Part shown: positions 1 through 64,000 of the stretch, in pieces
How the letters are laid out: the number at the start of each line of letters is the position of its first letter
Position numbering within the stretch: the first letter of the stretch is position 1
DNA from: Cupriavidus taiwanensis LMG 19424
Lineage (GTDB): Bacteria; Pseudomonadota; Gammaproteobacteria; Burkholderiales; Burkholderiaceae
NCBI RefSeq assembly: GCF_000069785.1
Contig: NC_010528.1
Location: forward strand, 1,116,001 to 1,180,000
Direction of reading: 5' to 3'
Length of the DNA: 64,000 nucleotides
The notes under the pieces: model-generated
Told to the model about the DNA's origin: nothing
Database searches by the model: none
Seen by the model: the letters and a program-made list of their open reading frames with translations, nothing else
Position numbers and translations under genes: made by a program

Positions 1-111
1 CGCGTTCTTTTCGGCGGCGAGCGCCGACATCACGGTGAAGATGGTGGTGCCGACGCCGGGCAGGCGCGATGGCGGCGGCGTCAGTGGAGCAAGCGTGGTG
101 TCTGCGGACAT
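1..111 (-). CDS. PLP-dependent aminotransferase (N-terminal fragment, cut by window edge)
   Basis: Only the first 37 codons are inside the window; the gene continues past base 1 on the minus strand. The visible N-terminus runs from a proline-rich start into RLPGVGTTIFTVMSALAAE. This resembles the opening of class I/II aminotransferases of the YbdL (methionine/aromatic aminotransferase) type, whose sequence normally continues into an 'INLSQGFPDF'-like stretch. The frame is open to the window edge and the ATG sits at 109-111. The PIN-domain gene lies upstream on the same strand, about 90 bases away. The family assignment rests on this short segment and recall of the family; the exact substrate cannot be told. 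Confidence 0.7.
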   Translation of the reverse strand, partial: MSADTTLAPLTPPPSRLPGVGTTIFTVMSALAAEKNA

Positions 112-204
112 AGGGCAGGGTGTCGATGCGATGGAAACGGGAGGCGCTCGGGCGCCTGCGGCACGGCGGCGGCGCGAGCCGCCACATTCTAAAGCGGATC
201 GGCC

Positions 205-747
205 TTAAAGCGGATCGCCGGCCGGGCCCAGCGCGGCCAGCCAGGCGCCGAATGCCGGCGGTGTCATCACTTCCACGCCGCTGCTGCGGCGCAGGCGGCT
301 GCGCAGCTTGAGCACGGCCTTGTCCTTCGACACCAGACAGGCGGCGCCGGCGAAATGGGCCAGTTCGACGAACTTCTGGTCGTCAGTGTCCTTGCAGCGC
401 GGCAGGCGGATGGCGTCGCAGTCGGCCTGCAGCGGCGCGGCTTGCAGGGTGGCGAGACGGTCGACGGTGGCCAGCGCCGCGCCGATATCGACGTCGAAGC
501 GTGCGAATTGCGGATAGGCCAGCACCCGACGCAGTTCCTCGCGGCAGTCGGCGCGGATCACCGGGGCGATGGTGCCGGCCTCCAGCGCGGCGCGGATCGG
601 CTCGACGTGGGGGTCCTGGAAGACCAGCAGGTCCACCCAGATATTGGAGTCCAGCACCACGCGCGGCGCAGATGTGATGCCGGCGGGGCGGCCGGCGTCC
701 CCGGCAGTGCCGGCGGGCAGGATGGTTGCGGTGGTGTCGAGGCGCAT
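205..747 (-). CDS. PIN-domain protein (putative toxin-antitoxin toxin family, COG1569-like)
   Basis: A 180-residue PIN-fold protein, a family of Mg-dependent ribonucleases. About 25 disordered residues precede [11 protein letters not shown], which holds the first acidic catalytic residue. A helix with EELRRVL follows, then [12 protein letters not shown] with the central acidic pair, then LVSKDKAVL near the C-terminus. This is the spacing expected of an intact active site. COG1569 proteins are annotated as toxin components, but no small antitoxin-like reading frame adjoins it: the neighbours are an aminotransferase downstream and yaaA, divergent, upstream. It may therefore be an orphan housekeeping nuclease rather than a TA toxin. 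The ATG at 745-747 is the first start in the frame. Confidence 0.75.
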
Positions 748-751
748 TCGC

Positions 752-757
752 TACAAT
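752..757 (+). promoter_or_regulatory. Probable -10 box of yaaA
   Basis: TACAAT lies about 40 bases before the yaaA ATG, in the 49-base gap between the divergent PIN gene and yaaA. No convincing -35 is seen, so this is a suggestion only. Confidence 0.35.
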
Positions 758-796
758 CTGGGCTTGTTTGTCCTTGGCTACTGCCGCGATTTTGCC

Positions 797-1582
797 ATGC
801 TCATCGTTTTGTCTCCCGCCAAGTCGCTGGACTACGAGACTCCCGCCCGCATCAAGACTCACACGCTGCCGCGCTTCATCGACCGTTCCGCCGCGCTGAT
901 CGAGCGCCTGCGCCGGCTGGCGCCGCAGGACGTGGGCGCGCTAATGGACATCTCGGACAAGCTGGCAGTGCTCAACGTGACGCGCTACGCCGACTGGTCG
1001 CCGACGTTCACCGCGGCCAACAGCAAGCAGGCGGTGCTGGCCTTCAACGGCGATGTCTACGACGGTCTCGACGCGAAATCGCTGTCGGCCGACGACCTCG
1101 GCTTTGCGCAAAAGCACCTGCGCATCCTGTCCGGCCTGTACGGGGTGCTGCGCCCGCTGGACTGGATGCAGCCCTACCGGCTCGAAATGGGCACGCGCCT
1201 GGACAACGCCGCCGGCAAGGACCTGTACGCGTTCTGGGGCGACGACGTCACGCAGATGCTCAACGCCGACATGGCCGCGCTCAAGCAGGAAGGCGCGCCG
1301 GTGCTGGTCAACCTGGCTTCGGAAGAATATTTCAAGGTGGTGCGGCCCAAGGTGCTGCAGGCGCGCATCGTCACGCCGGTGTTCGAGGACTGGAAGGGCG
1401 GCCGCTACAAGATCATTTCGTTCCATGCCAAGCGCGCGCGCGGCACCATGGCGCGCTACGCGGTGACGCACCGCGTGACCGACCCAGAGAAGCTCAAGCG
1501 CTTCGCCGAGGACGGCTATGCCTTCGACAAGGCGGCCTCGGACGCGATCCGCTGGGTATTCCGCCGCCGCCTGGAAGACTGA
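797..1582 (+). CDS. yaaA: Peroxide stress protein YaaA (DUF328/UPF0246)
   Basis: A 261-residue cytoplasmic protein, close to the usual family length of about 258. It begins [14 protein letters not shown], the family signature, and contains the conserved [17 protein letters not shown] block near residues 108-124 and a [13 protein letters not shown] block toward the C-terminus. In Escherichia coli YaaA limits free intracellular iron and so lessens hydroxyl-radical damage during hydrogen peroxide stress; later structural work describes a DNA-binding fold. The start at 797 is chosen because the family begins exactly here, although the frame is open upstream. An M14 carboxypeptidase gene follows after 38 bases and may be co-transcribed. 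Confidence 0.93.
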
Positions 1583-1620
1583 CCACGCGTCCCGCAACCA
1601 TCGCCACGAGCCCGCCAGCC

Positions 1621-2754
1621 ATGCTGCATATCTCTTCGCATTTCGATTCCGGCGCCATCGAGGTCGAGGCGCTTGACCGCGCCGACGATATCCGCCTGCG
1701 CATCCGTGCCGATTCGCACGCCGACTTCCGCCAGTGGTTCCATTTCCGGCTGCAGGGCGCGGCCGGGCAGGCCTGCCGCCTGCACTTCCTGAACGCGGGC
1801 GATTGCACCTATCCGGACGGCTGGCGCGACTACCGCGCGGTGGCGTCGTACGACCGCGCCAACTGGTTCCGCGTGCCGACGCGTTTCGACGGCCAGGTGA
1901 TGACCGTCGAGGTCACGCCCGAGCACGACAGCATCTGGTTCGCGTATTTCGAGCCGTATCCGGACGAGCGCCACCTGTCGCTGCTGGCAAGCTGCCAGCG
2001 TTCGCCGCTGGCGCGGCTGTCGCACCTGGGCAGCACCGTGGACGGACGCGACATGACGCGCGTCACTGTCGGCCAGCCGGGTCCGGGCAAGTCCAACATC
2101 TGGATGATCGCGCGCCAGCACCCGGGCGAGAGCATGGCCGAGTGGTTTGTCGAAGGCGTGCTGCAGCGGCTGACCGGCACCGGCATGTGGGCCGGCGACC
2201 CGGTCGCGCGCAAGCTGCTCGAGCGCGCGGTGTTCCATATCGTGCCGAACATGAACCCCGACGGCTCGGCGCGCGGCAACCTGCGCACCAACGCCGCGGG
2301 CGCCAACCTGAACCGCGAGTGGATGGCGCCGAGTGCCGATACCAGCCCCGAGGTCTATCACGTGCGCCGCGCGATCGAAGCCACCGGCTGCGACATGTTC
2401 TTCGATATCCACGGCGACGAGGGCCTGCCGTACAACTTCGTCGCCGGCAGCGAGATGCTGCCGGGTTTTACCGAAGCACGCCGGCGCGAGCAGCAGCGCT
2501 TTATCGAGGCCTTCAAGCGGGCCTCGCCTGACTTCCAGGACGTGCATGGCTACGCCGCCAGCAAGTACAACGCCGATGCGCTCAAGCTGGCGTCCAAATA
2601 CATCGGCCACACCTTCGGCTGCCTGGCGCTGACGCTGGAGATGCCGTTCAAGGACAACGCTGATATGCCCGATCCCGCGGTGGGCTGGAACGGGGCGCGC
2701 AGCGCGCTGCTGGGAACGGCGATGCTGCAGGCGATCCTGGATTTTCTGGGCTGA
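1621..2754 (+). CDS. M14-family zinc carboxypeptidase (cytosolic carboxypeptidase-like)
   Basis: A 377-residue enzyme with an N-terminal beta-sandwich domain (about residues 1-120) and a metallocarboxypeptidase domain, the layout of bacterial cytosolic carboxypeptidase-like M14 proteins. Zinc ligands are visible as HPGES near residue 168 and the histidine of DIHGDEG near 264. NPDGSARGNLRTN supplies the substrate carboxylate-binding region, and LTLEMPF near 337 carries the catalytic glutamate. There is no signal peptide, so it should act in the cytoplasm on C-terminal residues of peptides; the substrate is unknown. The same frame is open backward through yaaA, but the ATG at 1621 matches the family start. 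Confidence 0.87.
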   Translation: MLHISSHFDSGAIEVEALDRADDIRLRIRADSHADFRQWFHFRLQGAAGQACRLHFLNAGDCTYPDGWRDYRAVASYDRANWFRVPTRFDGQVMTVEVTPEHDSIWFAYFEPYPDERHLSLLASCQRSPLARLSHLGSTVDGRDMTRVTVGQPGPGKSNIWMIARQHPGESMAEWFVEGVLQRLTGTGMWAGDPVARKLLERAVFHIVPNMNPDGSARGNLRTNAAGANLNREWMAPSADTSPEVYHVRRAIEATGCDMFFDIHGDEGLPYNFVAGSEMLPGFTEARRREQQRFIEAFKRASPDFQDVHGYAASKYNADALKLASKYIGHTFGCLALTLEMPFKDNADMPDPAVGWNGARSALLGTAMLQAILDFLG

Positions 2755-2778
2755 GCGTTGGCTTGCTGACGGTCTTCT

Positions 2779-2804
2779 CCCCTCTCCCATTTATGGGATA
2801 GGGG
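2779..2804. repeat. CCCCTCTCCC-type hairpin (dispersed repeat copy 1)
   Basis: CCCCTCTCCCAT, a two-base loop, then ATGGGATAGGGG form an almost perfect stem just after the carboxypeptidase gene. The same pyrimidine-rich arm and purine-rich complement recur at 13648-13680 and 37827-37852. No U-tract follows, so it looks like a REP-type intergenic element rather than an intrinsic terminator. Confidence 0.55.
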
Positions 2805-2846
2805 CGACAACCAGCGCCCGCATGGGCGTGCGCTGCGTTGCTGCGT

Positions 2847-3623
2847 CTACTGCTTTTTCTTGCTCTTGCTGCTCGCCTTGGCCGACGTCGACTTGGCGGA
2901 GCTCGACTTCACGGACTTCGATGCCGACGCCTTGCCGGACTTCGACGCCGTGCTCTTGCCCTTGGCCCCTTTGCGGCTCTTGCTGGCCGACGTGCGCGTG
3001 GCGGTAGGCACCGCCGGCGCCGCGGCGGGCTCGCTGATGGTGGCGCCGCTGCTGTCCAGCAGTTCATAGGCCAGCATCATGCCGTCGTCATAGCCGCAGC
3101 GCACCTTCACCGGCTGCCAGTCGTCGCTGCCCTTGCGCTTGTGCGCGGTGGCGGCGAAGGTGACCACCGAACTGACCGGCACGGCCTGCTTGCCCGGCGA
3201 GAAGCGCCCGCTCCAGGGCTCGGTGGTGGCCTGTCCCGCGGCGAGCGCGCCGGTGGGAATCTTCAGCGCATCGTAGGTGGCCGAGCGCGGCACCACCCAG
3301 CTGGCATGGGCGGCGCAGTCGGCCACGTCGCTGGTAGCGTTCTCGGTCTTCATCAGCTGTTCGCGCATGCGCGCGCGGTACTCGGACAGACTGACGCGGC
3401 CGCGGTCGGGCAGGTTGATGGTCTTGATGGGGGGCTGGGCGGAGATTGCCGGGGCGGTAGCGGCGGCGGGGCGGGCCGGTGCCGCGGCGATGGCGGCGGA
3501 TGCGGGGGCCGGTGCCGGGGCGGCGGCGGTGCCGGCGGCATCGTCCGGCAGGTTGGCGCAGCCTGCCAGCGCGATCGCACCGGCTACGGCGGCAGCCACC
3601 ATGCGCAGCCGGCTGCCGAGCAT
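2847..3623 (-). CDS. Predicted lipoprotein with Lys/Ser/Ala-rich histone-like C-terminal tail
   Basis: About 258 residues. The ATG at 3621-3623 gives a lipoprotein signal: MLGSRLRMV, a hydrophobic stretch, and lipobox LAGC with the acylated cysteine near residue 22. The frame is open to a TTG at 3755, but that extension would bury the signal. An Ala/Pro linker follows, then a globular part of about 130 residues with four cysteines or fewer and the motifs VSLSEYRARMREQL and VRCGYDDGMMLAYELLDS. The last 50 residues are almost only Lys, Ser and Ala in KSSSAKSTSAKASSK-like repeats, resembling histone H1 or AlgP tails. The globular part may match the BspC-type domain annotated in Burkholderiales, from memory and unsure. 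Function unknown. Confidence 0.7.
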   Translation of the reverse strand: MLGSRLRMVAAAVAGAIALAGCANLPDDAAGTAAAPAPAPASAAIAAAPARPAAATAPAISAQPPIKTINLPDRGRVSLSEYRARMREQLMKTENATSDVADCAAHASWVVPRSATYDALKIPTGALAAGQATTEPWSGRFSPGKQAVPVSSVVTFAATAHKRKGSDDWQPVKVRCGYDDGMMLAYELLDSSGATISEPAAAPAVPTATRTSASKSRKGAKGKSTASKSGKASASKSVKSSSAKSTSAKASSKSKKKQ

Positions 3624-3889
3624 TGCGGAGATTCGTCGGATCACGGTGTTAGCGTTGTGAGCGTGTGCTTGCCTGGATTGCCTGCCGGCGCCATGGGCCG
3701 GCAGCCAGGATGGGTTCGCAAAGGATTGCCATGATAGAGGAAACCCATCTGCCAAAGTTCCTAAATCTTGTTACCCATTCTTCTAAAGCACGGCCAACAC
3801 GCCGCCGCCCGCGCGAAGTGATCCCGGCGCAGGCAGGCCTGCGCTGTGCCGGGCCCGGCCGCCAGCCGTGCCCGGGGTCCTGACCGGTG

Positions 3890-4777
3890 TCAGGCCACGC
3901 GCGACGGCATCGCGCGCGTAAAGCGCAGCAGTTCGTCGAGCAGGCTGTTCAGGTCGTGCCGCAGCCTGGCAAAGCCGGCAGTATGGGTCAGGCCGGCTTC
4001 GTCCATGTAGAGCTTGCGGTTGACCTCGAGCTGCAGGCTGTGGCGGCCGGCCTGCGGCTGCCCGACCACGCGCACGATCTCGACGCCCTTGTACGGGTGG
4101 TTGCGCCACACCTCGTAGCCCATCTCCTTGAGCAGCCCCTCGACCCGGTCGGTAAAGCGCTTGTCGCAGGTGGTGCCGTCGCGGTCGCCGACGACGAAAT
4201 CCGGATGCTCCAGCCCGGGGAATTCGGTCGCGAACGGCGCGGCGTGGCTCGGCATCGAATGGCAGTTGATATGCCAGGCGCTGCCATGGCTGGCGACGGC
4301 GCGCTCGGCCAGCTTCTGCAACTGCGCGTAATAGGGCAGGTAGCAGCGCTCGATGCGGGCCTGCACCTCGGCCACGCTCAGCTTGCGGTCGTAGATGGCT
4401 TCGCCGGTGTCCAGCACGCGCCAGACCAGGCCCTTGCCCAGCCGGGTCTTGGAAGTTTCCTGTTTGGCGCCAGGCCACGGCGCGTCGAGCAGGGCCTCGT
4501 CGATTTCTTCGAGCGCGCGGTTGGCATCCAGGTAGCTGCGCGGAAAGCCCGCGCACAGCAGCGGGATGCCGCGCGCCGGGGCGCCGGCGTAGAGCTCGTC
4601 GACAAAGGTGTCCTCGGCCTGGCGCAGCAGCGGCAGCGGCAGCGCGGGATCGGGGCGGAAGTCCGTCGGGTACGTGGTCGCGCTGTGCGGCGAGTCCAGG
4701 AACAGCGCCGCAGGCTCGCCCTCGGGCTGGTACAGGCAGAACGGACTGTCCGCGATGGTTCGGTCGGTGTCGGTCAT
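3890..4777 (-). CDS. N-formylglutamate amidohydrolase family protein
   Basis: A 295-residue enzyme of the N-formylglutamate deformylase/amidohydrolase family, which hydrolyses N-formylglutamate to formate and glutamate at the end of one histidine-degradation route. Visible family features are LDSPHSATTYP near the N-terminus, SYLDANRALEEID, a central WHINCHSMPS and the C-terminal HSLQLEVNRKLYMDE. These contain the histidines and acidic residues expected of the metal site. No hut genes are near, so the substrate may instead be another N-acyl amino acid. It lies 14 bases downstream of the Bug receptor gene on the same strand and is probably co-transcribed with it, which hints that the receptor imports its substrate or a related acid. 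Confidence 0.88.
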   Translation of the reverse strand: MTDTDRTIADSPFCLYQPEGEPAALFLDSPHSATTYPTDFRPDPALPLPLLRQAEDTFVDELYAGAPARGIPLLCAGFPRSYLDANRALEEIDEALLDAPWPGAKQETSKTRLGKGLVWRVLDTGEAIYDRKLSVAEVQARIERCYLPYYAQLQKLAERAVASHGSAWHINCHSMPSHAAPFATEFPGLEHPDFVVGDRDGTTCDKRFTDRVEGLLKEMGYEVWRNHPYKGVEIVRVVGQPQAGRHSLQLEVNRKLYMDEAGLTHTAGFARLRHDLNSLLDELLRFTRAMPSRVA

Positions 4778-4791
4778 GGTATGCGGTGCGT

Positions 4792-5778
4792 TCAGTCGAG
4801 CGAGATCCTGGCGGCGGCGGCGACGCGCTTGTTCTTGGCCACTTCGCTCTTGATCTGCGCGGCAAAGTGCGCCGGCGTGTCGCCCACCGGGGTGGCGCCG
4901 AGCTTCTCCAGCTTGGCCTTGACTTCCGGCAGTGCCAGCACCTTGACCGCGGCGGCATGCAGCTTGTTCTGCAGGTCGACCGGCAGGTTGGCCGGGGCGA
5001 TCAGGCCGAACCAGGCGGCATCGTTGACTTCGCCCAGGCCGAGTTCGGCGAAGGTCGGCACATTGGGCAGCGCCGCCACGCGCTTGGGCGCGGCCACCGC
5101 GAGCGCGCGCAGCTTGCCGCCCTCGATGAACGGCAGCGACGACGGCAGGTTGTCGAACAGCACCTGCACCTGGCCGGCCAGCGCGTCGTTCAGCGCCGGG
5201 CCCACGCCCTTGTACGGCACGTGCAGCAGTTCGGTCTTGCTGCTCATCTTGAACAGTTCTCCCATCATGTGCGAGACGCTGCCGTTGCCGGCCGAGCCAT
5301 AGGCCAGCTTGCCGGGCTGCGCCTGCGCCAGCGCGATGAAGGCCTTCATGTCGGTGGCCTTGACCGACGGGTGGATGCTCATCACGTTCGGCACCGAGGC
5401 CAGGTTGGTGATGGGGGTGAAGTCCTTGGTGGCATCGTAGGACAGGCGCGGGTAGACCGCCGGGTTGATGCCGTGGGTCGACGCCGTGGCGATGCCCAGC
5501 GTGTAGCCGTCCGGCGCGGCCTTGGACAGGAAGGTGGTGCCGATGCTGCCGCCGGCGCCGCCGCGGTTGTCGACCACCACGGCCTGGCCCAGTTGCTGGC
5601 CGAGCTTGTCGGCGACGATGCGCGCGACGATGTCGGTGGTGCCGCCGGCCGGGAAGGGGACCACCAGCGTGATCGGCTTGGTCGGGTAGCCGGACTGGGC
5701 GGCGGCGCTGAACGACAGGCCGGTGGCGAGGACGGCCGAGGCGGCGGCCAGGGCGCGGAGAAGGTGGCGACGTTGCAT
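4792..5778 (-). CDS. Bug-family tripartite tricarboxylate transporter substrate-binding protein
   Basis: A 328-residue periplasmic solute receptor of the Bug/TctC family, very abundant in Burkholderiales. MQRRHLLRALAAASAV followed by a hydrophobic core and SAAAQS gives a Sec signal peptide cut near residue 28. The mature protein starts with the family hallmark YPTKPITLVVPFPAGG TTD and later has VVDNRGGAGGSIG and GSAGNGSVSHMMGELF, the ligand-contact regions. No TctA/TctB membrane genes are adjacent, as is common for orphan Bug receptors. The ATG at 5776-5778 is fixed by the signal peptide; the frame remains open upstream. It is divergent from a LysR gene 130 bases away, its likely regulator. 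Confidence 0.92.
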   Translation of the reverse strand: MQRRHLLRALAAASAVLATGLSFSAAAQSGYPTKPITLVVPFPAGGTTDIVARIVADKLGQQLGQAVVVDNRGGAGGSIGTTFLSKAAPDGYTLGIATASTHGINPAVYPRLSYDATKDFTPITNLASVPNVMSIHPSVKATDMKAFIALAQAQPGKLAYGSAGNGSVSHMMGELFKMSSKTELLHVPYKGVGPALNDALAGQVQVLFDNLPSSLPFIEGGKLRALAVAAPKRVAALPNVPTFAELGLGEVNDAAWFGLIAPANLPVDLQNKLHAAAVKVLALPEVKAKLEKLGATPVGDTPAHFAAQIKSEVAKNKRVAAAARISLD

Positions 5779-5908
5779 GATCTTTGTGGCGAAAGGTATC
5801 AAGGAAGAGACAAAGGCGTTTTCACGATTCTGCTCGTGCAAGCGGAACCCCCGCAAACGAAATAAAATCCCTAGCTCATTCCATTTGGTCGTGAAGTAGA
5901 GGTGATTT
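5779..5908. promoter_or_regulatory. Divergent promoter region, Bug operon / LysR gene
   Basis: This 130-base AT-richer gap separates the Bug receptor gene (minus) from the LysR-type regulator (plus). LysR proteins commonly bind T-N11-A dyads in such gaps and repress their own gene while activating the divergent one. I see only weak imperfect symmetry around 5856-5893, so no operator is claimed. Confidence 0.45.
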
Positions 5909-6832
5909 ATGCGACGCCTATGTCCGTCGCTGACCGAGTTGCACGCCTTCGAAGCGGCAGCGCGCCATAACAGCTTTACCGTAGCCGCCCGTGAGCTGCA
6001 TGTCACGCAAGGCGCGGTCAGCAAGCAGGTACGCAGCCTCGAGGCCTACCTCGGGGTCGAGTTGTTCCAGCGGGTGCGCCAGCGGCTGGTGCTGACGCCC
6101 GCGGGCGAGCGCTACCTGGAGCGCATCGCGCCCAGCCTGAACGAGCTGGAGGCGGCGACGGTGGAGTTGATGGCGGGGCAGGGACGGGGCGGCGTGCTGC
6201 ATATCGCCAGCATGCCGACGCTGGGCGCCAAGTGGCTGATCCCGCGCCTGCCGCAGTTCTTCGCGCGGCATCCGGAGGTGACGCTGGAGTTCGTGCCGCA
6301 TGCGCAGGGCTACGATTTCTCCGAACCGGACCTCGATGCCGCGATCCGCTTCGGCGACGGCGTCTGGCCCGGCAGCCTGGCCGACTACATGACCGGCCGC
6401 GAAGTCCTGCCGGTATGCCGGCCAGGGCTGCTGGCGTCCGAGCCCGATGGCGTCGCGCCGACGCCGGCGGCGTTGCTGCGCTATCCGCTGCTGCACCACA
6501 CCACCGTGCCCGAGGCCTGGCCCGACTGGTTCGCCACGCTGGGATTGCCCACGCGCGACGCCTGGAGCGGCGCGCGCTTCGACCAGTTTTCGCTGCTGAC
6601 GCAGGCGGCGCTGTCCGGTCTGGGCATCGCCCTGATTCCGCGCTGCCTGATCGAAGAAGAGCTGGCCACCGGCGCGCTGGTGGTGGCGCACCCCGCGCAG
6701 GTGCTGGCGAAGAAGGGCTATTACCTGTGCTATCCGGAGCAGAAGCAGCACCTGCCGGCGCTGCGCACGTTCAGGGCGTGGGTGATGGAGGGGGCGGACC
6801 TGGCGCGGCCGGCGCCCGTTTCGCGCCCCTAG
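5909..6832 (+). CDS. LysR-type transcriptional regulator (GcvA-like)
   Basis: A 307-residue LTTR. The winged helix-turn-helix occupies residues 5-65: LTELHAFEAAARHNSFTVAA is the recognition region opening, followed by ELHVTQGAVSKQVRSLE and LFQRVRQRLVLTPAG. The effector domain starts at about residue 90 with GVLHIASMPTLGAKWLIPRL, characteristic of the GcvA-like branch. It is divergent from the Bug receptor/amidohydrolase pair, which it presumably controls in response to the transported acid or its product. The ligand cannot be read from sequence. Confidence 0.92.
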   Translation: MRRLCPSLTELHAFEAAARHNSFTVAARELHVTQGAVSKQVRSLEAYLGVELFQRVRQRLVLTPAGERYLERIAPSLNELEAATVELMAGQGRGGVLHIASMPTLGAKWLIPRLPQFFARHPEVTLEFVPHAQGYDFSEPDLDAAIRFGDGVWPGSLADYMTGREVLPVCRPGLLASEPDGVAPTPAALLRYPLLHHTTVPEAWPDWFATLGLPTRDAWSGARFDQFSLLTQAALSGLGIALIPRCLIEEELATGALVVAHPAQVLAKKGYYLCYPEQKQHLPALRTFRAWVMEGADLARPAPVSRP

Positions 6833-6834
6833 GC

Positions 6835-8010
6835 TTACTTCGACAACACCTTCATCGCCTGCTCCAGCCCCGCCAGCGTGACCGGGAACATCCGTCCCTT
6901 CATCAGCTGGTTGATCACCGTGATCGACTGCCGGTACTGCCACAGCCCTTCCGGTTCGGGATTGAGCCAGACGAAGTGCGGGAACTGCTCGGTCATGCGG
7001 TTCAGCCACACCGCGCCGGCCTCGGCGTTGTTGTACTCGACCGAGCCGCCGGGCTGCAGGATCTCGTACGGGCTCATGGTGGCGTCGCCGACGAAGATGA
7101 TCTTGTAGTCGGGCGTGTACTTGTGCAGCAGGTCCCAGGTCGCCAGCTTTTCGGCGTGGCGGCGGCGGTTGTTCTTCCACACGTAGTCGTACAGGCAGTT
7201 GTGGAAGTAGTAGTACTCCAGGTGCTTGAACTCGGTCTTGGTGGCCGAGAACAGTTCCTCGACGCGCTTGATGTGGTCGTCCATCGAGCCGCCTACGTCC
7301 ATCAGCATCAGCACCTTGACCTTGTTGTGGCGCTCGGGCCGCAGCTTGATGTCGAGCAGGCCGGCGTTGGCCGCGGTGGAATGGATGGTGTCGTCGAGGT
7401 CCAGCTCGGTGTCGGCGCCTTCGCGGGCGAAGCGGCGCAGCCGGCGCAGCGCGACCTTGATGTTGCGCGTGCCCAGTTCGACCTGGTCGTCATAGTCCTT
7501 GTAGGTGCGCGCCTCCCACACCTTGATCGCGGTGCGGTTGCCCTTGGACGGGCCGCCGATGCGGATGCCCTGGGGGTTGTAGCCGCCGTGGCCGAACGGC
7601 GAGGTGCCGCCGGTGCCAATCCACTTGTTGCCGCCTTCGTGCTTTTCCTTCTGCTCCTCGAGCAGCTGCTTGAGGCGCTCCATCAGCTTGTCGAGGCCGC
7701 CCATGGCCTCGATCTTGGCCTTTTCCTCGGGCGACAGTTCGCGCTCCAGCGTCTTCTGCAGCCAGTCGAGCGGGATGTCGGACTTCCAGTCGACCAGACT
7801 GTCCACGCCCTTGAAATAGGCGGCGAAGGCCTGGTCGAACTTGTCGAAGTGCTTCTCGTCCTTCACCAGCGTCATCCGCGACAGGTAGTAGAACTCGTCG
7901 ATGGAAGGCGTGATGACCTGCGCCTTGAGCGCTTCCAGCATGGTCAGGTATTCCTTGACCGAAACCGGCAGCTTGGCGTGGCGCAGCGAGAAGAAGAAAT
8001 CGATCAGCAT
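6835..8010 (-). CDS. VWA domain protein, CoxE-like
   Basis: A 391-residue cytoplasmic protein with an N-terminal helical region (FFFSLRHAKLPVSVKEYL...) and a C-terminal von Willebrand A domain. The MIDAS-like motif is LMDVGGSMDD near residue 238. Here the usual first serine of DxSxS is glycine, a form I associate with the CoxE-like VWA family. FVGDATMSPYEI and WLNRMTEQFPHFVWLNPEPE follow. CoxE-like VWA proteins pair with MoxR ATPases as metal-dependent chaperones in cofactor insertion or complex assembly. The partner ATPase gene lies upstream in the same strand, separated by a GNAT gene. The client protein is unknown; the nearby cytochrome genes are only a positional hint. Confidence 0.88.
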   Translation of the reverse strand: MLIDFFFSLRHAKLPVSVKEYLTMLEALKAQVITPSIDEFYYLSRMTLVKDEKHFDKFDQAFAAYFKGVDSLVDWKSDIPLDWLQKTLERELSPEEKAKIEAMGGLDKLMERLKQLLEEQKEKHEGGNKWIGTGGTSPFGHGGYNPQGIRIGGPSKGNRTAIKVWEARTYKDYDDQVELGTRNIKVALRRLRRFAREGADTELDLDDTIHSTAANAGLLDIKLRPERHNKVKVLMLMDVGGSMDDHIKRVEELFSATKTEFKHLEYYYFHNCLYDYVWKNNRRRHAEKLATWDLLHKYTPDYKIIFVGDATMSPYEILQPGGSVEYNNAEAGAVWLNRMTEQFPHFVWLNPEPEGLWQYRQSITVINQLMKGRMFPVTLAGLEQAMKVLSK

Positions 8011-8039
8011 GGTGCCTCGCTTTCAGTCGGCGCGGCGCA

Positions 8040-8642
8040 TCAGCGCGGCCGCTCGAGCTGGAATTGCAGGTGTTGCCGCACCGCCGGCCATTCGCTGGCG
8101 ATGATCGAGAACACCACGGTGTCGCGCAGCGTGCCGTCCGGCATGCGCATGTGGTTGCGCAGCACGCCGTCCTGCCGGGCGCCCAGGCGGGCGATCGCGG
8201 CGCGGCTCTGCTGGTTCATCCAGTGCGTGCGGAATTCCACCGCGATGCAGTCGAGATGGTCGAAGGCATGGCCCAGCAGCATCAGCTTGCACTCGGTGTT
8301 CAGCGGCGTGCGCTGGACCCGGCGCGCATACCAGGTCGAGCCGATCTCCACGCGCCGGTTGGCCGCGTCGATGTTCATGTAGGTGGTCATGCCCGCCAGC
8401 TCGCCGGCTGCGTCGCGCACCGCGAACGGCAGCATCGAGCCACGCTGCTGCAGGTCCAGGCGCCGCGCGATCTCGGCCTCCATGCGCTCGGGCGCCGGCA
8501 CGCTGGTGTACCAGAGCTTCCACAGTTCGCCGTCGGCACAGGCGGCGCGCAGGCCGTCGGCGTGCTCGGGCCGCAGCGGTTCCAGCGTGGCATGCCGGCC
8601 CGCCAGGATCACGGGTTTGGCAAAAGGTGTCGTGTCGGTCAT
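8040..8642 (-). CDS. GNAT family N-acetyltransferase (RimJ/RimL-like)
   Basis: A 200-residue GNAT protein of the RimJ/RimL type. LEPLRPEHADGLRAAC is the N-terminal beta-strand/helix. The acetyl-CoA-binding core has EIGSTWYARRVQRTPLNTECKLMLLGHAF, and VEFRTHWMNQQSRAAIARLGARQDG follows. These motifs match GNATs annotated as acting on protein N-termini or small amines. The ATG at 8640-8642 lies 17 bases after the MoxR stop codon, and the CoxE gene starts 29 bases after it ends, so the three probably form one transcript. Whether it acetylates a client of the MoxR-VWA pair is not known. Confidence 0.87.
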   Translation of the reverse strand: MTDTTPFAKPVILAGRHATLEPLRPEHADGLRAACADGELWKLWYTSVPAPERMEAEIARRLDLQQRGSMLPFAVRDAAGELAGMTTYMNIDAANRRVEIGSTWYARRVQRTPLNTECKLMLLGHAFDHLDCIAVEFRTHWMNQQSRAAIARLGARQDGVLRNHMRMPDGTLRDTVVFSIIASEWPAVRQHLQFQLERPR

Positions 8643-8659
8643 CGGGCTTGGCCGCGCGC

Positions 8660-9547
8660 TCAGCGGTTGGCGCGGTTCATGAACACCAGGCGCTCGAACA
8701 GGTGCACGTCCTGCTCGTTCTTCAGCAGCGCGCCATGCAGCGGCGGGATCGCGGCCTTCTTGTCCGGGCTCTTCAGCGCCTCGGGCGGGATGTCCTCGGC
8801 CATCAGCAGCTTGAGCCAGTCGATCAGCTCGGACGTCGACGGCTTCTTCTTCAGGCCCGGCAGGTTGCGCATCTCGTAGAACGATTCCAGCGCGGCGGCA
8901 ACCAGCTCGCGCTTGATGCCGGGGTAGTGCACGTCGACGATCTGCTGCATCGTCTCGGCATCGGGGAACTTGATGTAGTGGAAGAAGCAGCGGCGCAGGA
9001 AGGCGTCGGGCAACTCCTTCTCGTTGTTCGAGGTGATGATCACCAGCGGCCGGTGCTTCGCCTTGACCAGCTCGCGGGTCTCGTAGACATAGAACTCCAT
9101 GCGGTCGAGTTCGCGCAGCAGGTCGTTGGGGAATTCGATGTCGGCCTTGTCGATCTCGTCGATCAGCAGCACCACCTGCTGGTCGGCCTCGAAGGCCTGC
9201 CACAGCACGCCCTTGACGATGTAGTTGCGGATGTCGTGGACGCGGTCGTCGCCCAGCTGCGAATCGCGCAGGCGCGACACGGCGTCGTATTCGTACAGGC
9301 CCTGCTGTGCCTTGGTGGTCGACTTGATATGCCATTGCAGCAGCGGCATGCCCAGCGCGGCGGCGACTTCCTCGGCCAGCATGGTCTTGCCGGTGCCGGG
9401 CTCACCCTTGATCAGCAGGGGGCGCTGCAGCGTGCGCGCGGCATTGACGGCCAGCTTGAGGTCGTCGGTGGCAACATACTGGTCGCTGCCTTCGAAGCGG
9501 ACCGGCTGGGAGGAGGCTTGGGCGGAAGCGTTGGCGGTGTTTGACAT
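8660..9547 (-). CDS. MoxR-family AAA+ ATPase
   Basis: A 295-residue AAA+ ATPase. Walker A GEPGTGKT is at residues 48-55 and Walker B LLIDEIDKAD near 127-136. Sensor 1 is ITSNNEKELPDAFLRRC, which also holds the arginine finger region. The short form without an extra domain and the wording FEGSDQYVATDDLKLAVNAA are typical of the MoxR/CoxD-like group. MoxR ATPases act with VWA-domain partners in assembly of protein complexes or metal cofactors; the CoxE-like VWA gene is two genes downstream. It is the first gene of the minus-strand cluster, with a 540-base gap upstream that also carries the 6S RNA candidate on the other strand. Confidence 0.92.
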   Translation of the reverse strand: MSNTANASAQASSQPVRFEGSDQYVATDDLKLAVNAARTLQRPLLIKGEPGTGKTMLAEEVAAALGMPLLQWHIKSTTKAQQGLYEYDAVSRLRDSQLGDDRVHDIRNYIVKGVLWQAFEADQQVVLLIDEIDKADIEFPNDLLRELDRMEFYVYETRELVKAKHRPLVIITSNNEKELPDAFLRRCFFHYIKFPDAETMQQIVDVHYPGIKRELVAAALESFYEMRNLPGLKKKPSTSELIDWLKLLMAEDIPPEALKSPDKKAAIPPLHGALLKNEQDVHLFERLVFMNRANR

Positions 9548-9811
9548 GAGGCAACCTGAGGTGGCGGCCGCTCGCGGACGAGGGCCGGGTTGGCGTGCTG
9601 GGCGCGGTCTCTTCGCGCTGTGACGCGCGCTTTCGTTATGGAAACAGGGTCCGTGACGGGCGCCCGCTTGCCGCTGGCGCAGCGTACGCGAACGGTCGTG
9701 CGGATTCCCGGAATGGGCCAGTATAAAAGACCTTTGCGGTTCGTGTTGGGGCCCGCTGACAGGGTTCCGCCGGCGCCGACCGCTGGCTGGACTGGCAGGT
9801 GCCGGCTGCGG

Positions 9812-9817
9812 TACAAT
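9812..9817 (+). promoter_or_regulatory. Candidate -10 box upstream of the 6S RNA / cytochrome genes
   Basis: TACAAT lies in a CG-rich context about 50 bases before the predicted RNA stem. A TTGACG sequence at 9826-9831 could be a -35 for a start nearer the stem, but its spacing to any -10 is too long to be convincing. Confidence 0.35.
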
Positions 9818-9867
9818 GCGGCGGTTTGACGCGCCCCCACGTCCAGTTCTCCAGTATCCGGCAGTCC

Positions 9868-10033
9868 GCGTTCAGAAGTCCCTGCGGCCCTTCCGGGTCG
9901 CGGCGATTGCGCGAGGTGGTTCCAGAATGGTGTTCCACTCCCCGGCAAACCGACCGGATGCGACATCTCTGGCGGGTTGCACCCCGGCCAACCAACTGGC
10001 TGCCCGGTTGCTCCGCAGAAGCATTCTGAAACC
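9868..10033 (+). ncRNA. ssrS: Probable 6S RNA
   Basis: A region of about 165 bases folds by hand into the 6S architecture. The closing stem pairs TTCAGAA (9871-9877) and CTGCGG (9882-9887) with CCGCAG (10013-10018) and TTCTGAA (10024-10030). Inner helices are CCGGG with CCCGG, then AGGTGGTT with AACCAACT (7 of 8 pairs). A central bubble follows, containing AGAATGGTGTTCC on the 5' side and TGCGACATC on the 3' side, with a small CGGGT/ACCCCG hairpin in the 3' strand of the bubble. The bubble segments resemble Escherichia coli 6S (AGAAUGUGGCGCUCC and CUGCGACGACA). 6S RNA sequesters the sigma-70 RNA polymerase holoenzyme in stationary phase. Ends are estimates; it lies just before two cytochrome genes. 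Confidence 0.7.
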
Positions 10034-10086
10034 GTCTCCGCCCGGCAGGGCAGGTCACACGGTTTAACTTCCAATCCGCAAAGACA

Positions 10087-10434
10087 ATGAAAAAGCTCCT
10101 CACGATGGTGGTGCTGGGCGCGGCTGCAACGGCCGTGCAGGCACAGGAAGTCAAGGGCAATGGAGACGCTGCCAAGGACAAGGTTGCAATGTGCATCGGA
10201 TGCCATGGCATTCCGGGCTACCGTGCGTCCTTCCCCGAGATCTATGAAGTGCCGCTGCTGGGCGGCCAGAGCGCCAAGTACATCGAGAACGCGCTGAAGG
10301 CCTACCAGAAGGGCGAGCGCAAGCACCCCACCATGCGCAGCATCGCCGCGACGCTGACCGAGCAGGACATCGCCAACGTGGCGGCCTACTACTCGCAGCA
10401 GAACGCCGGCACGCAGAACAATTCCCTCAAGTAA
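10087..10434 (+). CDS. Monoheme c-type cytochrome (class I, c4/c553-like)
   Basis: A 115-residue exported cytochrome c. A signal peptide (MKKLLTMVVLGAAATAVQAQ) is followed by the mature protein with one heme motif, MCIGCHGIPGY, where CxxCH binds heme covalently. The distal methionine is probably in HPTMRSIAATL, and the C-terminal helix IANVAAYYSQQ is typical. It should carry electrons in the periplasm. A second monoheme cytochrome follows after 10 bases, so the two probably form a pair like the two halves of a diheme cytochrome c4. The ATG at 10087 matches the signal peptide. The long upstream stretch holds the 6S RNA candidate. Confidence 0.93.
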   Translation: MKKLLTMVVLGAAATAVQAQEVKGNGDAAKDKVAMCIGCHGIPGYRASFPEIYEVPLLGGQSAKYIENALKAYQKGERKHPTMRSIAATLTEQDIANVAAYYSQQNAGTQNNSLK

Positions 10435-10444
10435 GAGACCCCAC

Positions 10445-10843
10445 ATGAAGACGCTCAAGACGCTTTCGTTCGCGCTCGGCGCACTCGTGCTGGGTGCTGC
10501 CGCCATGCCGGCCTCGGCCGCCGACCTTGCCAACGGCAAGACGCTGGTGGAAAAGGGCAACTGCGTGGCCTGCCATGGCGCCGGCATGAACAAGCCGATC
10601 TCGCCCGACTACCCCAAGCTGGCCGGCCAGCATGCCGACTACCTGTACCACGCGCTGATGTCCTACCAGGTGTCGGGCAATGCGCTGGTGGGCCGTTCCA
10701 ACGCGATCATGGCCGGCCAGGTCAACGCCAATCCGGCGGTCACCGACAAGGATGGCAAGCCGCGCCCGTTCACGCGCAAGGAACTGAAGGACATGGCCGC
10801 CTACATCGAGTCGCTGCCGGGCGACCTGGTGCTGAAGAAGTAA
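10445..10843 (+). CDS. Monoheme c-type cytochrome (c553-like)
   Basis: A 132-residue periplasmic cytochrome. The signal peptide ends at MPASAAD; the heme site is NCVACHGAGMNKPI, and the region SNAIMAGQV probably provides the axial methionine. LKDMAAYIESLPGDL is the usual C-terminal helix. It starts 10 bases after the preceding cytochrome gene, with an AAGAGA-type ribosome binding site inside the gap, and the pair ends at a strong intrinsic terminator at 10872-10903. The two resemble each other in the DYLYHALMSYQ / KYIENALKAYQ and C-terminal segments, suggesting duplication. The redox partner is unknown. Confidence 0.93.
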   Translation: MKTLKTLSFALGALVLGAAAMPASAADLANGKTLVEKGNCVACHGAGMNKPISPDYPKLAGQHADYLYHALMSYQVSGNALVGRSNAIMAGQVNANPAVTDKDGKPRPFTRKELKDMAAYIESLPGDLVLKK

Positions 10844-10871
10844 TGGCCGGCGGCGCCCGCCGCCTGCACGC

Positions 10872-10903
10872 AAAAAGCCGCTTCGCTGGAAGCGGCTTTT
10901 TTT
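10872..10903 (+). terminator. Intrinsic terminator after the cytochrome pair
   Basis: AGCCGCTTC, loop GCTG, GAAGCGGCT, then seven T residues, with an A-run on the left side. The hairpin is perfect and could also work for the convergent aroG transcript, which ends about 67 bases further right. Confidence 0.9.
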
Positions 10904-10969
10904 CGTCCGCGGCGGGGCTCAGGCCGGCCGCAGCCGGTGCGCCAACGCCGTCGACCCTTCAGTGTTGCT

Positions 10970-12049
10970 TCAGTTGCCGCTGCCCGACACGAGTCGGCGC
11001 TGGCGCACCGACTCGGCCAGGCCCTCGAGCACCTTGACCGAGTCGTCCCAGCCGATGCACGCATCGGTGACGGACTGGCCATAGGTCAGCTCGTCGACCG
11101 GCTGGCCCTGCACGTGGTCCTGGCGCCCGGCCACCAGGTGCGATTCGACCATCACGCCGATGATGCGCTGGTCGCCGGCGGCAATCTGGCGGCCGATGTC
11201 GGCGCACACCGGGATCTGGTTCTCATGCTTCTTGCTGCTGTTGGCATGCGAGGCGTCGATCATCAGGCGCGAGGCCAGGCCGGCCTTGGCGATGGCGTCG
11301 CACGCTTCCTGCACGCTGGCGGCGTCGTAGTTGGGCGCCTTGCCGCCGCGCAGGATCACGTGGCAGTCCTCGTTGCCCGAGGTCGACACGATCGCCGAAT
11401 GCCCGCCCTTGGTCACCGACAGGAAATGGTGCGGCTGCGACGCGGCCTTGATCGCGTCGACCGCGATCTTGACGTTGCCGTCGGTGCCGTTCTTGAACCC
11501 GACCGGGCACGACAGTCCCGATGCCAGCTCGCGGTGCACCTGCGACTCGGTGGTGCGCGCGCCGATCGCGCCCCAGCTGACCAGGTCGGCGATGTATTGC
11601 GGGCTGATCATGTCGAGGTACTCGGTGCCGGTCGGCACGCCCATTTCGCTGATGGTCAGCAGCAGCTCGCGCGCGGTGCGCAGGCCGTCATTGATCTTGA
11701 AGCTGCCGTCCATGTGCGGGTCGTTGATCAGGCCCTTCCAGCCCACGGTGGTGCGCGGCTTCTCGAAGTACACCCGCATCACCACCTCCAGCTCGCCGGC
11801 GAAGCGCTCGCGCTGGACCTTGAGCAGCTTGGCGTATTCCAGCGCGGCGCGGGTATCGTGGATCGAGCAGGGTCCGATGATGACGATCAGACGGTCATCC
11901 ATGCCGTGCAGGATGCGGTGCATGGCCTGGCGCGCGCCGTAGATCACGTCCGAAGCCTGTTCGGAGCAGCCAAACTCGCGGATCAGGTGCGCGGGCGGCA
12001 GCAGCTCCTTGAGTTCACGGATGCGCAGGTCGTCGGTGTTCTTCAGCAT
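10970..12049 (-). CDS. aroG: 3-deoxy-7-phosphoheptulonate (DAHP) synthase, class I
   Basis: A 359-residue cytoplasmic enzyme that condenses phosphoenolpyruvate and erythrose-4-phosphate, the first step of aromatic amino-acid synthesis. Family motifs include IIGPCSIHD near residue 55-63 (metal-binding cysteine), MRVYFEKPRTTVGWKGLINDP, GTEYLDMISPQY, SWGAIGARTTESQ, FKNGTDG and the C-terminal TDACIGWD. The ATG at 12047-12049 fits the family start and has GGAGCC-like pairing just before it; the open frame upstream runs back through the terminator hairpin and is not coding. The leader upstream encodes a Phe/Tyr-rich peptide and a terminator/antiterminator, so expression is probably set by charged tRNA-Phe and tRNA-Tyr. 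Which amino acid inhibits the enzyme itself cannot be read here. Confidence 0.95.
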   Translation of the reverse strand: MLKNTDDLRIRELKELLPPAHLIREFGCSEQASDVIYGARQAMHRILHGMDDRLIVIIGPCSIHDTRAALEYAKLLKVQRERFAGELEVVMRVYFEKPRTTVGWKGLINDPHMDGSFKINDGLRTARELLLTISEMGVPTGTEYLDMISPQYIADLVSWGAIGARTTESQVHRELASGLSCPVGFKNGTDGNVKIAVDAIKAASQPHHFLSVTKGGHSAIVSTSGNEDCHVILRGGKAPNYDAASVQEACDAIAKAGLASRLMIDASHANSSKKHENQIPVCADIGRQIAAGDQRIIGVMVESHLVAGRQDHVQGQPVDELTYGQSVTDACIGWDDSVKVLEGLAESVRQRRLVSGSGN

Positions 12050-12103
12050 GATGGCTCCAGGATTCTTGTGAGGTCGTGAGAGTGTGGGAAAACAAACGGG
12101 TAT

Positions 12104-12129
12104 AAAAAAACCGCCAGGGTCGCTGGCGG
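12104..12129 (-). terminator. Attenuator terminator in the aroG leader
   Basis: Read on the minus strand, CCGCCAGCG (12129-12121), a short loop, CTGGCGG (12117-12111) and seven U residues (12110-12104) make an intrinsic terminator about 55 bases before the aroG start codon. No gene lies upstream on this strand except the leader peptide, so it terminates the leader transcript. Confidence 0.85.
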
Positions 12130-12153
12130 TCTTTTTTGTATTCGGGGCGCTGC

Positions 12154-12225
12154 TTACAGCCATCCCTCCCTATCCGCCAGCGGTGTGAGATCGCCAAAAA
12201 AGTAAAAGTAAAACTTAGCGGACAT
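12154..12225 (-). CDS. aroG leader peptide, Phe/Tyr-rich (attenuator)
   Basis: A 23-codon reading frame, too short for routine gene calling, with ATG at 12225-12223 and TAA at 12156-12154. Codons 5-10 read Phe-Tyr-Phe-Tyr-Phe-Phe, and a Trp codon is next to last. Codons 15-18 contain CGCTGGCGG, exactly complementary to the left arm (CCGCCAGCG) of the downstream terminator. A ribosome stalled on the Phe/Tyr codons would therefore leave this segment free to form an antiterminator. One that reaches the stop codon would cover it and let the terminator form. No clear Shine-Dalgarno precedes the ATG. A 53-codon frame that starts near the predicted transcript start ends 10 bases inside this one, so translational coupling is possible. 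Confidence 0.8.
   Translation of the reverse strand: MSAKFYFYFFGDLTPLADREGWL
12174..12182 (-). promoter_or_regulatory. Antiterminator arm of the aroG attenuator
   Basis: Minus-strand CGCTGGCGG inside the leader peptide gene is a perfect 9-base complement of CCGCCAGCG at 12129-12121. This gives the alternative helix (segment 2 with 3) that excludes the terminator helix (3 with 4). Confidence 0.8.
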
Positions 12226-12377
12226 GGCGGAAAAAGGCGTTGGCTTGGGTCAGCTTGAAACGATTTTCTTCGCGGGCGCTGGATTTATGCTGCACTGCGT
12301 GGCAGAAAGGCAGGAAATTGCGCGCCGCTTCGATAATTTTCGTTGCGCATTGGCTGCTGGCCGCGCGACGAAGCATC

Positions 12378-12406
12378 TTTATAGCGCCTTTTGCCGGGGT
12401 TGGCAA
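12378..12406 (-). promoter_or_regulatory. Sigma-70 promoter of the aroG leader
   Basis: On the minus strand, TTGCCA (12406-12401) and TATAAA (12383-12378) are separated by exactly 17 bases. Transcription should start near 12371, giving a leader of about 320 bases that contains the Phe/Tyr peptide and the attenuator. Confidence 0.75.
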
Positions 12407-12562
12407 GTGTCGACGCAGTCATGCCGTGCGCTGGCGCACCAACGCGGCTAACCGTCCGGCGCCGCCTTGCCGGCCGGGTCCTGCGGGCCGCATTCAGGCT
12501 TTTCCTGTTATAGCCCGGGGCTATATTGAAAGCGGGGAGCAGTGCGCACGGGGAGGTGCATC

Positions 12563-13618
12563 ATGAGCGTCGATGAAGCGAGGCTGAATGCCTTCATGGA
12601 AAAATTCGTCGGCGATATCGGCGCGGTGATGCATGCCGCGACCGTGGTCGTCGGCGATGAACTGGGCCTGTACAAGGCGCTGGCGGAAAAGCCGATGACT
12701 GTCGCCATGCTGGCGGCCAAGACCCATACCGACGAGCGCTACCTGCGCGAATGGCTGTCGGCGCAGGCGGCCAGCGGCTACGTCGACTATGACGCTAGTT
12801 CGGCGCAGTTCAGCCTGAACGAAGAACAGGCCTTTGCGCTGGCACAGGAAGGCAGCCCGGCCTTTATCCCGGGCGCGTTCCAGATCGCCGTGGCGCAGTT
12901 CCGCGCGATTCCCAAAATGATCGATATCTTCCGCAATGGCCGCGGCCTGGGCTGGCACGAGCACGATCCCGCGCTGTTCCACGGCACCGAACGCTTCTTC
13001 CGGCCCGGCTATGCGGCGCACCTTGTGTCGGAATGGATTCCGGCGCTGGCAGGCATGGCGGCGCGGCTGGAGGCGGGGGCCATGGTGGCGGACGTAGGCT
13101 GCGGCCATGGCGCCTCGACCATCATCATGGCGCAGGCGTTTCCCGCGTCGCGCTTCGTCGGCTTCGACTACCATGAGCCCTCGGTGCGCCATGCGGCCGA
13201 GGCCGCGCGCCGCGCCGGCGTGGCCGAGCGCGTGCGCTTCGAGGTGGCCAGCGCCAAGGACTATGGCGGCAAGGACTATGACCTGGTGGCGGTGTTCGAC
13301 TGCCTGCACGACATGGGCGATCCCGTGGGCGCGGCGCGCCATGTGCGAGAGACCCTGCGCGCCGACGGCGCCTGGATGATCGTCGAGCCCTTTGCCAACG
13401 ATGCGCTGGAGCAGAACCTGAATCCGGTAGGCCGGGTGTTCTACTCCGCGTCGACCTTCATCTGCACGCCGGCATCGCGCTCGCAGGAAGTCGGCCTGTG
13501 CCTGGGCGCACAGGCGGGCGAGGCGCGCATGCGTGCGGTGGCGGAGCAGGCAGGCTTCCGCAGCTTCCGCCGCGCGGCGCAGACGCCGTTCAATCTGGTG
13601 TATGAAGTGCGGCCGTAA
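12563..13618 (+). CDS. Class I SAM-dependent methyltransferase with winged-helix N-terminus
   Basis: A 351-residue protein. Residues 1-90 form a winged-helix dimerisation domain like those of O-methyltransferases (LYKALAEKPMTVAMLAAKTHTDERYLREWL). The catalytic Rossmann domain carries SAM motif I, VADVGCGHGASTIIMA, near residue 176; motif II with VGFDYHEPSV; and AVFDCLHDMGDP as motif IV. The C-terminal part has a conserved FICTPASRSQEVGLCLGAQAGEARM stretch seen in related methyltransferases of unknown function. The ATG at 12563 is chosen because GGGAGG lies 6 bases before it; an upstream in-frame start lacks this. It stands alone, so the substrate is unknown. Confidence 0.87.
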   Translation: MSVDEARLNAFMEKFVGDIGAVMHAATVVVGDELGLYKALAEKPMTVAMLAAKTHTDERYLREWLSAQAASGYVDYDASSAQFSLNEEQAFALAQEGSPAFIPGAFQIAVAQFRAIPKMIDIFRNGRGLGWHEHDPALFHGTERFFRPGYAAHLVSEWIPALAGMAARLEAGAMVADVGCGHGASTIIMAQAFPASRFVGFDYHEPSVRHAAEAARRAGVAERVRFEVASAKDYGGKDYDLVAVFDCLHDMGDPVGAARHVRETLRADGAWMIVEPFANDALEQNLNPVGRVFYSASTFICTPASRSQEVGLCLGAQAGEARMRAVAEQAGFRSFRRAAQTPFNLVYEVRP

Positions 13619-13647
13619 GGGTGTGGCCGTCCGGGATGCTGATTGCG

Positions 13648-13680
13648 TGCTCCCTCTCCCGCACGCTGGAGAGGGGAGCA
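13648..13680. repeat. CCCTCTCC-type hairpin (dispersed repeat copy 2)
   Basis: TGCTCCCTCTCC and GGAGAGGGGAGCA pair around an 8-base spacer with one bulge. It sits between the convergent methyltransferase and tldD genes and matches the core of the hairpins at 2779 and 37827. Confidence 0.6.
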
Positions 13681-13702
13681 AACCCCCTGTCAGACAGCGG
13701 CC

Positions 13703-15163
13703 TCAGGCCGTCCCGCCCACCGTCATATTCTCGATGCGCAGCGTCGGCTGGCCCACGCCCACCGGCACGCTCTGGCCTTCCTTGCCGCACACGCCCACGC
13801 CCGAATCCAGCCGCATGTCGTTGCCGATCATGGTCACGTCCTTGAGCGATTCCGGGCCGTTGCCGACCAGGGTCGCGCCCTTGACCGGGTAGGTGATCTT
13901 GCCGTCCTCGATCATATAGGCCTCGCTCGCCGAGAACACGAACTTGCCGTTGGTGATGTCGACCTGGCCGCCGCCAAAGTTGACCGCATACAGGCCCTTC
14001 TTGACGCTGGCGATGATTTCCTGCGGGTCCTTGTCGCCGTTGAGCATGTAGGTGTTGGTCATGCGCGGCATCGGCAGCGCGGCATAGCTTTCGCGGCGCG
14101 CGTTGCCGGTGACCGGCATCTTCATCAGGCGCGCGTTGAGCGTGTCCTGGATATAGCCGCGCAGGATGCCGTCCTCGATCAGCGTTGTGCACTGGGTCGG
14201 GTTGCCTTCATCGTCCAGGTTGAGCGAGCCGCGGCGGTTGGCCAGCGTGCCGTCGTCTACCACGGTCACGCCCCTGGCCGCGACGCGCTCGCCCATGCGG
14301 CCGGCAAACGCCGACGAGCCCTTGCGGTTGAAGTCGCCTTCCAGCCCGTGGCCGACCGCCTCGTGCAGCAGCACGCCGGGCCAGCCGGGGCCCAGCACCA
14401 CGGTCATCGCGCCGGCCGGGGCCGGGCGCGCATCCAGGTTGACCAGCGCCGACGACACCGCCTCGTCCACGTACTGCTGCAGCAGCGCATCGGTGAAATA
14501 GCCGTAGGCATAGCGGCCGCCGCCGCCGGACGAGCCGATCTCGCGGCGCCCGCCCTGTTCGGCGATCACCGTGACCGAGACCCGCACCAGCGGGCGCACG
14601 TCGGCGGCGATCACGCCGTCGCTGCGCGCTACCAGCACCACGTCGTACTCGCCCGCCAGGCCCGCCATGACCTGCACCACGCGCGGATCCTTGGCGCGCG
14701 CCATGCGCTCGATGCGCTCGAGCAGCGCCACCTTTTCCGCCGCGCTCATCGAGTCGAGCGGGTCGTTGGGCGAGTACAGGTTGCGCCCCGCTTGCGTGGC
14801 CAGCTCGCCGGCGACCTTGATACGGCCGCTGCCGGCCTTGCCGATGGTGCGCGTGGCGGCTGCCGCCTGCGACAGCGCGGGCAGGCTGATTTCATCCGAG
14901 TAGGCGAAGGCGGTGCGGTCGCCCGAGACCGCGCGCACGCCCACGCCCTGGTCGATGCTGAAGCTGCCCGACTTGACGATGCCTTCTTCCAGGCTCCAGG
15001 CCTCGTTGCGGGTGTACTGGAAGTACAGGTCGGCGTAGTCGACCTTGTGCGTGAAGATATCGGCCAGCACGCGCTGGAGCCTGGCTTCGTCCAGGCCGTA
15101 CGGCGCCAGCAGCAGTTGCTGCGCGGTGGCCAGGTTGCGGATTCCGAGATCGCCGGCGTTCAT
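13703..15163 (-). CDS. tldD: Metalloprotease TldD
   Basis: A 486-residue subunit of the TldD/TldE zinc protease, which processes modified peptides such as microcin B17 in Escherichia coli and the CcdA antitoxin. The zinc-binding [12 protein letters not shown] motif lies near residue 266, followed by [18 protein letters not shown] and the C-terminal [20 protein letters not shown] characteristic of TldD. Its partner TldE (PmbA) is not in this window. An AAAGGA-type ribosome binding site precedes the ATG at 15161-15163. It is the last gene of a minus-strand set yhdP - nitrilase - tldD, an order I recall as conserved in betaproteobacteria. Confidence 0.95.
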
Positions 15164-15259
15164 GAGAGGTCCTTTTTTTCCTGTGGCCGCGCGGGCTGGC
15201 CGGCGCGGCAGACAATCCTGTGGGCGAGGGCGCCATCGGCCCCCGCAGTTGCGTACATG

Positions 15260-16096
15260 CTACAGCACCCGGTGCCGCAATGCCGGCAGGTTCTGCCGGA
15301 CTTCCTCCAGCCGCGCCGGGTCGATCACGCCGCCGACCACGCCTTCGCCTTCGGGCAGCATCGCCAGCACTTCGCCCCACGGGTCCACCAGCATCGAATG
15401 GCCCCAGGTGCGCCGGCCGTTCTCGTGCTTGCCGCCTTGAGCCGCCGCCAGCACATAGCACTGGTTTTCGATGGCGCGGGCGCGCAGCAGGATTTCCCAG
15501 TGGGCCTGCCCGGTGGTGTAGGTGAAGGCGGCCGGCATCAGGATCAGGCTGGTGCCGCCGTCTGCGGCCAGGCCGCGGTACAGCTCCGGGAAGCGCAGGT
15601 CGTAGCACACCGACATCGCCACCCGGCCGCAGGGCGCATCGAAGCTGACCGGCGTGCGCCCGGCCAGGATGGTGCGCGATTCGTCATAGCTTTCGGTGCC
15701 GCGGGTGAAGCCGAACAGGTGGATCTTGTCGTAGCGCGCGATGCGCTCGCCGCGCGGGTTGAAGGCGAGCGAGGTGTTGTACACGCGCTGCGGGTCATCG
15801 CACCACATCGGCAGCGTGCCGCCCACCAGCCAGATGCCATGGCGGCGCGCCGTGTCGGCCAGGAACTGCTGCACCGGGCCGTCGCCGTCGTGCTCGCGCA
15901 CGGCAACCTTGTCGGATTCGGCGCGGCCCATGATGCAGAAGTACTCGGGCAGCAGCACCAGTTCGGCACCGCCGGCGGCGGCCTCGGCGATGCGCGCCTC
16001 GGCGCGCGCCAGGTTGGCGTCAAGCGAGGTGCCGGTCACGGTCTGGACGGCGGCAACGCGGAACGGGGCAGGGCTGGCAGAACTGGCTGGGGTCAT
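15260..16096 (-). CDS. Carbon-nitrogen hydrolase (Nit/NIT2-like omega-amidase family)
   Basis: A 278-residue nitrilase-superfamily amidase. The catalytic triad is visible as Glu51 in LLPEYF, Lys near 124 in RYDKIHLFGF and Cys near 162 in SVCYDLRFPELY. The sequence resembles NIT1/NIT2-type enzymes, which deaminate oxidised glutathione or alpha-ketoglutaramate; either fits as metabolite repair. It is cytoplasmic. It sits 18 bases downstream of yhdP and about 100 bases upstream of tldD, and is probably co-transcribed with yhdP. The start at 16096 gives the standard family length. Confidence 0.93.
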   Translation of the reverse strand: MTPASSASPAPFRVAAVQTVTGTSLDANLARAEARIAEAAAGGAELVLLPEYFCIMGRAESDKVAVREHDGDGPVQQFLADTARRHGIWLVGGTLPMWCDDPQRVYNTSLAFNPRGERIARYDKIHLFGFTRGTESYDESRTILAGRTPVSFDAPCGRVAMSVCYDLRFPELYRGLAADGGTSLILMPAAFTYTTGQAHWEILLRARAIENQCYVLAAAQGGKHENGRRTWGHSMLVDPWGEVLAMLPEGEGVVGGVIDPARLEEVRQNLPALRHRVL

Positions 16097-16113
16097 GGGG
16101 GCGGCATCTTCTT

Positions 16114-19100
16114 CTAGCGCGGGAAGGCCGGGTCCGCGCGGTTCTGGAAGGTCGGGCCTTGCGCCTTATTGTCCTCCACTTTGCCGACCTGTGGGTTGGC
16201 CCAGCTGCCCGAGATGCGGTAGTGCTGGGTGAACATCTTGGAGAACTCGTCGGCGAACAGCAACTGCGCGGCGAGCGTGCCGATGCCCAGCGCCGGATTG
16301 ATGAAGGCCGCAGCGATGGAGGTGGTGGTGGCATTGATGCGCGGCACCACCTCGACGCGCAGGTCCTGGGTTTCGCGCAGCAGGTTGGCCGTGCCGCTCA
16401 TGCTGGCGATGATCTGCGGGCTGCGCAGGCGGAAGTCCTGGATCGTGCCGACGCCGTTCTCGATGGTGCCGCTGCCGGTGATGCGGTCGAACAGCAGCCC
16501 GCGGCCCGACAGCGTACGGAAGTCCAGCGTGGCAAAGCGCAGCAGGCCTTGCAGGCTGAGCACGCCGAGCAGGCGCGCCGCGCCCGGCTCGACGCTGAGG
16601 ATCTGGCCGTTCTCGAGGTCCAGCGACAGCTTGCCGGTCAGCGTCGGGTAGTCGATCGACAGCGGCGAGCCGCGCCACGCCACGCGGCCCTCGAGCTTGC
16701 CCTTGCCGTCGCTGAGCGTATGCGGCAGCCCCAGGCGGTCCAGCGTCGCGCCGGCATCGCGCACGTCGATGGCGAACGACAGCAGCGTGCGGCGCTCGGC
16801 GGTGGCGTCGGCGCGCAGGCGGCGCGGCACGCGCCAGCTGCCGTTGCCGGTGAGCGTGGCGCCGGGCTGTTCGATCTGCAGCTTGTCCAGGGTCCATACC
16901 GGATCGGTGCCGCCGGCGCCGGTCTCGGTATGCGCCTTGACCTCGAGCTTGCCGAAGTCGTGGCCGCGCAGCATGAACTGCTCGGCAACCAGGTCGATCG
17001 CGGGCAAGGTGTCGATGCTGCTGGCCAGCGCATCGACCACGTTGTGCTCGTCGCTGGCATCGGGCACGTTCAGGCGTGCCAGGCGCAAGCGCAGCGAACC
17101 GGCGGCAGCCGTCGCGCCCGGGCGCCATTGCACCGCGCCGGCAACCTGGCGCGAGTCGACCCTGGCGTTCCAGCCGTCGGCTTCGCGGCTGGCGTCGAGC
17201 GAGACCTCGTCCAGCGTGCGGCCCATGCCGTGCAGCGAGCGCGCGCGCAGCGCGATGCGGTTCGGCAGGAACGGCGAGGGCGGCTCGTCGGCGGCCGCAG
17301 CGGCAGTGCTGCCGCCTTCGCCGGCGCCACCGGCGAAGGCGGCGCGCCAGGCATCGATATCGAGCCGGTCGAAGGTGGCCGCGGCGCTGACGCCGGCCGC
17401 CGGCGGCGGCGCGGCCTGCTGCACGCCGATGCCGCCCGCCAGCACTTCGAAGCCATGGCCGCCGTTGCCACCGCCATCGCGGCGTAGCAGGTAGCGTGCG
17501 TTCAGCACATTGCCCAGCTGCACCGCCAGTTCGTCGGTGCCGGCGCGGGCAGCGCCGGCGGCATTGGCCGACTGCGCGGCCGGACGCAGCTCCACGCGCA
17601 GCGGCAGCGCGGGCGCCGCGGCCTTGGCCAGCGGCGCCGGCAACTGCAGCGCCATGCCGTTGAGCTCGGTGTTCAGCTGGACCTGCAACTGCCGGTCGCG
17701 CACGCCGATCACCGCGCTGTAGCCGGTGGTGCCTTCCAGCCGCGCCGCCAGCGGCGCCAGCGCGGTGCCCGCCGCGGCCTCGCGCAGCCCGGCGGCCGAG
17801 GCCTGGCCGCTCGCGCTTACGCGCGTGGCCCCGTCCGGCTGCGTGCCGCCGGCCAGGCGCAGCTCGCCGCCAAGAAAGCGGGCGCGCAGGTTCTCCAGCC
17901 CGAAGCCGTGCTCGTTGAAGGTGATGACGCCGCTGGCATTGCCCAGCGGCGGCAGTTGCGGGCCGAGCACGACATCGTTGCCGGGAAAGCGGAAGCGGCC
18001 ATCGACCCGGGCCGCATTGGCGTGCTCCAGCGGCATGTCGAGCTTGAGCTTCAGTTCGCCATTGCCGCTGGCCCTGGCCGCGTCGGCCACGTGCGCGGTC
18101 CATTCGCGCACCGGCGAGGCGTTGATGTAGCGCACGAAGCCTTGCACCGGCCCGGTGGCGCTACCGTCGATGGCCAGCTTGCCGCGCGGGCTCAGGTCGT
18201 CGATGCGGCCGCTGACATCCTGCAGCGTGACGCCGGCAATGTCCTGCACCGTAGCCCGGCGCGCCAGGAAGGTCATGCTGCCGCGGTCGAATACCACGCG
18301 CCCGGCGATATCCGTGAACACCGGCCATGACGGGGCGCCGCCGGCGGTGCCGTGGGCCGGCTCGTGCGGCGCGGCATGCGGCGCGATCTGGTAGCTGACG
18401 TGTTCGATCGGCACCTCGACGCGGAACTCGCCAGCCTTCTCGTGCGGCGCGTGGAACGGGAAGTGCGCGAGGTCGCCGCGCAGCACGAAGCTGACCCCGG
18501 CGGCCTCGCCGCCGGCGAGCGCGCCGGACAGGTAGTGGCGAGTCGCGGCGGGGATGCTCAGCGGCAGGTAGCGCGGCACGCGCGCCACGCTGGCGCGGCT
18601 CATCTCGCCGGCCAGGTCCGCCAGGCCCGAGACGCCGTCACCGCCTTCGCGCCAGGTGCCGCGCACCGAGCCGGCAGCGTCGGCATTGGCGAAGCGCAAG
18701 CTGTCCACCGTCACCGCGAGCTTGCCGTCGCGGTGCTGCCAGCGCACGTCGCCGCCGATCTGGTCGAACGCCAGGTGCGGGTCTTCGAACAGCCCGGGCA
18801 GCACCAGCGCCGCGTCGTTGCCCTCGAAGCGCGCGCTGCCCTGCTGGTCGTCGAAGGCGAAGGTGCCGGACAGGTGCGAGAAGCCCGGCGTGCCCGGGCG
18901 CGGATGGCCGGCCGCGTCGAGCGCCGGCACCGCGGGCTGGCCGTTGACGGAAACATTGCGCAGCGTGCCCTGGATGCTGTAGTGGGGCTTGCCGCCGCCG
19001 CGCTCGAGCATGCCAGTGCGCGCGCGGGTCCAGCTGACGTTGAGGTTGTCGATATGGCCGGCTGGCTGCAGCGCGCGCAGCCGGCGCAGCACCGCGGTGT

Positions 19101-20511
19101 CGATCGGCATCGAAGTGGCCAGCGCGCGCACCGTGTTCAGGTCCAGCGAGGGTGCCTTCAGCGAGAACTTGTTCAGGGTGCCGTCCTTGGCCCGGGCCCA
19201 GCCGATGGCGACCTTGCGCATGCCTTCGCGCCAGCTGCCGTCGGCCGCGGCGGGCGCGTTGCCGTGATCGGTCACCGCGGGCTGCTCGGGCTGCAGCGGC
19301 TGCCATAGCAGCGTGTCGACGGTCAGCAGGTTGCTGCCGTCGCGCTCGGTCCGGTGCAGCAGCAGGGCCTGCGCATTGGCCAGCCGCAGCGGCGCGGCGG
19401 CGCCGGCCAGTTGCAGGTCGACGCCGCTGGCGCGCAGCCGGGTCTGGCTGCGCACGATGCGCCCCTCGCGGAATTCGATGCTGCCATCGGTGCTGAAGGT
19501 GCCGCTGGCGACGCGCTCGAACATTGCCAGGTAGCGCTGCAGCACCGGCAGTTGCAGCTGGCCGAGGTCCCAGGTGGCCTGGCCGCTCCAGTGGCGCCAG
19601 TTGCCGGCGCTGTGCAGGTAGTCGTCACGGAAGGTCGAGCGAACCTCGAGCGGGCGCGGACCCAGTGCCGGCGAGCGCGCTTCCAGGTGGAAGGTGTGGC
19701 GCGCGCCCTCGCGGCGGGTGTCGAGCCGGATCTCGCCGATGTCGAGTTGGGGCAGGCGCGCCTTCTCGTCGAGCCAGCGCAGCTTGCCGTCGGACAGCGC
19801 CACGCGCCCCTGCGACATCAGCCAGCCCAGGAAGCGGTCGTCGTCCTGCTGGCCGCCGGTGGCGTCGACCACCATGCCGGCGACCAGCAGCCGGCCCTCG
19901 GGGGTGCGGCGCACCAGGATGTCGGTGCCGCTGGCGCTCAGGCTGACGAACTGCAGGTTCATGCTGACCAGCGAACGCCACGCCAGCTTGCCGTCGAGCG
20001 TGGCGGCCGACAGCAGCGCGCGCTGCTGGGCATCGACCGCGCTCAGGCCGCGGGCGCGGAAGGCGGGATGCCAGCCGTCCCAGTAGGTATCGAGCGAGCC
20101 GATCCTGACCTGGGCCGACAGTGCCTGCGAGCCGCGCTGTTCCAGCCACTCGCGCGCGGCGGAAGCCTGCGGCCACAGCACAAAGCGGATCAGGAGTCCC
20201 GCCGCCAGCGCCAGCACCGCCAGCGCCAGCGCCAGCCGCACCAGCGCGCGCCCCACGCGGCGCCAGAGCGGATGGCGCACGGCGGCCACCGCGGCCCGGG
20301 CACCGGCGCGGGCCAGCGCCCCGGCGCGCGTCCAGGCCGAAGCCTGGCGGGAAGCCGTGCCAGCGGGTTCAATACCAGGGGAGCTGTCGGGCCGTGCAGC
20401 CGGCAGGGTGGGCAGCGTGGTGGCGGCCTCGTGCCCGCCCGCGCCGCCATTGGGGGGAGAACCGTCAGCGGGTTGTGGGGCGCGGCTGGACATGCGCAGA
20501 TTATCCGACAA
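16114..20511 (-). CDS. yhdP: YhdP family envelope protein (AsmA-like, giant)
   Basis: A 1465-residue AsmA-like protein. Residues 1-80 are cytoplasmic and basic, one membrane segment lies near 88-110 (LALALAVLALAAGLLIRF), and the rest is periplasmic, with the DUF3971/AsmA C-terminal region near the end. YhdP-type proteins form long beta-grooved bridges that carry phospholipids between inner and outer membrane. Length is somewhat above the Escherichia coli protein (about 1270). Start: a GGAGAG sequence sits 9 bases before the TTG at 20511, whereas the ATG at 20493 has no ribosome binding site in reach; the difference is six residues. It heads the yhdP-nitrilase-tldD group and is divergent from glnE. 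Confidence 0.92.
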   Translation of the reverse strand: MSDNLRMSSRAPQPADGSPPNGGAGGHEAATTLPTLPAARPDSSPGIEPAGTASRQASAWTRAGALARAGARAAVAAVRHPLWRRVGRALVRLALALAVLALAAGLLIRFVLWPQASAAREWLEQRGSQALSAQVRIGSLDTYWDGWHPAFRARGLSAVDAQQRALLSAATLDGKLAWRSLVSMNLQFVSLSASGTDILVRRTPEGRLLVAGMVVDATGGQQDDDRFLGWLMSQGRVALSDGKLRWLDEKARLPQLDIGEIRLDTRREGARHTFHLEARSPALGPRPLEVRSTFRDDYLHSAGNWRHWSGQATWDLGQLQLPVLQRYLAMFERVASGTFSTDGSIEFREGRIVRSQTRLRASGVDLQLAGAAAPLRLANAQALLLHRTERDGSNLLTVDTLLWQPLQPEQPAVTDHGNAPAAADGSWREGMRKVAIGWARAKDGTLNKFSLKAPSLDLNTVRALATSMPIDTAVLRRLRALQPAGHIDNLNVSWTRARTGMLERGGGKPHYSIQGTLRNVSVNGQPAVPALDAAGHPRPGTPGFSHLSGTFAFDDQQGSARFEGNDAALVLPGLFEDPHLAFDQIGGDVRWQHRDGKLAVTVDSLRFANADAAGSVRGTWREGGDGVSGLADLAGEMSRASVARVPRYLPLSIPAATRHYLSGALAGGEAAGVSFVLRGDLAHFPFHAPHEKAGEFRVEVPIEHVSYQIAPHAAPHEPAHGTAGGAPSWPVFTDIAGRVVFDRGSMTFLARRATVQDIAGVTLQDVSGRIDDLSPRGKLAIDGSATGPVQGFVRYINASPVREWTAHVADAARASGNGELKLKLDMPLEHANAARVDGRFRFPGNDVVLGPQLPPLGNASGVITFNEHGFGLENLRARFLGGELRLAGGTQPDGATRVSASGQASAAGLREAAAGTALAPLAARLEGTTGYSAVIGVRDRQLQVQLNTELNGMALQLPAPLAKAAAPALPLRVELRPAAQSANAAGAARAGTDELAVQLGNVLNARYLLRRDGGGNGGHGFEVLAGGIGVQQAAPPPAAGVSAAATFDRLDIDAWRAAFAGGAGEGGSTAAAAADEPPSPFLPNRIALRARSLHGMGRTLDEVSLDASREADGWNARVDSRQVAGAVQWRPGATAAAGSLRLRLARLNVPDASDEHNVVDALASSIDTLPAIDLVAEQFMLRGHDFGKLEVKAHTETGAGGTDPVWTLDKLQIEQPGATLTGNGSWRVPRRLRADATAERRTLLSFAIDVRDAGATLDRLGLPHTLSDGKGKLEGRVAWRGSPLSIDYPTLTGKLSLDLENGQILSVEPGAARLLGVLSLQGLLRFATLDFRTLSGRGLLFDRITGSGTIENGVGTIQDFRLRSPQIIASMSGTANLLRETQDLRVEVVPRINATTTSIAAAFINPALGIGTLAAQLLFADEFSKMFTQHYRISGSWANPQVGKVEDNKAQGPTFQNRADPAFPR

Positions 20512-20632
20512 TACTAGCCGCTCTCCAATCTGGTGCCCGGCCGGCTAAAACAAGAAATCGCAAGCTGCGCGTGCCGCAGCGGGGTACCCCGGCCGCACCT
20601 TTCGCGCCTTTCCTTGCATTTCAAATACTGGA

Positions 20633-23620
20633 ATGACTGCCTCTGACCCGACGAGTTCCGCCGCTGGCGGCGCTGCTGACCAACATGGCGCGCGCGCCAC
20701 GCCGGAACCCGCCCATGCGGCGTCCGTCGCACCGGGGCAGGGCCCCGGCACCATGGCTGCCGGCGCCTTTGCCGTCACCGCGGCGCAGGCGCTGCAGCCG
20801 GACGGCGATGGCGCCGGGGCAGGCGGCGACGTATTGTACTCGGCCACGTACTCGCATTACGCGCGGCGTGTGCTGCAGGCCCGCCCGGACTTGCCGGAAA
20901 TCCTTGCCGCCGCGGTGACGCAGCCGCTCACGCGCGCCTGGATGGCAGCGCGCCTGCAGGCGTTGCAAGCGCCCTCGACCGATGCCGAAGATGCCGCCAA
21001 GCGCGCGCTGCGCCGGCTGCGCGCCGAGGTCATGTGCGCGGTGATCGAGCGCGACCTGCGCGGCCTGGCCACGCTGGGCGAGGTCACCGGTGCCATGACC
21101 GACCTGGCCGAACTGGCGATCCAGCACGGCCTGGCGGTGCTGGGCGACGATCTGGCCGCCACCTTCGGCCGTCCGGTCGGCGCCCACAGCGGCGAGGTGC
21201 AGGAGCTGGTGGTGGTGGGCATGGGCAAGCTGGGCGGGCGCGAGCTCAATGTCTCGTCCGATATCGACCTGATCTTCCTCTACGACGAGGACGGCGAGAC
21301 CCAGGGCGGGCCGCGCAGCCTGTCCAACCACGAATACTTCATCCGACTGGGCCGCCGGCTGATCAACCTGCTGGCCGACGTCACCGCCGATGGCTATGTG
21401 TTCCGCGTCGACATGCGGCTGCGTCCCAACGGCGATGCCGGGCCGCTGGCGTGCAGCCTCGGCATGCTGGAGGAATACCTGGTGGTGCAGGGTCGCGAGT
21501 GGGAACGCTATGCCTGGATCAAGGGCCGCGTGGTGTCGGCGCTGGACTCGGCCCATGCGCAGCGTACCGCGGCCTTGCTGGCGCGCCTGACCACGCCGTT
21601 CGTGTTCCGGCGCTACCTGGACTACGGCGTGATCGCGGCGATCCGCTCGCTGCATGCGCAGATCCGCAGCGAGGCCGCCAAGCGCAGCGGCGGGCTGCCC
21701 GGGCATGGTGTCAACCAGCGCTCGTTCAACATCAAGCTGGGCCGCGGCGGCATCCGCGAGATCGAATTCATGGCCCAGGTGTTCCAGCTGATCCGCGGCG
21801 GACAGGACCCGGCGCTGCGGATCCGGCCGACGCTGGAAGTGCTGGCGGTGGCGGTCGAGCGCGGCCTGCTGCCGGCCGGACAGGCGGCGCAGCTGGGCGA
21901 CGCCTACCGCTTCCTGCGCCAGCTCGAACACCGGCTGCAATACCGCGACGACGCGCAGACCCACCACCTGCCCACGTCGCCGGACGAGCAGCAGGCCGTG
22001 GCGCGCATGATGGGCTGCGCCGACTGGCCGGCATTGCTGTCGCGGCTGGCCATGCTGCAGGAGCCGGTTGCACAGCAGTTCGAGGCCACCTTCTCCGACC
22101 CGGATGCGGGCCCGTGCGAGGCGCTGTGGCCGGACATTGTCATCCATGACAGCGCCGCGCGCGCGCAGGACAACAGCCAGGACCCGTCGCACGGCGAAGC
22201 CGACAGCGCCGTGCCGTGCCAGCGGCTGCAGGCGGCCGGCTTTACCGACTGCAATGCGCTGCTGGACCGGCTGCGCGCAATCGCCGTGTCGCTGCGCTAT
22301 CGCGCGCTGTCCGAGTCCAGCCGCGCGCGCTTCGACCAGCTGGTCAACCGCGCGCTCGACCTGGCGGCGCGCCAGGACGATCCCGACAGCACCATCGGAC
22401 GCTTCATCGACTTCCTTGAAGCGATCAGCCGGCGCGCCTCCTACCTGTCGCTGCTGTCCGAATACCCGCAGGCGATGGACCGGGTCGCGCAGACGCTGCA
22501 TGCCTCGCGCTGGGCCGCGGCCTACCTGACGCGCCATCCGCAACTGCTCGACGAACTGCTCGACAGCGACGCGCTGGCCGGCGCGCCCGACTGGGCCGCG
22601 TTCCGCAAGAGCCTGCATGAACGGCTGCTGGCCGCGGAGGGGCAGGTCGAGCAGCAGATGGACATCCTGCGCCGCGAGCATCATGCCGAGACCTTCCGCG
22701 TGCTGCTGCAGGACCTGCAGGGCATGCTGACGGTGGAGCAGGTGGCCGACCGCCTGTCGGACCTGGCCGATGCCATGCTCGACGCGACGCTGGAAACGGT
22801 GTGGCGCCAGCTGGCCACGCGCCACTGCGAGACGCCGCGCTTCGCCGTGATCGCGTATGGCCGGCTGGGCGGCAAGGAGCTGGGCTATGCCTCGGACCTC
22901 GACATCATCTTCCTGTACGACGACGAGCACGAGCGCGCGCCCGAGGTCTATGCCGCCTATGCGCGCCGCCTGATCACCTGGCTCACCAGCCATACCGCGG
23001 CCGGCGCGCTGTTCGATGTCGACACGCGGCTGCGTCCCAATGGCGCGGCCGGCCTGCTGGTCACCAGCTTCGACGCCTTCCGCCGCTACCAGCTGCGCGA
23101 GGGCGACAACACCGCCTGGGTATGGGAACACCAGGCACTGACGCGCGCGCGTTTCTGCGCCGGCGATGCCGCCATCGGCGCGCGCTTCGAGGCGCTGCGC
23201 GGCGAGGTGCTGCGCCAGGAGCGCGACGCCGCGGCACTGCGCGCCGAGATCGCGCAGATGCGCGGCAAGGTCGCCGAGGGCCATCCCAATCCGACCGACC
23301 TGTTCGACCTGAAGCACGACCGCGGCGGCATGGTCGACATCGAGTTCACGGTGCAGTACCTGGTGCTGCTGCACAGCCGCGCCTATCCGCAGCTGACGCG
23401 CAACGCAGGCAATATCGCGCTGCTGCGCGAAGCCGGCGAGCTGGGTCTGATCGACGCCACGCTGGCGCTGGCGGTGGGCGACGCCTACCGGCTGTTCCGC
23501 GCGCGCCAGCATCAGCTGCGCCTCGACGGCCAGGCCCATGCGCGCGTGCCGCCGGCATCGATGGCGGCGCAGACCGCGGCGGTGCGCACGCTGTGGCGGG
23601 CCGTATTCGGTGAGGACTGA
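20633..23620 (+). CDS. glnE: Glutamine synthetase adenylyltransferase / deadenylase
   Basis: A 995-residue bifunctional enzyme that adenylylates and de-adenylylates glutamine synthetase in response to PII. The two nucleotidyltransferase domains are clear: GMGKLGGRELNVSSDIDLIF near residue 196 and AYGRLGGKELGYASDLDIIF near 741, each with the GG...DxD metal motif. Each is followed by a helical GlnD PII-uridylyltransferase-like domain (GRGGIREIEFMAQVF, DRGGMVDIEFTVQYL). The N-terminal 55 residues are low-complexity and the true start could lie later, for example at an internal Met near residue 42. The rhombosortase gene overlaps its last codons. Confidence 0.95.
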   Translation: MTASDPTSSAAGGAADQHGARATPEPAHAASVAPGQGPGTMAAGAFAVTAAQALQPDGDGAGAGGDVLYSATYSHYARRVLQARPDLPEILAAAVTQPLTRAWMAARLQALQAPSTDAEDAAKRALRRLRAEVMCAVIERDLRGLATLGEVTGAMTDLAELAIQHGLAVLGDDLAATFGRPVGAHSGEVQELVVVGMGKLGGRELNVSSDIDLIFLYDEDGETQGGPRSLSNHEYFIRLGRRLINLLADVTADGYVFRVDMRLRPNGDAGPLACSLGMLEEYLVVQGREWERYAWIKGRVVSALDSAHAQRTAALLARLTTPFVFRRYLDYGVIAAIRSLHAQIRSEAAKRSGGLPGHGVNQRSFNIKLGRGGIREIEFMAQVFQLIRGGQDPALRIRPTLEVLAVAVERGLLPAGQAAQLGDAYRFLRQLEHRLQYRDDAQTHHLPTSPDEQQAVARMMGCADWPALLSRLAMLQEPVAQQFEATFSDPDAGPCEALWPDIVIHDSAARAQDNSQDPSHGEADSAVPCQRLQAAGFTDCNALLDRLRAIAVSLRYRALSESSRARFDQLVNRALDLAARQDDPDSTIGRFIDFLEAISRRASYLSLLSEYPQAMDRVAQTLHASRWAAAYLTRHPQLLDELLDSDALAGAPDWAAFRKSLHERLLAAEGQVEQQMDILRREHHAETFRVLLQDLQGMLTVEQVADRLSDLADAMLDATLETVWRQLATRHCETPRFAVIAYGRLGGKELGYASDLDIIFLYDDEHERAPEVYAAYARRLITWLTSHTAAGALFDVDTRLRPNGAAGLLVTSFDAFRRYQLREGDNTAWVWEHQALTRARFCAGDAAIGARFEALRGEVLRQERDAAALRAEIAQMRGKVAEGHPNPTDLFDLKHDRGGMVDIEFTVQYLVLLHSRAYPQLTRNAGNIALLREAGELGLIDATLALAVGDAYRLFRARQHQLRLDGQAHARVPPASMAAQTAAVRTLWRAVFGED

Positions 23621-24254
23621 CGCGCCCGGCCCGCCAGCCGCGGCGAGCGCATCGTGGCCGGGGCTGCTGGCGGCGCTGGCCCTGGTGTGGGCGCTGTCGG
23701 CGGCCTTCACCTTCCTGCCCTGGTGGCACGCGCATGGCCTGTACCTGCGCGACGCGGTGCGGCACGACGGCCAGTGGTGGCGCCTGGCCACGGCAATGTG
23801 GGTACATCTGGACGGCCACCACTGGCTGGCCGACATGCTCGCCGCCACCGGCGTGCTGGCGATCTGCGCGCGCGTGGCGCGGGTGCGTACCCTGTTGCTG
23901 GTGCTGGTGGCGTGCGGCATCGCGGTGCAGGTGGTGCTGCTGCGCGTGCCGGCGATTGCCTGGTACGGCGGGCTTTCGGGTGCGCTGCACGGGCTGGCGC
24001 TGTGGGGCGCGCTGGGGCTGCTGCGCGCGCCCGGGCTGGCGCGTATCACCGGCGTGCTGCTGTGCCTGGGCGTGCTGGCCAAGGTCTGGGTGGAACAGTC
24101 GTGGCTGGCGCCGGTGGTGTTCGATCCGGCGTGGGGCTTCGGCGTGGTGCGCGTGGCGCATGCGGCCGGCGCGGTGGCCGGCCTGCTGTGCTGGGTCTTG
24201 CAGGAATGGTGGCTGTCGCGGCGGCCGGCGCGCAGCAACGGCGCCGCCGTCTGA
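23610..24254 (+). CDS. rrtA: Rhombosortase (rhomboid-family GlyGly-CTERM processing protease)
   Basis: A 214-residue polytopic membrane protein of the rhomboid superfamily. It has about six hydrophobic segments and the short form typical of rhombosortases. The catalytic serine is in WYGGLSGALHGLALWG near residue 122 (GxSGxxHG motif), and the partner histidine is in VRVAHAAGAVAG near 183. The second segment has WVHLDGHHWLADM. Rhombosortases cleave and help surface-anchor proteins that end in GlyGly-CTERM. The GTG at 23610 overlaps the glnE stop, so expression is probably coupled to glnE. The convergent neighbour ends in a GlyGly-CTERM tail only 4 bases away, its likely dedicated substrate. Confidence 0.88.
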   Translation: MRTDAPGPPAAASASWPGLLAALALVWALSAAFTFLPWWHAHGLYLRDAVRHDGQWWRLATAMWVHLDGHHWLADMLAATGVLAICARVARVRTLLLVLVACGIAVQVVLLRVPAIAWYGGLSGALHGLALWGALGLLRAPGLARITGVLLCLGVLAKVWVEQSWLAPVVFDPAWGFGVVRVAHAAGAVAGLLCWVLQEWWLSRRPARSNGAAV

Positions 24255-24257
24255 GAG

Positions 24258-25898
24258 CTACGCGCGTCGCCGCAGCGCGAAGCTGAACAGGCCTGCCAGC
24301 GCGAGCAGCAGCGCGCTCCCCAGCGGCATCGCGCCGCCGCCACCGCCGCCATCCGCGGCCGGTGCCGGCGCGGCCTGCACCGGTGGCATACCTACCGCAG
24401 TCAGCAGCGCGCCGTCGGCATCGAGCAGGCCCGCCCCGCATACGCCCTGGTTGGTGGTGCAGAACGTACCGGAAGGATGCGGACGCGCCGAACTCTTCAG
24501 CGCCGCGGTGACCTGCGCCGGCGTCAGCGAGCCGTTGAGCGTGAACATCATCGCCACCACGCCCGACACCATCGGCGCGGCGAAACTGGTGCCCGCGGAC
24601 GATGCCACCACGTAGTTTCCGAGCGACGTCTTGCCATCGTTGCTCAGCGTGCGGATCACCGAAGGTGTGACCGTGCAGCGGCCGTCGACCACCTGCGAGT
24701 TGCCGCAGCCCCCGCCCGGCGCGCTGATCGCCACCTGCGGGCCGACGTTGGCATAGCTGGCGTTCTCGCCGCCGTTGGCATGGGCCGTGACCGCGATCAC
24801 GCCGCTGCAGTCGCCTGGCGCTTCGACCGCGCCGCGGTTGTTGCCGGCCGCGGCCACCACCACCACGCCGCGCGCATTCAGGTCGTTGACCGCCTGCTGT
24901 TCGATGCTGCTGCAGGTGCCGCCACCGAGGCTGATATTGACCACGCGCGCCGGCGTCGGGTTGTCTGGCACGTTGGGCACCGGCAGGCCGCCGGCCCAGC
25001 GCATGCCGTCGACGGTATCGGACAGCAGCGCGCCGCAGCGTCCCGAGACCCGCACCGGCAGGATGCGCGCATTCCAGTCGACGCCAGCGATGTCGCGCGC
25101 GTTGTTGGTCTGCGCGCCGAGCACGCCCGCGACGCGCGTGCCATGCCAGCTGTTGTTGGTGGGCGCGGGCGTGGGCGTGCTGCTGCCCGGGCAGGTGAAG
25201 CCGGCCGGCAGGTTGTCGCCGGCGTCGGTGGGGTCGCCGTCGCGGCCGTCGCCGTCATTGGAGACCGTGGTGGTGCTGATGAAGTCGTAGCCGGACAGCA
25301 GCCGCCCCTGCAGATCGGGATGGGGCAGGATGCCGGTGTCTACCACCGCCACCACCATGCCTGTACTGCCGCGGGTGCGGTCCCACGCGCGCGGCAGGTT
25401 GGCGCCGCCGACCACGGTGCCGGTGCCTTTCAGGTACGGCTGGTTGACCTGGAACTCGGGATCGTCAGGCAGGGTGTCGTGCAGCCGCAGCCAGCGGTCG
25501 GGCACGGCGTCGGCGACGCGCGGGTCCTGGCGCAGCCGTGCGGCCGCGGCTTCAGGGTCGGCCGCGAAGGTGTCGGGGACTTGCAGCAGCTGCAGGTTGC
25601 CGCCCATGGCGCGGCGTGCGGAGACCGCGATGCCGGTGCGTTCGCTCAGCTGCTTGAGGGCCTCGGCGGCGGCGGGTGACTTGGCGGTGCCGTTGCCGTC
25701 GACCGCGGTGGTGCCGTCGCGCCAGCGCACGATGATGTGGCCGGTATAGGCCGGTGCGGACTGCGCGCCGGCTGCGAGCGCCGTGCCGGTCGGGACCGCG
25801 CCGCATGCTGCGGCGGCGGCCAGGGCGATGGCCCGCCAGCGGCGGGCCGCGAAGCTGCGGCAAGGTACGGACAACGCGGACAGCGCGGATTGCGGCAT
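24258..25898 (-). CDS. Secreted S8 (subtilisin-like) serine protease with GlyGly-CTERM anchor
   Basis: A 546-residue subtilase. An N-terminal signal peptide of about 45 residues is followed by a prodomain (HIIVRWRDG ... LRQDPRVADAVPDRWL), then the catalytic domain. Asp is in VVAVVDTGILPHPDL near residue 185, His in SWHGTRVAGVLGA near 252 and Ser in SAGTSFAAPMVSG near 435. The C-terminus is Ala/Pro linker, GGGGGG, a 15-residue hydrophobic segment and FALRRRA, a complete GlyGly-CTERM signal. GGAGGAG lies 8 bases before the ATG at 25898 and decides the start; the frame stays open upstream. The convergent rhombosortase gene and the upstream prodomain-like lipoprotein gene suggest a functional set. 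Confidence 0.93.
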   Translation of the reverse strand: MPQSALSALSVPCRSFAARRWRAIALAAAAACGAVPTGTALAAGAQSAPAYTGHIIVRWRDGTTAVDGNGTAKSPAAAEALKQLSERTGIAVSARRAMGGNLQLLQVPDTFAADPEAAAARLRQDPRVADAVPDRWLRLHDTLPDDPEFQVNQPYLKGTGTVVGGANLPRAWDRTRGSTGMVVAVVDTGILPHPDLQGRLLSGYDFISTTTVSNDGDGRDGDPTDAGDNLPAGFTCPGSSTPTPAPTNNSWHGTRVAGVLGAQTNNARDIAGVDWNARILPVRVSGRCGALLSDTVDGMRWAGGLPVPNVPDNPTPARVVNISLGGGTCSSIEQQAVNDLNARGVVVVAAAGNNRGAVEAPGDCSGVIAVTAHANGGENASYANVGPQVAISAPGGGCGNSQVVDGRCTVTPSVIRTLSNDGKTSLGNYVVASSAGTSFAAPMVSGVVAMMFTLNGSLTPAQVTAALKSSARPHPSGTFCTTNQGVCGAGLLDADGALLTAVGMPPVQAAPAPAADGGGGGGAMPLGSALLLALAGLFSFALRRRA

Positions 25899-26052
25899 GG
25901 ATTTCTCCTCCCCCTGGGGCGTAGCGCGCTCGGGCCGGGGCCGGCGCGTGGGCATCTTATGTAGCGAATACGATCCCGCCGGGTTGTGCAAGGCCGGCTT
26001 TCGCATCGTTCGCGTGCGTTAATGCGGCATTCCGTACAGATTCAATCCGGTG

Positions 26053-26496
26053 CTAGCGCGCCGGCATGTCGCGGCTGGTGGGGATATTGCGGCTGGGCTT
26101 GAGCAGCCGGTCCGGTTCGGCGGTCTCGATGCGCGGCGTGGCGCGCAGCGTGTCGACGGCCTGGTCGAGGGTGGCGTCCGCCGACGGCGAGATCGCCGTC
26201 ACCAGCCAGACCCCGCCTGACATCGGCCGCTTGACCACGTAGCGGATCGGCCCCTTGATCTCGGCCAGCAGCTTGCCGGCGTCTTCGGACATGTCCACCG
26301 CGGGCGGCTTGAAGCGGACCATGATGTCGCCAAGCGCACGGTCATCGCTGATGCTGCCCGGCGGCGGCGCCGAGGCCTTGGGCTGGGCCTGGCAAGCCGA
26401 CAGCGCCAGCAGTGCGGCCGAGGCGGCGGTGGCAATGGCCAGCACTGCGCGCAGCGAGGCGCGCTGGCGGTGGCCGGTGGGCGCTGGGCGGGTCAT
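26053..26496 (-). CDS. Lipoprotein resembling a free-standing subtilase prodomain (I9-like)
   Basis: A 147-residue lipoprotein: basic N-terminus, hydrophobic core and lipobox LSAC with Cys35. The mature domain (about residues 55-135) lines up by eye with the prodomain of the protease encoded just downstream. Compare DIMVRFKP with HIIVRWRD, KRPMSGGVWLV with RRAMGGNLQLL, and LRATPRIETAEPDRLL with LRQDPRVADAVPDRWL. Subtilase prodomains of the I9 family fold the protease and then inhibit it. A separate membrane-anchored copy could be an inhibitor or foldase for the neighbour. AGGAG precedes the ATG at 26496. The protease gene begins 154 bases downstream on the same strand. Confidence 0.8.
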   Translation of the reverse strand: MTRPAPTGHRQRASLRAVLAIATAASAALLALSACQAQPKASAPPPGSISDDRALGDIMVRFKPPAVDMSEDAGKLLAEIKGPIRYVVKRPMSGGVWLVTAISPSADATLDQAVDTLRATPRIETAEPDRLLKPSRNIPTSRDMPAR

Positions 26497-26564
26497 GGGG
26501 AAGCTCCTGTGAAAAAATAAGTTGGGCGATGCCACGCAAGGCCGTGCGATGTGACGCGAGTCCT

Positions 26565-28316
26565 TTAGCCCGCCGCGGCGCGGCGGCCGCGCTTGCCGTC
26601 CTTGCCCGCGCGCGCGGGCTGGCCCGCACCGCTGTCGGCCATGCCCTGCGCCAGCATCTCCTCGGCATGTTGCAGCGTGGTGGCGGTGACGGTCGCACCG
26701 CCCAGCATGCGCGCGGTCTCGACCACGCGCCCGGCCGGATCCAGCACGCGAATGCGCGAACGCGTCACCGACGCGTCGGCCTCGGCGGTGGTTTCCTTGC
26801 TCACCAGCAGGTGCGTGCCGGCCTGCGCCGCCACTTGCGGCAGGTGGGTCACGCACAGCACCTGGCGCGCGCGGCCGAGTTCCTGCAGGCGCCGGCCGAC
26901 CACCTCGGCCACTGCGCCGCCGATGCCGGTGTCGACTTCGTCGAAGATCAGCGTGGGCGTGGGCGAGGCTTCGCTGGTGATCACCGAGATCGCCAGGCTG
27001 ATGCGCGCCAGCTCGCCGCCGGAGGCCACGCGGGCCAGCGGACGCGCGCTGACGCCAGCGTGGCCGGCCACCAGGAACTCGACCTGCTCGAGGCCGTAGC
27101 TCTGGCCTTCGTCGAGCGCATTGAGCGCGGCGACAAAGCTGCCGCCGGCCATCGACAGGCCCTGCATGGCATCGGTGACCGCGCCGGACAGCGCTTGCGC
27201 GGCTTCCTTGCGGGCATGACTGAGGTGCTGCGCCAGCGTCAGGTAGGCGGCCTTGGCCGCGGCCTCGCGCGCCATCACCTTGTTCAGGTCCTGCGCGGCC
27301 TGCAGGTCGTCGAGCTGCTGGCGGCGCGCGACCAGCTCATCGGCGAGCTGCTCGGGCGGCAGGCGGTACTTGCGCGCGGTGGCGTGCAGTGCCTGCATGC
27401 GTTCTTCCACCAGCTGCAGCCGCTCGGGGTCGAGTTCGAGCCGGTCGACATAGCGCGTCAGCGAGTGCGCGGCTTCCTCGGCCTGCACCTGCGCCGGCTC
27501 GAGCGCGGCCAGCACGTCGCGCAGCGCGGGGTCGACATCGGCCAGCTGCTGCAGCCGGTGCACGATGCTGTTGAGCGCCGACAGCACCGACCCGTCGGCC
27601 TCGGACAGCGCCTCGAGCGCGGCGCGGCTGCCGTCGATCAGGCCGGCGGCATGCGAGAGCCGGTTGTACTCCGACTGGATTTCGTCCCATTCGCCAGGCT
27701 GCGGGTTGAGCTTGTCCAGCTCGCCGACCTGCCACTCGAGCCGCTCGCGCTCCAGCTGCATCTCGCGCGACTGGTGCTCGACCGCTTCGCGCTGGCGCAC
27801 GCAGGCGCGCCAGGCCCGCCAGGCCTCGGCCACGGCGGCGGCCTGCTGCGTCAGCCCGGCATGGGCATCGAACAGCAGCCGCTGCGCATCGGGGCGCAGC
27901 AGTTGCTGGTGCGCATGCTGGCCGTGGATATCGACCAGCTGGTCGCCCACTTCGCGCAGCTGTGCCAGGGTGGCGGCAGCGCCGTTGATAAAGGCCTTGC
28001 TGCGGCCGCCGGCATCGACGGTACGGCGCAGCAGCACGGTCGGTACGCCGCCGTCTTCTTCGCTGTTGAGTTCGCGCTCGGCCAGCCAGGCATCGAGCGC
28101 GGGATGGGTCGAGAAGGTGGCGCTGACGCTGGCGCGCGGCGCGCCTTCGCGCACCACGCCGGCATCGGCGCGCTCGCCCAGCACCAGCGCCAGGGCGTCG
28201 ATCAGGATCGACTTGCCGGCGCCGGTCTCGCCGGTGAAGACGGTAAAGCCGGAGGCGAAGTCCAGGTCGAGGGTGTCGACGATGACGAAATCACGGATGG
28301 ACAGGCTGCGCAGCAT
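26565..28316 (-). CDS. recN: DNA repair protein RecN
   Basis: A 583-residue SMC-like ATPase that bridges DNA ends during double-strand-break repair. It opens with MLRSLSIRDFVIVDTLDLDF. Walker A GETGAGKS is at residues 29-36, a coiled-coil middle follows (about 160-380), and the C-terminal head has the ABC signature ASGGELARISLAI and Walker B TLIFDEVDTGIGG near 455. The C-terminal tail is rich in Arg, Lys and Gly (KDGKRGRRAAAG). The nadK gene is 66 bases upstream on the same strand. No obvious LexA box was seen in the gap. Confidence 0.96.
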   Translation of the reverse strand: MLRSLSIRDFVIVDTLDLDFASGFTVFTGETGAGKSILIDALALVLGERADAGVVREGAPRASVSATFSTHPALDAWLAERELNSEEDGGVPTVLLRRTVDAGGRSKAFINGAAATLAQLREVGDQLVDIHGQHAHQQLLRPDAQRLLFDAHAGLTQQAAAVAEAWRAWRACVRQREAVEHQSREMQLERERLEWQVGELDKLNPQPGEWDEIQSEYNRLSHAAGLIDGSRAALEALSEADGSVLSALNSIVHRLQQLADVDPALRDVLAALEPAQVQAEEAAHSLTRYVDRLELDPERLQLVEERMQALHATARKYRLPPEQLADELVARRQQLDDLQAAQDLNKVMAREAAAKAAYLTLAQHLSHARKEAAQALSGAVTDAMQGLSMAGGSFVAALNALDEGQSYGLEQVEFLVAGHAGVSARPLARVASGGELARISLAISVITSEASPTPTLIFDEVDTGIGGAVAEVVGRRLQELGRARQVLCVTHLPQVAAQAGTHLLVSKETTAEADASVTRSRIRVLDPAGRVVETARMLGGATVTATTLQHAEEMLAQGMADSGAGQPARAGKDGKRGRRAAAG

Positions 28317-28382
28317 CGTGGCGGGAAGGGTAGTCGGTCCGATGAAGGGTCGGGCTCGGGCTGAGGGGCGGCTGGATTGCGC

Positions 28383-29300
28383 TCAGAGGCGGTTGTCTTC
28401 GGACGGGTATTCGTGCCAGTGCAGCTTCTTGCGCAGCGTGGCGTAGTAGTTGTAGCCCACCGGGTGCAGCAGGTTGATGGTCTTCTGCGAGCGCCGCACC
28501 ACGATGCGGTCGCCCGGCAGCAGCGAGGTCAGCGACTGCATGTCGAAGTTGACGCTGGCGTCGCGCGCGCTCGCCACCTCGATGGTTACCTCGGCGTCGT
28601 GCGGCAGCACGATCGGCCGGTTGGACAGCGCGTGCGGGGCGATCGGCACCAGCACCACGCCCGACAGCGTGGGGTGCAGGATCGGGCCGCCGGCCGACAG
28701 CGCGTAAGCGGTGGAGCCGGTCGCGGTCGACACGATCAGGCCGTCGGAGCGCTGGTTGTACATGAAGTGGCCGTCCACCGAAACCGCCAGCTCGACCATG
28801 CCCGAAATGCCGGAGCGGTTCACCACCACATCGTTCAGCGCCAGCGCGGAGAAGATGTCCATGTCGTCGCGCACCACGCGCGAGGCCAGCAGCAGCCGCG
28901 TCTCGGACTCGTAGCGGCCGTCGAGCATGTCGGGCAGCACCGTATGCGCATCTTCCAGCGCGATGTCGGTCATGAAACCGAGCCGCCCGTGGTTCACGCC
29001 GATCAGGGGCACGTCATAGCCGGCGAGCTGGCGGGCGATGCCCAGCAGCGTACCGTCGCCACCGAGCACCACGGCAACGTCGGCCTGCCGGCCGATTTCC
29101 TCGGCGGACAGGGCGGGATAGGCGGTCAGCCCGGTGGCCAGCGCGGTCTCGCGCTCGAATACCACGTCCTGGCCGTTGCGCAGGATATAGGAGGCAATCT
29201 CTTCCAGCGGCCCTTCGATGCCGGCAGTGGAGTACCTGCCCACCAGGGCGACGGTCTTGAATGGTGTGCGCACGGCGCTGGCTTTGGGTGGGGCGGACAT
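28383..29300 (-). CDS. nadK: NAD kinase
   Basis: A 305-residue enzyme that phosphorylates NAD to NADP using ATP or polyphosphate. The GGDGTLL motif is at residues 80-86, followed by the family motifs [22 protein letters not shown] and the substrate-binding [21 protein letters not shown] split by a short insertion. The start at 29300 (MSAPPKAS) is set by family length; the frame continues open upstream across hrcA on the opposite strand and is a shadow there. The gene is divergent from hrcA with a 126-base gap, and recN lies downstream, a gene order common in betaproteobacteria. Confidence 0.95.
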
Positions 29301-29426
29301 GCCGGGATTAGACCATACCGCCGTGACGGTTGTCAGCAGGCGCCGGCGGCCCGTCCGGCGGCACATCTGGCGGCACATCCGGCCGGGCCGCCAGAAGGTC
29401 CAAAACTTGCGTAAAATCGGGGCATC

Positions 29427-30461
29427 ATGGATGAACGCTCCAAAACGCTGCTCAAGACCCTGATCGAGCGCTACATTGCCGAAGGCCAGCCGGTCGGCTC
29501 CCGCACCCTGTCCAAGTACTCGGGGCTGGACCTGTCGCCGGCGACGATCCGCAATGTGATGTCCGATCTCGAGGAAATGGGTTTTATCGCCAGCCCGCAC
29601 ACGTCGGCCGGCCGGATCCCGACGCCGCGTGGCTACCGGCTGTTCGTCGACTCGATGCTGACGGCCAAGCCGCTCGAGCGCAACGCCGACCTGGCCGAGC
29701 TGACCGGGCAGATCCAGGACCAGCTGGGCGGGCAGCAGCTGGGGCCGCAGCGCATGATTACCGCGGCGGCGCGCACGCTGTCCAACCTGTCGCACTTTGC
29801 CGGCGTGGTGATGACGCCGCGCCGCGCGCAGGCGTTCCGGCAGATCGAGTTCATGCGGCTGTCGGACAAGCGCATCCTGCTGATCATCGTCAGCCCCGAG
29901 GGCGACGTGCAGAACCGCATCATCCAGACCGAACTGCCGTACACGCCGGCCCAGCTGATCGAGGCCGCCAACTTCTTCAACTCGCACTATGCCGGCATGA
30001 GCTTCGACACCGTGCGCAGCCACCTGCGGCTGGAGTTGCAGGACCTGCGCCGCGACATGTCGCAGCTGATGCAGGCCGCGGTCGAGGCCGGCAGCACCGC
30101 CGAGGACGAGGATGACGACCACGTCTACATCAGCGGCGAGCGCAAGCTGCTCGAAGTCGACGACCTGGCCTCGAGCATGGACAAGCTGCGGCGCCTGTTC
30201 GACGTGTTCGAGCACAAGACCAGCCTGCTGCAGCTGCTGGATGTGTCCAGCCATGCGCAGGGCGTGCAGATCTTCATCGGCGGTGAAAGCCAGCTGGTGC
30301 CGATCGAGGACATGGCGGTCATTACCGCGCCGTACGAGGTCGACGGGCAGATCGTCGGCACGCTGGGCGTGATCGGCCCCACGCGCATGGCCTACGAGCG
30401 TGTGATCCCGATCGTCGACATTACTGCGCGGTTGCTGTCCAGCGCGCTGAGCCAGAACTAG
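29427..30461 (+). CDS. hrcA: Heat-inducible transcription repressor HrcA
   Basis: A 344-residue repressor of chaperone genes that binds CIRCE elements and is stabilised by GroEL. The N-terminal winged helix (residues 1-75) holds [20 protein letters not shown] and [20 protein letters not shown]-like and inserted dimerisation domains follow. [19 protein letters not shown], here [16 protein letters not shown], is the C-terminal family signature. An acidic insert DEDDD lies near residue 228. A TAAAAT -10-like box at 29412-29417 would put transcription only a few bases before the ATG. I found no CIRCE inverted repeat in this window, so its targets lie elsewhere. Confidence 0.95.
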
Positions 30462-30591
30462 TGGTCCGGCGTTCCGGTCTGACCGGCGGCTCCATTCCCG
30501 CCGCGCGGGCGCGGCGCCGCTGCGCTGCACCCGTCGCGGCACCCGTCGTCACACCCGCCCCATCCCGGCATCGCGCCAACCCGGAAGCGAC

Positions 30592-31707
30592 ATGACGTTT
30601 TCTCCCGAACCGGCCTACCAGCACGGCCAGGCGCCGCGCACGGCCATCCTGCTGGTCAACCTGGGCACCCCCGACGCCCCGACCCCCAAGGCTGTGGGGC
30701 GTTACCTGAAAGAATTCCTGTCCGATCCGCGCGTGGTGGAAATACCGCGCGCGGCGTGGCTGCCGCTGCTGTACGGCGTGATCCTGCCGCTGCGCTCGCG
30801 CGCGTCGGCGCTCAAGTACGAATCGATCTGGCTGCGCGAGGCCCATATGACGGGCTCGCCGCTGCTGGTCTACAGCGAGCGCCAGGCGCATGCGCTGCAG
30901 CGGCTGCTGCACCAGAATGGCCACGAGGTGACGGTGGCGTGCGCAATGCGCTACGGCAACCCGTCGATCGGTTCGGTGATGGAGGCGCTGCGCCGCCAGG
31001 GCTGCGAGCAGGTGCTGGTGCTGCCCATGTATCCGCAGTACTCTGGCACCACCACCGCCACGGCCTTCGACGAGGTGTTCCGGGTGCTGGGCCAGTGGCG
31101 CAACCAGCCCGAGCTGCGGCTGGTCAAGCATTTCCATGACCATCCGGCGTATATCTCCGCATTGCAGCAACAGGTCAGCGCCTATTGGGCGCGGCACGGC
31201 ATGCCGGATTTCGGCCGGGGCGACAAGCTGATCCTGTCGTTCCACGGCGTGCCGCGCCGGACGCTGGAACTGGGCGATCCCTACCATTGCGAGTGCCTGA
31301 AGACCGGCCGCCTGCTCGGCGAGGCGCTGGGCCTGCAACCGGGGCAGTACCAGGTGACGTTCCAGTCCCGATTCGGCAAGGCCGAGTGGCTGCAGCCCTA
31401 TACGGCGCCGACGCTGGCGGAACTGGGCAAGGTCGGTGCCGGGCGCGTGGACGTGTTCTGCCCGGGCTTTCCGGCGGACTGCATCGAGACGCTGGAAGAA
31501 ATCGCCATGGAAGGCCAGACTGAGTTCAAGGTCGCGGGCGGCAAGGACTTCCACTTCATTCCATGCATGAACGATGCCGCGCCGTGGATCGCGGCGATGG
31601 CGGAGATTGCGCTGCAGCACCTGCAGGGCTGGGCCCTCGCCACGCCGCATCCGCATGAACTGGAGGCGCGGCGCACGCGTGCGCAGGCGCGGGGAGCGGC
31701 GGCATGA
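30592..31707 (+). CDS. hemH: Ferrochelatase
   Basis: A 371-residue enzyme that inserts ferrous iron into protoporphyrin IX, the last step of haem synthesis. Motifs seen are [14 protein letters not shown] near residue 16, [16 protein letters not shown], the metal-site histidine in [13 protein letters not shown] near 216, [19 protein letters not shown], and the conserved [15 protein letters not shown]. It lacks the C-terminal Fe-S cysteines of animal enzymes. The next gene, hslR, overlaps its stop codon as ATGA, so the two are translationally coupled. The 130-base gap after hrcA suggests co-transcription with hrcA is possible but not certain. Confidence 0.96.
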
Positions 31708-32099
31708 ACGTGGATTTCGAGGCGGATGCGCGCCAGCGCATCGACAAATGGCTGTGGTGCGCGCGTTTCTTCAAGACGCGTTCGCTGGCGGCCGAGGCGG
31801 TGGAGCGCGGCAGGGTGACGGTCAACGGCCAGCTTTGCAAGAACTCGCGCGAGGTCAAGCCCGGCGACAAGGTGGTGCTCGAAGCGCACCAGCAGCGCTG
31901 GGAGCTCGAAGTCAAAGGCATCGCCCCGGCGCGCGGGCCGGCGCCGGTGGCGCAGACGCTGTATCAGGAAAGTGCCGAAAGCCAGTCGCGGCGGGCCGCC
32001 GATGCCGAGCGCCGGCGCCTGCAGCCGGAGCCCTCCGCGCAGCTCCAGGGGCGCCCGACCAAGCGCGACCGCCGCCGCATCGACGACTTCAAGGGCTGA
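31704..32099 (+). CDS. hslR: S4-domain RNA-binding heat-shock protein (Hsp15 family)
   Basis: A 131-residue protein of the Hsp15 family, which binds 50S subunits carrying stalled nascent chains and helps recycle them after heat shock. The S4 domain spans about residues 10-70: [20 protein letters not shown], then [23 protein letters not shown]. The C-terminal half is charged ([33 protein letters not shown]), as in the family. The ATG overlaps the hemH stop codon. Its neighbourhood with hrcA and grpE fits a heat-shock role. Confidence 0.92.
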
Positions 32100-32168
32100 C
32101 ATGGCAGCGGCGGCACCGTTTCCGGCGCCGCCGCGCAATGGACAGCCGGGGTGAGCGGGGTCGGACGT

Positions 32169-32342
32169 CTATTCCTGCGACACGTCCGGACTGACAATGG
32201 GAACAATGTAGTGCTTGAACACCGCCTTGCCGCTGCCATACTCCGTATCGCGCGGGGTGAAGGCGCCGGACAGGCAGATAAAGACGGTCATGACCGCCAA
32301 TGCGGCCACGAGGCACAGCGTCACGACTGGGAGCTTATGCAT
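32169..32342 (-). CDS. Small single-pass membrane peptide, unknown
   Basis: A 57-residue frame with its own ribosome binding site (GAAAGG about 8 bases before the ATG at 32340-32342). Residues 1-4 are basic, 5-27 are hydrophobic (VVTLCLVAALAVMTVFICLS), and the remaining 30 residues are polar and end VSPDVSQE. The topology fits one membrane anchor with a short external tail. It is antisense to the flow of hslR and grpE. A 10-base inverted repeat lies about 70 bases before its start. No family is recognised. Confidence 0.6.
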   Translation of the reverse strand: MHKLPVVTLCLVAALAVMTVFICLSGAFTPRDTEYGSGKAVFKHYIVPIVSPDVSQE

Positions 32343-32409
32343 GGCCAACCTTTCGGAAGCGGCGCAAAAATGAACCATCTCCTGGGCCCTCGCCATTTTT
32401 GTCATTTTT

Positions 32410-32430
32410 CTTACTAAGAATCTTAGTGAG
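32410..32430. promoter_or_regulatory. Inverted repeat between the small membrane peptide gene and grpE
   Basis: CTTACTAAGA, central A, TCTTAGTGAG: 9 of 10 positions are symmetric. It lies in the unusually AT-rich gap between the minus-strand small gene and plus-strand grpE. It has operator-like dimensions and no U-tract, so a regulator site is more likely than a terminator. Confidence 0.5.
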
Positions 32431-32513
32431 GGCATTGCCGCAAAGCAATAAGGCGTCGATTGCAACGGGCCAGGCTTTGTAACCGTGTGTTTCAGCGTCG
32501 CGCCGGCGCCACT

Positions 32514-32539
32514 CTTGAAATGCGGCGAACTGCCACCAC
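32514..32539 (+). promoter_or_regulatory. Possible sigma-32 promoter of grpE
   Basis: CTTGAAA (32514-32520) is an exact heat-shock -35 box. After about 13 bases, CCACCT-like sequence near 32534 is a weak match to CCCCAT. The ATG is about 80 bases further on. The -35 is good and the -10 poor. Confidence 0.4.
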
Positions 32540-32617
32540 CTGCACCGGACACACGCCGATTTACCACCCGCGGCCGAGCCTCACGGCGGCCGCGACACTG
32601 CATTGATACGGATCGAC

Positions 32618-33193
32618 ATGGAAGACCAGAAGCAGACGCCATCCAACCAGACTGCGACGCCTGCGGGCGATGAGGCGACCAGCACCGCCGCCGCCAGCCC
32701 GGAGACCGGCGCGCCCGACACCGCGGCTGCCGCCGTGGACGACGTGGCGGCCCAGCTGGCCGCCCTGGAAGCCAAGGCGAGCGAGCATTACGACCTGTAC
32801 ATGCGCGCCGTTGCGGAAGGCGAGAACATCCGCCGCCGGGCGCAGGAAGATGTCGCCAAGGCGCACAAGTTCGCCATCGAGAACTTCGCCGACAACCTGC
32901 TGCCGGTCATGGACAGCCTGCAGGCCGCGCTGGCCGACGGCTCCGGCGATATCGCCAAGCTGCGCGAAGGCGTCGAGTTGACCGCGCGCCAGCTGGCCGC
33001 CGCCTTCGAGCGCGGCAAGATCGTCGAACTCAATCCGGTGGGCGAGAAGTTCGACCCGCACCGCCACCAGGCCATCTCGATGGTGCCGGCGGACCAGGAG
33101 CCCAATACCGTGGTGACCGTGCTCCAGCGCGGCTACACCATCGCCGACCGCGTGCTGCGCCCGGCGCTGGTCACGGTGGCGGCGCCGAAGTAA
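32618..33193 (+). CDS. grpE: Nucleotide exchange factor GrpE
   Basis: A 191-residue DnaK co-chaperone. An acidic, Ala/Thr-rich N-terminal 45 residues precede the long dimerising coiled coil (about 50-105) with [23 protein letters not shown] sequence. The C-terminal beta domain holds [19 protein letters not shown] and [23 protein letters not shown], both family signatures. The ATG at 32618 is preferred over the in-frame TTG at 32603. dnaK does not follow directly: the next gene is a thioredoxin-like protein and then the strand changes. Confidence 0.95.
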
Positions 33194-33320
33194 CCCGTCA
33201 GGGGTTCCACGCGGACGGGCGTTGCCGCCTGTCCGGTCCCGGCGCCCGGTGCCTGCCGGCCCGGGGCGCTCGTCATCGGCCGCCGGCCCCGTCCGGGGCG
33301 AACCGCATCAGGAGCGAACC

Positions 33321-33752
33321 ATGAGCACTGAACTGCAAGCCGGCGCGCCGGACCCGTCCGCGGCCCCGCATCTCGACCACCGCGCCTTTGACGCGCTGGC
33401 CATGCGCGAGGTCGACGATGCCACCATCGACGGCGCCATCGCCGCGGCCGGCGATGCCCTGGTGTGCGTGTTCTTCTGGGGTGTGGACTGCTTCAACTGC
33501 GAAATGGCCAAGAAGGCCATGCTCGCCAATCCCGGGCCGCTCCGGGCGCTGGAACTGCACTGGCTGCATGCCAACGTCTACGCGCATCCGCAGCTGGGAC
33601 GGCGGTTCGGCCTGCACGGCATTCCGGTGTTCATGTTTTTCCAGAACGGCAAGAAGCTCGGCCGGGCCACCGGCTGGCACGGCCACGGGCAGTTTGCCGC
33701 AGCCGTGGCCAATGCGCGCCTGAAGGCCAGCGGCAAGCCGCTGGCGGGCTAA
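33321..33752 (+). CDS. Thioredoxin-family protein with CFNC site
   Basis: A 143-residue cytoplasmic protein with a thioredoxin fold: VCVFFWGVDCFNCEMAKKAM puts the redox pair at Cys57 and Cys60 in a CFNC arrangement rather than CGPC. The cis-proline loop is GIPVFMFFQNGKKLGRATGW. A 45-residue N-terminal extension with DATIDGAIAAAGDALV precedes it. GGAG lies 8 bases before the ATG at 33321, which decides the start. It follows grpE by 127 bases on the same strand. The target of the disulfide chemistry is unknown. Confidence 0.88.
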   Translation: MSTELQAGAPDPSAAPHLDHRAFDALAMREVDDATIDGAIAAAGDALVCVFFWGVDCFNCEMAKKAMLANPGPLRALELHWLHANVYAHPQLGRRFGLHGIPVFMFFQNGKKLGRATGWHGHGQFAAAVANARLKASGKPLAG

Positions 33753-33773
33753 CGCAGCCGGCGTCTCATTGCA

Positions 33774-35069
33774 TCAGCGCGTCAGCGCGTAGCCGATGCG
33801 GAACTGCCAGGGCAGCTTGTGGTTGTAGTCGAGCAGGCTCTCGCCATAGCCGACGAAATATCCCGCCATCAGGTACCCGGCGGTGCCGGGGATCAGCCGC
33901 GCCATCGGGTAGGTGAGCTGCGCGTCGACGCTGCCGTACCACTTGCGCGTGCCCTTGCGCAGCGTCGCCGAGAATTCCCATGAGTCCGGCCGCCCATAGG
34001 CGATGCCCAGGTCCATGAAGCCGCGGTAGTGGGCGATGTCCGGGTTGTCGGCCTTTTCCACATAGGCGTAGAGCTTGGGCGCGACGCGCCAGTGCCAGTC
34101 GTTCTGGTCGCCGAAATAGAAGGTCGGCTTGACGAATACCGTATTGATGCTGCGCGACTCCACGCCGTTGCGGCCGTTGGATTCATGCTCCAGGCCGGCG
34201 GCCAGCGACAGCCGGCTGATCACGTTGTTGTGCACGCCCGTATCCGACAGGTAGTAGAACAGGCTCGGCCGGTAGTTGGTGTCGCGGAACGGCGCCGAAT
34301 CTTCGCTCAGGTCCCACAACGAGAACTGGGTGTAGCTGAAGTAGAGGTTGTCGAACAGGCGCTTCGAGGCAGGATCCTCGCCCTCGAAGATGCGGTACTT
34401 GAAGCTGAACTGGAATTTTGCGTTGGCGCCGCCGTTCGCACCGACCATGAAGTACATCGGGTCGTGGAACGACAGCCGGGCGCTGTCGCGCAGGTCGGCC
34501 GGGGCAGGGGCCGTGGTCCCGGCCGTGGTGATCCCCGTGACCGGCACGGGCGCACTGTCGGCGGATTCGGCACTGTCCGCAGCGGCCGGCGCTTGGCTGG
34601 CCACCGGCGGCGTCGGCGTGGCCGCCTCGCCAGGTTGCGGCAGCCGGTTCAGCGTGACCAGCACCGGCGCGGCGTCGATGCCGGTGGCATCGAGCCGCAC
34701 CTGGCCACGCAGCACCGGCGGCAGCGCCACCGTGTAGCGGATGGCGCGATGCTCGCCGCGGCGCAGGTTGACGACGGCGGGGCCGGAGACTTCGCGCCAC
34801 AGCACCAGGCGCACCGGCGCCTGCATCTCGCCGGATGCGGTCACTTCGAGCGTGTCGGGAATACGGTAGCGACGCGTGGTAGTGTCGGCAGACACCACCA
34901 GGGTCAGCGTCAGGGGCTGGTTGCCGTCGATCACGCGCGGAGGCTGCAGCAGCGCCACGCCGGCATGGCCGGCCAGCGGCCAGGCCAGCATCAGCGACAG
35001 GCAGAGCGGGGCAACGGCGCGGCTGACTGGCGCCAGCCGCGGCCGCAAGGAAAATGCAGTAGGGGGCAT
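33774..35069 (-). CDS. Outer-membrane phospholipase A (PldA family) with N-terminal extension
   Basis: A 431-residue exported protein. A long signal peptide ends near GHAG. A beta-rich domain of about 130 residues and a Pro/Ala linker follow. The C-terminal 240 residues form the phospholipase A1 barrel: YFMVGANGGANAKFQFSFKYRIF, then the catalytic LEHESNGRNGVESRSIN near residue 293 (His and Ser of the HxSNG site), NTVFVKPTFYF, and a final amphipathic strand ending in LTR. PldA enzymes cut mislocalised outer-membrane phospholipids when dimerised by calcium. The N-terminal extension is longer than in Escherichia coli PldA. The start at 35069 is set by the signal peptide. Confidence 0.9.
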   Translation of the reverse strand: MPPTAFSLRPRLAPVSRAVAPLCLSLMLAWPLAGHAGVALLQPPRVIDGNQPLTLTLVVSADTTTRRYRIPDTLEVTASGEMQAPVRLVLWREVSGPAVVNLRRGEHRAIRYTVALPPVLRGQVRLDATGIDAAPVLVTLNRLPQPGEAATPTPPVASQAPAAADSAESADSAPVPVTGITTAGTTAPAPADLRDSARLSFHDPMYFMVGANGGANAKFQFSFKYRIFEGEDPASKRLFDNLYFSYTQFSLWDLSEDSAPFRDTNYRPSLFYYLSDTGVHNNVISRLSLAAGLEHESNGRNGVESRSINTVFVKPTFYFGDQNDWHWRVAPKLYAYVEKADNPDIAHYRGFMDLGIAYGRPDSWEFSATLRKGTRKWYGSVDAQLTYPMARLIPGTAGYLMAGYFVGYGESLLDYNHKLPWQFRIGYALTR

Positions 35070-35202
35070 GAAGATGCGCGACGTTGCCGGGTGATGGCAA
35101 CGCAACTAGGGAAAACTCGGAGCCCAAAGCCTACCACGCACGCCCGCCACGGCTTGTTAGGAATTGTACGCTGCACTTTTTGCGCGTACTGGCGGGGCGC
35201 TG

Positions 35203-35634
35203 TCAGCGGTTGGCGCGGCGCCTGACGCAGTCGACGTAGTGGTCGCCGTCCGGCGGCTGGCCGGTGCGCTGCGCCTGCCACAGCATCTCGCCCAGGCATT
35301 CCATCACCTGGTGCTGGGCATCGTGCGGGGAATCGAGCCGGCGCGCCAGCGCCTCGTAAGCCTGGCGGATGCCGCGGGGCTGGTCGACCGAGACCTGCTC
35401 GGAAATCGACAGGTGCATCGCCAGGTGCAGGAAGGGATTGGTCTGGCCTTGCTCGGGGGTGTAGTCCTGCGCCAGCGCGCCTTCGGTGTCGCGCAGCAGG
35501 TCCTGGTACTCCGGGTGCTCGCCGATCCAGTCGACGGCAATGGCTTCCAGCGGGGTCAGCACGCCGCCTGCGATCTGCTTCTGCCAGGCATCGCAGAAGA
35601 ACCGGCGGACTTCTTCTCGGGAGGGATTGAACAT
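35203..35634 (-). CDS. DUF1841 family protein
   Basis: A 143-residue cytoplasmic protein of the DUF1841 family, confined mainly to beta- and gammaproteobacteria. MFNPSREEVRRFFCDAWQK opens it; NPFLHLAMHLSISEQVSVDQPRGI is the core signature, and HQVMECLGEMLWQAQR follows. The function is not known to me. The ATG at 35632-35634 matches the family start. The phospholipase gene lies 133 bases downstream on the same strand. Confidence 0.88.
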   Translation of the reverse strand: MFNPSREEVRRFFCDAWQKQIAGGVLTPLEAIAVDWIGEHPEYQDLLRDTEGALAQDYTPEQGQTNPFLHLAMHLSISEQVSVDQPRGIRQAYEALARRLDSPHDAQHQVMECLGEMLWQAQRTGQPPDGDHYVDCVRRRANR

Positions 35635-35737
35635 GGTGGCGCCATTGTAAACGACGGGGGCTGCCCTTGCCGGCCGCCGCTTGCCGCGATGGCGCCCAAG
35701 TAGAATGCGGGATCGCCGACTTCCCGCCGCCTGCCCG

Positions 35738-36676
35738 ATGACCGCTTCCGCCCCCACCGCCCCGACCGACGCCCGCGACAAGCTGGCCGGCGTGCTGCTG
35801 ATCGCGGTCTCGGCCAGCGCCTTTGGTGCCATGGCGATCTTCGCGCGGTTCGCCTATGCCGCCGGCGCGGACGTGTACGGCCTGCTGCTGGTGCGTTTCC
35901 TGCTGGCCGCCGCGGCGCTGGCGTGGGTGATGCGCACGCGCGGCATCGCGCTGCCGCCGTGGCGCCGCGTACTGGCGCTGGCGGCGATGGGGGGCATAGG
36001 CTACGTCGGCCAGTCGTTCTGCTTCTTCAGCGCGCTCAACCACGCGCAGGCGAGCCTGGTGGCACTGCTGCTGTACCTGTACCCGCTGTTCGTCACCATC
36101 CTGGCAGCGGTTTTCCTGAAGGAGCGGCTGACCACCGCGGCGGTGGTGGCACTGGTGCTGTGCTCGGTCGGCGCCGGGCTGACGGTCGGCGGCGGCGCCG
36201 GCTCGCCGCTGGGAATCGCGCTGGGGCTGGCGGCGGCGGTGATCTACTCCGTCTACATCATCGTCGGCGCGCGCCTGACCGCCGGCGTCAACCCGATCGC
36301 CACCACCACGGTGATCTGCACCGCGGCGGCGCTGGTCTACGGCGCCGTCGGCCTGCTGCGCGCCGGCGCGGGCACGCCGCCGCAGTTCCCGGCCGATGCC
36401 GGCGGCTGGCTGGCGCTGGCGGGCATCGCGCTGCTGTCGACAGTGCTGGCGATCCTGACGTTCTTTGCGGGTTTGCAGCGGCTGGGCGCGGCACAGGCGT
36501 CGATGCTGTCGACGCTGGAGCCGGTGGTCACCGTGGCGCTGGCGGCCTTGCTGCTGGGCGAGCAGATCGGCCCGGCGCAGGCAGTGGGCGGTGGCCTGAT
36601 CCTGGCGGGCGTGCTGTGGCTGACCCGCCGCGGCAGCGCGCCCGCCCCGGCGCGCGCCGACATGCAAGGGAATTGA
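35738..36676 (+). CDS. EamA/DMT-family transporter
   Basis: A 312-residue inner-membrane protein with ten predicted transmembrane segments in two EamA repeats. The first begins [19 protein letters not shown] and ends before a polar loop near residue 155. The second begins [19 protein letters not shown] and includes [20 protein letters not shown], the repeat's signature. DMT proteins of this group export metabolites or amino acids; the substrate is unknown. The ATG at 35738 is preferred to an upstream in-frame ATG because it leaves a short polar N-terminus before the first helix. It is divergent from the DUF1841 gene. Confidence 0.9.
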
Positions 36677-36764
36677 ACGGGTTGCTCAAAGGCGCTGTCG
36701 TGGCGCACGCCGGCGCTTGGGTACAATCGCGCCTTCTCTTACCTCCCGTACAGAAAGGACGCGC

Positions 36765-37352
36765 ATGTCCCAGATCGACCACGCCGCGCTGGCGCAACTG
36801 TTCACCGAAGCCCGCACCCATAACGTGTGGCAGGACCGCCATGTGGACGACGCCGTGCTGCACCAGATCTATGAAGCGATGAAGTTCGGCCCGACCGCGG
36901 CCAACAGCAGCCCCGCGCGCATCGTATTCGTCAAGAGCGCCGCCGAGAAGGCGCGCCTGGTGGACTGCGTCTCCGCCGGCAACGTCGACAAGACGCGCTC
37001 GGCGCCGGTGACCGCCATCATCGCCTTCGACACCGCCTTCCACGACCAGCTGCCCAAGCTGTTCCCGCATGCCGATGCCCGCTCGTGGTACGCCGGCAAC
37101 GACGAGAAGATTGCCCGCGACGCGCTGATGAACAGCTCGCTGCAGGGTGGCTACTTTATCCTCGCGGCGCGCGCGTTCGGCCTGGACTGCGGCCCGATGG
37201 GCGGCTTCGATGCCGACAAGGTCAATGCGGCGTTCTTCCCCGATGGCAAGTGGAAGGTCAACTTCCTGTGCAATCTGGGCTATGGGGTGGCGGACAAGCT
37301 GTATCCGCGGGGGCCGCGGCTGTCGTTTGATGAAGCTTGCCGGGTTGTTTGA
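36765..37352 (+). CDS. Malonic semialdehyde reductase / RutE-HadB family nitroreductase
   Basis: A 195-residue FMN-dependent oxidoreductase of the nitroreductase fold, RutE/HadB subgroup. Recognisable blocks are [37 protein letters not shown] (FMN contacts), [25 protein letters not shown] and the C-terminal [22 protein letters not shown]. RutE reduces malonic semialdehyde to 3-hydroxypropionate in pyrimidine catabolism; no rut genes are near. AAAGGA precedes the ATG at 36765, and TACAAT at 36722-36727 may be its -10 box. Confidence 0.92.
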
Positions 37353-37466
37353 ACGGGGCTGGCTACTGGTAGATGAGCGACCCGGGGTGGTCGCTTTTTT
37401 TTGGGCGTTCCTGGGGGGGTCTGGGTTCGTTCGTTTGTTCGTCGTGCTTGGCGAGTGCCGCTGTTT

Positions 37467-37515
37467 CGCCGGCGTAGCCGGCGACCTCCTTTCTGTCCGA
37501 GCGACAGAAAGGAGG
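37467..37515. repeat. Double inverted repeat (REP-like element)
   Basis: CGCCGGC-GTA-GCCGGCG (37467-37483) is followed after one base by CCTCCTTTCTGTC, CGAGC, GACAGAAAGGAGG (37485-37515), a perfect 13-base stem. I recall similar 'cctttctgtccgagcgacagaaagg' elements scattered through Cupriavidus and Ralstonia chromosomes, so it is probably a repetitive extragenic palindrome. Confidence 0.75.
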
Positions 37516-37826
37516 CAAAGAGCGCGTCGCCTGGGCGGCTGGCCAAGGCGGCGTTGGTGGTTCTGGCGGTGGTGACTCGCGGTCGTGCTGGTGGTGGTTC
37601 GACCCTGCTGACGCTACCGGGAGGTGCCTGGCGTTCGGGGTCGGATGGACGAACCCGACTTTAGGTCGGTGGCAGCCTGCTTATCACGTTATTGGTGGGA
37701 CGCCTTCGGCTGCGCTGCGCGCGCTCCCTATCTCAGGTCTATTGCTCGGGCACGGAGTGCGTCGCTGCGCTCGCACGGCGCTGTCACGGGCGAGCCCAAA
37801 GGATATTTCCTCTCCGCTTGTTTGGT

Positions 37827-37852
37827 CCCCTCGCCCGCTTGCGGGAGAGGGG
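37827..37852. repeat. CCCCTC-type hairpin (dispersed repeat copy 3)
   Basis: CCCCTCGCCCGC, TT, GCGGGAGAGGGG form a stem with one mismatch, followed by a second purine block at 37853-37864. It shares core and geometry with the hairpins at 2779 and 13648. Confidence 0.65.
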
Positions 37853-37952
37853 CGGGGGAGAGGGCCGGCGCATCGACGAAGTCAACGCATCAATCCGCGG
37901 GAATCTGCATCATCCCCCGCAATTCAACTTTTCAGGTCAGCAGCGCGAGCGC

Positions 37953-38678
37953 TCACGCGGTCCATTCCTGCATCGGGTTGCAGGCCAGGTAGCGGCGCGC
38001 CTCGCCGATCCCCAGCCGTTGGCGCGCTGCGTCGATCGGTTCGTGCAGCAGCTTTTCGTAATCCTCGCCCAGCAGCCAGCGGGCGCGGCGGCCCAGCCGG
38101 TAGCCCTCCAGCACGGCGCGTGCGAAGGCGAGGTTGCCGGTGACGCGCAGGCTCTTCAGCGACGCGGCGATGGCGATGAGGGCCCAGCCCTTGCCGCCGG
38201 TCTGCGCATAGCTGAACGCGACCAGCGCGGCTTCGCCGAGGCTTTCGTCGGCGCGGTAGCCGGTGAGCACATGCCAGATATCGTGGATGTCGCGCGTGCG
38301 CCGGCCGAACCACAGGTAGGCGTCCTCGAGCACCGGCTCCTGGTCGAGGTTCGACACCTTGGCCAGCCCGTCCGCGCTGTATCCGGTCTGTTCCAGGAAC
38401 GCGCGATAGGCCGCGCCGACCGTGCCCGGCGCGAACCCGGCCACGTAAGCCGGATCGGACAAGCGTTCGGCCAGCTCGATGCGCTGGTAGACCATGCGGC
38501 GCCCGTCGTGCGTGGCCAGCAGGCGGCGGAAGTTGCGCGGCATCGACGGGCCGTTGAGCGCGCGCATGATGCGGAACACCTGCTCGGTGTCGTTGCCGTC
38601 CGCCATCAGCTTGCGCACTGCGCGGAACGCGGCGAAGAGATCTTGCTTGTAGGGGTTCGAACCCGTCGTGGTGGCCAT
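37953..38678 (-). CDS. Coq4 family protein
   Basis: A 241-residue protein of the Coq4 family. The metal motif HDxxH appears as IHDIWHVLTGY near residue 134, followed by a GE pair one residue further than in human COQ4. Other blocks are FRIMRALNGPSMPRNFRRLLA and a C-terminal basic helix. Eukaryotic Coq4 acts in ubiquinone synthesis. AGGAGAG lies just before the ATG at 38678. It is the third gene after a BVMO-type monooxygenase and a hydrolase on the same strand (17 bases from the hydrolase), so it may act with them rather than in ubiquinone synthesis. That is inference. Confidence 0.85.
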   Translation of the reverse strand: MATTTGSNPYKQDLFAAFRAVRKLMADGNDTEQVFRIMRALNGPSMPRNFRRLLATHDGRRMVYQRIELAERLSDPAYVAGFAPGTVGAAYRAFLEQTGYSADGLAKVSNLDQEPVLEDAYLWFGRRTRDIHDIWHVLTGYRADESLGEAALVAFSYAQTGGKGWALIAIAASLKSLRVTGNLAFARAVLEGYRLGRRARWLLGEDYEKLLHEPIDAARQRLGIGEARRYLACNPMQEWTA

Positions 38679-38694
38679 GGGCGCTCTCCTGGGA

Positions 38695-39678
38695 TCAAGC
38701 GAACTGTGCCGCCCGCGGCGCGGTGCCCTGCATCCGCGCCGCGGCGGTGCGCACGAAATCGACACTAGTGGCGATAGCGGTCACCGGCAGCATGTGGCCG
38801 CCGCTGACCAGGGTCAGCGTGGCGCCCGGCACCTTGGCCACCAGCGCCTCGCCATGCTCGGCGAAGTCGAGGATGCGGTCCTCGCGGCCGTACAGCACGC
38901 TCACGGGCACGCGCAGGGCGCCGTAGTCGCGCAGCAGGTCCGGCAGGCTGCGGGCGGCGCCGAGCAGGTCTTCGGAGGCCGCCAGGAAGTGGCGCGGGCG
39001 CAAGGCCAGCAGGCCGCCGCCGCGGGTCGGGAAGTCGTCCGGCACCGGGTCGGGGCCGAACACGATGTCCATGACTTCGGCGCGATGGCGGATCGACATC
39101 GGCACCACCAGGGTCCAGGCCATCAGCCGGCGCTGCCACGCGCGCGGCACGGCCATGGCCTTGAACACCGGCGAGATCGTAGTGGGCGGGTGAGTCAGCG
39201 GCGCGATCAGCGCCAGTCCGCCGACGCGCTCCGAATGGCGGATCGCCAGCGCCAGCGCGATGGCGCCGCCCAGCGAATGGCCCACCACCAGCGGACGTTC
39301 CAGGCCCAGCTTGTCGCACAGCGCGGCGAGCGCGTCGGCCTGCGCGGGCAGGTCGGCGGGGCTGCCTGGCATGCGCGTGGAATGGCCGGCGCCGGGGCGG
39401 TCGACGGCGACGACGCGGAAGCTCTCTGCCAGCGGCGCGATCATGCCGTAGCCGAAGTTCTCGAGCTGGCCCGACAGGCCATGCACCAGCAGCAGCGCCG
39501 GGCCTTGCCCGCGCTCCACCACATGCAGCCGCGCGCCGGGCACGTCGACAAAGCGGCCCGACGGCGGCATCGCCGCTTCGATGCGGCGGGCGGTACGCCA
39601 GGTGTACAGCCATAGCGCGGCGCCGGACAGCAGGATCAGGGCCGTCAACACGGCCAGGCTGGCCAGGATGACCGTCAT
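38695..39678 (-). CDS. Membrane-anchored alpha/beta hydrolase
   Basis: A 327-residue alpha/beta-hydrolase with one N-terminal membrane segment (residues 3-25, ILASLAVLTALILLSGAAL). The oxyanion region is LLVHGLSGQLENF, the nucleophile elbow is VVGHSLGGAIAL near residue 138, the acid is in VLYGREDRILDF and the catalytic histidine in VSGGHMLPV. Its start codon overlaps the stop of the monooxygenase gene (ATGA). With a Baeyer-Villiger enzyme upstream, ester or lactone hydrolysis is the obvious role, but the true substrate is unknown. Confidence 0.9.
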   Translation of the reverse strand: MTVILASLAVLTALILLSGAALWLYTWRTARRIEAAMPPSGRFVDVPGARLHVVERGQGPALLLVHGLSGQLENFGYGMIAPLAESFRVVAVDRPGAGHSTRMPGSPADLPAQADALAALCDKLGLERPLVVGHSLGGAIALALAIRHSERVGGLALIAPLTHPPTTISPVFKAMAVPRAWQRRLMAWTLVVPMSIRHRAEVMDIVFGPDPVPDDFPTRGGGLLALRPRHFLAASEDLLGAARSLPDLLRDYGALRVPVSVLYGREDRILDFAEHGEALVAKVPGATLTLVSGGHMLPVTAIATSVDFVRTAAARMQGTAPRAAQFA

Positions 39679-41234
39679 GGCTGCACCTCGCTGGCGGCCA
39701 CCGCCGTGTTGCCCCCCGTGGCGTCCTGGTGGCTGCGCGGCCCCCGCGGCGCCGGCACGGCGGCCGGCGGGGCGCCGAACTGGAGTACGCCATCGGCGAT
39801 GCGGCCATGCCGGATCGTCAGCAGGTCCTTCAGGTAGTTCTGGTGCACGCGCCACGGCTTGCGGTCGCCCTGCCGTGGCAGCACGCCCGCGGCACGCTGC
39901 ACATAGCCCGAGGTGAAATCCAGAAACGGCGTGGGCTGCACCGCGGCGGGCGCGCGCGGCACGGCGATGCGGTGGCCGTGGCGGTCCATGTGGCGCAGCA
40001 GGCGGCACACGTACTCGGCCGTCAGGTCCGCCTTGAGCGTCCACGAGGCGTTGGTGTAGCCGAAGGCCAGCACCAGGTTGGGCACGTCGCTGAGCATCAT
40101 GCCCTTGTAGGCCAGGCAATCGGCGGGGCGGCGCGGCTGGCCGTCGACGGTGAGCGCCATGTCGCCCAGCATGTTCAGCTTGAGCCCGGTGGCCGTCACC
40201 ACGATATCCGCGTCCAGCGACTTGCCGCTGGCGAGCTCGATGCCGTTTTCGGTGAAGCGTTTGATGGTGTCGGTGACCACCGAGGCGCGGCCCTCGCGCA
40301 GGGCGCGGAACAGGTCGCCGTCGGGTACCAGGCACAGGCGCTGGTCCCAGGGGTTGTAGCGCGGCGTGAAATGCGTCGCCACGTCGAAGCCCGCCGGCAA
40401 CTGCGCCGCGGCCATGCCGACCAGGCGTGCCTTGACGCGTTCCGGCCGGCGCCGCGCCAGCTGGAAGAAGGTCATGCCGAGCAGCACGTTCTTCCAGCGC
40501 GTGGCGGTGTAGGCCAGCCGTTCGGGCAGCACGCGGCGCAGGGTGCGCGCGATGGCGTCCTCGCCTGGGCGCGTCACGATATACGTGGGCGAGCGCTGCA
40601 GCATGGTCACGTGCGCCGCGCTGGCGGCCATCGCCGGCACCAGCGTGACCGCGGTGGCGCCGCTGCCGATCACCACCACGCGCTTGCCGGCGTAGTCGAG
40701 CGACTCGTCCCAGAACTGCGGGTGCACGATGCGGCCGCGAAAGCGGTCCTCGCCGTCGAACGCGGGACGGTGGCCCTCGGCATAGCTGTAGTAGCCGGCG
40801 CACACATAGAGCAGGCGTGCGCGCAATCGCAGCCGGCTGCCGTCAGTGCTGCGTTCGGCTTCGACGGTCCAGCAAGCGTCGGCGCTGTCCCACGCCGCGC
40901 CGACCACGCGGTGGCCGAAGCGGATATGGCGCGTGATGCCGGTTTCTTCAGCGGTCTCGCGGATATAGGCGCGGATCGAGGGGCCGTCGGCGATCGCCCT
41001 GGCGCCGCGCCAGGGCTTGAAGCGGTAGCCCAGCGTGTACATGTCCGAATCCGAGCGGATGCCCGGGTAGCGGAACAGGTCCCAGGTGCCGCCGATGGCG
41101 TCGCGCGCCTCGAGGATGGCGTAGCGCTTGCCCGGACAGCGCCGTTGCAGCTGGCGCGCTGCACCGATGCCGGACAGGCCGGCGCCGACGATCAGCACAT
41201 CGAGAACTGCGTCATCGGAACTGGCTTCACGCAT
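39675..41234 (-). CDS. Flavin monooxygenase of Baeyer-Villiger type
   Basis: A monooxygenase of about 519 residues. The FAD-binding GAGLSGIGAA is near residue 17. The BVMO fingerprint FxGxxxHxxxWD is complete as FRGRIVHPQFWD near 158, and the NADPH-binding VVVIGSGATAV follows. ATGLKLNM is the late FAD motif. Such enzymes insert oxygen next to a ketone to give an ester. The ATG at 41234 (GGA 8 bases before it) is preferred to 41243 and to 41270. The last would place the start codon inside the operator at 41258-41283. It is the first gene of the monooxygenase-hydrolase-Coq4 operon and is divergent from a TetR gene. Confidence 0.88.
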   Translation of the reverse strand: MREASSDDAVLDVLIVGAGLSGIGAARQLQRRCPGKRYAILEARDAIGGTWDLFRYPGIRSDSDMYTLGYRFKPWRGARAIADGPSIRAYIRETAEETGITRHIRFGHRVVGAAWDSADACWTVEAERSTDGSRLRLRARLLYVCAGYYSYAEGHRPAFDGEDRFRGRIVHPQFWDESLDYAGKRVVVIGSGATAVTLVPAMAASAAHVTMLQRSPTYIVTRPGEDAIARTLRRVLPERLAYTATRWKNVLLGMTFFQLARRRPERVKARLVGMAAAQLPAGFDVATHFTPRYNPWDQRLCLVPDGDLFRALREGRASVVTDTIKRFTENGIELASGKSLDADIVVTATGLKLNMLGDMALTVDGQPRRPADCLAYKGMMLSDVPNLVLAFGYTNASWTLKADLTAEYVCRLLRHMDRHGHRIAVPRAPAAVQPTPFLDFTSGYVQRAAGVLPRQGDRKPWRVHQNYLKDLLTIRHGRIADGVLQFGAPPAAVPAPRGPRSHQDATGGNTAVAASEVQP

Positions 41235-41257
41235 GGGAGGCATCCGGTCGAGTGACA

Positions 41258-41283
41258 CTTCTGACAACATAGGTTGTCAGAAG
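41258..41283. promoter_or_regulatory. TetR-type operator 1
   Basis: CTTCTGACAAC, 4 bases, GTTGTCAGAAG: a perfect 11-base inverted repeat between the divergent monooxygenase and TetR genes. Its core is TGACA-N8-TGTCA, the same as operator 2. Confidence 0.8.
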
Positions 41284-41297
41284 CGATCCCGCAAGTT

Positions 41298-41321
41298 TTC
41301 TGACAATAGGGAATGTCATAA
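41298..41321. promoter_or_regulatory. TetR-type operator 2
   Basis: TTCTGACA and TGTCATAA flank 8 bases, again TGACA-N8-TGTCA. This half-degenerate copy of operator 1 reaches the TetR start codon at 41321, so binding should block its own transcription or translation start. Confidence 0.7.
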
Positions 41322-41986
41322 TGGCGCGCATGACCCCCGAGCTGACTCCCGCGCGCCGCTATCGCGGCGCCGAAGCCGAAGAGCGCCGCGCTCAGCGCCG
41401 CGCGCAACTGATCGCCGCGGCCGTGCAGGTCTATGGCGAGCGCGGTTACCAGAACGCCACGGTCAAGGCCGTGTGCGAGGCCGCTGGCCTGACCGAACGC
41501 TATTTCTACGAGTCATTCACCAACAGCGAGGCCTTGCTGCTGGCATCGTTTCAAACGGTGACCCATCGCCTGCTGCACACCTTGGCGCAGGCGGGCGAGG
41601 CGGCCGGCAACGACGGCCCGCAACGGGCGCTGGCGATGCTGCGGGCCTATTTCGGCGCACTGCAGCGCGAACCGCGTTCGGCGCGGGTGTTTCTGGTAGA
41701 GATCCGCGGTGTCAGCAAGCTGGTCGACGGCGCGCTGGCCGACTCGCTGGACGAGTTTGGCGGCCTGCTCGCGCAAGCGCTGCTGCCGCCAGGGCGCCAG
41801 CATGACCCGCTGCTGACGGCAGGCGTGGCGGGCGGGGTGGTCCATCTTGCCGTGCGCTGGATCCGCCACGGTTACACCCCCGATGTCGACGTCGTGGCGC
41901 GCACCGCGTTGCAGCTGGCGATGGTGCTGGCGCACGAGCCCGGGGAGGTAGCGGCTACAGCTGCGGTGCCGGGGTTTTCTCCCTGA
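41321..41986 (+). CDS. TetR/AcrR family regulator (of the monooxygenase operon)
   Basis: A 221-residue repressor. The DNA-binding domain occupies residues 20-75: RRAQLIAAAVQVYGERGYQN, then VKAVCEAAGLTERYFYESFTNSEALL. The ligand domain follows with no recognised signature. Two operators with identical TGACA-N8-TGTCA cores lie directly before it, the second reaching its ATG, which predicts autorepression and repression of the divergent BVMO operon. Its last 32 bases overlap the end of nth on the opposite strand. The inducer is unknown, perhaps a ketone or long-chain substrate of the operon. Confidence 0.92.
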   Translation: MARMTPELTPARRYRGAEAEERRAQRRAQLIAAAVQVYGERGYQNATVKAVCEAAGLTERYFYESFTNSEALLLASFQTVTHRLLHTLAQAGEAAGNDGPQRALAMLRAYFGALQREPRSARVFLVEIRGVSKLVDGALADSLDEFGGLLAQALLPPGRQHDPLLTAGVAGGVVHLAVRWIRHGYTPDVDVVARTALQLAMVLAHEPGEVAATAAVPGFSP

Positions 41987-42599
41987 ACTCGCACAGCGGT
42001 TCGATGGCGCAATGCCAGCATTCCGGCTTGCGCGCCTTGCACACGTAGCGCCCGTGCAGGATCAGCCAGTGATGGGCGTCGTGCAGGAATTCATGCGGTA
42101 CGCACTTGAGCAGCTTCTGCTCGACGATGTCGACGTTCTTGCCCGGCGCCAGGCCGGTGCGGTTCGAGACGCGGAAGATATGCGTGTCGACCGCGATGGT
42201 GGGCTGGCCGAACGCGGTGTTGAGCACCACGTTGGCGGTCTTGCGGCCCACGCCCGGCAGCGCTTCCAGCGCTTCGCGCTGCGCCGGCACCTTGCCGCCA
42301 TGGCGCTCGACCAGGATGCGGCAGGTCTCGATCACATGCTTGGCCTTGGTCTTGTAGAGGCCGATGGTCTTGATGTATTCGCTCAGGCCAGCTTCGCCCA
42401 GCTCCAGCATCTGCCGCGGGGTATGCGCGACCGGGAACAGCCGGCGCGTGGCCTTGTTCACGCCAACGTCGGTGGCCTGCGCCGACAGCAGCACGGCGAT
42501 CAGCAGCTCGAACGGCGAGCTGTACTCCAGTTCGGTGGCCGGGGCCGGGTTGACTTCGCGCAGTGTCTCGAAGATGGCACGGCACTTGGCAGCGTTCAT
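41955..42599 (-). CDS. nth: Endonuclease III
   Basis: A 214-residue DNA glycosylase/AP lyase that removes oxidised pyrimidines. The helix-hairpin-helix is [17 protein letters not shown] near residue 112, with the catalytic Lys in GRKTA and the catalytic Asp in [13 protein letters not shown] near 138. The C-terminal [4Fe-4S] cysteines are arranged C-x6-C-x2-C-x5-C in [17 protein letters not shown]. The ATG at 42599 overlaps the rsxB stop (ATGA), so nth is translated together with rsxB, which might serve to supply or reduce its cluster. Its 3' end overlaps the convergent TetR gene. Confidence 0.96.
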
Positions 42600-43417
42600 G
42601 GTTCTTGTTTCCGGTCGGTAGCCGGGTCCTGGCCAGTATTGGGATCGTCCTGCCCCGGCGTCAGCCCGGCGCGCGCGCGCCGCGCATCGGCGGCGTCGAT
42701 CTGGGCCTGCACCGCGGCCGACACGTTCTCGGTATTGCGCGGCCGCGCGGCCTGCTGCTTCTGCCGCGCCCGTTCGATCGCGGCCTGGATGATGGCGCGC
42801 TTGCGTTCCTGCGCGGCGCGCTCGGCATCGTTCTCGGGCGCTTCGGCCTGAACCGCGGCAAGCTTGGCGGCGGCCTTGGCGGCGAGGCGTGCGTCGTTTT
42901 CTTCGCGCTCGCGCACCAGCCGCGCCGTGCGCGCCAGGTAGCGTGCCTGCGCGGCATCGGCCTGCGCCTGCGACCACGCGTCCCAGCCGGTGCGCGTGCC
43001 GGTAACCGGCACCATGTCGATGCAGTCGACCGGGCAGGGCGGCACGCACAGGTCGCAGCCGGTGCACAGGTCGGGGATCACGGTATGCATCTGCTTGGCG
43101 GCGCCGGCGATGGCGTCGACCGGGCAGGCCTGGATGCAGAGCGTGCAGCCGATGCACAGGCTCTCGTCGATGCGGGCGACGGCGCGCGGCTGCTCGGTGC
43201 CGCGTTCGGGATCGAGCGGCAGGGGCTCGGTGCCCAGCAACGCGGCCAGGCGCTCGATACCTTGCGCGCCGCCCGGCGGGCAACGGTTGCAGGCGGCCTC
43301 GCCGCTGGCCATGGCTTCGGCGTAGGGGCGGCAGCCGCTGAAGCCGCACTTGGTGCACTGGGTCTGTGGCAGCAGCGCCTCGATACGGTCGGCGAGGGAC
43401 TTGACGGCGGGATTCAC
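42596..43417 (-). CDS. rsxB: RsxB/RnfB-type iron-sulfur electron transport protein
   Basis: About 273 residues from a GTG at 43417; an alternative GTG at 43483 would add 22. The 4Fe-4S domain (Fes) has [16 protein letters not shown] and a later CNRCPPGG. Two ferredoxin clusters are [18 protein letters not shown] and [18 protein letters not shown]. The C-terminal 120 residues are a charged, Ala-rich coiled coil, much longer than in Escherichia coli RsxB. The N-terminal membrane helix of RnfB is missing and no other rnf genes are present, so this is the stand-alone betaproteobacterial form. nth overlaps its stop codon. Start uncertain because neither candidate has a good ribosome binding site. 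Confidence 0.85.
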
Positions 43418-43726
43418 GACAACGGACAGCAATCTAGGGGACAAGAGCGGATCAAAAAGCCGCGCCAGCGCGGCGCCGGCCACCGGCAGAGCGCCAAATT
43501 TGCGCGGTGCTGTGAGCGGTTGGCGACATAACGGCGGCCCTTACGGGGCGGACAATGTGCTGGCGGCCCCGGCGGCACCGGAGTCTCTGCGGACCCTGCG
43601 GTTTTCGCGCCGCAAGGATTATCCCCGATTTCGCCGGCGGACAGAAACGGCGATGATGCGCGTCGCGCGGCCGGATTGCCGCATTCCGGCCTGTGCCATA
43701 ATCCGCGCAACGATCAACCACACTCC

Positions 43727-44362
43727 ATGTCAACAGAGCCCAAGACCAAACGCGACCCGGAAGGGACGCGCCGACGCATCCTCGCTGCGGCCACCGAGGA
43801 ATTCGCCAAGGGTGGTCTGGCCGGCGCCCGCGTCGACCAGATTGCCCGGCGCGCGGAGACCAACGAGCGCATGCTGTATTACTACTACGGCAGCAAGGAG
43901 GGCCTGTTCCTGGCGGTGCTGGAGAAGCAATACGCTAACTTCCGCGCCGCCGAAGAGCAATTGCACCTGGTCGACGAAGACCCGGTCGAGGGCGTACGCA
44001 CGCTGGCCCGCTTCGTCTGGGACTGGTACTACGAGCATCCCGAGTTCATCCGCCTCGTCAACAGCGAAAACCTGCACGAGGCACGGCACCTGAAGAAATC
44101 CGCGCAGCTGCAGCAGTTGATCAATCCGGTGGTCGACGTGCTCGCCGACGTGATCCGGCGCGGCCAGCAGCAGGGACTGTTCCGCGACCAGATCGACGTG
44201 CCGCAGTTCTACCTGACCATTTCCGCGCTCGGCTACTACGTGCTGTCGAACCGTTACACCATCAGCGCCGTGATCGGCCGCGACGTGGCATCGCAGCAGG
44301 AGCACGAGCGCTTTGCCGAACTGCACACGGACATGCTGCTGAGCTACCTGAAGAAGCCATGA
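43727..44362 (+). CDS. TetR/AcrR family transcriptional regulator
   Basis: A 211-residue regulator. The N-terminal helix-turn-helix covers residues 12-60: RRRILAAATEEFAKGGLAGA, VDQIARRAETNERMLYYYYGSKEGLF. A C-terminal ligand domain of the TetR_C type contains RFVWDWYYEHPEFIRLVNSEN, seen in regulators of nucleobase or fatty-acid metabolism. TTGCCG (43676-43681) and CATAAT (43697-43702), 15 bases apart, may be its promoter. An intrinsic terminator follows, shared with the convergent phaZ. Target genes are not evident. Confidence 0.9.
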   Translation: MSTEPKTKRDPEGTRRRILAAATEEFAKGGLAGARVDQIARRAETNERMLYYYYGSKEGLFLAVLEKQYANFRAAEEQLHLVDEDPVEGVRTLARFVWDWYYEHPEFIRLVNSENLHEARHLKKSAQLQQLINPVVDVLADVIRRGQQQGLFRDQIDVPQFYLTISALGYYVLSNRYTISAVIGRDVASQQEHERFAELHTDMLLSYLKKP

Positions 44363-44387
44363 GCCGCCGGCAACGCTGCCCAGACAG

Positions 44388-44417
44388 AAACGCCCGCTTG
44401 CGCGGGCGTTTGTCTTT
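44388..44417. terminator. Bidirectional intrinsic terminator (TetR / phaZ)
   Basis: AAACGCCCGC, TTGC, GCGGGCGTTT then TGTCTTTT: a perfect 10-base stem with T-rich flank on the right and A-rich on the left, placed between two convergent genes. It ends at the phaZ stop codon. Confidence 0.85.
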
Positions 44418-45685
44418 TACTTGCTGGCCACGGCCGCCGGGGCCTGGTGGTATTTGCGGATAAAGTCGCGCAGCTGCGGGTAGATGTCCTCGCGCCAGCG
44501 CCGGCCCGAGAAGATCCCGTAGTGGCCGCAACGCACGGCATTGAGGTGCTGCTTGCGGTTTTTCGGGATGCCGGCGCACAGGTCGTGCGCCGCGGCGGTC
44601 TGGCCCGCGCCGGAGATGTCGTCCAGCTCGCCCTCGATCGTCATCAGCGCCGTGCTCTTGATGTCCTGCGGACGCACCGGCTTGCCGTCGATCTCCCAGG
44701 TGCCGTTGGCCAGGCGGAATTCCTGGAACACCTCGCGGATGGTGTCCAGGTAGTACTCGGCGGCCATGTCGAGCACCGCGTTGTACTCGTCGTAGAAGCG
44801 CACGTGCGCCTCGGCGTCGTCGGCATCGCCCTCGACCAGGCTCAGGTAGTAGTCATAGTGCGAGGACAGGTGCCGGTCCGGGTTCATCGCGACAAAGCCG
44901 GCGTGCTGCAGGAAGCCCGGGTAGACGCGGCGGCCGTGGCCGGGATAGTTGGCCGGCACGGTGTAGATGACGTTGTTCTCGAACCACTCGTAGGACTTGT
45001 TGGTCGCCAGCGAGTTGACCGCGGTCGGGCTTTTGCGCGCATCGATCGGGCCGCCCATCATGGTCATGGTGCGCGGCGTCTTCTCGCCGGCGGACGCCAT
45101 CAGCGAAATGGCGGCCAGCACCGGCACCGTGGGCTGGCATACCGAGATCACATGCAGGTTCTCGGCGCCGATATGACGGATGAATTCCTGGATGTAGTAG
45201 ATGTAGTCCGACAGGTGGAAGGCGCCTTCCTCGACCGGCACCATGCGGGCGTCGATCCAGTCGGTGACGTAGACCTTGTGGTCCTGCAGCAGCGTGCGCA
45301 CGGTGTCGCGCAGCAGCGTGGCATGGTGGCCCGACAGCGGCGCGGCCACCAGCACCACGGGCTCGTCCTTGAGCAGCTTGATGGTCTCGGGATCGTCGGC
45401 ATAGCGCTTGAAGCGCAGCAGCTTGCAGAAGGGCTTTTCCAGCACGGTCTGCTCGACGATGGGAATGTCGCGCCCGTTGGAGCGCACCGAGCGGATGTCG
45501 AACGCCGGTTTTTCGTATTCCTTGCCGAGCCGGTACAGCAGTTCGTAGCCGGCGGCCAGGCGCGGAGCGCCAGGTACCAGCGACATCGGGCTGAGGGGAT
45601 TGGTGAAGGTCTTGGCGGTCGCCTGGGCCCACGCGGTCAGCGGGTGCAGGATCGAGCGCTGGAACTCATGCAGTTGATAGAGCAT
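44417..45685 (-). CDS. phaZ: Intracellular polyhydroxybutyrate depolymerase
   Basis: A 422-residue enzyme that mobilises stored poly-3-hydroxybutyrate granules. It begins MLYQLHEFQRSILHPLTAWA and is, as far as I remember, nearly identical to PhaZ1 (PhaZa1) of Cupriavidus necator, which is the strongest hint to the organism. The thiol nucleophile is the Cys of HVISVCQPTVPVL near residue 183, replacing the usual lipase-box serine. NAVRCGHYGIFSGRRWREDIYPQLRDF near the end carries the catalytic histidine. There is no signal peptide. The ATG at 45685 matches the known start; the frame is open further upstream. Confidence 0.96.
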   Translation of the reverse strand: MLYQLHEFQRSILHPLTAWAQATAKTFTNPLSPMSLVPGAPRLAAGYELLYRLGKEYEKPAFDIRSVRSNGRDIPIVEQTVLEKPFCKLLRFKRYADDPETIKLLKDEPVVLVAAPLSGHHATLLRDTVRTLLQDHKVYVTDWIDARMVPVEEGAFHLSDYIYYIQEFIRHIGAENLHVISVCQPTVPVLAAISLMASAGEKTPRTMTMMGGPIDARKSPTAVNSLATNKSYEWFENNVIYTVPANYPGHGRRVYPGFLQHAGFVAMNPDRHLSSHYDYYLSLVEGDADDAEAHVRFYDEYNAVLDMAAEYYLDTIREVFQEFRLANGTWEIDGKPVRPQDIKSTALMTIEGELDDISGAGQTAAAHDLCAGIPKNRKQHLNAVRCGHYGIFSGRRWREDIYPQLRDFIRKYHQAPAAVASK

Positions 45686-45906
45686 GCCGTTTCTGCCTGG
45701 TCTTACTGAGAATGCGTACCACCAAGTAACAATGTACTGACAATACACCATGGATCGTGTGGCGCCGATTATGCCTGAATCGAACGACCGTGCTAACGAT
45801 CTTGCTTTGCAGCATATACCTTAAAGTACTTCCGTATGCGTGGAACACAATAAGGCATTGGCCTGATTTTTCGGTGACAACGTCCTACAACTTCGCAAAC
45901 AAATGC

Positions 45907-45932
45907 AAAAAGCGGCCGAAGCCGCTTTTTTT
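45907..45932 (-). terminator. Intrinsic terminator of the aminotransferase gene
   Basis: AGCGGC, CGAA, GCCGCT flanked by A5 on the left and T7 on the right. It lies 63 bases beyond the stop codon of the minus-strand aminotransferase gene and can work in both directions. Confidence 0.8.
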
Positions 45933-45994
45933 CTTATGTTTTGTGATGCCTACGCCAGTTGCCGTCCGTTGCGGCGCGGCAACTCATCGTGGCG

Positions 45995-47191
45995 TTACAT
46001 CACGGCCGCGATCGCGTCGACCACCGCATCGATGTTGCGGCTGTTCAGCGCCGCCACGCAGATGCGGCCGGTGCTGACGGCGTAGATGCCGTGCTCGTTG
46101 CGCAGGCGGTCCACCTGGGCCGAGGTCAGGCCCGAATACGAGAACATGCCGCGCTGGGCCTTGACGAAGGAGAAGTCGCCCGGCACGCCCTTGGCGGCCA
46201 GCTTGTCCACCAGCGCGTGGCGCATCAGCTTGATGCGGTCGCGCATTTCGGCCAGTTCTTCTTCCCACATGGCGCGCAGTTCCGGGCTGTTCAGCACGGT
46301 CGCGACCACGGTGCCGCCGTGGGTCGGCGGGTTGGAATAGTTGGTGCGGATCACGCGCTTGACCTGCGACATCACGCGTTGCGATTCTTCCTTGCTGGTG
46401 GTGACGATGGACAGCGCGCCGACGCGCTCGCCATACAGCGAGAAGCTCTTCGAGAACGAGCTCGACACGAAGAACGGCAGGCCCGAGTCGGCGAACAGGC
46501 GCACCGCGGCGCCATCGGCGTCGATGCCGTCGGCGAAGCCCTGGTAGGCCATGTCGAGGAACGGGATCAGGTTGCGTTCCTTGACCAGGTCCACCACCTG
46601 CTTCCACTGCTCGGGCGACAGGTCGACGCCGGTCGGGTTGTGGCAGCAGGCGTGCAGCACGACGATGGTGTTGGCCGGGAACGACTGCAGCGATGCCACC
46701 ATGCCGGCGAAGTTCAGGCCGTGGCTGGGGGCGTCGTAGTAGGCGTAGTTGACCACCGGGAAGCCGGCGGATTCGAACAGGGCGCGGTGGTTTTCCCAGC
46801 TCGGGTCGCTGATGGCGACCTTGGCGTCCGGGTACAGGCGCTTCAGGAAGTCGGCGCCGATCTTCAGTGCGCCGGTGCCGCCAAGTGCCTGGGCCGTCAC
46901 CACGCGGCCTTCCGTGATCAGCGGCGATTCCTTGCCGAACAGCAGCGTCTGCACCGCCTGGTCATAGGCGGCGATGCCTTCGATCGGCAGGTAGCCACGC
47001 GGGGTGGCGGTGGTCAGACGGGCTTTTTCTGCCTCCTGGACGGCGCGCAGCAGCGGGATTTTCCCTTCGTCGGTGAAGTACACGCCGACGCCCAGGTTGA
47101 CCTTGGTCGGGCGGGTGTCGGCATTGAAGGCTTCGTTGAGGCCCAGGATCGGGTCGCGCGGGGCCATCTCGACGGCAGAAAACAAACTCAT
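45995..47191 (-). CDS. Aromatic/aspartate aminotransferase (TyrB/AspC type)
   Basis: A 398-residue PLP enzyme of aminotransferase class I, subgroup Ialpha. It has PTKVNLGVGVYFTDEGKIPLL, GTGALKIGADFL, the NPTGVDLSPEQW loop, and the PLP-binding lysine in SSSFSKSFSLYGERVG. The substrate-binding Arg lies in RGMFSYSGL and near the C-terminus. TyrB and AspC cannot be separated by eye; this one should transaminate aspartate and aromatic keto acids, the last step of phenylalanine and tyrosine synthesis begun by aroG. It is divergent from uvrB. Confidence 0.93.
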   Translation of the reverse strand: MSLFSAVEMAPRDPILGLNEAFNADTRPTKVNLGVGVYFTDEGKIPLLRAVQEAEKARLTTATPRGYLPIEGIAAYDQAVQTLLFGKESPLITEGRVVTAQALGGTGALKIGADFLKRLYPDAKVAISDPSWENHRALFESAGFPVVNYAYYDAPSHGLNFAGMVASLQSFPANTIVVLHACCHNPTGVDLSPEQWKQVVDLVKERNLIPFLDMAYQGFADGIDADGAAVRLFADSGLPFFVSSSFSKSFSLYGERVGALSIVTTSKEESQRVMSQVKRVIRTNYSNPPTHGGTVVATVLNSPELRAMWEEELAEMRDRIKLMRHALVDKLAAKGVPGDFSFVKAQRGMFSYSGLTSAQVDRLRNEHGIYAVSTGRICVAALNSRNIDAVVDAIAAVM

Positions 47192-47363
47192 TTGGAATCT
47201 CGTGGTCGGCTATGTGAAAAACGGAAGGCGTAGAATGCTCCGTACTGCGCTGGAGGCTGGCAGGCCCGGCCGCGCTCTTCTTGGCTTGAAGCGGGGGCTG
47301 ACAACCCCAAGATTCTAGCGTAATCCGCCCGTTTTCCTCAGGTATTTCCCTAGTCACGCCCCT

Positions 47364-49448
<2,085 letters not shown>

Positions 49449-49557
49449 TACGCCGCAACGCCGGGCGCGCTTCGCCTATAGTGAAATCCTCGGCGGCACT
49501 GGCAGGAAGGGCCGGGCAGCGACGGGCCAGGCCAGGGACGACCCGGAAGGAGGCACG

Positions 49558-49779
49558 ATGGAACGCCAGTTCGAGTATGGCGGCTACGCAGTGGTCGTCA
49601 CCGCGGTTCCGAATACCACCGGCGGCTTTGCCGCGCAGATGCGCATCGCCGACGCCTTCGGCGAGCCGACCGGCCCGAGCTTCGAGGCCATCGCCGGCGA
49701 CGCGCCCACCCCCGAAGCTGCCATTGCCCTGGCGGAGGCCGGCGCCATGCGCGCGATCGACGCGGGCGAGGTCAGCTAG
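49558..49779 (+). CDS. Small hypothetical protein (73 residues)
   Basis: A 73-residue acidic protein with a strong ribosome binding site (AAGGAGG, 5 bases before the ATG). The first half is predicted beta (FEYGGYAVVVTAVPNTTGGFAAQM), the second an Ala-rich helix (PEAAIALAEAGAMRAID). No signal peptide or membrane segment. Not recognised. It is 39 bases upstream of another small gene, and both share the layout of a beta hairpin followed by an Ala-rich helix. Confidence 0.72.
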   Translation: MERQFEYGGYAVVVTAVPNTTGGFAAQMRIADAFGEPTGPSFEAIAGDAPTPEAAIALAEAGAMRAIDAGEVS

Positions 49780-49818
49780 CCCGCCAGCCGGGACCCCCAT
49801 TTCCCGTGGAGAACCACA

Positions 49819-50061
49819 ATGACCGACATCGGCGAATGGAAGAAGAAGGTCTATGAAACCCACGAAGTGCAAGTGCAGGTCAGGCAGCGCTCGCAGAGCG
49901 AATGGTCGTACACCGTGCGCGTCTGCCGTCCCGGCACCAACATCCGGGCCGCGGGCACGCTGACCGAGACCTCGCTCATTACCGACCACTACAAGTCGGC
50001 CGAGGCGGCGCTGGTGGCCGGGTTTGCGCACGGCGAGCGCCTGGCCAAGCAGCTCGCCTAG
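49819..50061 (+). CDS. Small hypothetical protein (80 residues)
   Basis: An 80-residue protein: MTDIGEWKKKVYETHEVQV, a beta-rich core with SEWSYTVRVCRPG, and an Ala-rich helix AEAALVAGFAHGERLAKQLA. GGAG lies 9 bases before the ATG. No membrane or signal segment. It probably shares a transcript with the preceding small gene. No function can be proposed; its overall plan (strand, TxTV strand, then A-E-A-A-L helix) resembles its neighbour, so they may be distant paralogues. Confidence 0.72.
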   Translation: MTDIGEWKKKVYETHEVQVQVRQRSQSEWSYTVRVCRPGTNIRAAGTLTETSLITDHYKSAEAALVAGFAHGERLAKQLA

Positions 50062-50145
50062 CGACCGGCGGCGGCAAGCGGGGAGGCGGCAAGGCGCCGC
50101 AGGTAGAATCGCGCCTGCCGTGCCATCTTGCCAAGCCTTGATCCG

Positions 50146-50634
50146 ATGAAGCCATACGCCATCCTGATGTGTTGCATGGGGAATATCTGCCGTTCCCCCA
50201 CGGCGGAGGGCGTGCTGCGCGCCAAGCTCGATGCCGCCGGACTGGCGGCGCTGGTTGAGCTGGATTCGGCGGGCACGCACGAATATCATCTCGGCCGCGC
50301 GCCCGATCCCCGTACCCAGCGCCATGCGCTGCAGCGCGGCTATGACCTGTCCGCGCTGCGCGCGCGCAAGGTCGGCGTGCCGGACTTCGACCGCTTCGAC
50401 CTGATCCTGGCGATGGACCGCGAGAACCTTGCCGGCCTGCTGCGGCTGCGCCCGGATGCCGGCGACAAGGTGCGGCTGCTGATGAGCTTCGCCACCCGCC
50501 ACGACGCCGACGAGGTGCCGGACCCGTATTACGGCGAAGGCGATGGCTTCGAGCGCGTGCTCGACTACATCGAAGATGCCTGCGACGGCCTGGTGGCCGA
50601 ACTGCGCCAGCGCCTGCAGCCTCCGGCCGGCTGA
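50146..50634 (+). CDS. Low-molecular-weight protein tyrosine phosphatase
   Basis: A 162-residue phosphatase. The P-loop MCCMGNICRSPTAEG places the nucleophile at Cys10 and the phosphate-binding Arg at 16 (C-x5-R-S). The general acid is the Asp of VPDPYYGEGDGF near residue 126. Bacterial LMW-PTPs act on tyrosine kinases of exopolysaccharide export or on unrelated substrates; no such kinase gene is near. The ATG at 50146 is chosen over a TTG at 50128 because the family begins just before the P-loop strand. Confidence 0.94.
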   Translation: MKPYAILMCCMGNICRSPTAEGVLRAKLDAAGLAALVELDSAGTHEYHLGRAPDPRTQRHALQRGYDLSALRARKVGVPDFDRFDLILAMDRENLAGLLRLRPDAGDKVRLLMSFATRHDADEVPDPYYGEGDGFERVLDYIEDACDGLVAELRQRLQPPAG

Positions 50635-50719
50635 TCCAGCCAGCCTTCGCGCTGTCTTTCCCGGGCCCCGCCGTGGCGCGATGCGCCCGCGGCCGGCGGC
50701 CCGTACCCGACGAGAATCC

Positions 50720-52816
50720 ATGCTTCGCAAACTGTTCCGCAAGTGGCGCGAGTCGCGCAATGCCAGCCTGCAGCTCGACGCCATCCTGGCCGCGGCCGAT
50801 CCTGAGGCGCCGCTGGCCGAGCGCAACGGCTGGCTGATCGAACTGGCCTTCTGGATCCGCCGCGACGGCGGACTCGGCGCCGACGCTGACGGCGAGGAAG
50901 ACGGCGCGCCGCGCCGCTATCCGGAGCACGTGCGGCTGCGCTACCTGCTGCAGGTGCTGGAGCGGCACCCGGACTGGGCCGCGCGCTTTGCCCGGACAGT
51001 GCGCAGCCTGCTGCGCGAGAACGATCCCACCGGCCTGTTCTGCGATACCGGCGTGGCCCAGCACCCCGGCTTTTTCAGCGAGATGGTGAGCCGGTTGCAA
51101 AGCCGCTTCCTGCCGCCGCCGCCGAACCGCAGCGACATGGCCGCGCTGTTCACGCTGGTGTTCGTCGGCGACGACGATGCCGACTGGGTCGAGGCCATCG
51201 ACGATATGCTGATGGCCCGGCTGGCACGCGTGCTGGAGGCCGGCCACGCCGATGGCGCGGCGTCCGGCCTGGCGCGCTACCGCGAGGCGCTGGGACAGAC
51301 GCTGGTCACCAGCATCGCGGTGCTGGTCAGCCAGGTGCGCGCCACCGGCCTGAGCCAGGCGATCCGCTCGCGGCTGGCGGGGCGTGTCGAGGACACGCCG
51401 TTCTTTCGCCTGGACGAGGCCATCCAGGCCCTGCGCGAGGACGGGCTGCGCCGCGACGACAGCAGCTTCGGGCATCGCCTGAACTACTTCCGCGCGCTGC
51501 TCGACGGCTGCCACGCGGCCGCGCGCCAGGTGTACGAAGACCTGGAGGAAAACGGCGTGTCGGTCGAGGTGGTGTTCCAGATCGAGCGCATGAAGGTGCA
51601 GCTCAGCCGCATCGAGCTGCTGCTGGCGGCGTGGGTCGAGCCCGGCCGGCGCGGCATGCCGGCGCACCTGGTGGCCGAGCTGATCCGCTCGACCCAGGCG
51701 CGGCGCAGCATTGCGCATCTGGCCGGGACCTCGTTCGCGCAGCTGGCGCGCAAGGTGGTGGAACGCTCGGCCGAGACCGGCGAGCACTACATCACGCGCG
51801 ACCGCCGCGAATATGCCGAACTGGTGCGGGCCGCGGCCGGCGGCGGCCTGGTCTCGGTGGCCACGGTGTACCTGAAGTTCCTGATCTACGGGCTGCACCT
51901 GGACAAGTTCAGCGAGGGCGTACTGGCCTCGCTCAACTATGCCGGCAGCTTCCTCGCCATCCATTTCGCGCACTTCACGCTGGCGACCAAGCAGCCGGCC
52001 ATGACCGGGCCCGCGCTGGCGCACCGGCTCGACGGCGCGGGGCGGCCGGAAGGGCGCGAGATCTTCGTCGACGACACCGTCGCCATGATCCGCTCCAACG
52101 CGGCCGCCATTGCCGGCAACCTGGCGGTGGTGTTTCCGGTGGCGCTGGGCGTCCAGTGGCTGGCGCATCGGCTGCTGGGCACCAACCTGATCACTCCGGC
52201 CAAGGCGATCGCCACCATCGAGTCCTTCTCGATCCTGGGGCCGACGCCGCTATACGCGGCCTTTACCGGCGTGCTGCTGTGGCTGTCCAGCCTGTTCGCG
52301 GGCTGGGCCGACAACTGGTTCGCGCTGCATCGCGTGCACGACGTGATGGCCTGCCACCGCCGCCTGCAATATGTGCTGGGCGCGCGCGGCGCCACCCGCA
52401 TGGCGGACTTCTGGAAGCGCAACCTGTCGGGCATCGTCGCCAATGTGTCGCTGGGGCTGCTGCTGGGGCTGGGGCCCGAGATCCTGAGCTTTTTCGGCCC
52501 GCATATGGAAGTGCGCCATGTGACGCTGTCGACCGGGTCGGTCGGCGCGGCGATCGGCGTGCTGGGGTGGGATGCGCTGCGCATGCCGGCGCTGTGGCTG
52601 GCGGTCGCGGGCATTGCGCTGATGGGCATGCTGAATGTGGCGGTCAGCTTCGCGCTGGCGTTCAATATGGCGCTGCGGTCACGCAATCTGCGGCGGGTCG
52701 ATCGCGCCGAGCTGAGCGCGGCCGTGCGGCGGCGCATCCTGAAACAGCCGCTGTCGCTGCTGGTACCGCCGCGCGTGGCGCCCGAGCGGGCGGCTGCAGG
52801 CGGGCGCCAGGCCTGA
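50720..52816 (+). CDS. 'Site-specific recombinase' family membrane protein (Gcr-like, COG4389)
   Basis: A 698-residue protein of the family annotated as site-specific recombinase after gonococcal Gcr. The N-terminal 380 residues are soluble and helical. The C-terminal third contains about six hydrophobic segments, including LVSVATVYLKFLIYGLHL, AGNLAVVFPVALGVQWLAH, GVLLWLSSLFAGWADNWFA and ALWLAVAGIALMGMLNVAV. I see none of the catalytic motifs of tyrosine or serine recombinases, so the family name is doubtful and a membrane role is more plausible. The ATG at 50720 fits; the frame continues upstream into the phosphatase gene as a shadow. Confidence 0.85.
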   Translation: MLRKLFRKWRESRNASLQLDAILAAADPEAPLAERNGWLIELAFWIRRDGGLGADADGEEDGAPRRYPEHVRLRYLLQVLERHPDWAARFARTVRSLLRENDPTGLFCDTGVAQHPGFFSEMVSRLQSRFLPPPPNRSDMAALFTLVFVGDDDADWVEAIDDMLMARLARVLEAGHADGAASGLARYREALGQTLVTSIAVLVSQVRATGLSQAIRSRLAGRVEDTPFFRLDEAIQALREDGLRRDDSSFGHRLNYFRALLDGCHAAARQVYEDLEENGVSVEVVFQIERMKVQLSRIELLLAAWVEPGRRGMPAHLVAELIRSTQARRSIAHLAGTSFAQLARKVVERSAETGEHYITRDRREYAELVRAAAGGGLVSVATVYLKFLIYGLHLDKFSEGVLASLNYAGSFLAIHFAHFTLATKQPAMTGPALAHRLDGAGRPEGREIFVDDTVAMIRSNAAAIAGNLAVVFPVALGVQWLAHRLLGTNLITPAKAIATIESFSILGPTPLYAAFTGVLLWLSSLFAGWADNWFALHRVHDVMACHRRLQYVLGARGATRMADFWKRNLSGIVANVSLGLLLGLGPEILSFFGPHMEVRHVTLSTGSVGAAIGVLGWDALRMPALWLAVAGIALMGMLNVAVSFALAFNMALRSRNLRRVDRAELSAAVRRRILKQPLSLLVPPRVAPERAAAGGRQA

Positions 52817-52853
52817 GGGGCAGGGTGGGTCGGGGTGGTGCGGTGCGGCAGGG

Positions 52854-52878
52854 GTAGTTGACTGAATTAGTCGGGTAC
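52854..52878. promoter_or_regulatory. Type-1 IscR site, distal
   Basis: This 25-base segment matches the Escherichia coli type-1 IscR consensus at 23 of 25 positions by hand count, with the diagnostic halves TTGACT and AGTCGGGTA. Its TTGACT is also the promoter -35. Confidence 0.7.
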
Positions 52879-52887
52879 CTTTATACT
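52858..52887 (+). promoter_or_regulatory. Promoter of the isc operon
   Basis: TTGACT (52858-52863) and TATACT (52882-52887) are 18 bases apart, a strong sigma-70 promoter fully overlapped by the two IscR sites. Transcription should begin near 52894, about 50 bases before iscR. Confidence 0.8.
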
Positions 52888-52907
52888 TGACGGAAACGAT
52901 CAAGTAT
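52883..52907. promoter_or_regulatory. Type-1 IscR site, proximal
   Basis: ATACTTGA, 9 bases, TCAAGTAT is a perfect 8-base inverted repeat and matches the type-1 IscR consensus at 22 of 25 positions. It covers the -10 and start region, so holo-IscR should repress its own operon. Confidence 0.75.
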
Positions 52908-52945
52908 TAGCTTCACCCCCACGCTTCACCCCAGAGCCCTGCACC

Positions 52946-53497
52946 ATGAGACTGACCACCAAAGGCCGCTTCGCGGTCACTGCCATGATCGACCTGGCCA
53001 TGCGCCAGGACCAGGGACCGGTCACGCTCGCCGGCATCAGCCAGCGGCAGAAGATCTCGCTGTCGTACCTGGAGCAGCTGTTCGGCAAGCTGCGCCGGCA
53101 CGAGATCGTCGAAAGCGTGCGCGGCCCGGGCGGCGGCTACAGTCTGGCGCGCAAGGCCGAGGACGTCACCGTGGCGGACATCATCATCGCCGTGGACGAG
53201 CCCCTGGATGCCACCCAGTGCGGCGGCAAGGGCAATTGTAACGGAGATGACGGCTCGGGGCGCTGCATGACCCACGAGCTGTGGGCCACGCTGAACCAGA
53301 AGATGGTCGAGTACCTCGACTCCGTTTCCCTCAAGAACCTGGTGGACCAGCAGCGCGAGCGCCAGCCCGCCGTGCTGCACGACATGCGCGAAGACGCCGC
53401 GCAGCCGGTCGCCGCCGCGCGCGGCAAGGCCGACAAGCAGGAAAAGCCGGTCCGGGCCAGAATGGTGAATTCAGTTTTCAGCCTGGCGCAATCCTGA
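52946..53497 (+). CDS. iscR: Iron-sulfur cluster regulator IscR
   Basis: A 183-residue Rrf2-family regulator. [19 protein letters not shown] opens the winged helix; [26 protein letters not shown] follows. The cluster ligands are three cysteines near residues 92, 98 and 104 (CGGKGNC...RC) before MTHELW, as in [2Fe-2S]-IscR. The C-terminal 30 residues are a basic extension. It heads the isc operon, and two type-1 sites over its promoter predict feedback repression when clusters are plentiful. Confidence 0.96.
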
Positions 53498-53555
53498 GCG
53501 CGCGGGCAAGACAGCAACACAGCGATCAGCGGTCCCTTACAAGGCAGTCATAACG

Positions 53556-54773
53556 ATGAGCACCCCACATTTCCCCATCTACATGGATTACTCGGCCACC
53601 ACGCCGGTGGACCCGCGCGTGGCGGACAAGATGATTCCGTACCTGCGCGAGCAGTTCGGCAATCCCGCGTCGCGCAGCCATGCGTACGGCTGGGACGCGG
53701 AGCGCGCGGTGGAAGAGGCGCGCGAGCAGGTGGCCGCACTGGTCGGTGCCGACCCGCGCGAGATCGTGTGGACCTCGGGGGCGACCGAATCGGACAACCT
53801 GGCGATCAAGGGCGCCGCGAATTTCTATTCGGGCAAGGGCAAGCACATCATCACCGTGAAGACCGAGCACAAGGCCGTGCTCGACACCACGCGCGAGCTG
53901 GAGCGCCAGGGCTTTGAAGTGACGTACCTGGACGTGAAGGAAAACGGCCTGCTCGACATGGACGTGTTCAAGCAGGCGCTGCGCCCGGACACCATCCTGG
54001 TGTCGGTGATGCTGGTCAACAACGAGATCGGCGTGATCCAGGACGTCGAACAGATCGGTGAGATCTGCCGCGAGAAGGGCATCATCTTCCATTGCGACGC
54101 CGCGCAGGCGACCGGCAAGGTGGCGATCGACCTGAACAAGCTGAAGTGCGACCTGATGTCGTTCTCGGCCCACAAGACCTACGGCCCGAAGGGCATCGGC
54201 GCGTTGTACGTGCGCCGCAAGCCGCGCGTGCGCATCGAGGCGCAGATGCACGGCGGCGGCCATGAGCGCGGCATGCGCTCGGGCACGCTGGCCACGCACC
54301 AGATCGTCGGCATGGGTGAAGCCTTCCGCATCGCCCGCGAAGAGATGGCGACCGAAAACGAGCGCATCCGCATGCTGCGTGACCGCCTGTGGAACGGCCT
54401 GTCGGACATGGAAGAGGTCTACCTGAACGGTGACCTGGAGCACCGCGTGCCGCACAACCTGAACGTCAGCTTCAACTTCGTCGAAGGCGAGTCGCTGATC
54501 ATGGCGATCAAGGACGTGGCGGTGTCGTCGGGCTCGGCCTGCACCTCGGCCTCGCTGGAGCCCTCGTACGTGCTCCGCGCGCTGGGCCGCAACGACGAGC
54601 TGGCGCACAGCTCGATCCGCTTCACGGTGGGCCGCTTCACCACCGAGCAGGAAATCGACTACACCGTCGAGCTGCTCAAGAGCAAGATCGGCAAGCTGCG
54701 CGACCTGTCGCCGCTGTGGGAAATGTTCAAGGACGGCGTCGACCTGAATTCGATCCAGTGGGCTGCGCACTGA
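53556..54773 (+). CDS. iscS: Cysteine desulfurase IscS
   Basis: A 405-residue PLP enzyme that takes sulfur from cysteine as a persulfide and passes it to IscU and other acceptors. [19 protein letters not shown] opens it. The PLP lysine is in [12 protein letters not shown] near residue 207. The mobile loop cysteine is in [15 protein letters not shown] near 329, in the long-loop form typical of IscS. It is the second gene of the isc operon. Confidence 0.97.
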
Positions 54774-54840
54774 ACACCCGCCGGATCCCGCGAAAATAAC
54801 AGCAAGACCCCCCGTAAAAGATACGCAAGAGGTAAGCCAA

Positions 54841-55239
54841 ATGTCATACAGCACGAAGGTTCTCGACCACTATGAAAACCCCCGCAACGTCGGTTCGTTC
54901 GACAAGAACGACGACGCGGTCGGCACCGGCATGGTCGGCGCCCCGGCTTGCGGCGACGTGATGAAGCTGCAGATCAAGGTCAACGAAGCAGGCGTGATCG
55001 AAGACGCCAAGTTCAAGACCTATGGCTGCGGCTCGGCCATCGCTTCGTCGTCGCTGGTGACCGAGTGGGTCAAGGGCAAGACCGTGGACCAGGCGCTGGA
55101 GATCAAGAACACCCAGATCGCCGAGGAACTGGCGCTGCCGCCGGTGAAGATCCACTGCTCGATCCTGGCCGAAGACGCGATCAAGGCCGCCGTCGAAGAC
55201 TACAAGAAGAAGCACGGCGCCGAGCAGAAGGCCGCCTGA
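54841..55239 (+). CDS. iscU: Iron-sulfur scaffold IscU
   Basis: A 132-residue scaffold. The three cluster-binding cysteines are in GAPACGDVMKLQI (near 37), YGCGSAIASSSL (near 63) and KIHCSILAEDAI (near 106), with the conserved Asp after the first. The motif LPPVK before IHC is the HscA recognition site, and hscA is encoded in the same operon. The C-terminal tail KKKHGAEQKAA is typical. The iscS-iscU gap is 67 bases. Confidence 0.97.
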   Translation: MSYSTKVLDHYENPRNVGSFDKNDDAVGTGMVGAPACGDVMKLQIKVNEAGVIEDAKFKTYGCGSAIASSSLVTEWVKGKTVDQALEIKNTQIAEELALPPVKIHCSILAEDAIKAAVEDYKKKHGAEQKAA

Positions 55240-55279
55240 GCTGTCGCACTGACCACGGCATCGACGAAGGAACGCAACG

Positions 55280-55600
55280 ATGATCACCATGACCGAGAAG
55301 GCCGCCAAGCATGTGGCGCGCTACCTGGAACGCCGCGGCAAGGGCGTGGGCCTGCGCCTGGGCGTGAAGACCACCGGCTGCTCGGGCCTGGCCTACAAGC
55401 TGGAATACGTCGACGAACTGCTGCCGGAAGACAACGTGTTCGAATCGCACGGGATCAAGGTCATCGTCGACGCGAAGAGCCTGCCGTATATCGACGGCAC
55501 CGAACTCGACTACGCGCGCGAAGGGTTGAACGAAGGCTTCCGCTTCAACAACCCCAACGTCAAGGACGAGTGCGGCTGCGGCGAGTCGTTCACGGTCTGA
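55280..55600 (+). CDS. iscA: A-type Fe-S carrier IscA
   Basis: A 106-residue A-type carrier that delivers clusters or iron to apoproteins. The three conserved cysteines are in [10 protein letters not shown] near 35 and in [10 protein letters not shown] at the C-terminus (near 99 and 101). [16 protein letters not shown] matches the IscA start. It lies 40 bases after iscU. Confidence 0.96.
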
Positions 55601-55634
55601 CGCACGCCAGCGCAGGCTGACGCGGGCAGGGCCG

Positions 55635-55859
55635 GTGGAGCGCCGCATCGTCGGCTTCCGCCGCGACGAGGAAGGCCACTGGGTGGCCGAACTCGACTGC
55701 GGCCATGGCCAGCATGTGCGGCACGACCCGCCGTGGCAGTCGCGGCCGTGGACGCAAAGCGAGGCGGGCCGCGCCGCCATGATCGGCACGCGGGTGAACT
55801 GCCTGAAGTGCGACCGCAACGAGCCGCCGGCCGAGTGGGCCGGCCAGCCTGCGCGGTAG
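55635..55859 (+). CDS. DUF3565 small cysteine-containing protein inside the isc operon
   Basis: A 74-residue protein from a GTG start: [38 protein letters not shown], then [15 protein letters not shown]. The [10 protein letters not shown] and CLKC pairs could bind a metal. This is the DUF3565 family, often near redox genes. It starts 34 bases after iscA and 55 bases before hscB, on the same strand, so it is transcribed with the operon, a position not found in the Escherichia coli operon. A role in cluster or zinc handling is only a guess. Confidence 0.85.
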
Positions 55860-55914
55860 CGGCGGCAGCACGGACGAAGGGCGGCGCGGCCGCTCTTTTT
55901 TCTTGGGGAAGCAG

Positions 55915-56433
55915 TTGAAAGACGATTTTTTTGCGCTGTTCGGCCTGCCGGTGCAGTACGGCGTCGACGAGGCCGCGCTCGACGCGGCGTACCGGACCGT
56001 ACAGTCGCAGGCGCATCCGGACCGCTTCGCCAAGGCCGGCGATGCCGAGCGCCGCGTGGCGATGCAGTGGGCCGCGCATGCCAACGAAGCCTACCGCACG
56101 CTGCGCCAGCCGCTGCGGCGCGCCACCTACCTGCTGAAGCTGCGCGGCGTCGATGTGCAGGCCGAGAACAACACGGCCATGACGCCGGCCTTCCTGATGC
56201 AGCAGATGGAATGGCGCGAAGCGCTGCAGGAAGCGGTGGAAGAGCGCGCAGTGGACCGGCTCGATGCGCTGCTGCGCGAACTGCGCCAGGAAAAGCGCGA
56301 GCGCCACGCGGCACTCGGCGCGCTGCTGGACGCTGGCGACAACGAGGCGGCCGGCGGCGCGGTGCGGCAACTGATGTTTATCGAGAAGATCGAGCACGAT
56401 ACCAGCGAGGCCATCGACCGGCTGGAAGACTGA
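55915..56433 (+). CDS. hscB: J-domain co-chaperone HscB
   Basis: A 172-residue co-chaperone of HscA that brings IscU to it. The J domain covers residues 1-75 with the HPDRF motif ([11 protein letters not shown]) and [22 protein letters not shown] at its start. The C-terminal three-helix IscU-binding domain includes [15 protein letters not shown] and QLMFIEKI. The start is taken as TTG at 55915, with GGGGAA 5 bases before it; a TTG at 55903 would add four residues but has no ribosome binding site. There is no ATG near. Confidence 0.93.
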
Positions 56434-56529
56434 CCGGCAAGATCGCCGGGGCCATGACACAATGGCGCCCGGCCTGAAATCCGCCCAGCTGGCGGGTTCC
56501 CCTGCCGTACAAGACAGCGAAGAATTACC

Positions 56530-58395
56530 ATGGCACTGCTTCAGATTTCCGAACCCGGCATGTCGCCGGCGCCCCACCAACGCCGCCTGGCCGTCGGCAT
56601 CGACCTCGGCACCACCAACTCGCTGGTGGCCGCGGTGCGCAGCAGCATCCCCGAGGTGCTGGCCGACGAGCGCGGCCGCGCGCTGCTGCCGTCGGTCGTG
56701 CGCTACCTGCCGGACCGTACCGCACAGATCGGCTACCGGGCCCAGGACGAAGCGGTGCGCGACCCCAAGAACACCATCGTGTCGGTCAAGCGCTTCATGG
56801 GCCGCGGGCTGCGCGACGTCGCCAATATCGAGCACAGCCCGTACGACTTCGTCGATGCGCCGGGCATGGTGCAGATCAAGACCGCGGCCGGCGTGAAGAG
56901 CCCGGTGGAGATCTCGGCCGAGATCCTGGCCACGCTGCGCCAGCGTGCCGAAGACAGCCTGGGCGACGACCTGGTCGGCGCCGTCATCACGGTGCCGGCG
57001 TATTTCGACGAGGCCCAGCGCCAGGCGACCAAGGACGCCGCGCGCCTGGCCGGCCTGGAAGTGCTTCGCCTGCTCAACGAGCCCACCGCCGCGGCCATTG
57101 CCTACGGCCTCGACAACGCCGCCGAAGGCATCTATGCCGTGTATGACCTGGGCGGCGGCACCTTCGATATCTCGGTGCTCAAGCTCACCCAGGGCGTGTT
57201 CGAAGTGCTGGCCACCGGCGGCGATTCGGCGCTCGGCGGCGACGACTTCGACCAGCGCCTGCTGTGCTGGATCGTCGAGCAGGCCAATCTGCAGCCGCTG
57301 TCGGCGCAGGACATGCGCCTGCTGATGGTGCGCGCGCGCGCCGCCAAGGAAGCGCTGTCGGAAGCCGACAGCACGGTGATCGACGCGGTGCTGGAGTCCG
57401 GCGAGATCGTGCACCTGACGCTGACCGACGAGATCTTCGAGCAGATCACTGCCCACCTGGTGCAGAAGACCCTGGCGCCGGTGCGCAAGGCGCTGCGCGA
57501 TGCCGGCGTGGGCCCGGAAGAGGTCAAGGGCGTGGTGCTGGTCGGCGGGGCCACGCGCATGCCGTCGATCCGCAAGGCGGTTGGCGACTTCTTCGGCCAG
57601 AACCCGCTCACCAACCTCGATCCGGACCGCGTGGTGGCGCTGGGCGCCGCGATGCAGGCCAACCTGCTGGCCGGCAACCATGCCCCGGGCGAAGACTGGC
57701 TGCTGCTCGACGTGATCCCGCTGTCGCTGGGCGTCGAGACCATGGGCGGCCTGGTCGAGAAGATCATTCCGCGCAACAGCACCATCCCGGTGGCGCGGGC
57801 GCAGGAATTCACCACCTTCAAGGACGGCCAGACCGCGATGGCGATCCACGTGCTGCAGGGCGAGCGCGAGCTGGCCAGCGACTGCCGTTCGCTGGCGCGG
57901 TTCGAGCTGCGCGGCATCCCGCCGATGGTGGCCGGCGCCGCGCGCATCCGCGTGACCTACCAGGTCGACGCCGACGGCCTGCTGTCGGTGACCGCGCGCG
58001 AAACGCATTCGGGCGTGGAGGCCTCGGTGACGGTCAAGCCGTCGTACGGGCTGGCCGACGACGATATCGCGCGCATGCTGCAGGACAGCTTCCGCGAAGC
58101 CGAGCACGACATGAAGAGCCGCGCGCTGGCCGAGGAACGCGTCGAAGCGGACCGCCTGGTCGAGGCCACGCAACGCGCGCTGGAAACCGACGGCGACCTG
58201 CTGTCCGCCGACGAGCGCGCCGCGGTGGAAGCGCTGATGGCCACGGTGCGCGAGATTGCCACCGGCGAGGACCATCTGGCCATCCGCGCCGCGGTGGAAA
58301 AGCTCTCGCACGGCACCGACGAATTTGCGGCGCGCCGCATGGACCGCTCGATCAAAAGCGCACTGGCGGGGCGCAAGGTGCAGGAGCTGGGCTGA
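56530..58395 (+). CDS. hscA: Fe-S specific Hsp70 chaperone HscA
   Basis: A 621-residue Hsp70. The ATPase domain opens with [17 protein letters not shown] near residue 22 and carries [14 protein letters not shown] and [12 protein letters not shown]. The substrate domain begins near 390 with [14 protein letters not shown]. It drives cluster release from IscU, recognising its LPPVK motif, with HscB as co-chaperone. Length agrees with HscA (616 in Escherichia coli). GAAGAATTACC precedes the ATG. Confidence 0.97.
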
Positions 58396-58435
58396 TCACC
58401 GCGCCTGTACCGCACTACAGAACCCAGGAAACGAC

Positions 58436-58774
58436 ATGCCACAGATCATAGTTTTGCCCCACGTCGAATACTGCCCGGAAGGGAAGGTGATCGAGGCCGA
58501 GAAGGGCGTCAGCGTGCTCGACTCGCTGCTCTCCCACGGTATCGATCTCGAGCACGCGTGCGAGAAGTCCTGTGCCTGCACCACTTGCCACGTGATCGTG
58601 CGCGAGGGCTTCGACTCGCTCAACGAGGCCGAGGAGAAGGAAGAGGATTTGCTCGACAAGGCCTGGGGCCTGGAGCCGAATTCGCGCCTGTCGTGCCAGG
58701 CCATCGTCGACGAGGAAGACCTGACCGTCGAGATCCCCAGGTACACCATCAACCACGCCAAGGAAGGCCACTGA
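58436..58774 (+). CDS. fdx: ISC-system [2Fe-2S] ferredoxin
   Basis: A 112-residue adrenodoxin-type ferredoxin that supplies electrons for cluster assembly. The ligands are Cys42, Cys48 and Cys51 in ACEKSCACTTCHV and Cys87 in RLSCQAIV. It begins MPQIIVLPHVEYCPEG, the standard bacterial Fdx start, and CAGGAA lies 7 bases before the ATG. It follows hscA by 40 bases. Confidence 0.96.
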   Translation: MPQIIVLPHVEYCPEGKVIEAEKGVSVLDSLLSHGIDLEHACEKSCACTTCHVIVREGFDSLNEAEEKEEDLLDKAWGLEPNSRLSCQAIVDEEDLTVEIPRYTINHAKEGH

Positions 58775-58808
58775 GCGGCCGGCACAGACCTCAGCGGAGA
58801 ACAAGCCC

Positions 58809-59003
58809 ATGAAGTGGACCGACACCTACGCCATCGCCGAAGCCCTGTACGACAAGTTCCCGGAGGTCGATCCGGCCGGCGTGCGCTTTACCGACCTGCG
58901 CCGCTGGGTGCTGGAGCTCGACGGCTTTGCCGACGATCCGGCGCGCTCGGGCGAGAAGATCCTGGAGGCGATCCAGCAGGCGTGGATCGAGGAAGCGGAA
59001 TGA
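58809..59003 (+). CDS. iscX: IscX / Fe-S assembly protein
   Basis: A 64-residue acidic protein, last of the isc operon. MKWTDTYAIAEALYDKFPEVDP and FTDLRRWVLELDGFADDP are the family's core. IscX binds iron and the IscS-IscU complex and tunes its rate. The stop codon is directly followed by a 7-base inverted repeat (ATTCCTG/CAGGAAT) and an intrinsic terminator. Confidence 0.95.
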   Translation: MKWTDTYAIAEALYDKFPEVDPAGVRFTDLRRWVLELDGFADDPARSGEKILEAIQQAWIEEAE

Positions 59004-59024
59004 ATTCCTGATGTCAGGAATGAG

Positions 59025-59053
59025 AAAAAGGCCGGCTTGATGCAGGCCTTTTT
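59025..59053. terminator. Bidirectional terminator (isc operon / lysS)
   Basis: AAAAAGGCC, an 11-base loop and GGCCTTTTT lie between the convergent iscX and lysS genes. A 7-base inverted repeat, ATTCCTG-ATGT-CAGGAAT, immediately precedes it at 59004-59021. Confidence 0.8.
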
Positions 59054-59103
59054 GCTTTGATGCTGGACGATACGAACTAATCGACCGCTCGGTTTGCAGT
59101 GCC

Positions 59104-60657
59104 TCAGTCTTCCTTGCGCAGATGCGGGAACAGAATCACGTCGCGGATATTCGGGCTGTCCGTCAGCAACATCACCAGCCGGTCGATGCCGATGCCGCAG
59201 CCGCCCGTCGGGGGCATGCCGTATTCCAGCGCGCGGATGTAGTCGGCGTCGAAGTACATCGCTTCCTCGTCGCCGGCGTCCTTCTGCTCGACCTGCTTGC
59301 GGAAGCGGTCGGCCTGGTCCTCGGCGTCGTTCAGCTCGGAGAAGCCGTTGGCGATCTCGCGGCCGGTGATGAACAGCTCGAAACGCTCGGTGATGCCCGG
59401 CACCGTGTCCGAAGCGCGCGCCAGCGGCGAGACCTCGACCGGGTAGTCGACGATAAAGGTGGGCTCCCACAGCTGGCTTTCGGCGGTTTCCTCGAACAGC
59501 ACCAGCTGCAGCGTGCCCAGCCCGGCGTTGAGGAACTGCGGCGCGTTGGTGTTGACGCCGAACTTCTTCAGCTCGGTGCGCAGGAATTCAGCATCGGCCA
59601 GTTGCGCGTCGGTGTACTGCGGCGCGAACTTCTGGATCGCCTGGCAGATGGTCAGGCGGTGGAACGGCTTGGACAGGTCCAGCTCGCGGTCCTGGTAGGT
59701 CAGCACGGCGCTGCCGCGCGCGTCGATCGCGGCCTTGCGGATCAGGTCTTCGGTGAAGTCCATCAGCCAGCGGTAATCCGTGTAGGCCGCGTAGAACTCC
59801 ATCATGGTGAACTCGGGGTTGTGGCGCGGGCTCACCCCCTCGTTGCGGAAGTTGCGGTTGATCTCGAACACGCGCTCGAAGCCGCCGACGATCAGGCGCT
59901 TCAGGTACAGCTCGGGCGCGATGCGCAGGAACATCTGCATGTCCAGCGCATTGTGGTGCGTGATGAACGGCTTGGCCGCGGCGCCGCCCGGGATCGGGTG
60001 CAGCATCGGCGTTTCCACTTCCATGAAGCCGGCGTCGGCCATATGGCGGCGCAGCGACGAGATCGCATCGGTGCGGGCGCGGAAGGTGTTGCGCGTTTCC
60101 GGCGACACGATCAGGTCGACATAGCGCTGGCGGTACTTCATTTCCTGGTCGGCCAGGCCGTGGAACTTGTCCGGCAGCGGGCGCAGCGACTTGGACAGCA
60201 GGCGCAGCTCGCGCACCTGCACCGACAGCTCGCCCTTGTTGGTGCGGAACAGTTCGCCGCGGGCGCTGATGATGTCGCCCAGGTCCCAGTGCTTGAAGGC
60301 GGCGTAGACCTCTTCGCCGACCTTGTCGCGGGTGATGTAGAACTGGATCTGGCCGCTGCCATCCTGCACGGTGGCGAAGCTGGCCTTGCCCATCACGCGC
60401 TTGAGCATCATGCGCCCGGCGATGGCGACCTCGACCGGCGCGGCCTCGAGCGTGGCCTGCTCGGTGTCGGCGTACTGCGCCTGCAGCGCGGCGGCCTGGT
60501 GGGTCGGGCGGAAATCGTTGGGGAAGGCCACGCCTTGCTGGCGCAGCGCGGCCAGTTTCTCGCGCCGCTCCGCGATGATCTTGTTTTCGTCGACGGCGGG
60601 CGTGTCGGCGGCGGCCTTGTTCTGCGCCGGGGCCTGGGCGCGATTCGGTTCGGTCAT
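59104..60657 (-). CDS. lysS: Lysyl-tRNA synthetase (class II)
   Basis: A 517-residue class II synthetase. The N-terminal OB-fold anticodon-binding domain spans about residues 75-185 ([21 protein letters not shown]). Motif 1 is [16 protein letters not shown], motif 2 is [20 protein letters not shown], and motif 3 is [19 protein letters not shown] near the C-terminus. A disordered Ala/Gln-rich 25-residue leader precedes the first helix. It shares the minus strand with the SDR gene 48 bases upstream. Confidence 0.97.
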
Positions 60658-60705
60658 GATGTCTTGTCGGTCGCGCGCCGGGCAGCGCGCGGGTTCAGTA
60701 TGGCT

Positions 60706-61464
60706 TCAGTAGTTGCGGAGATCGTCCAGCTCGGTGCTGCCGAAATCCGGGCGGTGCAGGTAGGCGACGATGCGGCCGGCCGTTTCCTCGGCCGACGCGA
60801 GCTGCTGGTTGGCCTTGAGCTCGCGGAAGCGCTGCACCTGGGCAAAATCGGCATTGCGGATGGTGGCCTGCATGCCGGTATCGATCACGCCCGGCGCCAG
60901 CGCCACCGCGCGAACGGTGCGCGGCGCCTCGGCGTGGGCGTATTCGGCATTGACCGAGCGCATGAACATGTCGAGCCCGGCCTTGCCGGCGCAGTAGGCG
61001 CTCCAGCCTTCGATCGGGCGCCGTGCCGCGCCGGAGGAGATCGCCAGCACCTTGCGCGGGCAGCCGAACTTCTCGGTGCGCTCCAGGAACGCCGCGGTCA
61101 TGGTCATCGGCGCCGCCAGGTTGGTCAGCAGGTGCGGCACCAGCGATTTTTCCTGCAGCGCCGCGACCGGCCCGATCGGCTCGACTACGCCGGCGTTCAA
61201 GATCAGCGTGGCGCTGGTCGGCGGCAGGTCGAGCGTGTCGAGCACGCTGGCCAGCCAGGTGGCTGCGGGGCCGGCCTGCGACAGGTCCTGCAGGTGCCAG
61301 GCCACCGGCACGCCGCTGAGCGTGGCGATGCGTTCGAGCTCGGTGTTGCGGCTGCGCGCGACGCAGATCAGGCGGTTGCCCGGCACCAGCAGGGCGTTGG
61401 TCAGTGCCGCGCCCAGCCCGCGCGAGGCGCCGGTGATGATGTACAGGTGATTGGCTTCGCTCAT
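60706..61464 (-). CDS. SDR family oxidoreductase (sepiapterin/benzil reductase-like)
   Basis: A 252-residue short-chain dehydrogenase. The NADP-binding TGASRGLGAAL is at residues 11-21, LILNAGVVEPIG holds the NAG motif, and the catalytic triad is Ser in AISSGAARRP, and Tyr and Lys in SAYCAGKAGLDMF near 160. APGVIDTGMQATIR follows the usual PG motif. The sequence resembles sepiapterin reductase or YueD benzil reductases. It lies between prfB and lysS on the same strand; the natural substrate is unknown. Confidence 0.92.
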   Translation of the reverse strand: MSEANHLYIITGASRGLGAALTNALLVPGNRLICVARSRNTELERIATLSGVPVAWHLQDLSQAGPAATWLASVLDTLDLPPTSATLILNAGVVEPIGPVAALQEKSLVPHLLTNLAAPMTMTAAFLERTEKFGCPRKVLAISSGAARRPIEGWSAYCAGKAGLDMFMRSVNAEYAHAEAPRTVRAVALAPGVIDTGMQATIRNADFAQVQRFRELKANQQLASAEETAGRIVAYLHRPDFGSTELDDLRNY

Positions 61465-61564
61465 GGTGCCCCGGTCGGAAAGGCCGTCGTGCCGGCATGG
61501 CGCGGGCGGCGGTACAGCGATGGATGGGTTGCTGTGCCGCCGCCGGCCGGCGGCGGGTACGGAC

Positions 61565-62669
61565 TTAAAGTCCCTGCTTGAGGCTGGCCTCGATGAACGG
61601 GTCCAGGTCGCCGTCCAGCACCTTCTGGGTGTTGGACATTTCCACGTTGGTGCGCAGGTCCTTGATCCGGCTCTGGTCCAGCACGTAGGAGCGGATCTGG
61701 TGGCCCCAGCCCACGTCGGTCTTGCCGGCCTCGAGCTTGTCGGCCTCGGCCTGGCGCTTGCGCATCTCGTGCTCGTACAGGCGCGACTTCAGCATCGACA
61801 TGGCCTCGGCGCGGTTGCGGTGCTGCGAGCGGTCGTTCTGGCACTGCACCACGATCCCGGTCGGGATATGCGTGATCCGCACCGCCGAATCGGTCTTGTT
61901 GATGTGCTGGCCGCCCGCGCCCGAAGCGCGGTAGGTATCCACGCGCAGGTCCGCCGGGTTGATCTCGACCTCGAACGAGTCGTCCACCTCGGGGTAGACG
62001 AACACCGACGAGAACGAGGTATGGCGCCCGCCCGACGAATCGAACGGCGACTTGCGCACCAGGCGGTGCACGCCGGTCTCGGTACGCAGGTAGCCGAAGG
62101 CGTACTCGCCCTCGATCTTGATGGTCGCGCTCTTGATGCCGGCAACGTCGCCTTCGGACTCTTCCAGCACCTCGGCCTTGAAGCCCTTGCGCTCGCAGTA
62201 CTTCAGGTACTGGCGCAGCAGCATCGAGGCCCAGTCGCACGCTTCAGTGCCGCCGGCGCCTGCCTGGATATCGATGAAGGCGTTGGCCTGGTCCATCTCG
62301 CCGGAGAACATGCGGCGGAACTCCATGTCCGCCACCACTGCCTCGAAGCCCTTGACGTCGGCCTCGATCGACTCGAGCGTGTCGTCGTCGCCTTCCTCTT
62401 TCGCGAGCTCGAACAGCTCTTCGGCACCGACGAGGTCATCGGTGAGCTTGCCCAGGACGCCGACCACGCCCTCGAGCATCTTCTTTTCCTTGCCGAGGTC
62501 CTGGGCCCGCTTGGGGTTGTTCCAGACGTCGGGGTCTTCCAGCAGGCCGTTGACTTCGTCCAGCCTTCCTACTTTGACATCGTAGTCAAAGATACCCCCG
62601 TAGATCTTCCGTCCGGGAACGGAGATCGGAGATGGCACCGGAGATGGCGTTGAGGCGTTCTGCTTCCAT
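61565..62669 (-). CDS. prfB: Peptide chain release factor 2, with programmed +1 frameshift
   Basis: A 367-residue release factor for UGA and UAA, made by joining 62669-62589 with 62587-61565. The first 27 codons ([10 protein letters not shown]...) end at CTT followed by in-frame TGA at 62588-62586. An AGGGGG-like purine run (CGGGGG) just before gives the internal Shine-Dalgarno that drives the +1 slip, the standard RF2 autoregulation. Downstream the tripeptide region SPFDSSG (stop-codon recognition) and [16 protein letters not shown] (GGQ, peptidyl hydrolysis) are intact. Reading only the long downstream frame would give a false N-terminus. Confidence 0.96.
62586..62604 (-). promoter_or_regulatory. 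RF2 programmed frameshift site
   Basis: Minus strand CGGGGG-TAT-CTT-TGA-C: internal Shine-Dalgarno, slippery CUU and UGA stop. When RF2 is scarce the ribosome slips +1 and reads GAC TAC onward. Confidence 0.95.
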
Positions 62670-62860
62670 GATGTTCCTGCGCTTCGAAAACCTCGAATTA
62701 TAGCGGATCGGCGCCGCAGATCGCGGCTTCCCGCCCTCTGCGGCGCGGCCGCCAGCCGAACGCAACGGCGCCCGCGCGGTCTATCCGGGGGTGCCGGGCG
62801 GCGCGCACGGCGATAATACGGGTTGCAAGCCGCCCCCGGCACAGACCAAGAACAGGACGC

Positions 62861-63586
62861 ATGACGAAAACCAGACATGATCTCGAGCCAGGCCGGCGCC
62901 GTACGCTGGGCCTGCTGCTGGCGGCCGCGACGGCGGCGCTCACGGCCGCCTGCGGCACCACGGGCGGGCCCGTGCCGGACGGCTACTACCGCGTCGAGCG
63001 CGGCGACACGCTGTATTCGATTGCGCGCAAGCACCGTCGCAGCGTGCGCGACCTGACCCGCTGGAACAGCGACATCACCAGCCCGAGCCAGATCGAAGTG
63101 GGGCAATTGATCCGGGTGCGGCCGCCCGGCGCCGCGGCAGGCAGTGCGACGGCGTCGACCGGCTCCGACCAGGCCGTGACCGATACGCCGCGCGTCGACG
63201 GCGCCGCGGCGTCCCGCCCGCCGGCGAGCAGCATCCGCCTGCAGTGGCCGGCCGACGGTCGCGTCACGGCCAGCTTCGCGCCGCCGGCCAGCAAGGGCCT
63301 GAGCATCGCCGTGCCGGCCAACAGCACGGTGCGCGCCGCCGCCGCCGGCCGCGCCATCCATGTGGGCAACCTGCGCGGCTACGGCATGCTGGTGATCGTC
63401 AAGCACAACGACGACTGGCTCACCGTCTATGGCAACCTCGACCAGCCGCTGGTCAGCGAGGGCGCACAGGTGTCGGCGGGGCAGGACGTGGGCCGCATGG
63501 GCGCAAGCCCGAGCGAGCTGCACTTCGAGGTGCGCGGCAACGGCAAGCCGGTGAATCCGGCCGCCTACCTGCCGTCGCGGGGCTGA
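62861..63586 (+). CDS. LysM/LytM lipoprotein (NlpD-like, degenerate peptidase domain)
   Basis: A 241-residue lipoprotein. A signal peptide ends in LTAAC (Cys near 31). A LysM domain covers residues 43-88 ([24 protein letters not shown]). An Ala/Ser linker follows, then a C-terminal LytM/M23 domain from about 128. The zinc ligands of active LytM enzymes are largely lost: KGLSIAV replaces the HxGxD element and SELHFEVR replaces HLHFE. It is therefore probably an amidase activator like NlpD or EnvC rather than an endopeptidase. ACAGGA precedes the ATG. nlpD is usually near rpoS; no rpoS is in the window. Confidence 0.9.
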
Positions 63587-63613
63587 GCCGGGCGCGCTGC
63601 GCCGCGGGCACGC

Positions 63614-64000
63614 TTACTGCGCGTGCTCGATCACCAGCTGCACGCGGGTGACGCCGTTGAAGGTGTTGTTGTCGAGCCGGTAGGCCACCTGCGCGCTGGC
63701 GCCGAGCGAGTCGGCATGGTTGAACCAGATCGCGTCGAAGCGCTGGCTGCCGCGCCCCAGCTGAAGCTTCAGGTGCTTGCCCTTGAGCACGCTTTGGCGC
63801 AGCACGTCGAACTCGCCGCAGAAGGTCGGCGCCGGGAAGCCCTGGCCCCACACCTGCTGTTCCAGCAGGCTGACGAACTCGGGGCTGAAGCACTGGTCCT
63901 CGATATCGCCGTCGGTCTCGATCACGCGCGCCAGCTGGTCGTCGGTCAGCCATTCGCGCCCGACCGCCTCGAAGGCTTCCTGGAATTCGGCAAAGCGTTC
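63614..64000 (-). CDS. recJ: Single-strand DNA-specific exonuclease RecJ (C-terminal fragment)
   Basis: The last 128 codons of a gene that runs beyond the right edge on the minus strand. The visible part includes FEAVGREWLTDDQLARVIETD, FCGEFDVLRQSVLKGKHLKLQL and FDAIWFNHADSLGASAQVAYRL. This is the RecJ OB-fold/C-terminal region with the typical AIWFN motif. RecJ degrades single-stranded DNA 5' to 3' in recombination and mismatch repair. The catalytic DHH part lies outside the window, so the call rests on the C-terminal domain alone. Confidence 0.85.
   Translation of the reverse strand, partial: ERFAEFQEAFEAVGREWLTDDQLARVIETDGDIEDQCFSPEFVSLLEQQVWGQGFPAPTFCGEFDVLRQSVLKGKHLKLQLGRGSQRFDAIWFNHADSLGASAQVAYRLDNNTFNGVTRVQLVIEHAQ

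Follow-up and report, generated by a model that had tools for sequence, protein, structure and literature searches.

A conserved aromatic leader frame and terminator precede aroG in Cupriavidus taiwanensis and other Burkholderiales, suggesting probable control of DAHP synthase by transcription attenuation

The window, i.e. the whole stretch of 64,000 nucleotides of Cupriavidus taiwanensis LMG 19424 analysed here (contig NC_010528.1, positions 1,116,001 to 1,180,000), contains on its minus strand the aroG gene, preceded by a promoter, a short leader frame and an intrinsic terminator (Table 1). These features had been described in an earlier note made from the DNA letters, and direct reading of the sequence bore out the description: the promoter is present on the minus strand, the 23-codon frame carries its six consecutive Phe and Tyr codons, and the terminator, with a stem of 10 pairs and a U-tract ending 54 bases upstream of the aroG AUG, lies shortly before the gene. 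In addition, the segment CGCTGGCGG within the leader frame is indeed a perfect 9-base complement of CCGCCAGCG in the 5′-arm of the terminator. A methyltransferase-like gene (12542-13618, plus strand) is located between tldD and aroG and is divergent from the latter; its product matches NCBIfam models solely far below their cut-offs.

Table 1. Features of the aroG upstream region (positions are those of the window).
Feature	Position	Strand	Basis
Promoter: TTGCCA (12406-12401), 17-base spacer, TATAAA (12383-12378)	12378..12406	minus	Sequence and alignment with relatives
Leader peptide frame MSAKFYFYFFGDLTPLADREGWL, 23 codons plus TAA; ATG at 12225, TAA ending at 12154	12154..12225	minus	
Regulatory codons 5-10, Phe-Tyr-Phe-Tyr-Phe-Phe	12196..12213	minus	Sequence and homologous codon counts
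Region 2, antiterminator 5′ strand CGCTGGCGG, within codons 15-18	12174..12182	minus	
Region 3, antiterminator 3′ strand CCGCCAGCG, overlapping the terminator 5′ arm	12121..12129	minus	
Intrinsic terminator AGACCGCCAG - CGACC - CTGGCGGTTT, U-tract 12110-12104	12104..12132	minus	
Shine-Dalgarno sequence of aroG, GGAG	12055..12058	minus	
aroG, type I 3-deoxy-7-phosphoheptulonate (DAHP) synthase; ATG at 12049	10970..12049	minus	NCBIfam NF006723 and TIGR00034, over cut-off

Among the 725 small frames of the window (8-60 codons, both strands), the aroG leader is the only one with at least six Phe, Tyr or Trp residues in seven, and a chance origin of the frame was therefore rejected; one unrelated small frame reaches five in seven. 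Leaders for other amino acids (His, Trp, Thr, Ile/Val, Leu, Met, Cys, Pro) combined with a terminator were not found in the window. A strict promoter scan called no promoter in the region before aroG, since it requires the second hexamer to end in T. However, in an alignment of the window with the loci L001-L013 of the Cupriavidus/Ralstonia type, in which L006 is truncated and uninformative, TATAAAG is found in 13/13 informative rows and CTTGCCA in 10/13, the variants being CTTGCAA (L007), CTTGCAG (L012) and CTTGCGG (L013). A CATAAAT box closer to the leader in some Cupriavidus was also considered as promoter and dropped, because the TTGCCA/TATAAAG pair is better conserved.

Two peculiarities of the region concern its annotation. 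The hairpin at 12110-12133 also scores as a plus-strand terminator, because its flanks are A- and T-runs. Moreover, an in-frame ATG at 12163 (minus strand), located inside the attenuator, opens a frame of 397 residues that extends to 10970, so that gene callers may provide AroG with a false N-terminus of 38 residues. A similar start-site artefact may underlie the '43 AA unique N-terminal region' described for AroG2 of R. solanacearum (PMC6379268), and annotated aroG starts should be treated with caution, as they may be placed too far upstream.

The arrangement is conserved among relatives. We gathered 80 loci by means of the AroG protein, which are the best 80 of at least 587 and hence represent close relatives. 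An aromatic leader frame together with an intrinsic terminator precedes aroG in 79 of them; the sole exception, L074 from a metagenome bin, contains neither. The loss of the Phe and Tyr codons in close relatives, which the earlier note had named as speaking against its reading, thus did not occur, and the retention of leader and terminator in these loci and far beyond the genus supports its proposal that attenuation is applied to DAHP synthase. The leader type FYFYFF(W)xLxPLADREG is common to Cupriavidus, Burkholderia, Paraburkholderia, Caballeronia and Trinickia, R. pickettii encodes FFYFYFWHLAPLAEGEG, Bordetella and Achromobacter encode FYFYFYGFLKPLAEEG, and Undibacterium encodes FYFHFYFSYSNPKAVEKR, variants of which are present in Herminiimonas and Massilia. 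Altogether, the element was found in Cupriavidus, Ralstonia, Burkholderia, Paraburkholderia, Pandoraea, Bordetella, Achromobacter, Massilia and other genera. In Caballeronia megalochromosomata (L037) and Candidatus Burkholderia humilis (L041) the leader is frame-shifted past the aromatic run, and in the latter the shifted frame continues across the terminator, which looks like decay of the switch in this symbiont.

To describe the distribution within the order we used a covariance model of leader and terminator, termed R1, which was built from 37 sequences. At E up to 0.01 it matched 123/399 genomes, many of the weak matches being terminator-only, while 101 full-length matches were obtained in 99/399 genomes. 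With one exception (G460:C28), the 63 full-length matches with listed aroG coordinates lie 32-148 bases before aroG, and in all of the 30 best loci aroG adjoins the match and an aromatic leader is present. Within the C. taiwanensis genome, R1 matches other than the aroG element were terminator-only. As negative controls served 39 aroG upstream regions with listed coordinates from genomes of the order that gave no full-length match: 35 of them contain neither leader nor terminator, two (L166, L171) show a weaker aromatic frame and no terminator, and two (L147, L148) do have a leader and a CCGCC/GGCGG hairpin. In the sample of the class, the element was present at 2/29 aroG loci (L082 and L094 of L082-L110), and 6/274 genomes matched R1 at E up to 0.001, three of them within the order, two (G012 and G165) in one outside family and one (G038) in another family. 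The G038 match (G038:C174:1121-1217) is full-length (E 4.6e-5) and lies on a contig that differs from that of the listed aroG. In the family of G165, which belongs to another order, R1 matched 12/40 genomes at E up to 0.01, eight of these matches being full-length at E below 1e-7, and all seven loci fetched (L189, L191-L196) contain an aromatic leader before aroG, of the FYFWYY type or reading FYRWYYF (L191) or FYWYYF (L196). Outside the order, the attenuator was thus found in a minority of the genomes of this family.

The pairing between leader and terminator is likewise retained. The 113 leader sequences collected correspond to 102 distinct ones, and 101 of these contain the core GGYGG:CCGYC, which is missing in L137 and is otherwise kept though the codons that carry it differ by group (PLAD, RR, AAGG or AVE). 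When each leader was recoded into 300 synonymous versions, with third positions weighted to 85% G or C as a fixed assumption, the native duplex was stronger than the recoding mean in 101/102 cases (median Z -2.25), though it ranked within the best 5% of recodings for 44/102 leaders only. The compensatory changes in the 9-base helix for which the earlier note had asked are rare. Among the 102 leaders the outer pairs vary and a few double changes occur (two A-U pairs in L061, a C-G pair in L126, and C-G in L125 and L129), whereas in alignment A1, comprising 37 sequences, no pair of the helix was changed on both sides, covariation did not exceed that of shuffled alignments, and the 94.8% of antiterminator cells that are paired were no more than in shuffles. 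For the terminator, 99.7% of the cells in A1 are paired, and two of its pairs show changes in both strands, amounting to 12 cells.

The geometry of the element fits a switch operated by a ribosome. From the last aromatic codon to the pairing core the distance is 11 bases in the median (range 7-21), and about 11 bases is roughly the reach of a stalled ribosome. In the window, folding of the RNA downstream of a ribosome held at the last aromatic codon, with the sequence cut before the 3′-arm of the terminator, yields the antiterminator; the stretch so folded has -26.4 kcal/mol, and the isolated terminator hairpin -15.3 kcal/mol. Once the 3′-arm is added, the RNA of the window folds into the terminator instead, which implies a kinetic switch in which the antiterminator has to form first; in 5 of the 23 loci displayed (L016, L032, L037, L041, L048) the antiterminator wins even in the presence of this arm. 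In 100/101 leaders 5-27 bases separate the end of the core from the stop codon, the exception being the frame-shifted leader of the symbiont L041 with 88 bases, and a ribosome resting at the stop codon would therefore cover region 2 only partly. A 1:2 protector hairpin, the structure expected of an untranslated leader, is favoured in 56 leaders of the Burkholderiaceae type (median Z -1.69) and not in the other 45 (group medians -0.25, 0.48 and 0.49). Pairing and spacing together show that the antiterminator is exclusive with the terminator and spaced for release by stalling on the regulatory codons.

We conclude, with a probability of roughly 0.9, that aroG is controlled by a ribosome-mediated transcription attenuator. 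The computations establish the anatomy, conservation and geometry of the element and the mutual exclusivity of the two structures, while translation of the leader, the site at which transcription starts and the response to amino-acid supply are inferred. Transcription would begin downstream of TATAAA, and a ribosome would translate the 23-codon leader. With ample charged tRNA-Phe and tRNA-Tyr, the ribosome would run into and past codons 15-18 and block the antiterminator, upon which RNA polymerase would halt at the terminator ending at 12104. During aromatic shortage the ribosome would stall within codons 5-10 with its leading edge just before codons 15-18, so that CGCTGGCGG could pair with CCGCCAGCG, pre-empt the terminator and permit transcription of aroG. 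Where relatives have Trp codons in the leader as well, the level of each of the three end products would probably be sensed. The attenuator before aroG is real and widely conserved, and it is of a known mechanistic kind.

Which amino acids are read is less certain. In the block before region 2, Phe and Tyr are present in 102/102 distinct leaders and Trp in 51/102, although this is no independent test, since the frames had been chosen by aromatic content. We therefore relied on 73 leaders chosen by their tail P-x-[AV]-[DE], in which the six codons at a fixed distance upstream of the tail were counted; a count on 50 leaders chosen by FYFYF[FY] was discarded, as this pattern fixes the residues by construction. 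In the tail-chosen set the six homologous positions are Phe, Tyr or Trp in 428/438 cells. Tyr occupies its two positions in 62 and 64 of the 73 leaders, with TAC/TAT at 28/34 and 43/21, so both codons are used; the Phe positions vary between TTT and TTC, and exchanges between Phe and Tyr also occur. Such silent changes, with the aromatic residues kept, point to translation of the leader. As a further peculiarity of codon choice, TTT accounts for 353/425 Phe codons of the leader block versus 88/629 in the portions of aroG taken from these loci, a preference that could raise the sensitivity to tRNA-Phe charging or avoid structure.

The attenuator seems to act on the sole entry enzyme of aromatic synthesis: the AroG search of the C. 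taiwanensis genome returned a single match, and the type II DAHP synthase family (PF01474) none. In this light we tentatively propose, as a possibility rather than an expectation, that one leader peptide reads the charging of tRNA-Phe and tRNA-Tyr together, and that of tRNA-Trp too in half of the distinct leaders, that lack of any one of the aromatic end products opens the single aroG, and that the leader starts without a Shine-Dalgarno sequence, on a nearly leaderless transcript in loci of the Bordetella/Achromobacter type. If so, one RNA switch would do the job of the three isozymes and the repressors TyrR and TrpR of E. coli. However, multi-amino-acid sensing, including the dual sensor for Phe and Tyr suggested in the earlier note, is a prediction only, because Tyr was without effect on the C. 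glutamicum aroR leader, a close precedent. There, according to the available excerpts of PMC11802643, limitation of Phe raised transcription and supply of Tyr had no effect, which is in line with a second, somewhat doubtful explanation, namely that the attenuator is real and senses phenylalanine alone, the Tyr and Trp codons being passengers. Phe is also the commonest residue of the leader block (425 Phe versus 239 Tyr and 52 Trp), and the published Ralstonia fusions were tested for their response with Phe only. Sensing of Phe alone is at odds with the presence of Tyr in every leader and with its retention at the two Tyr positions through both codons; in addition, it would leave a shortage of Tyr or Trp unread, as no second DAHP synthase was found in the genome.

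In R. solanacearum, deletion of aroG2 raised the expression of aroG1-lacZ from 47 to 702 Miller units, and deletion of aroG1 raised that of aroG2-lacZ from 49 to 1072 (PMC6379268, Table 2). In the deletion strains 1 mM Phe lowered these values 2-3-fold (702 to 316 for aroG1-lacZ and 1072 to 353 for aroG2-lacZ), whereas the wild-type fusions were little changed (47 to 40 and 49 to 41); the data refer to rich medium (PMC6379268), and the main text of that study mentions neither attenuation nor a leader or terminator. These data fit attenuation without being specific for it: a response was seen with either aroG fusion, but in R. pickettii the leader is located only before the 87% ortholog and not before the 58% paralog. 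In all, a second aroG copy (57-59% identical) was seen in three genomes (L186, L187, L188), with no aromatic leader or terminator upstream; L186 and L188 come from two genomes other than that of R. pickettii.

Besides its action in cis, the terminated leader RNA or the leader peptide might act in trans, as is reported for the leader peptide peTrpL of Sinorhizobium (excerpts of PMC7298713). The conservation of the peptide beyond the aromatic codons, with tails of the PLADREG type, would fit such a role. However, the residues of the tail differ from group to group although the GGYGG core is retained, and the pairing of the antiterminator explains the conserved tail, so that we regard a function in trans as improbable.

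The start of the leader frame differs from that of aroG. In the window and 79 further loci, 55/80 leader AUG codons, including that of the window, lack a Shine-Dalgarno match of at least 3 bases, 22/80 have a match of 3 bases and 3/80 one of 4-5 bases; in contrast, 78/80 aroG AUG codons are preceded by a match of at least 4 bases. Enterobacterial pheL and trpL leaders do have the Shine-Dalgarno sequence that is absent before the aroG leader; its presence before an attenuator leader is usual and not defining. In 10/102 leaders, from Bordetella, Achromobacter and similar loci, TGTGCTAGAGT is located 7-8 bases before the leader AUG, and judging from this position their transcripts look nearly leaderless.

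The lack of a Shine-Dalgarno sequence, together with the 152 bases that separate TATAAA from the leader AUG in the window, could suggest that a ligand- or protein-binding RNA switch governs the terminator and that the small frame is untranslated. We consider this very improbable, since within the alignment of the window with L001-L013 the 152-base stretch is conserved neither in length nor in sequence, the silent third-position changes point to translation, and no Rfam family matched at gathering score. This holds for window positions 9000-15000, searched at E up to 5, and for six homologous loci; a known Rfam leader, T-box or riboswitch family was rejected on these grounds. The element is touched by a single Rfam match, STnc350, which lies on the opposite (plus) strand at 12071-12140 and scores 22.6 bits versus a gathering score of 60 (E 0.94).

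The hairpin could also merely terminate the upstream gene, the leader frame being incidental, and tldD is indeed located upstream on the same strand in 68/80 loci. In the window, however, the gene upstream points away from aroG, which leaves the terminator without another gene on which to act. Promoter, leader and hairpin persist where the methyltransferase-like gene precedes (the window and seven Cupriavidus-type loci of the 80, L001-L005, L007 and L008), the aromatic codons are conserved as well, and in 79/80 loci the hairpin is accompanied by the leader. For these reasons we rejected this explanation as the least probable of all.

If ribosome-mediated attenuation holds true, it would give many Burkholderiales a defined regulatory mechanism for the first step of aromatic biosynthesis and could explain the strong derepression of the aroG fusions reported in Ralstonia. 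It could also show metabolic engineers of Cupriavidus exactly which element to delete when aromatic compounds are to be produced. Moreover, it could allow a direct test of whether one leader reads two or three amino acids.

A survey of attenuators in proteobacteria is said to have been made by Vitreschak et al. 2004, and the original work on C. glutamicum aroR is reportedly that of Neshat et al. 2014, the C. glutamicum attenuators studied there being said to be leaderless. Among the literature matches listed, none describes an aroG attenuator of Burkholderiales by its title or the start of its abstract. Likewise, the available excerpts of a broad attenuator screen (PMC2965389), a regulon survey (PMC5343134), a motif survey (PMC2864571) and a start-site map of B. 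cenocepacia (PMC4603805) contain no mention of it.

The principle of attenuation is not new, and C. glutamicum aroR is a close precedent: as described in excerpts of PMC11802643, PMC4046766 and PMC7356990, a Phe-Tyr-Phe leader precedes the DAHP synthase gene aroF, and transcription increases upon Phe limitation. Compared by description and not by sequence, aroR differs from the aroG element in its phylum and in its shorter aromatic run. The enterobacterial pheA, pheST and trp attenuators (pheL, trpL) follow the same logic, dependent on charged tRNA and exerted via a leader peptide (excerpts of PMC11802643), but they control genes of branch enzymes or tRNA synthetases with one amino acid per leader. 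In Acholeplasma, the uORFC-13-1 motif is a proposed Phe-coding upstream frame with an intrinsic terminator before aroF; it belongs to another phylum, and the excerpt of PMC8632094 speaks of 'at least one phenylalanine' and does not mention Tyr. Putative attenuators were also predicted upstream of the operon of the Tyr-type DAHP synthase and tyrA in Vibrio (Merino database; PMC1173090, Table 7, seen as an excerpt), which is a different operon in a different lineage. Measured against these systems, what appears to be new is the aroG target in this group, together with the predicted mixed reading of Phe, Tyr and, in part, Trp codons and a putative leader start that lacks a Shine-Dalgarno sequence.
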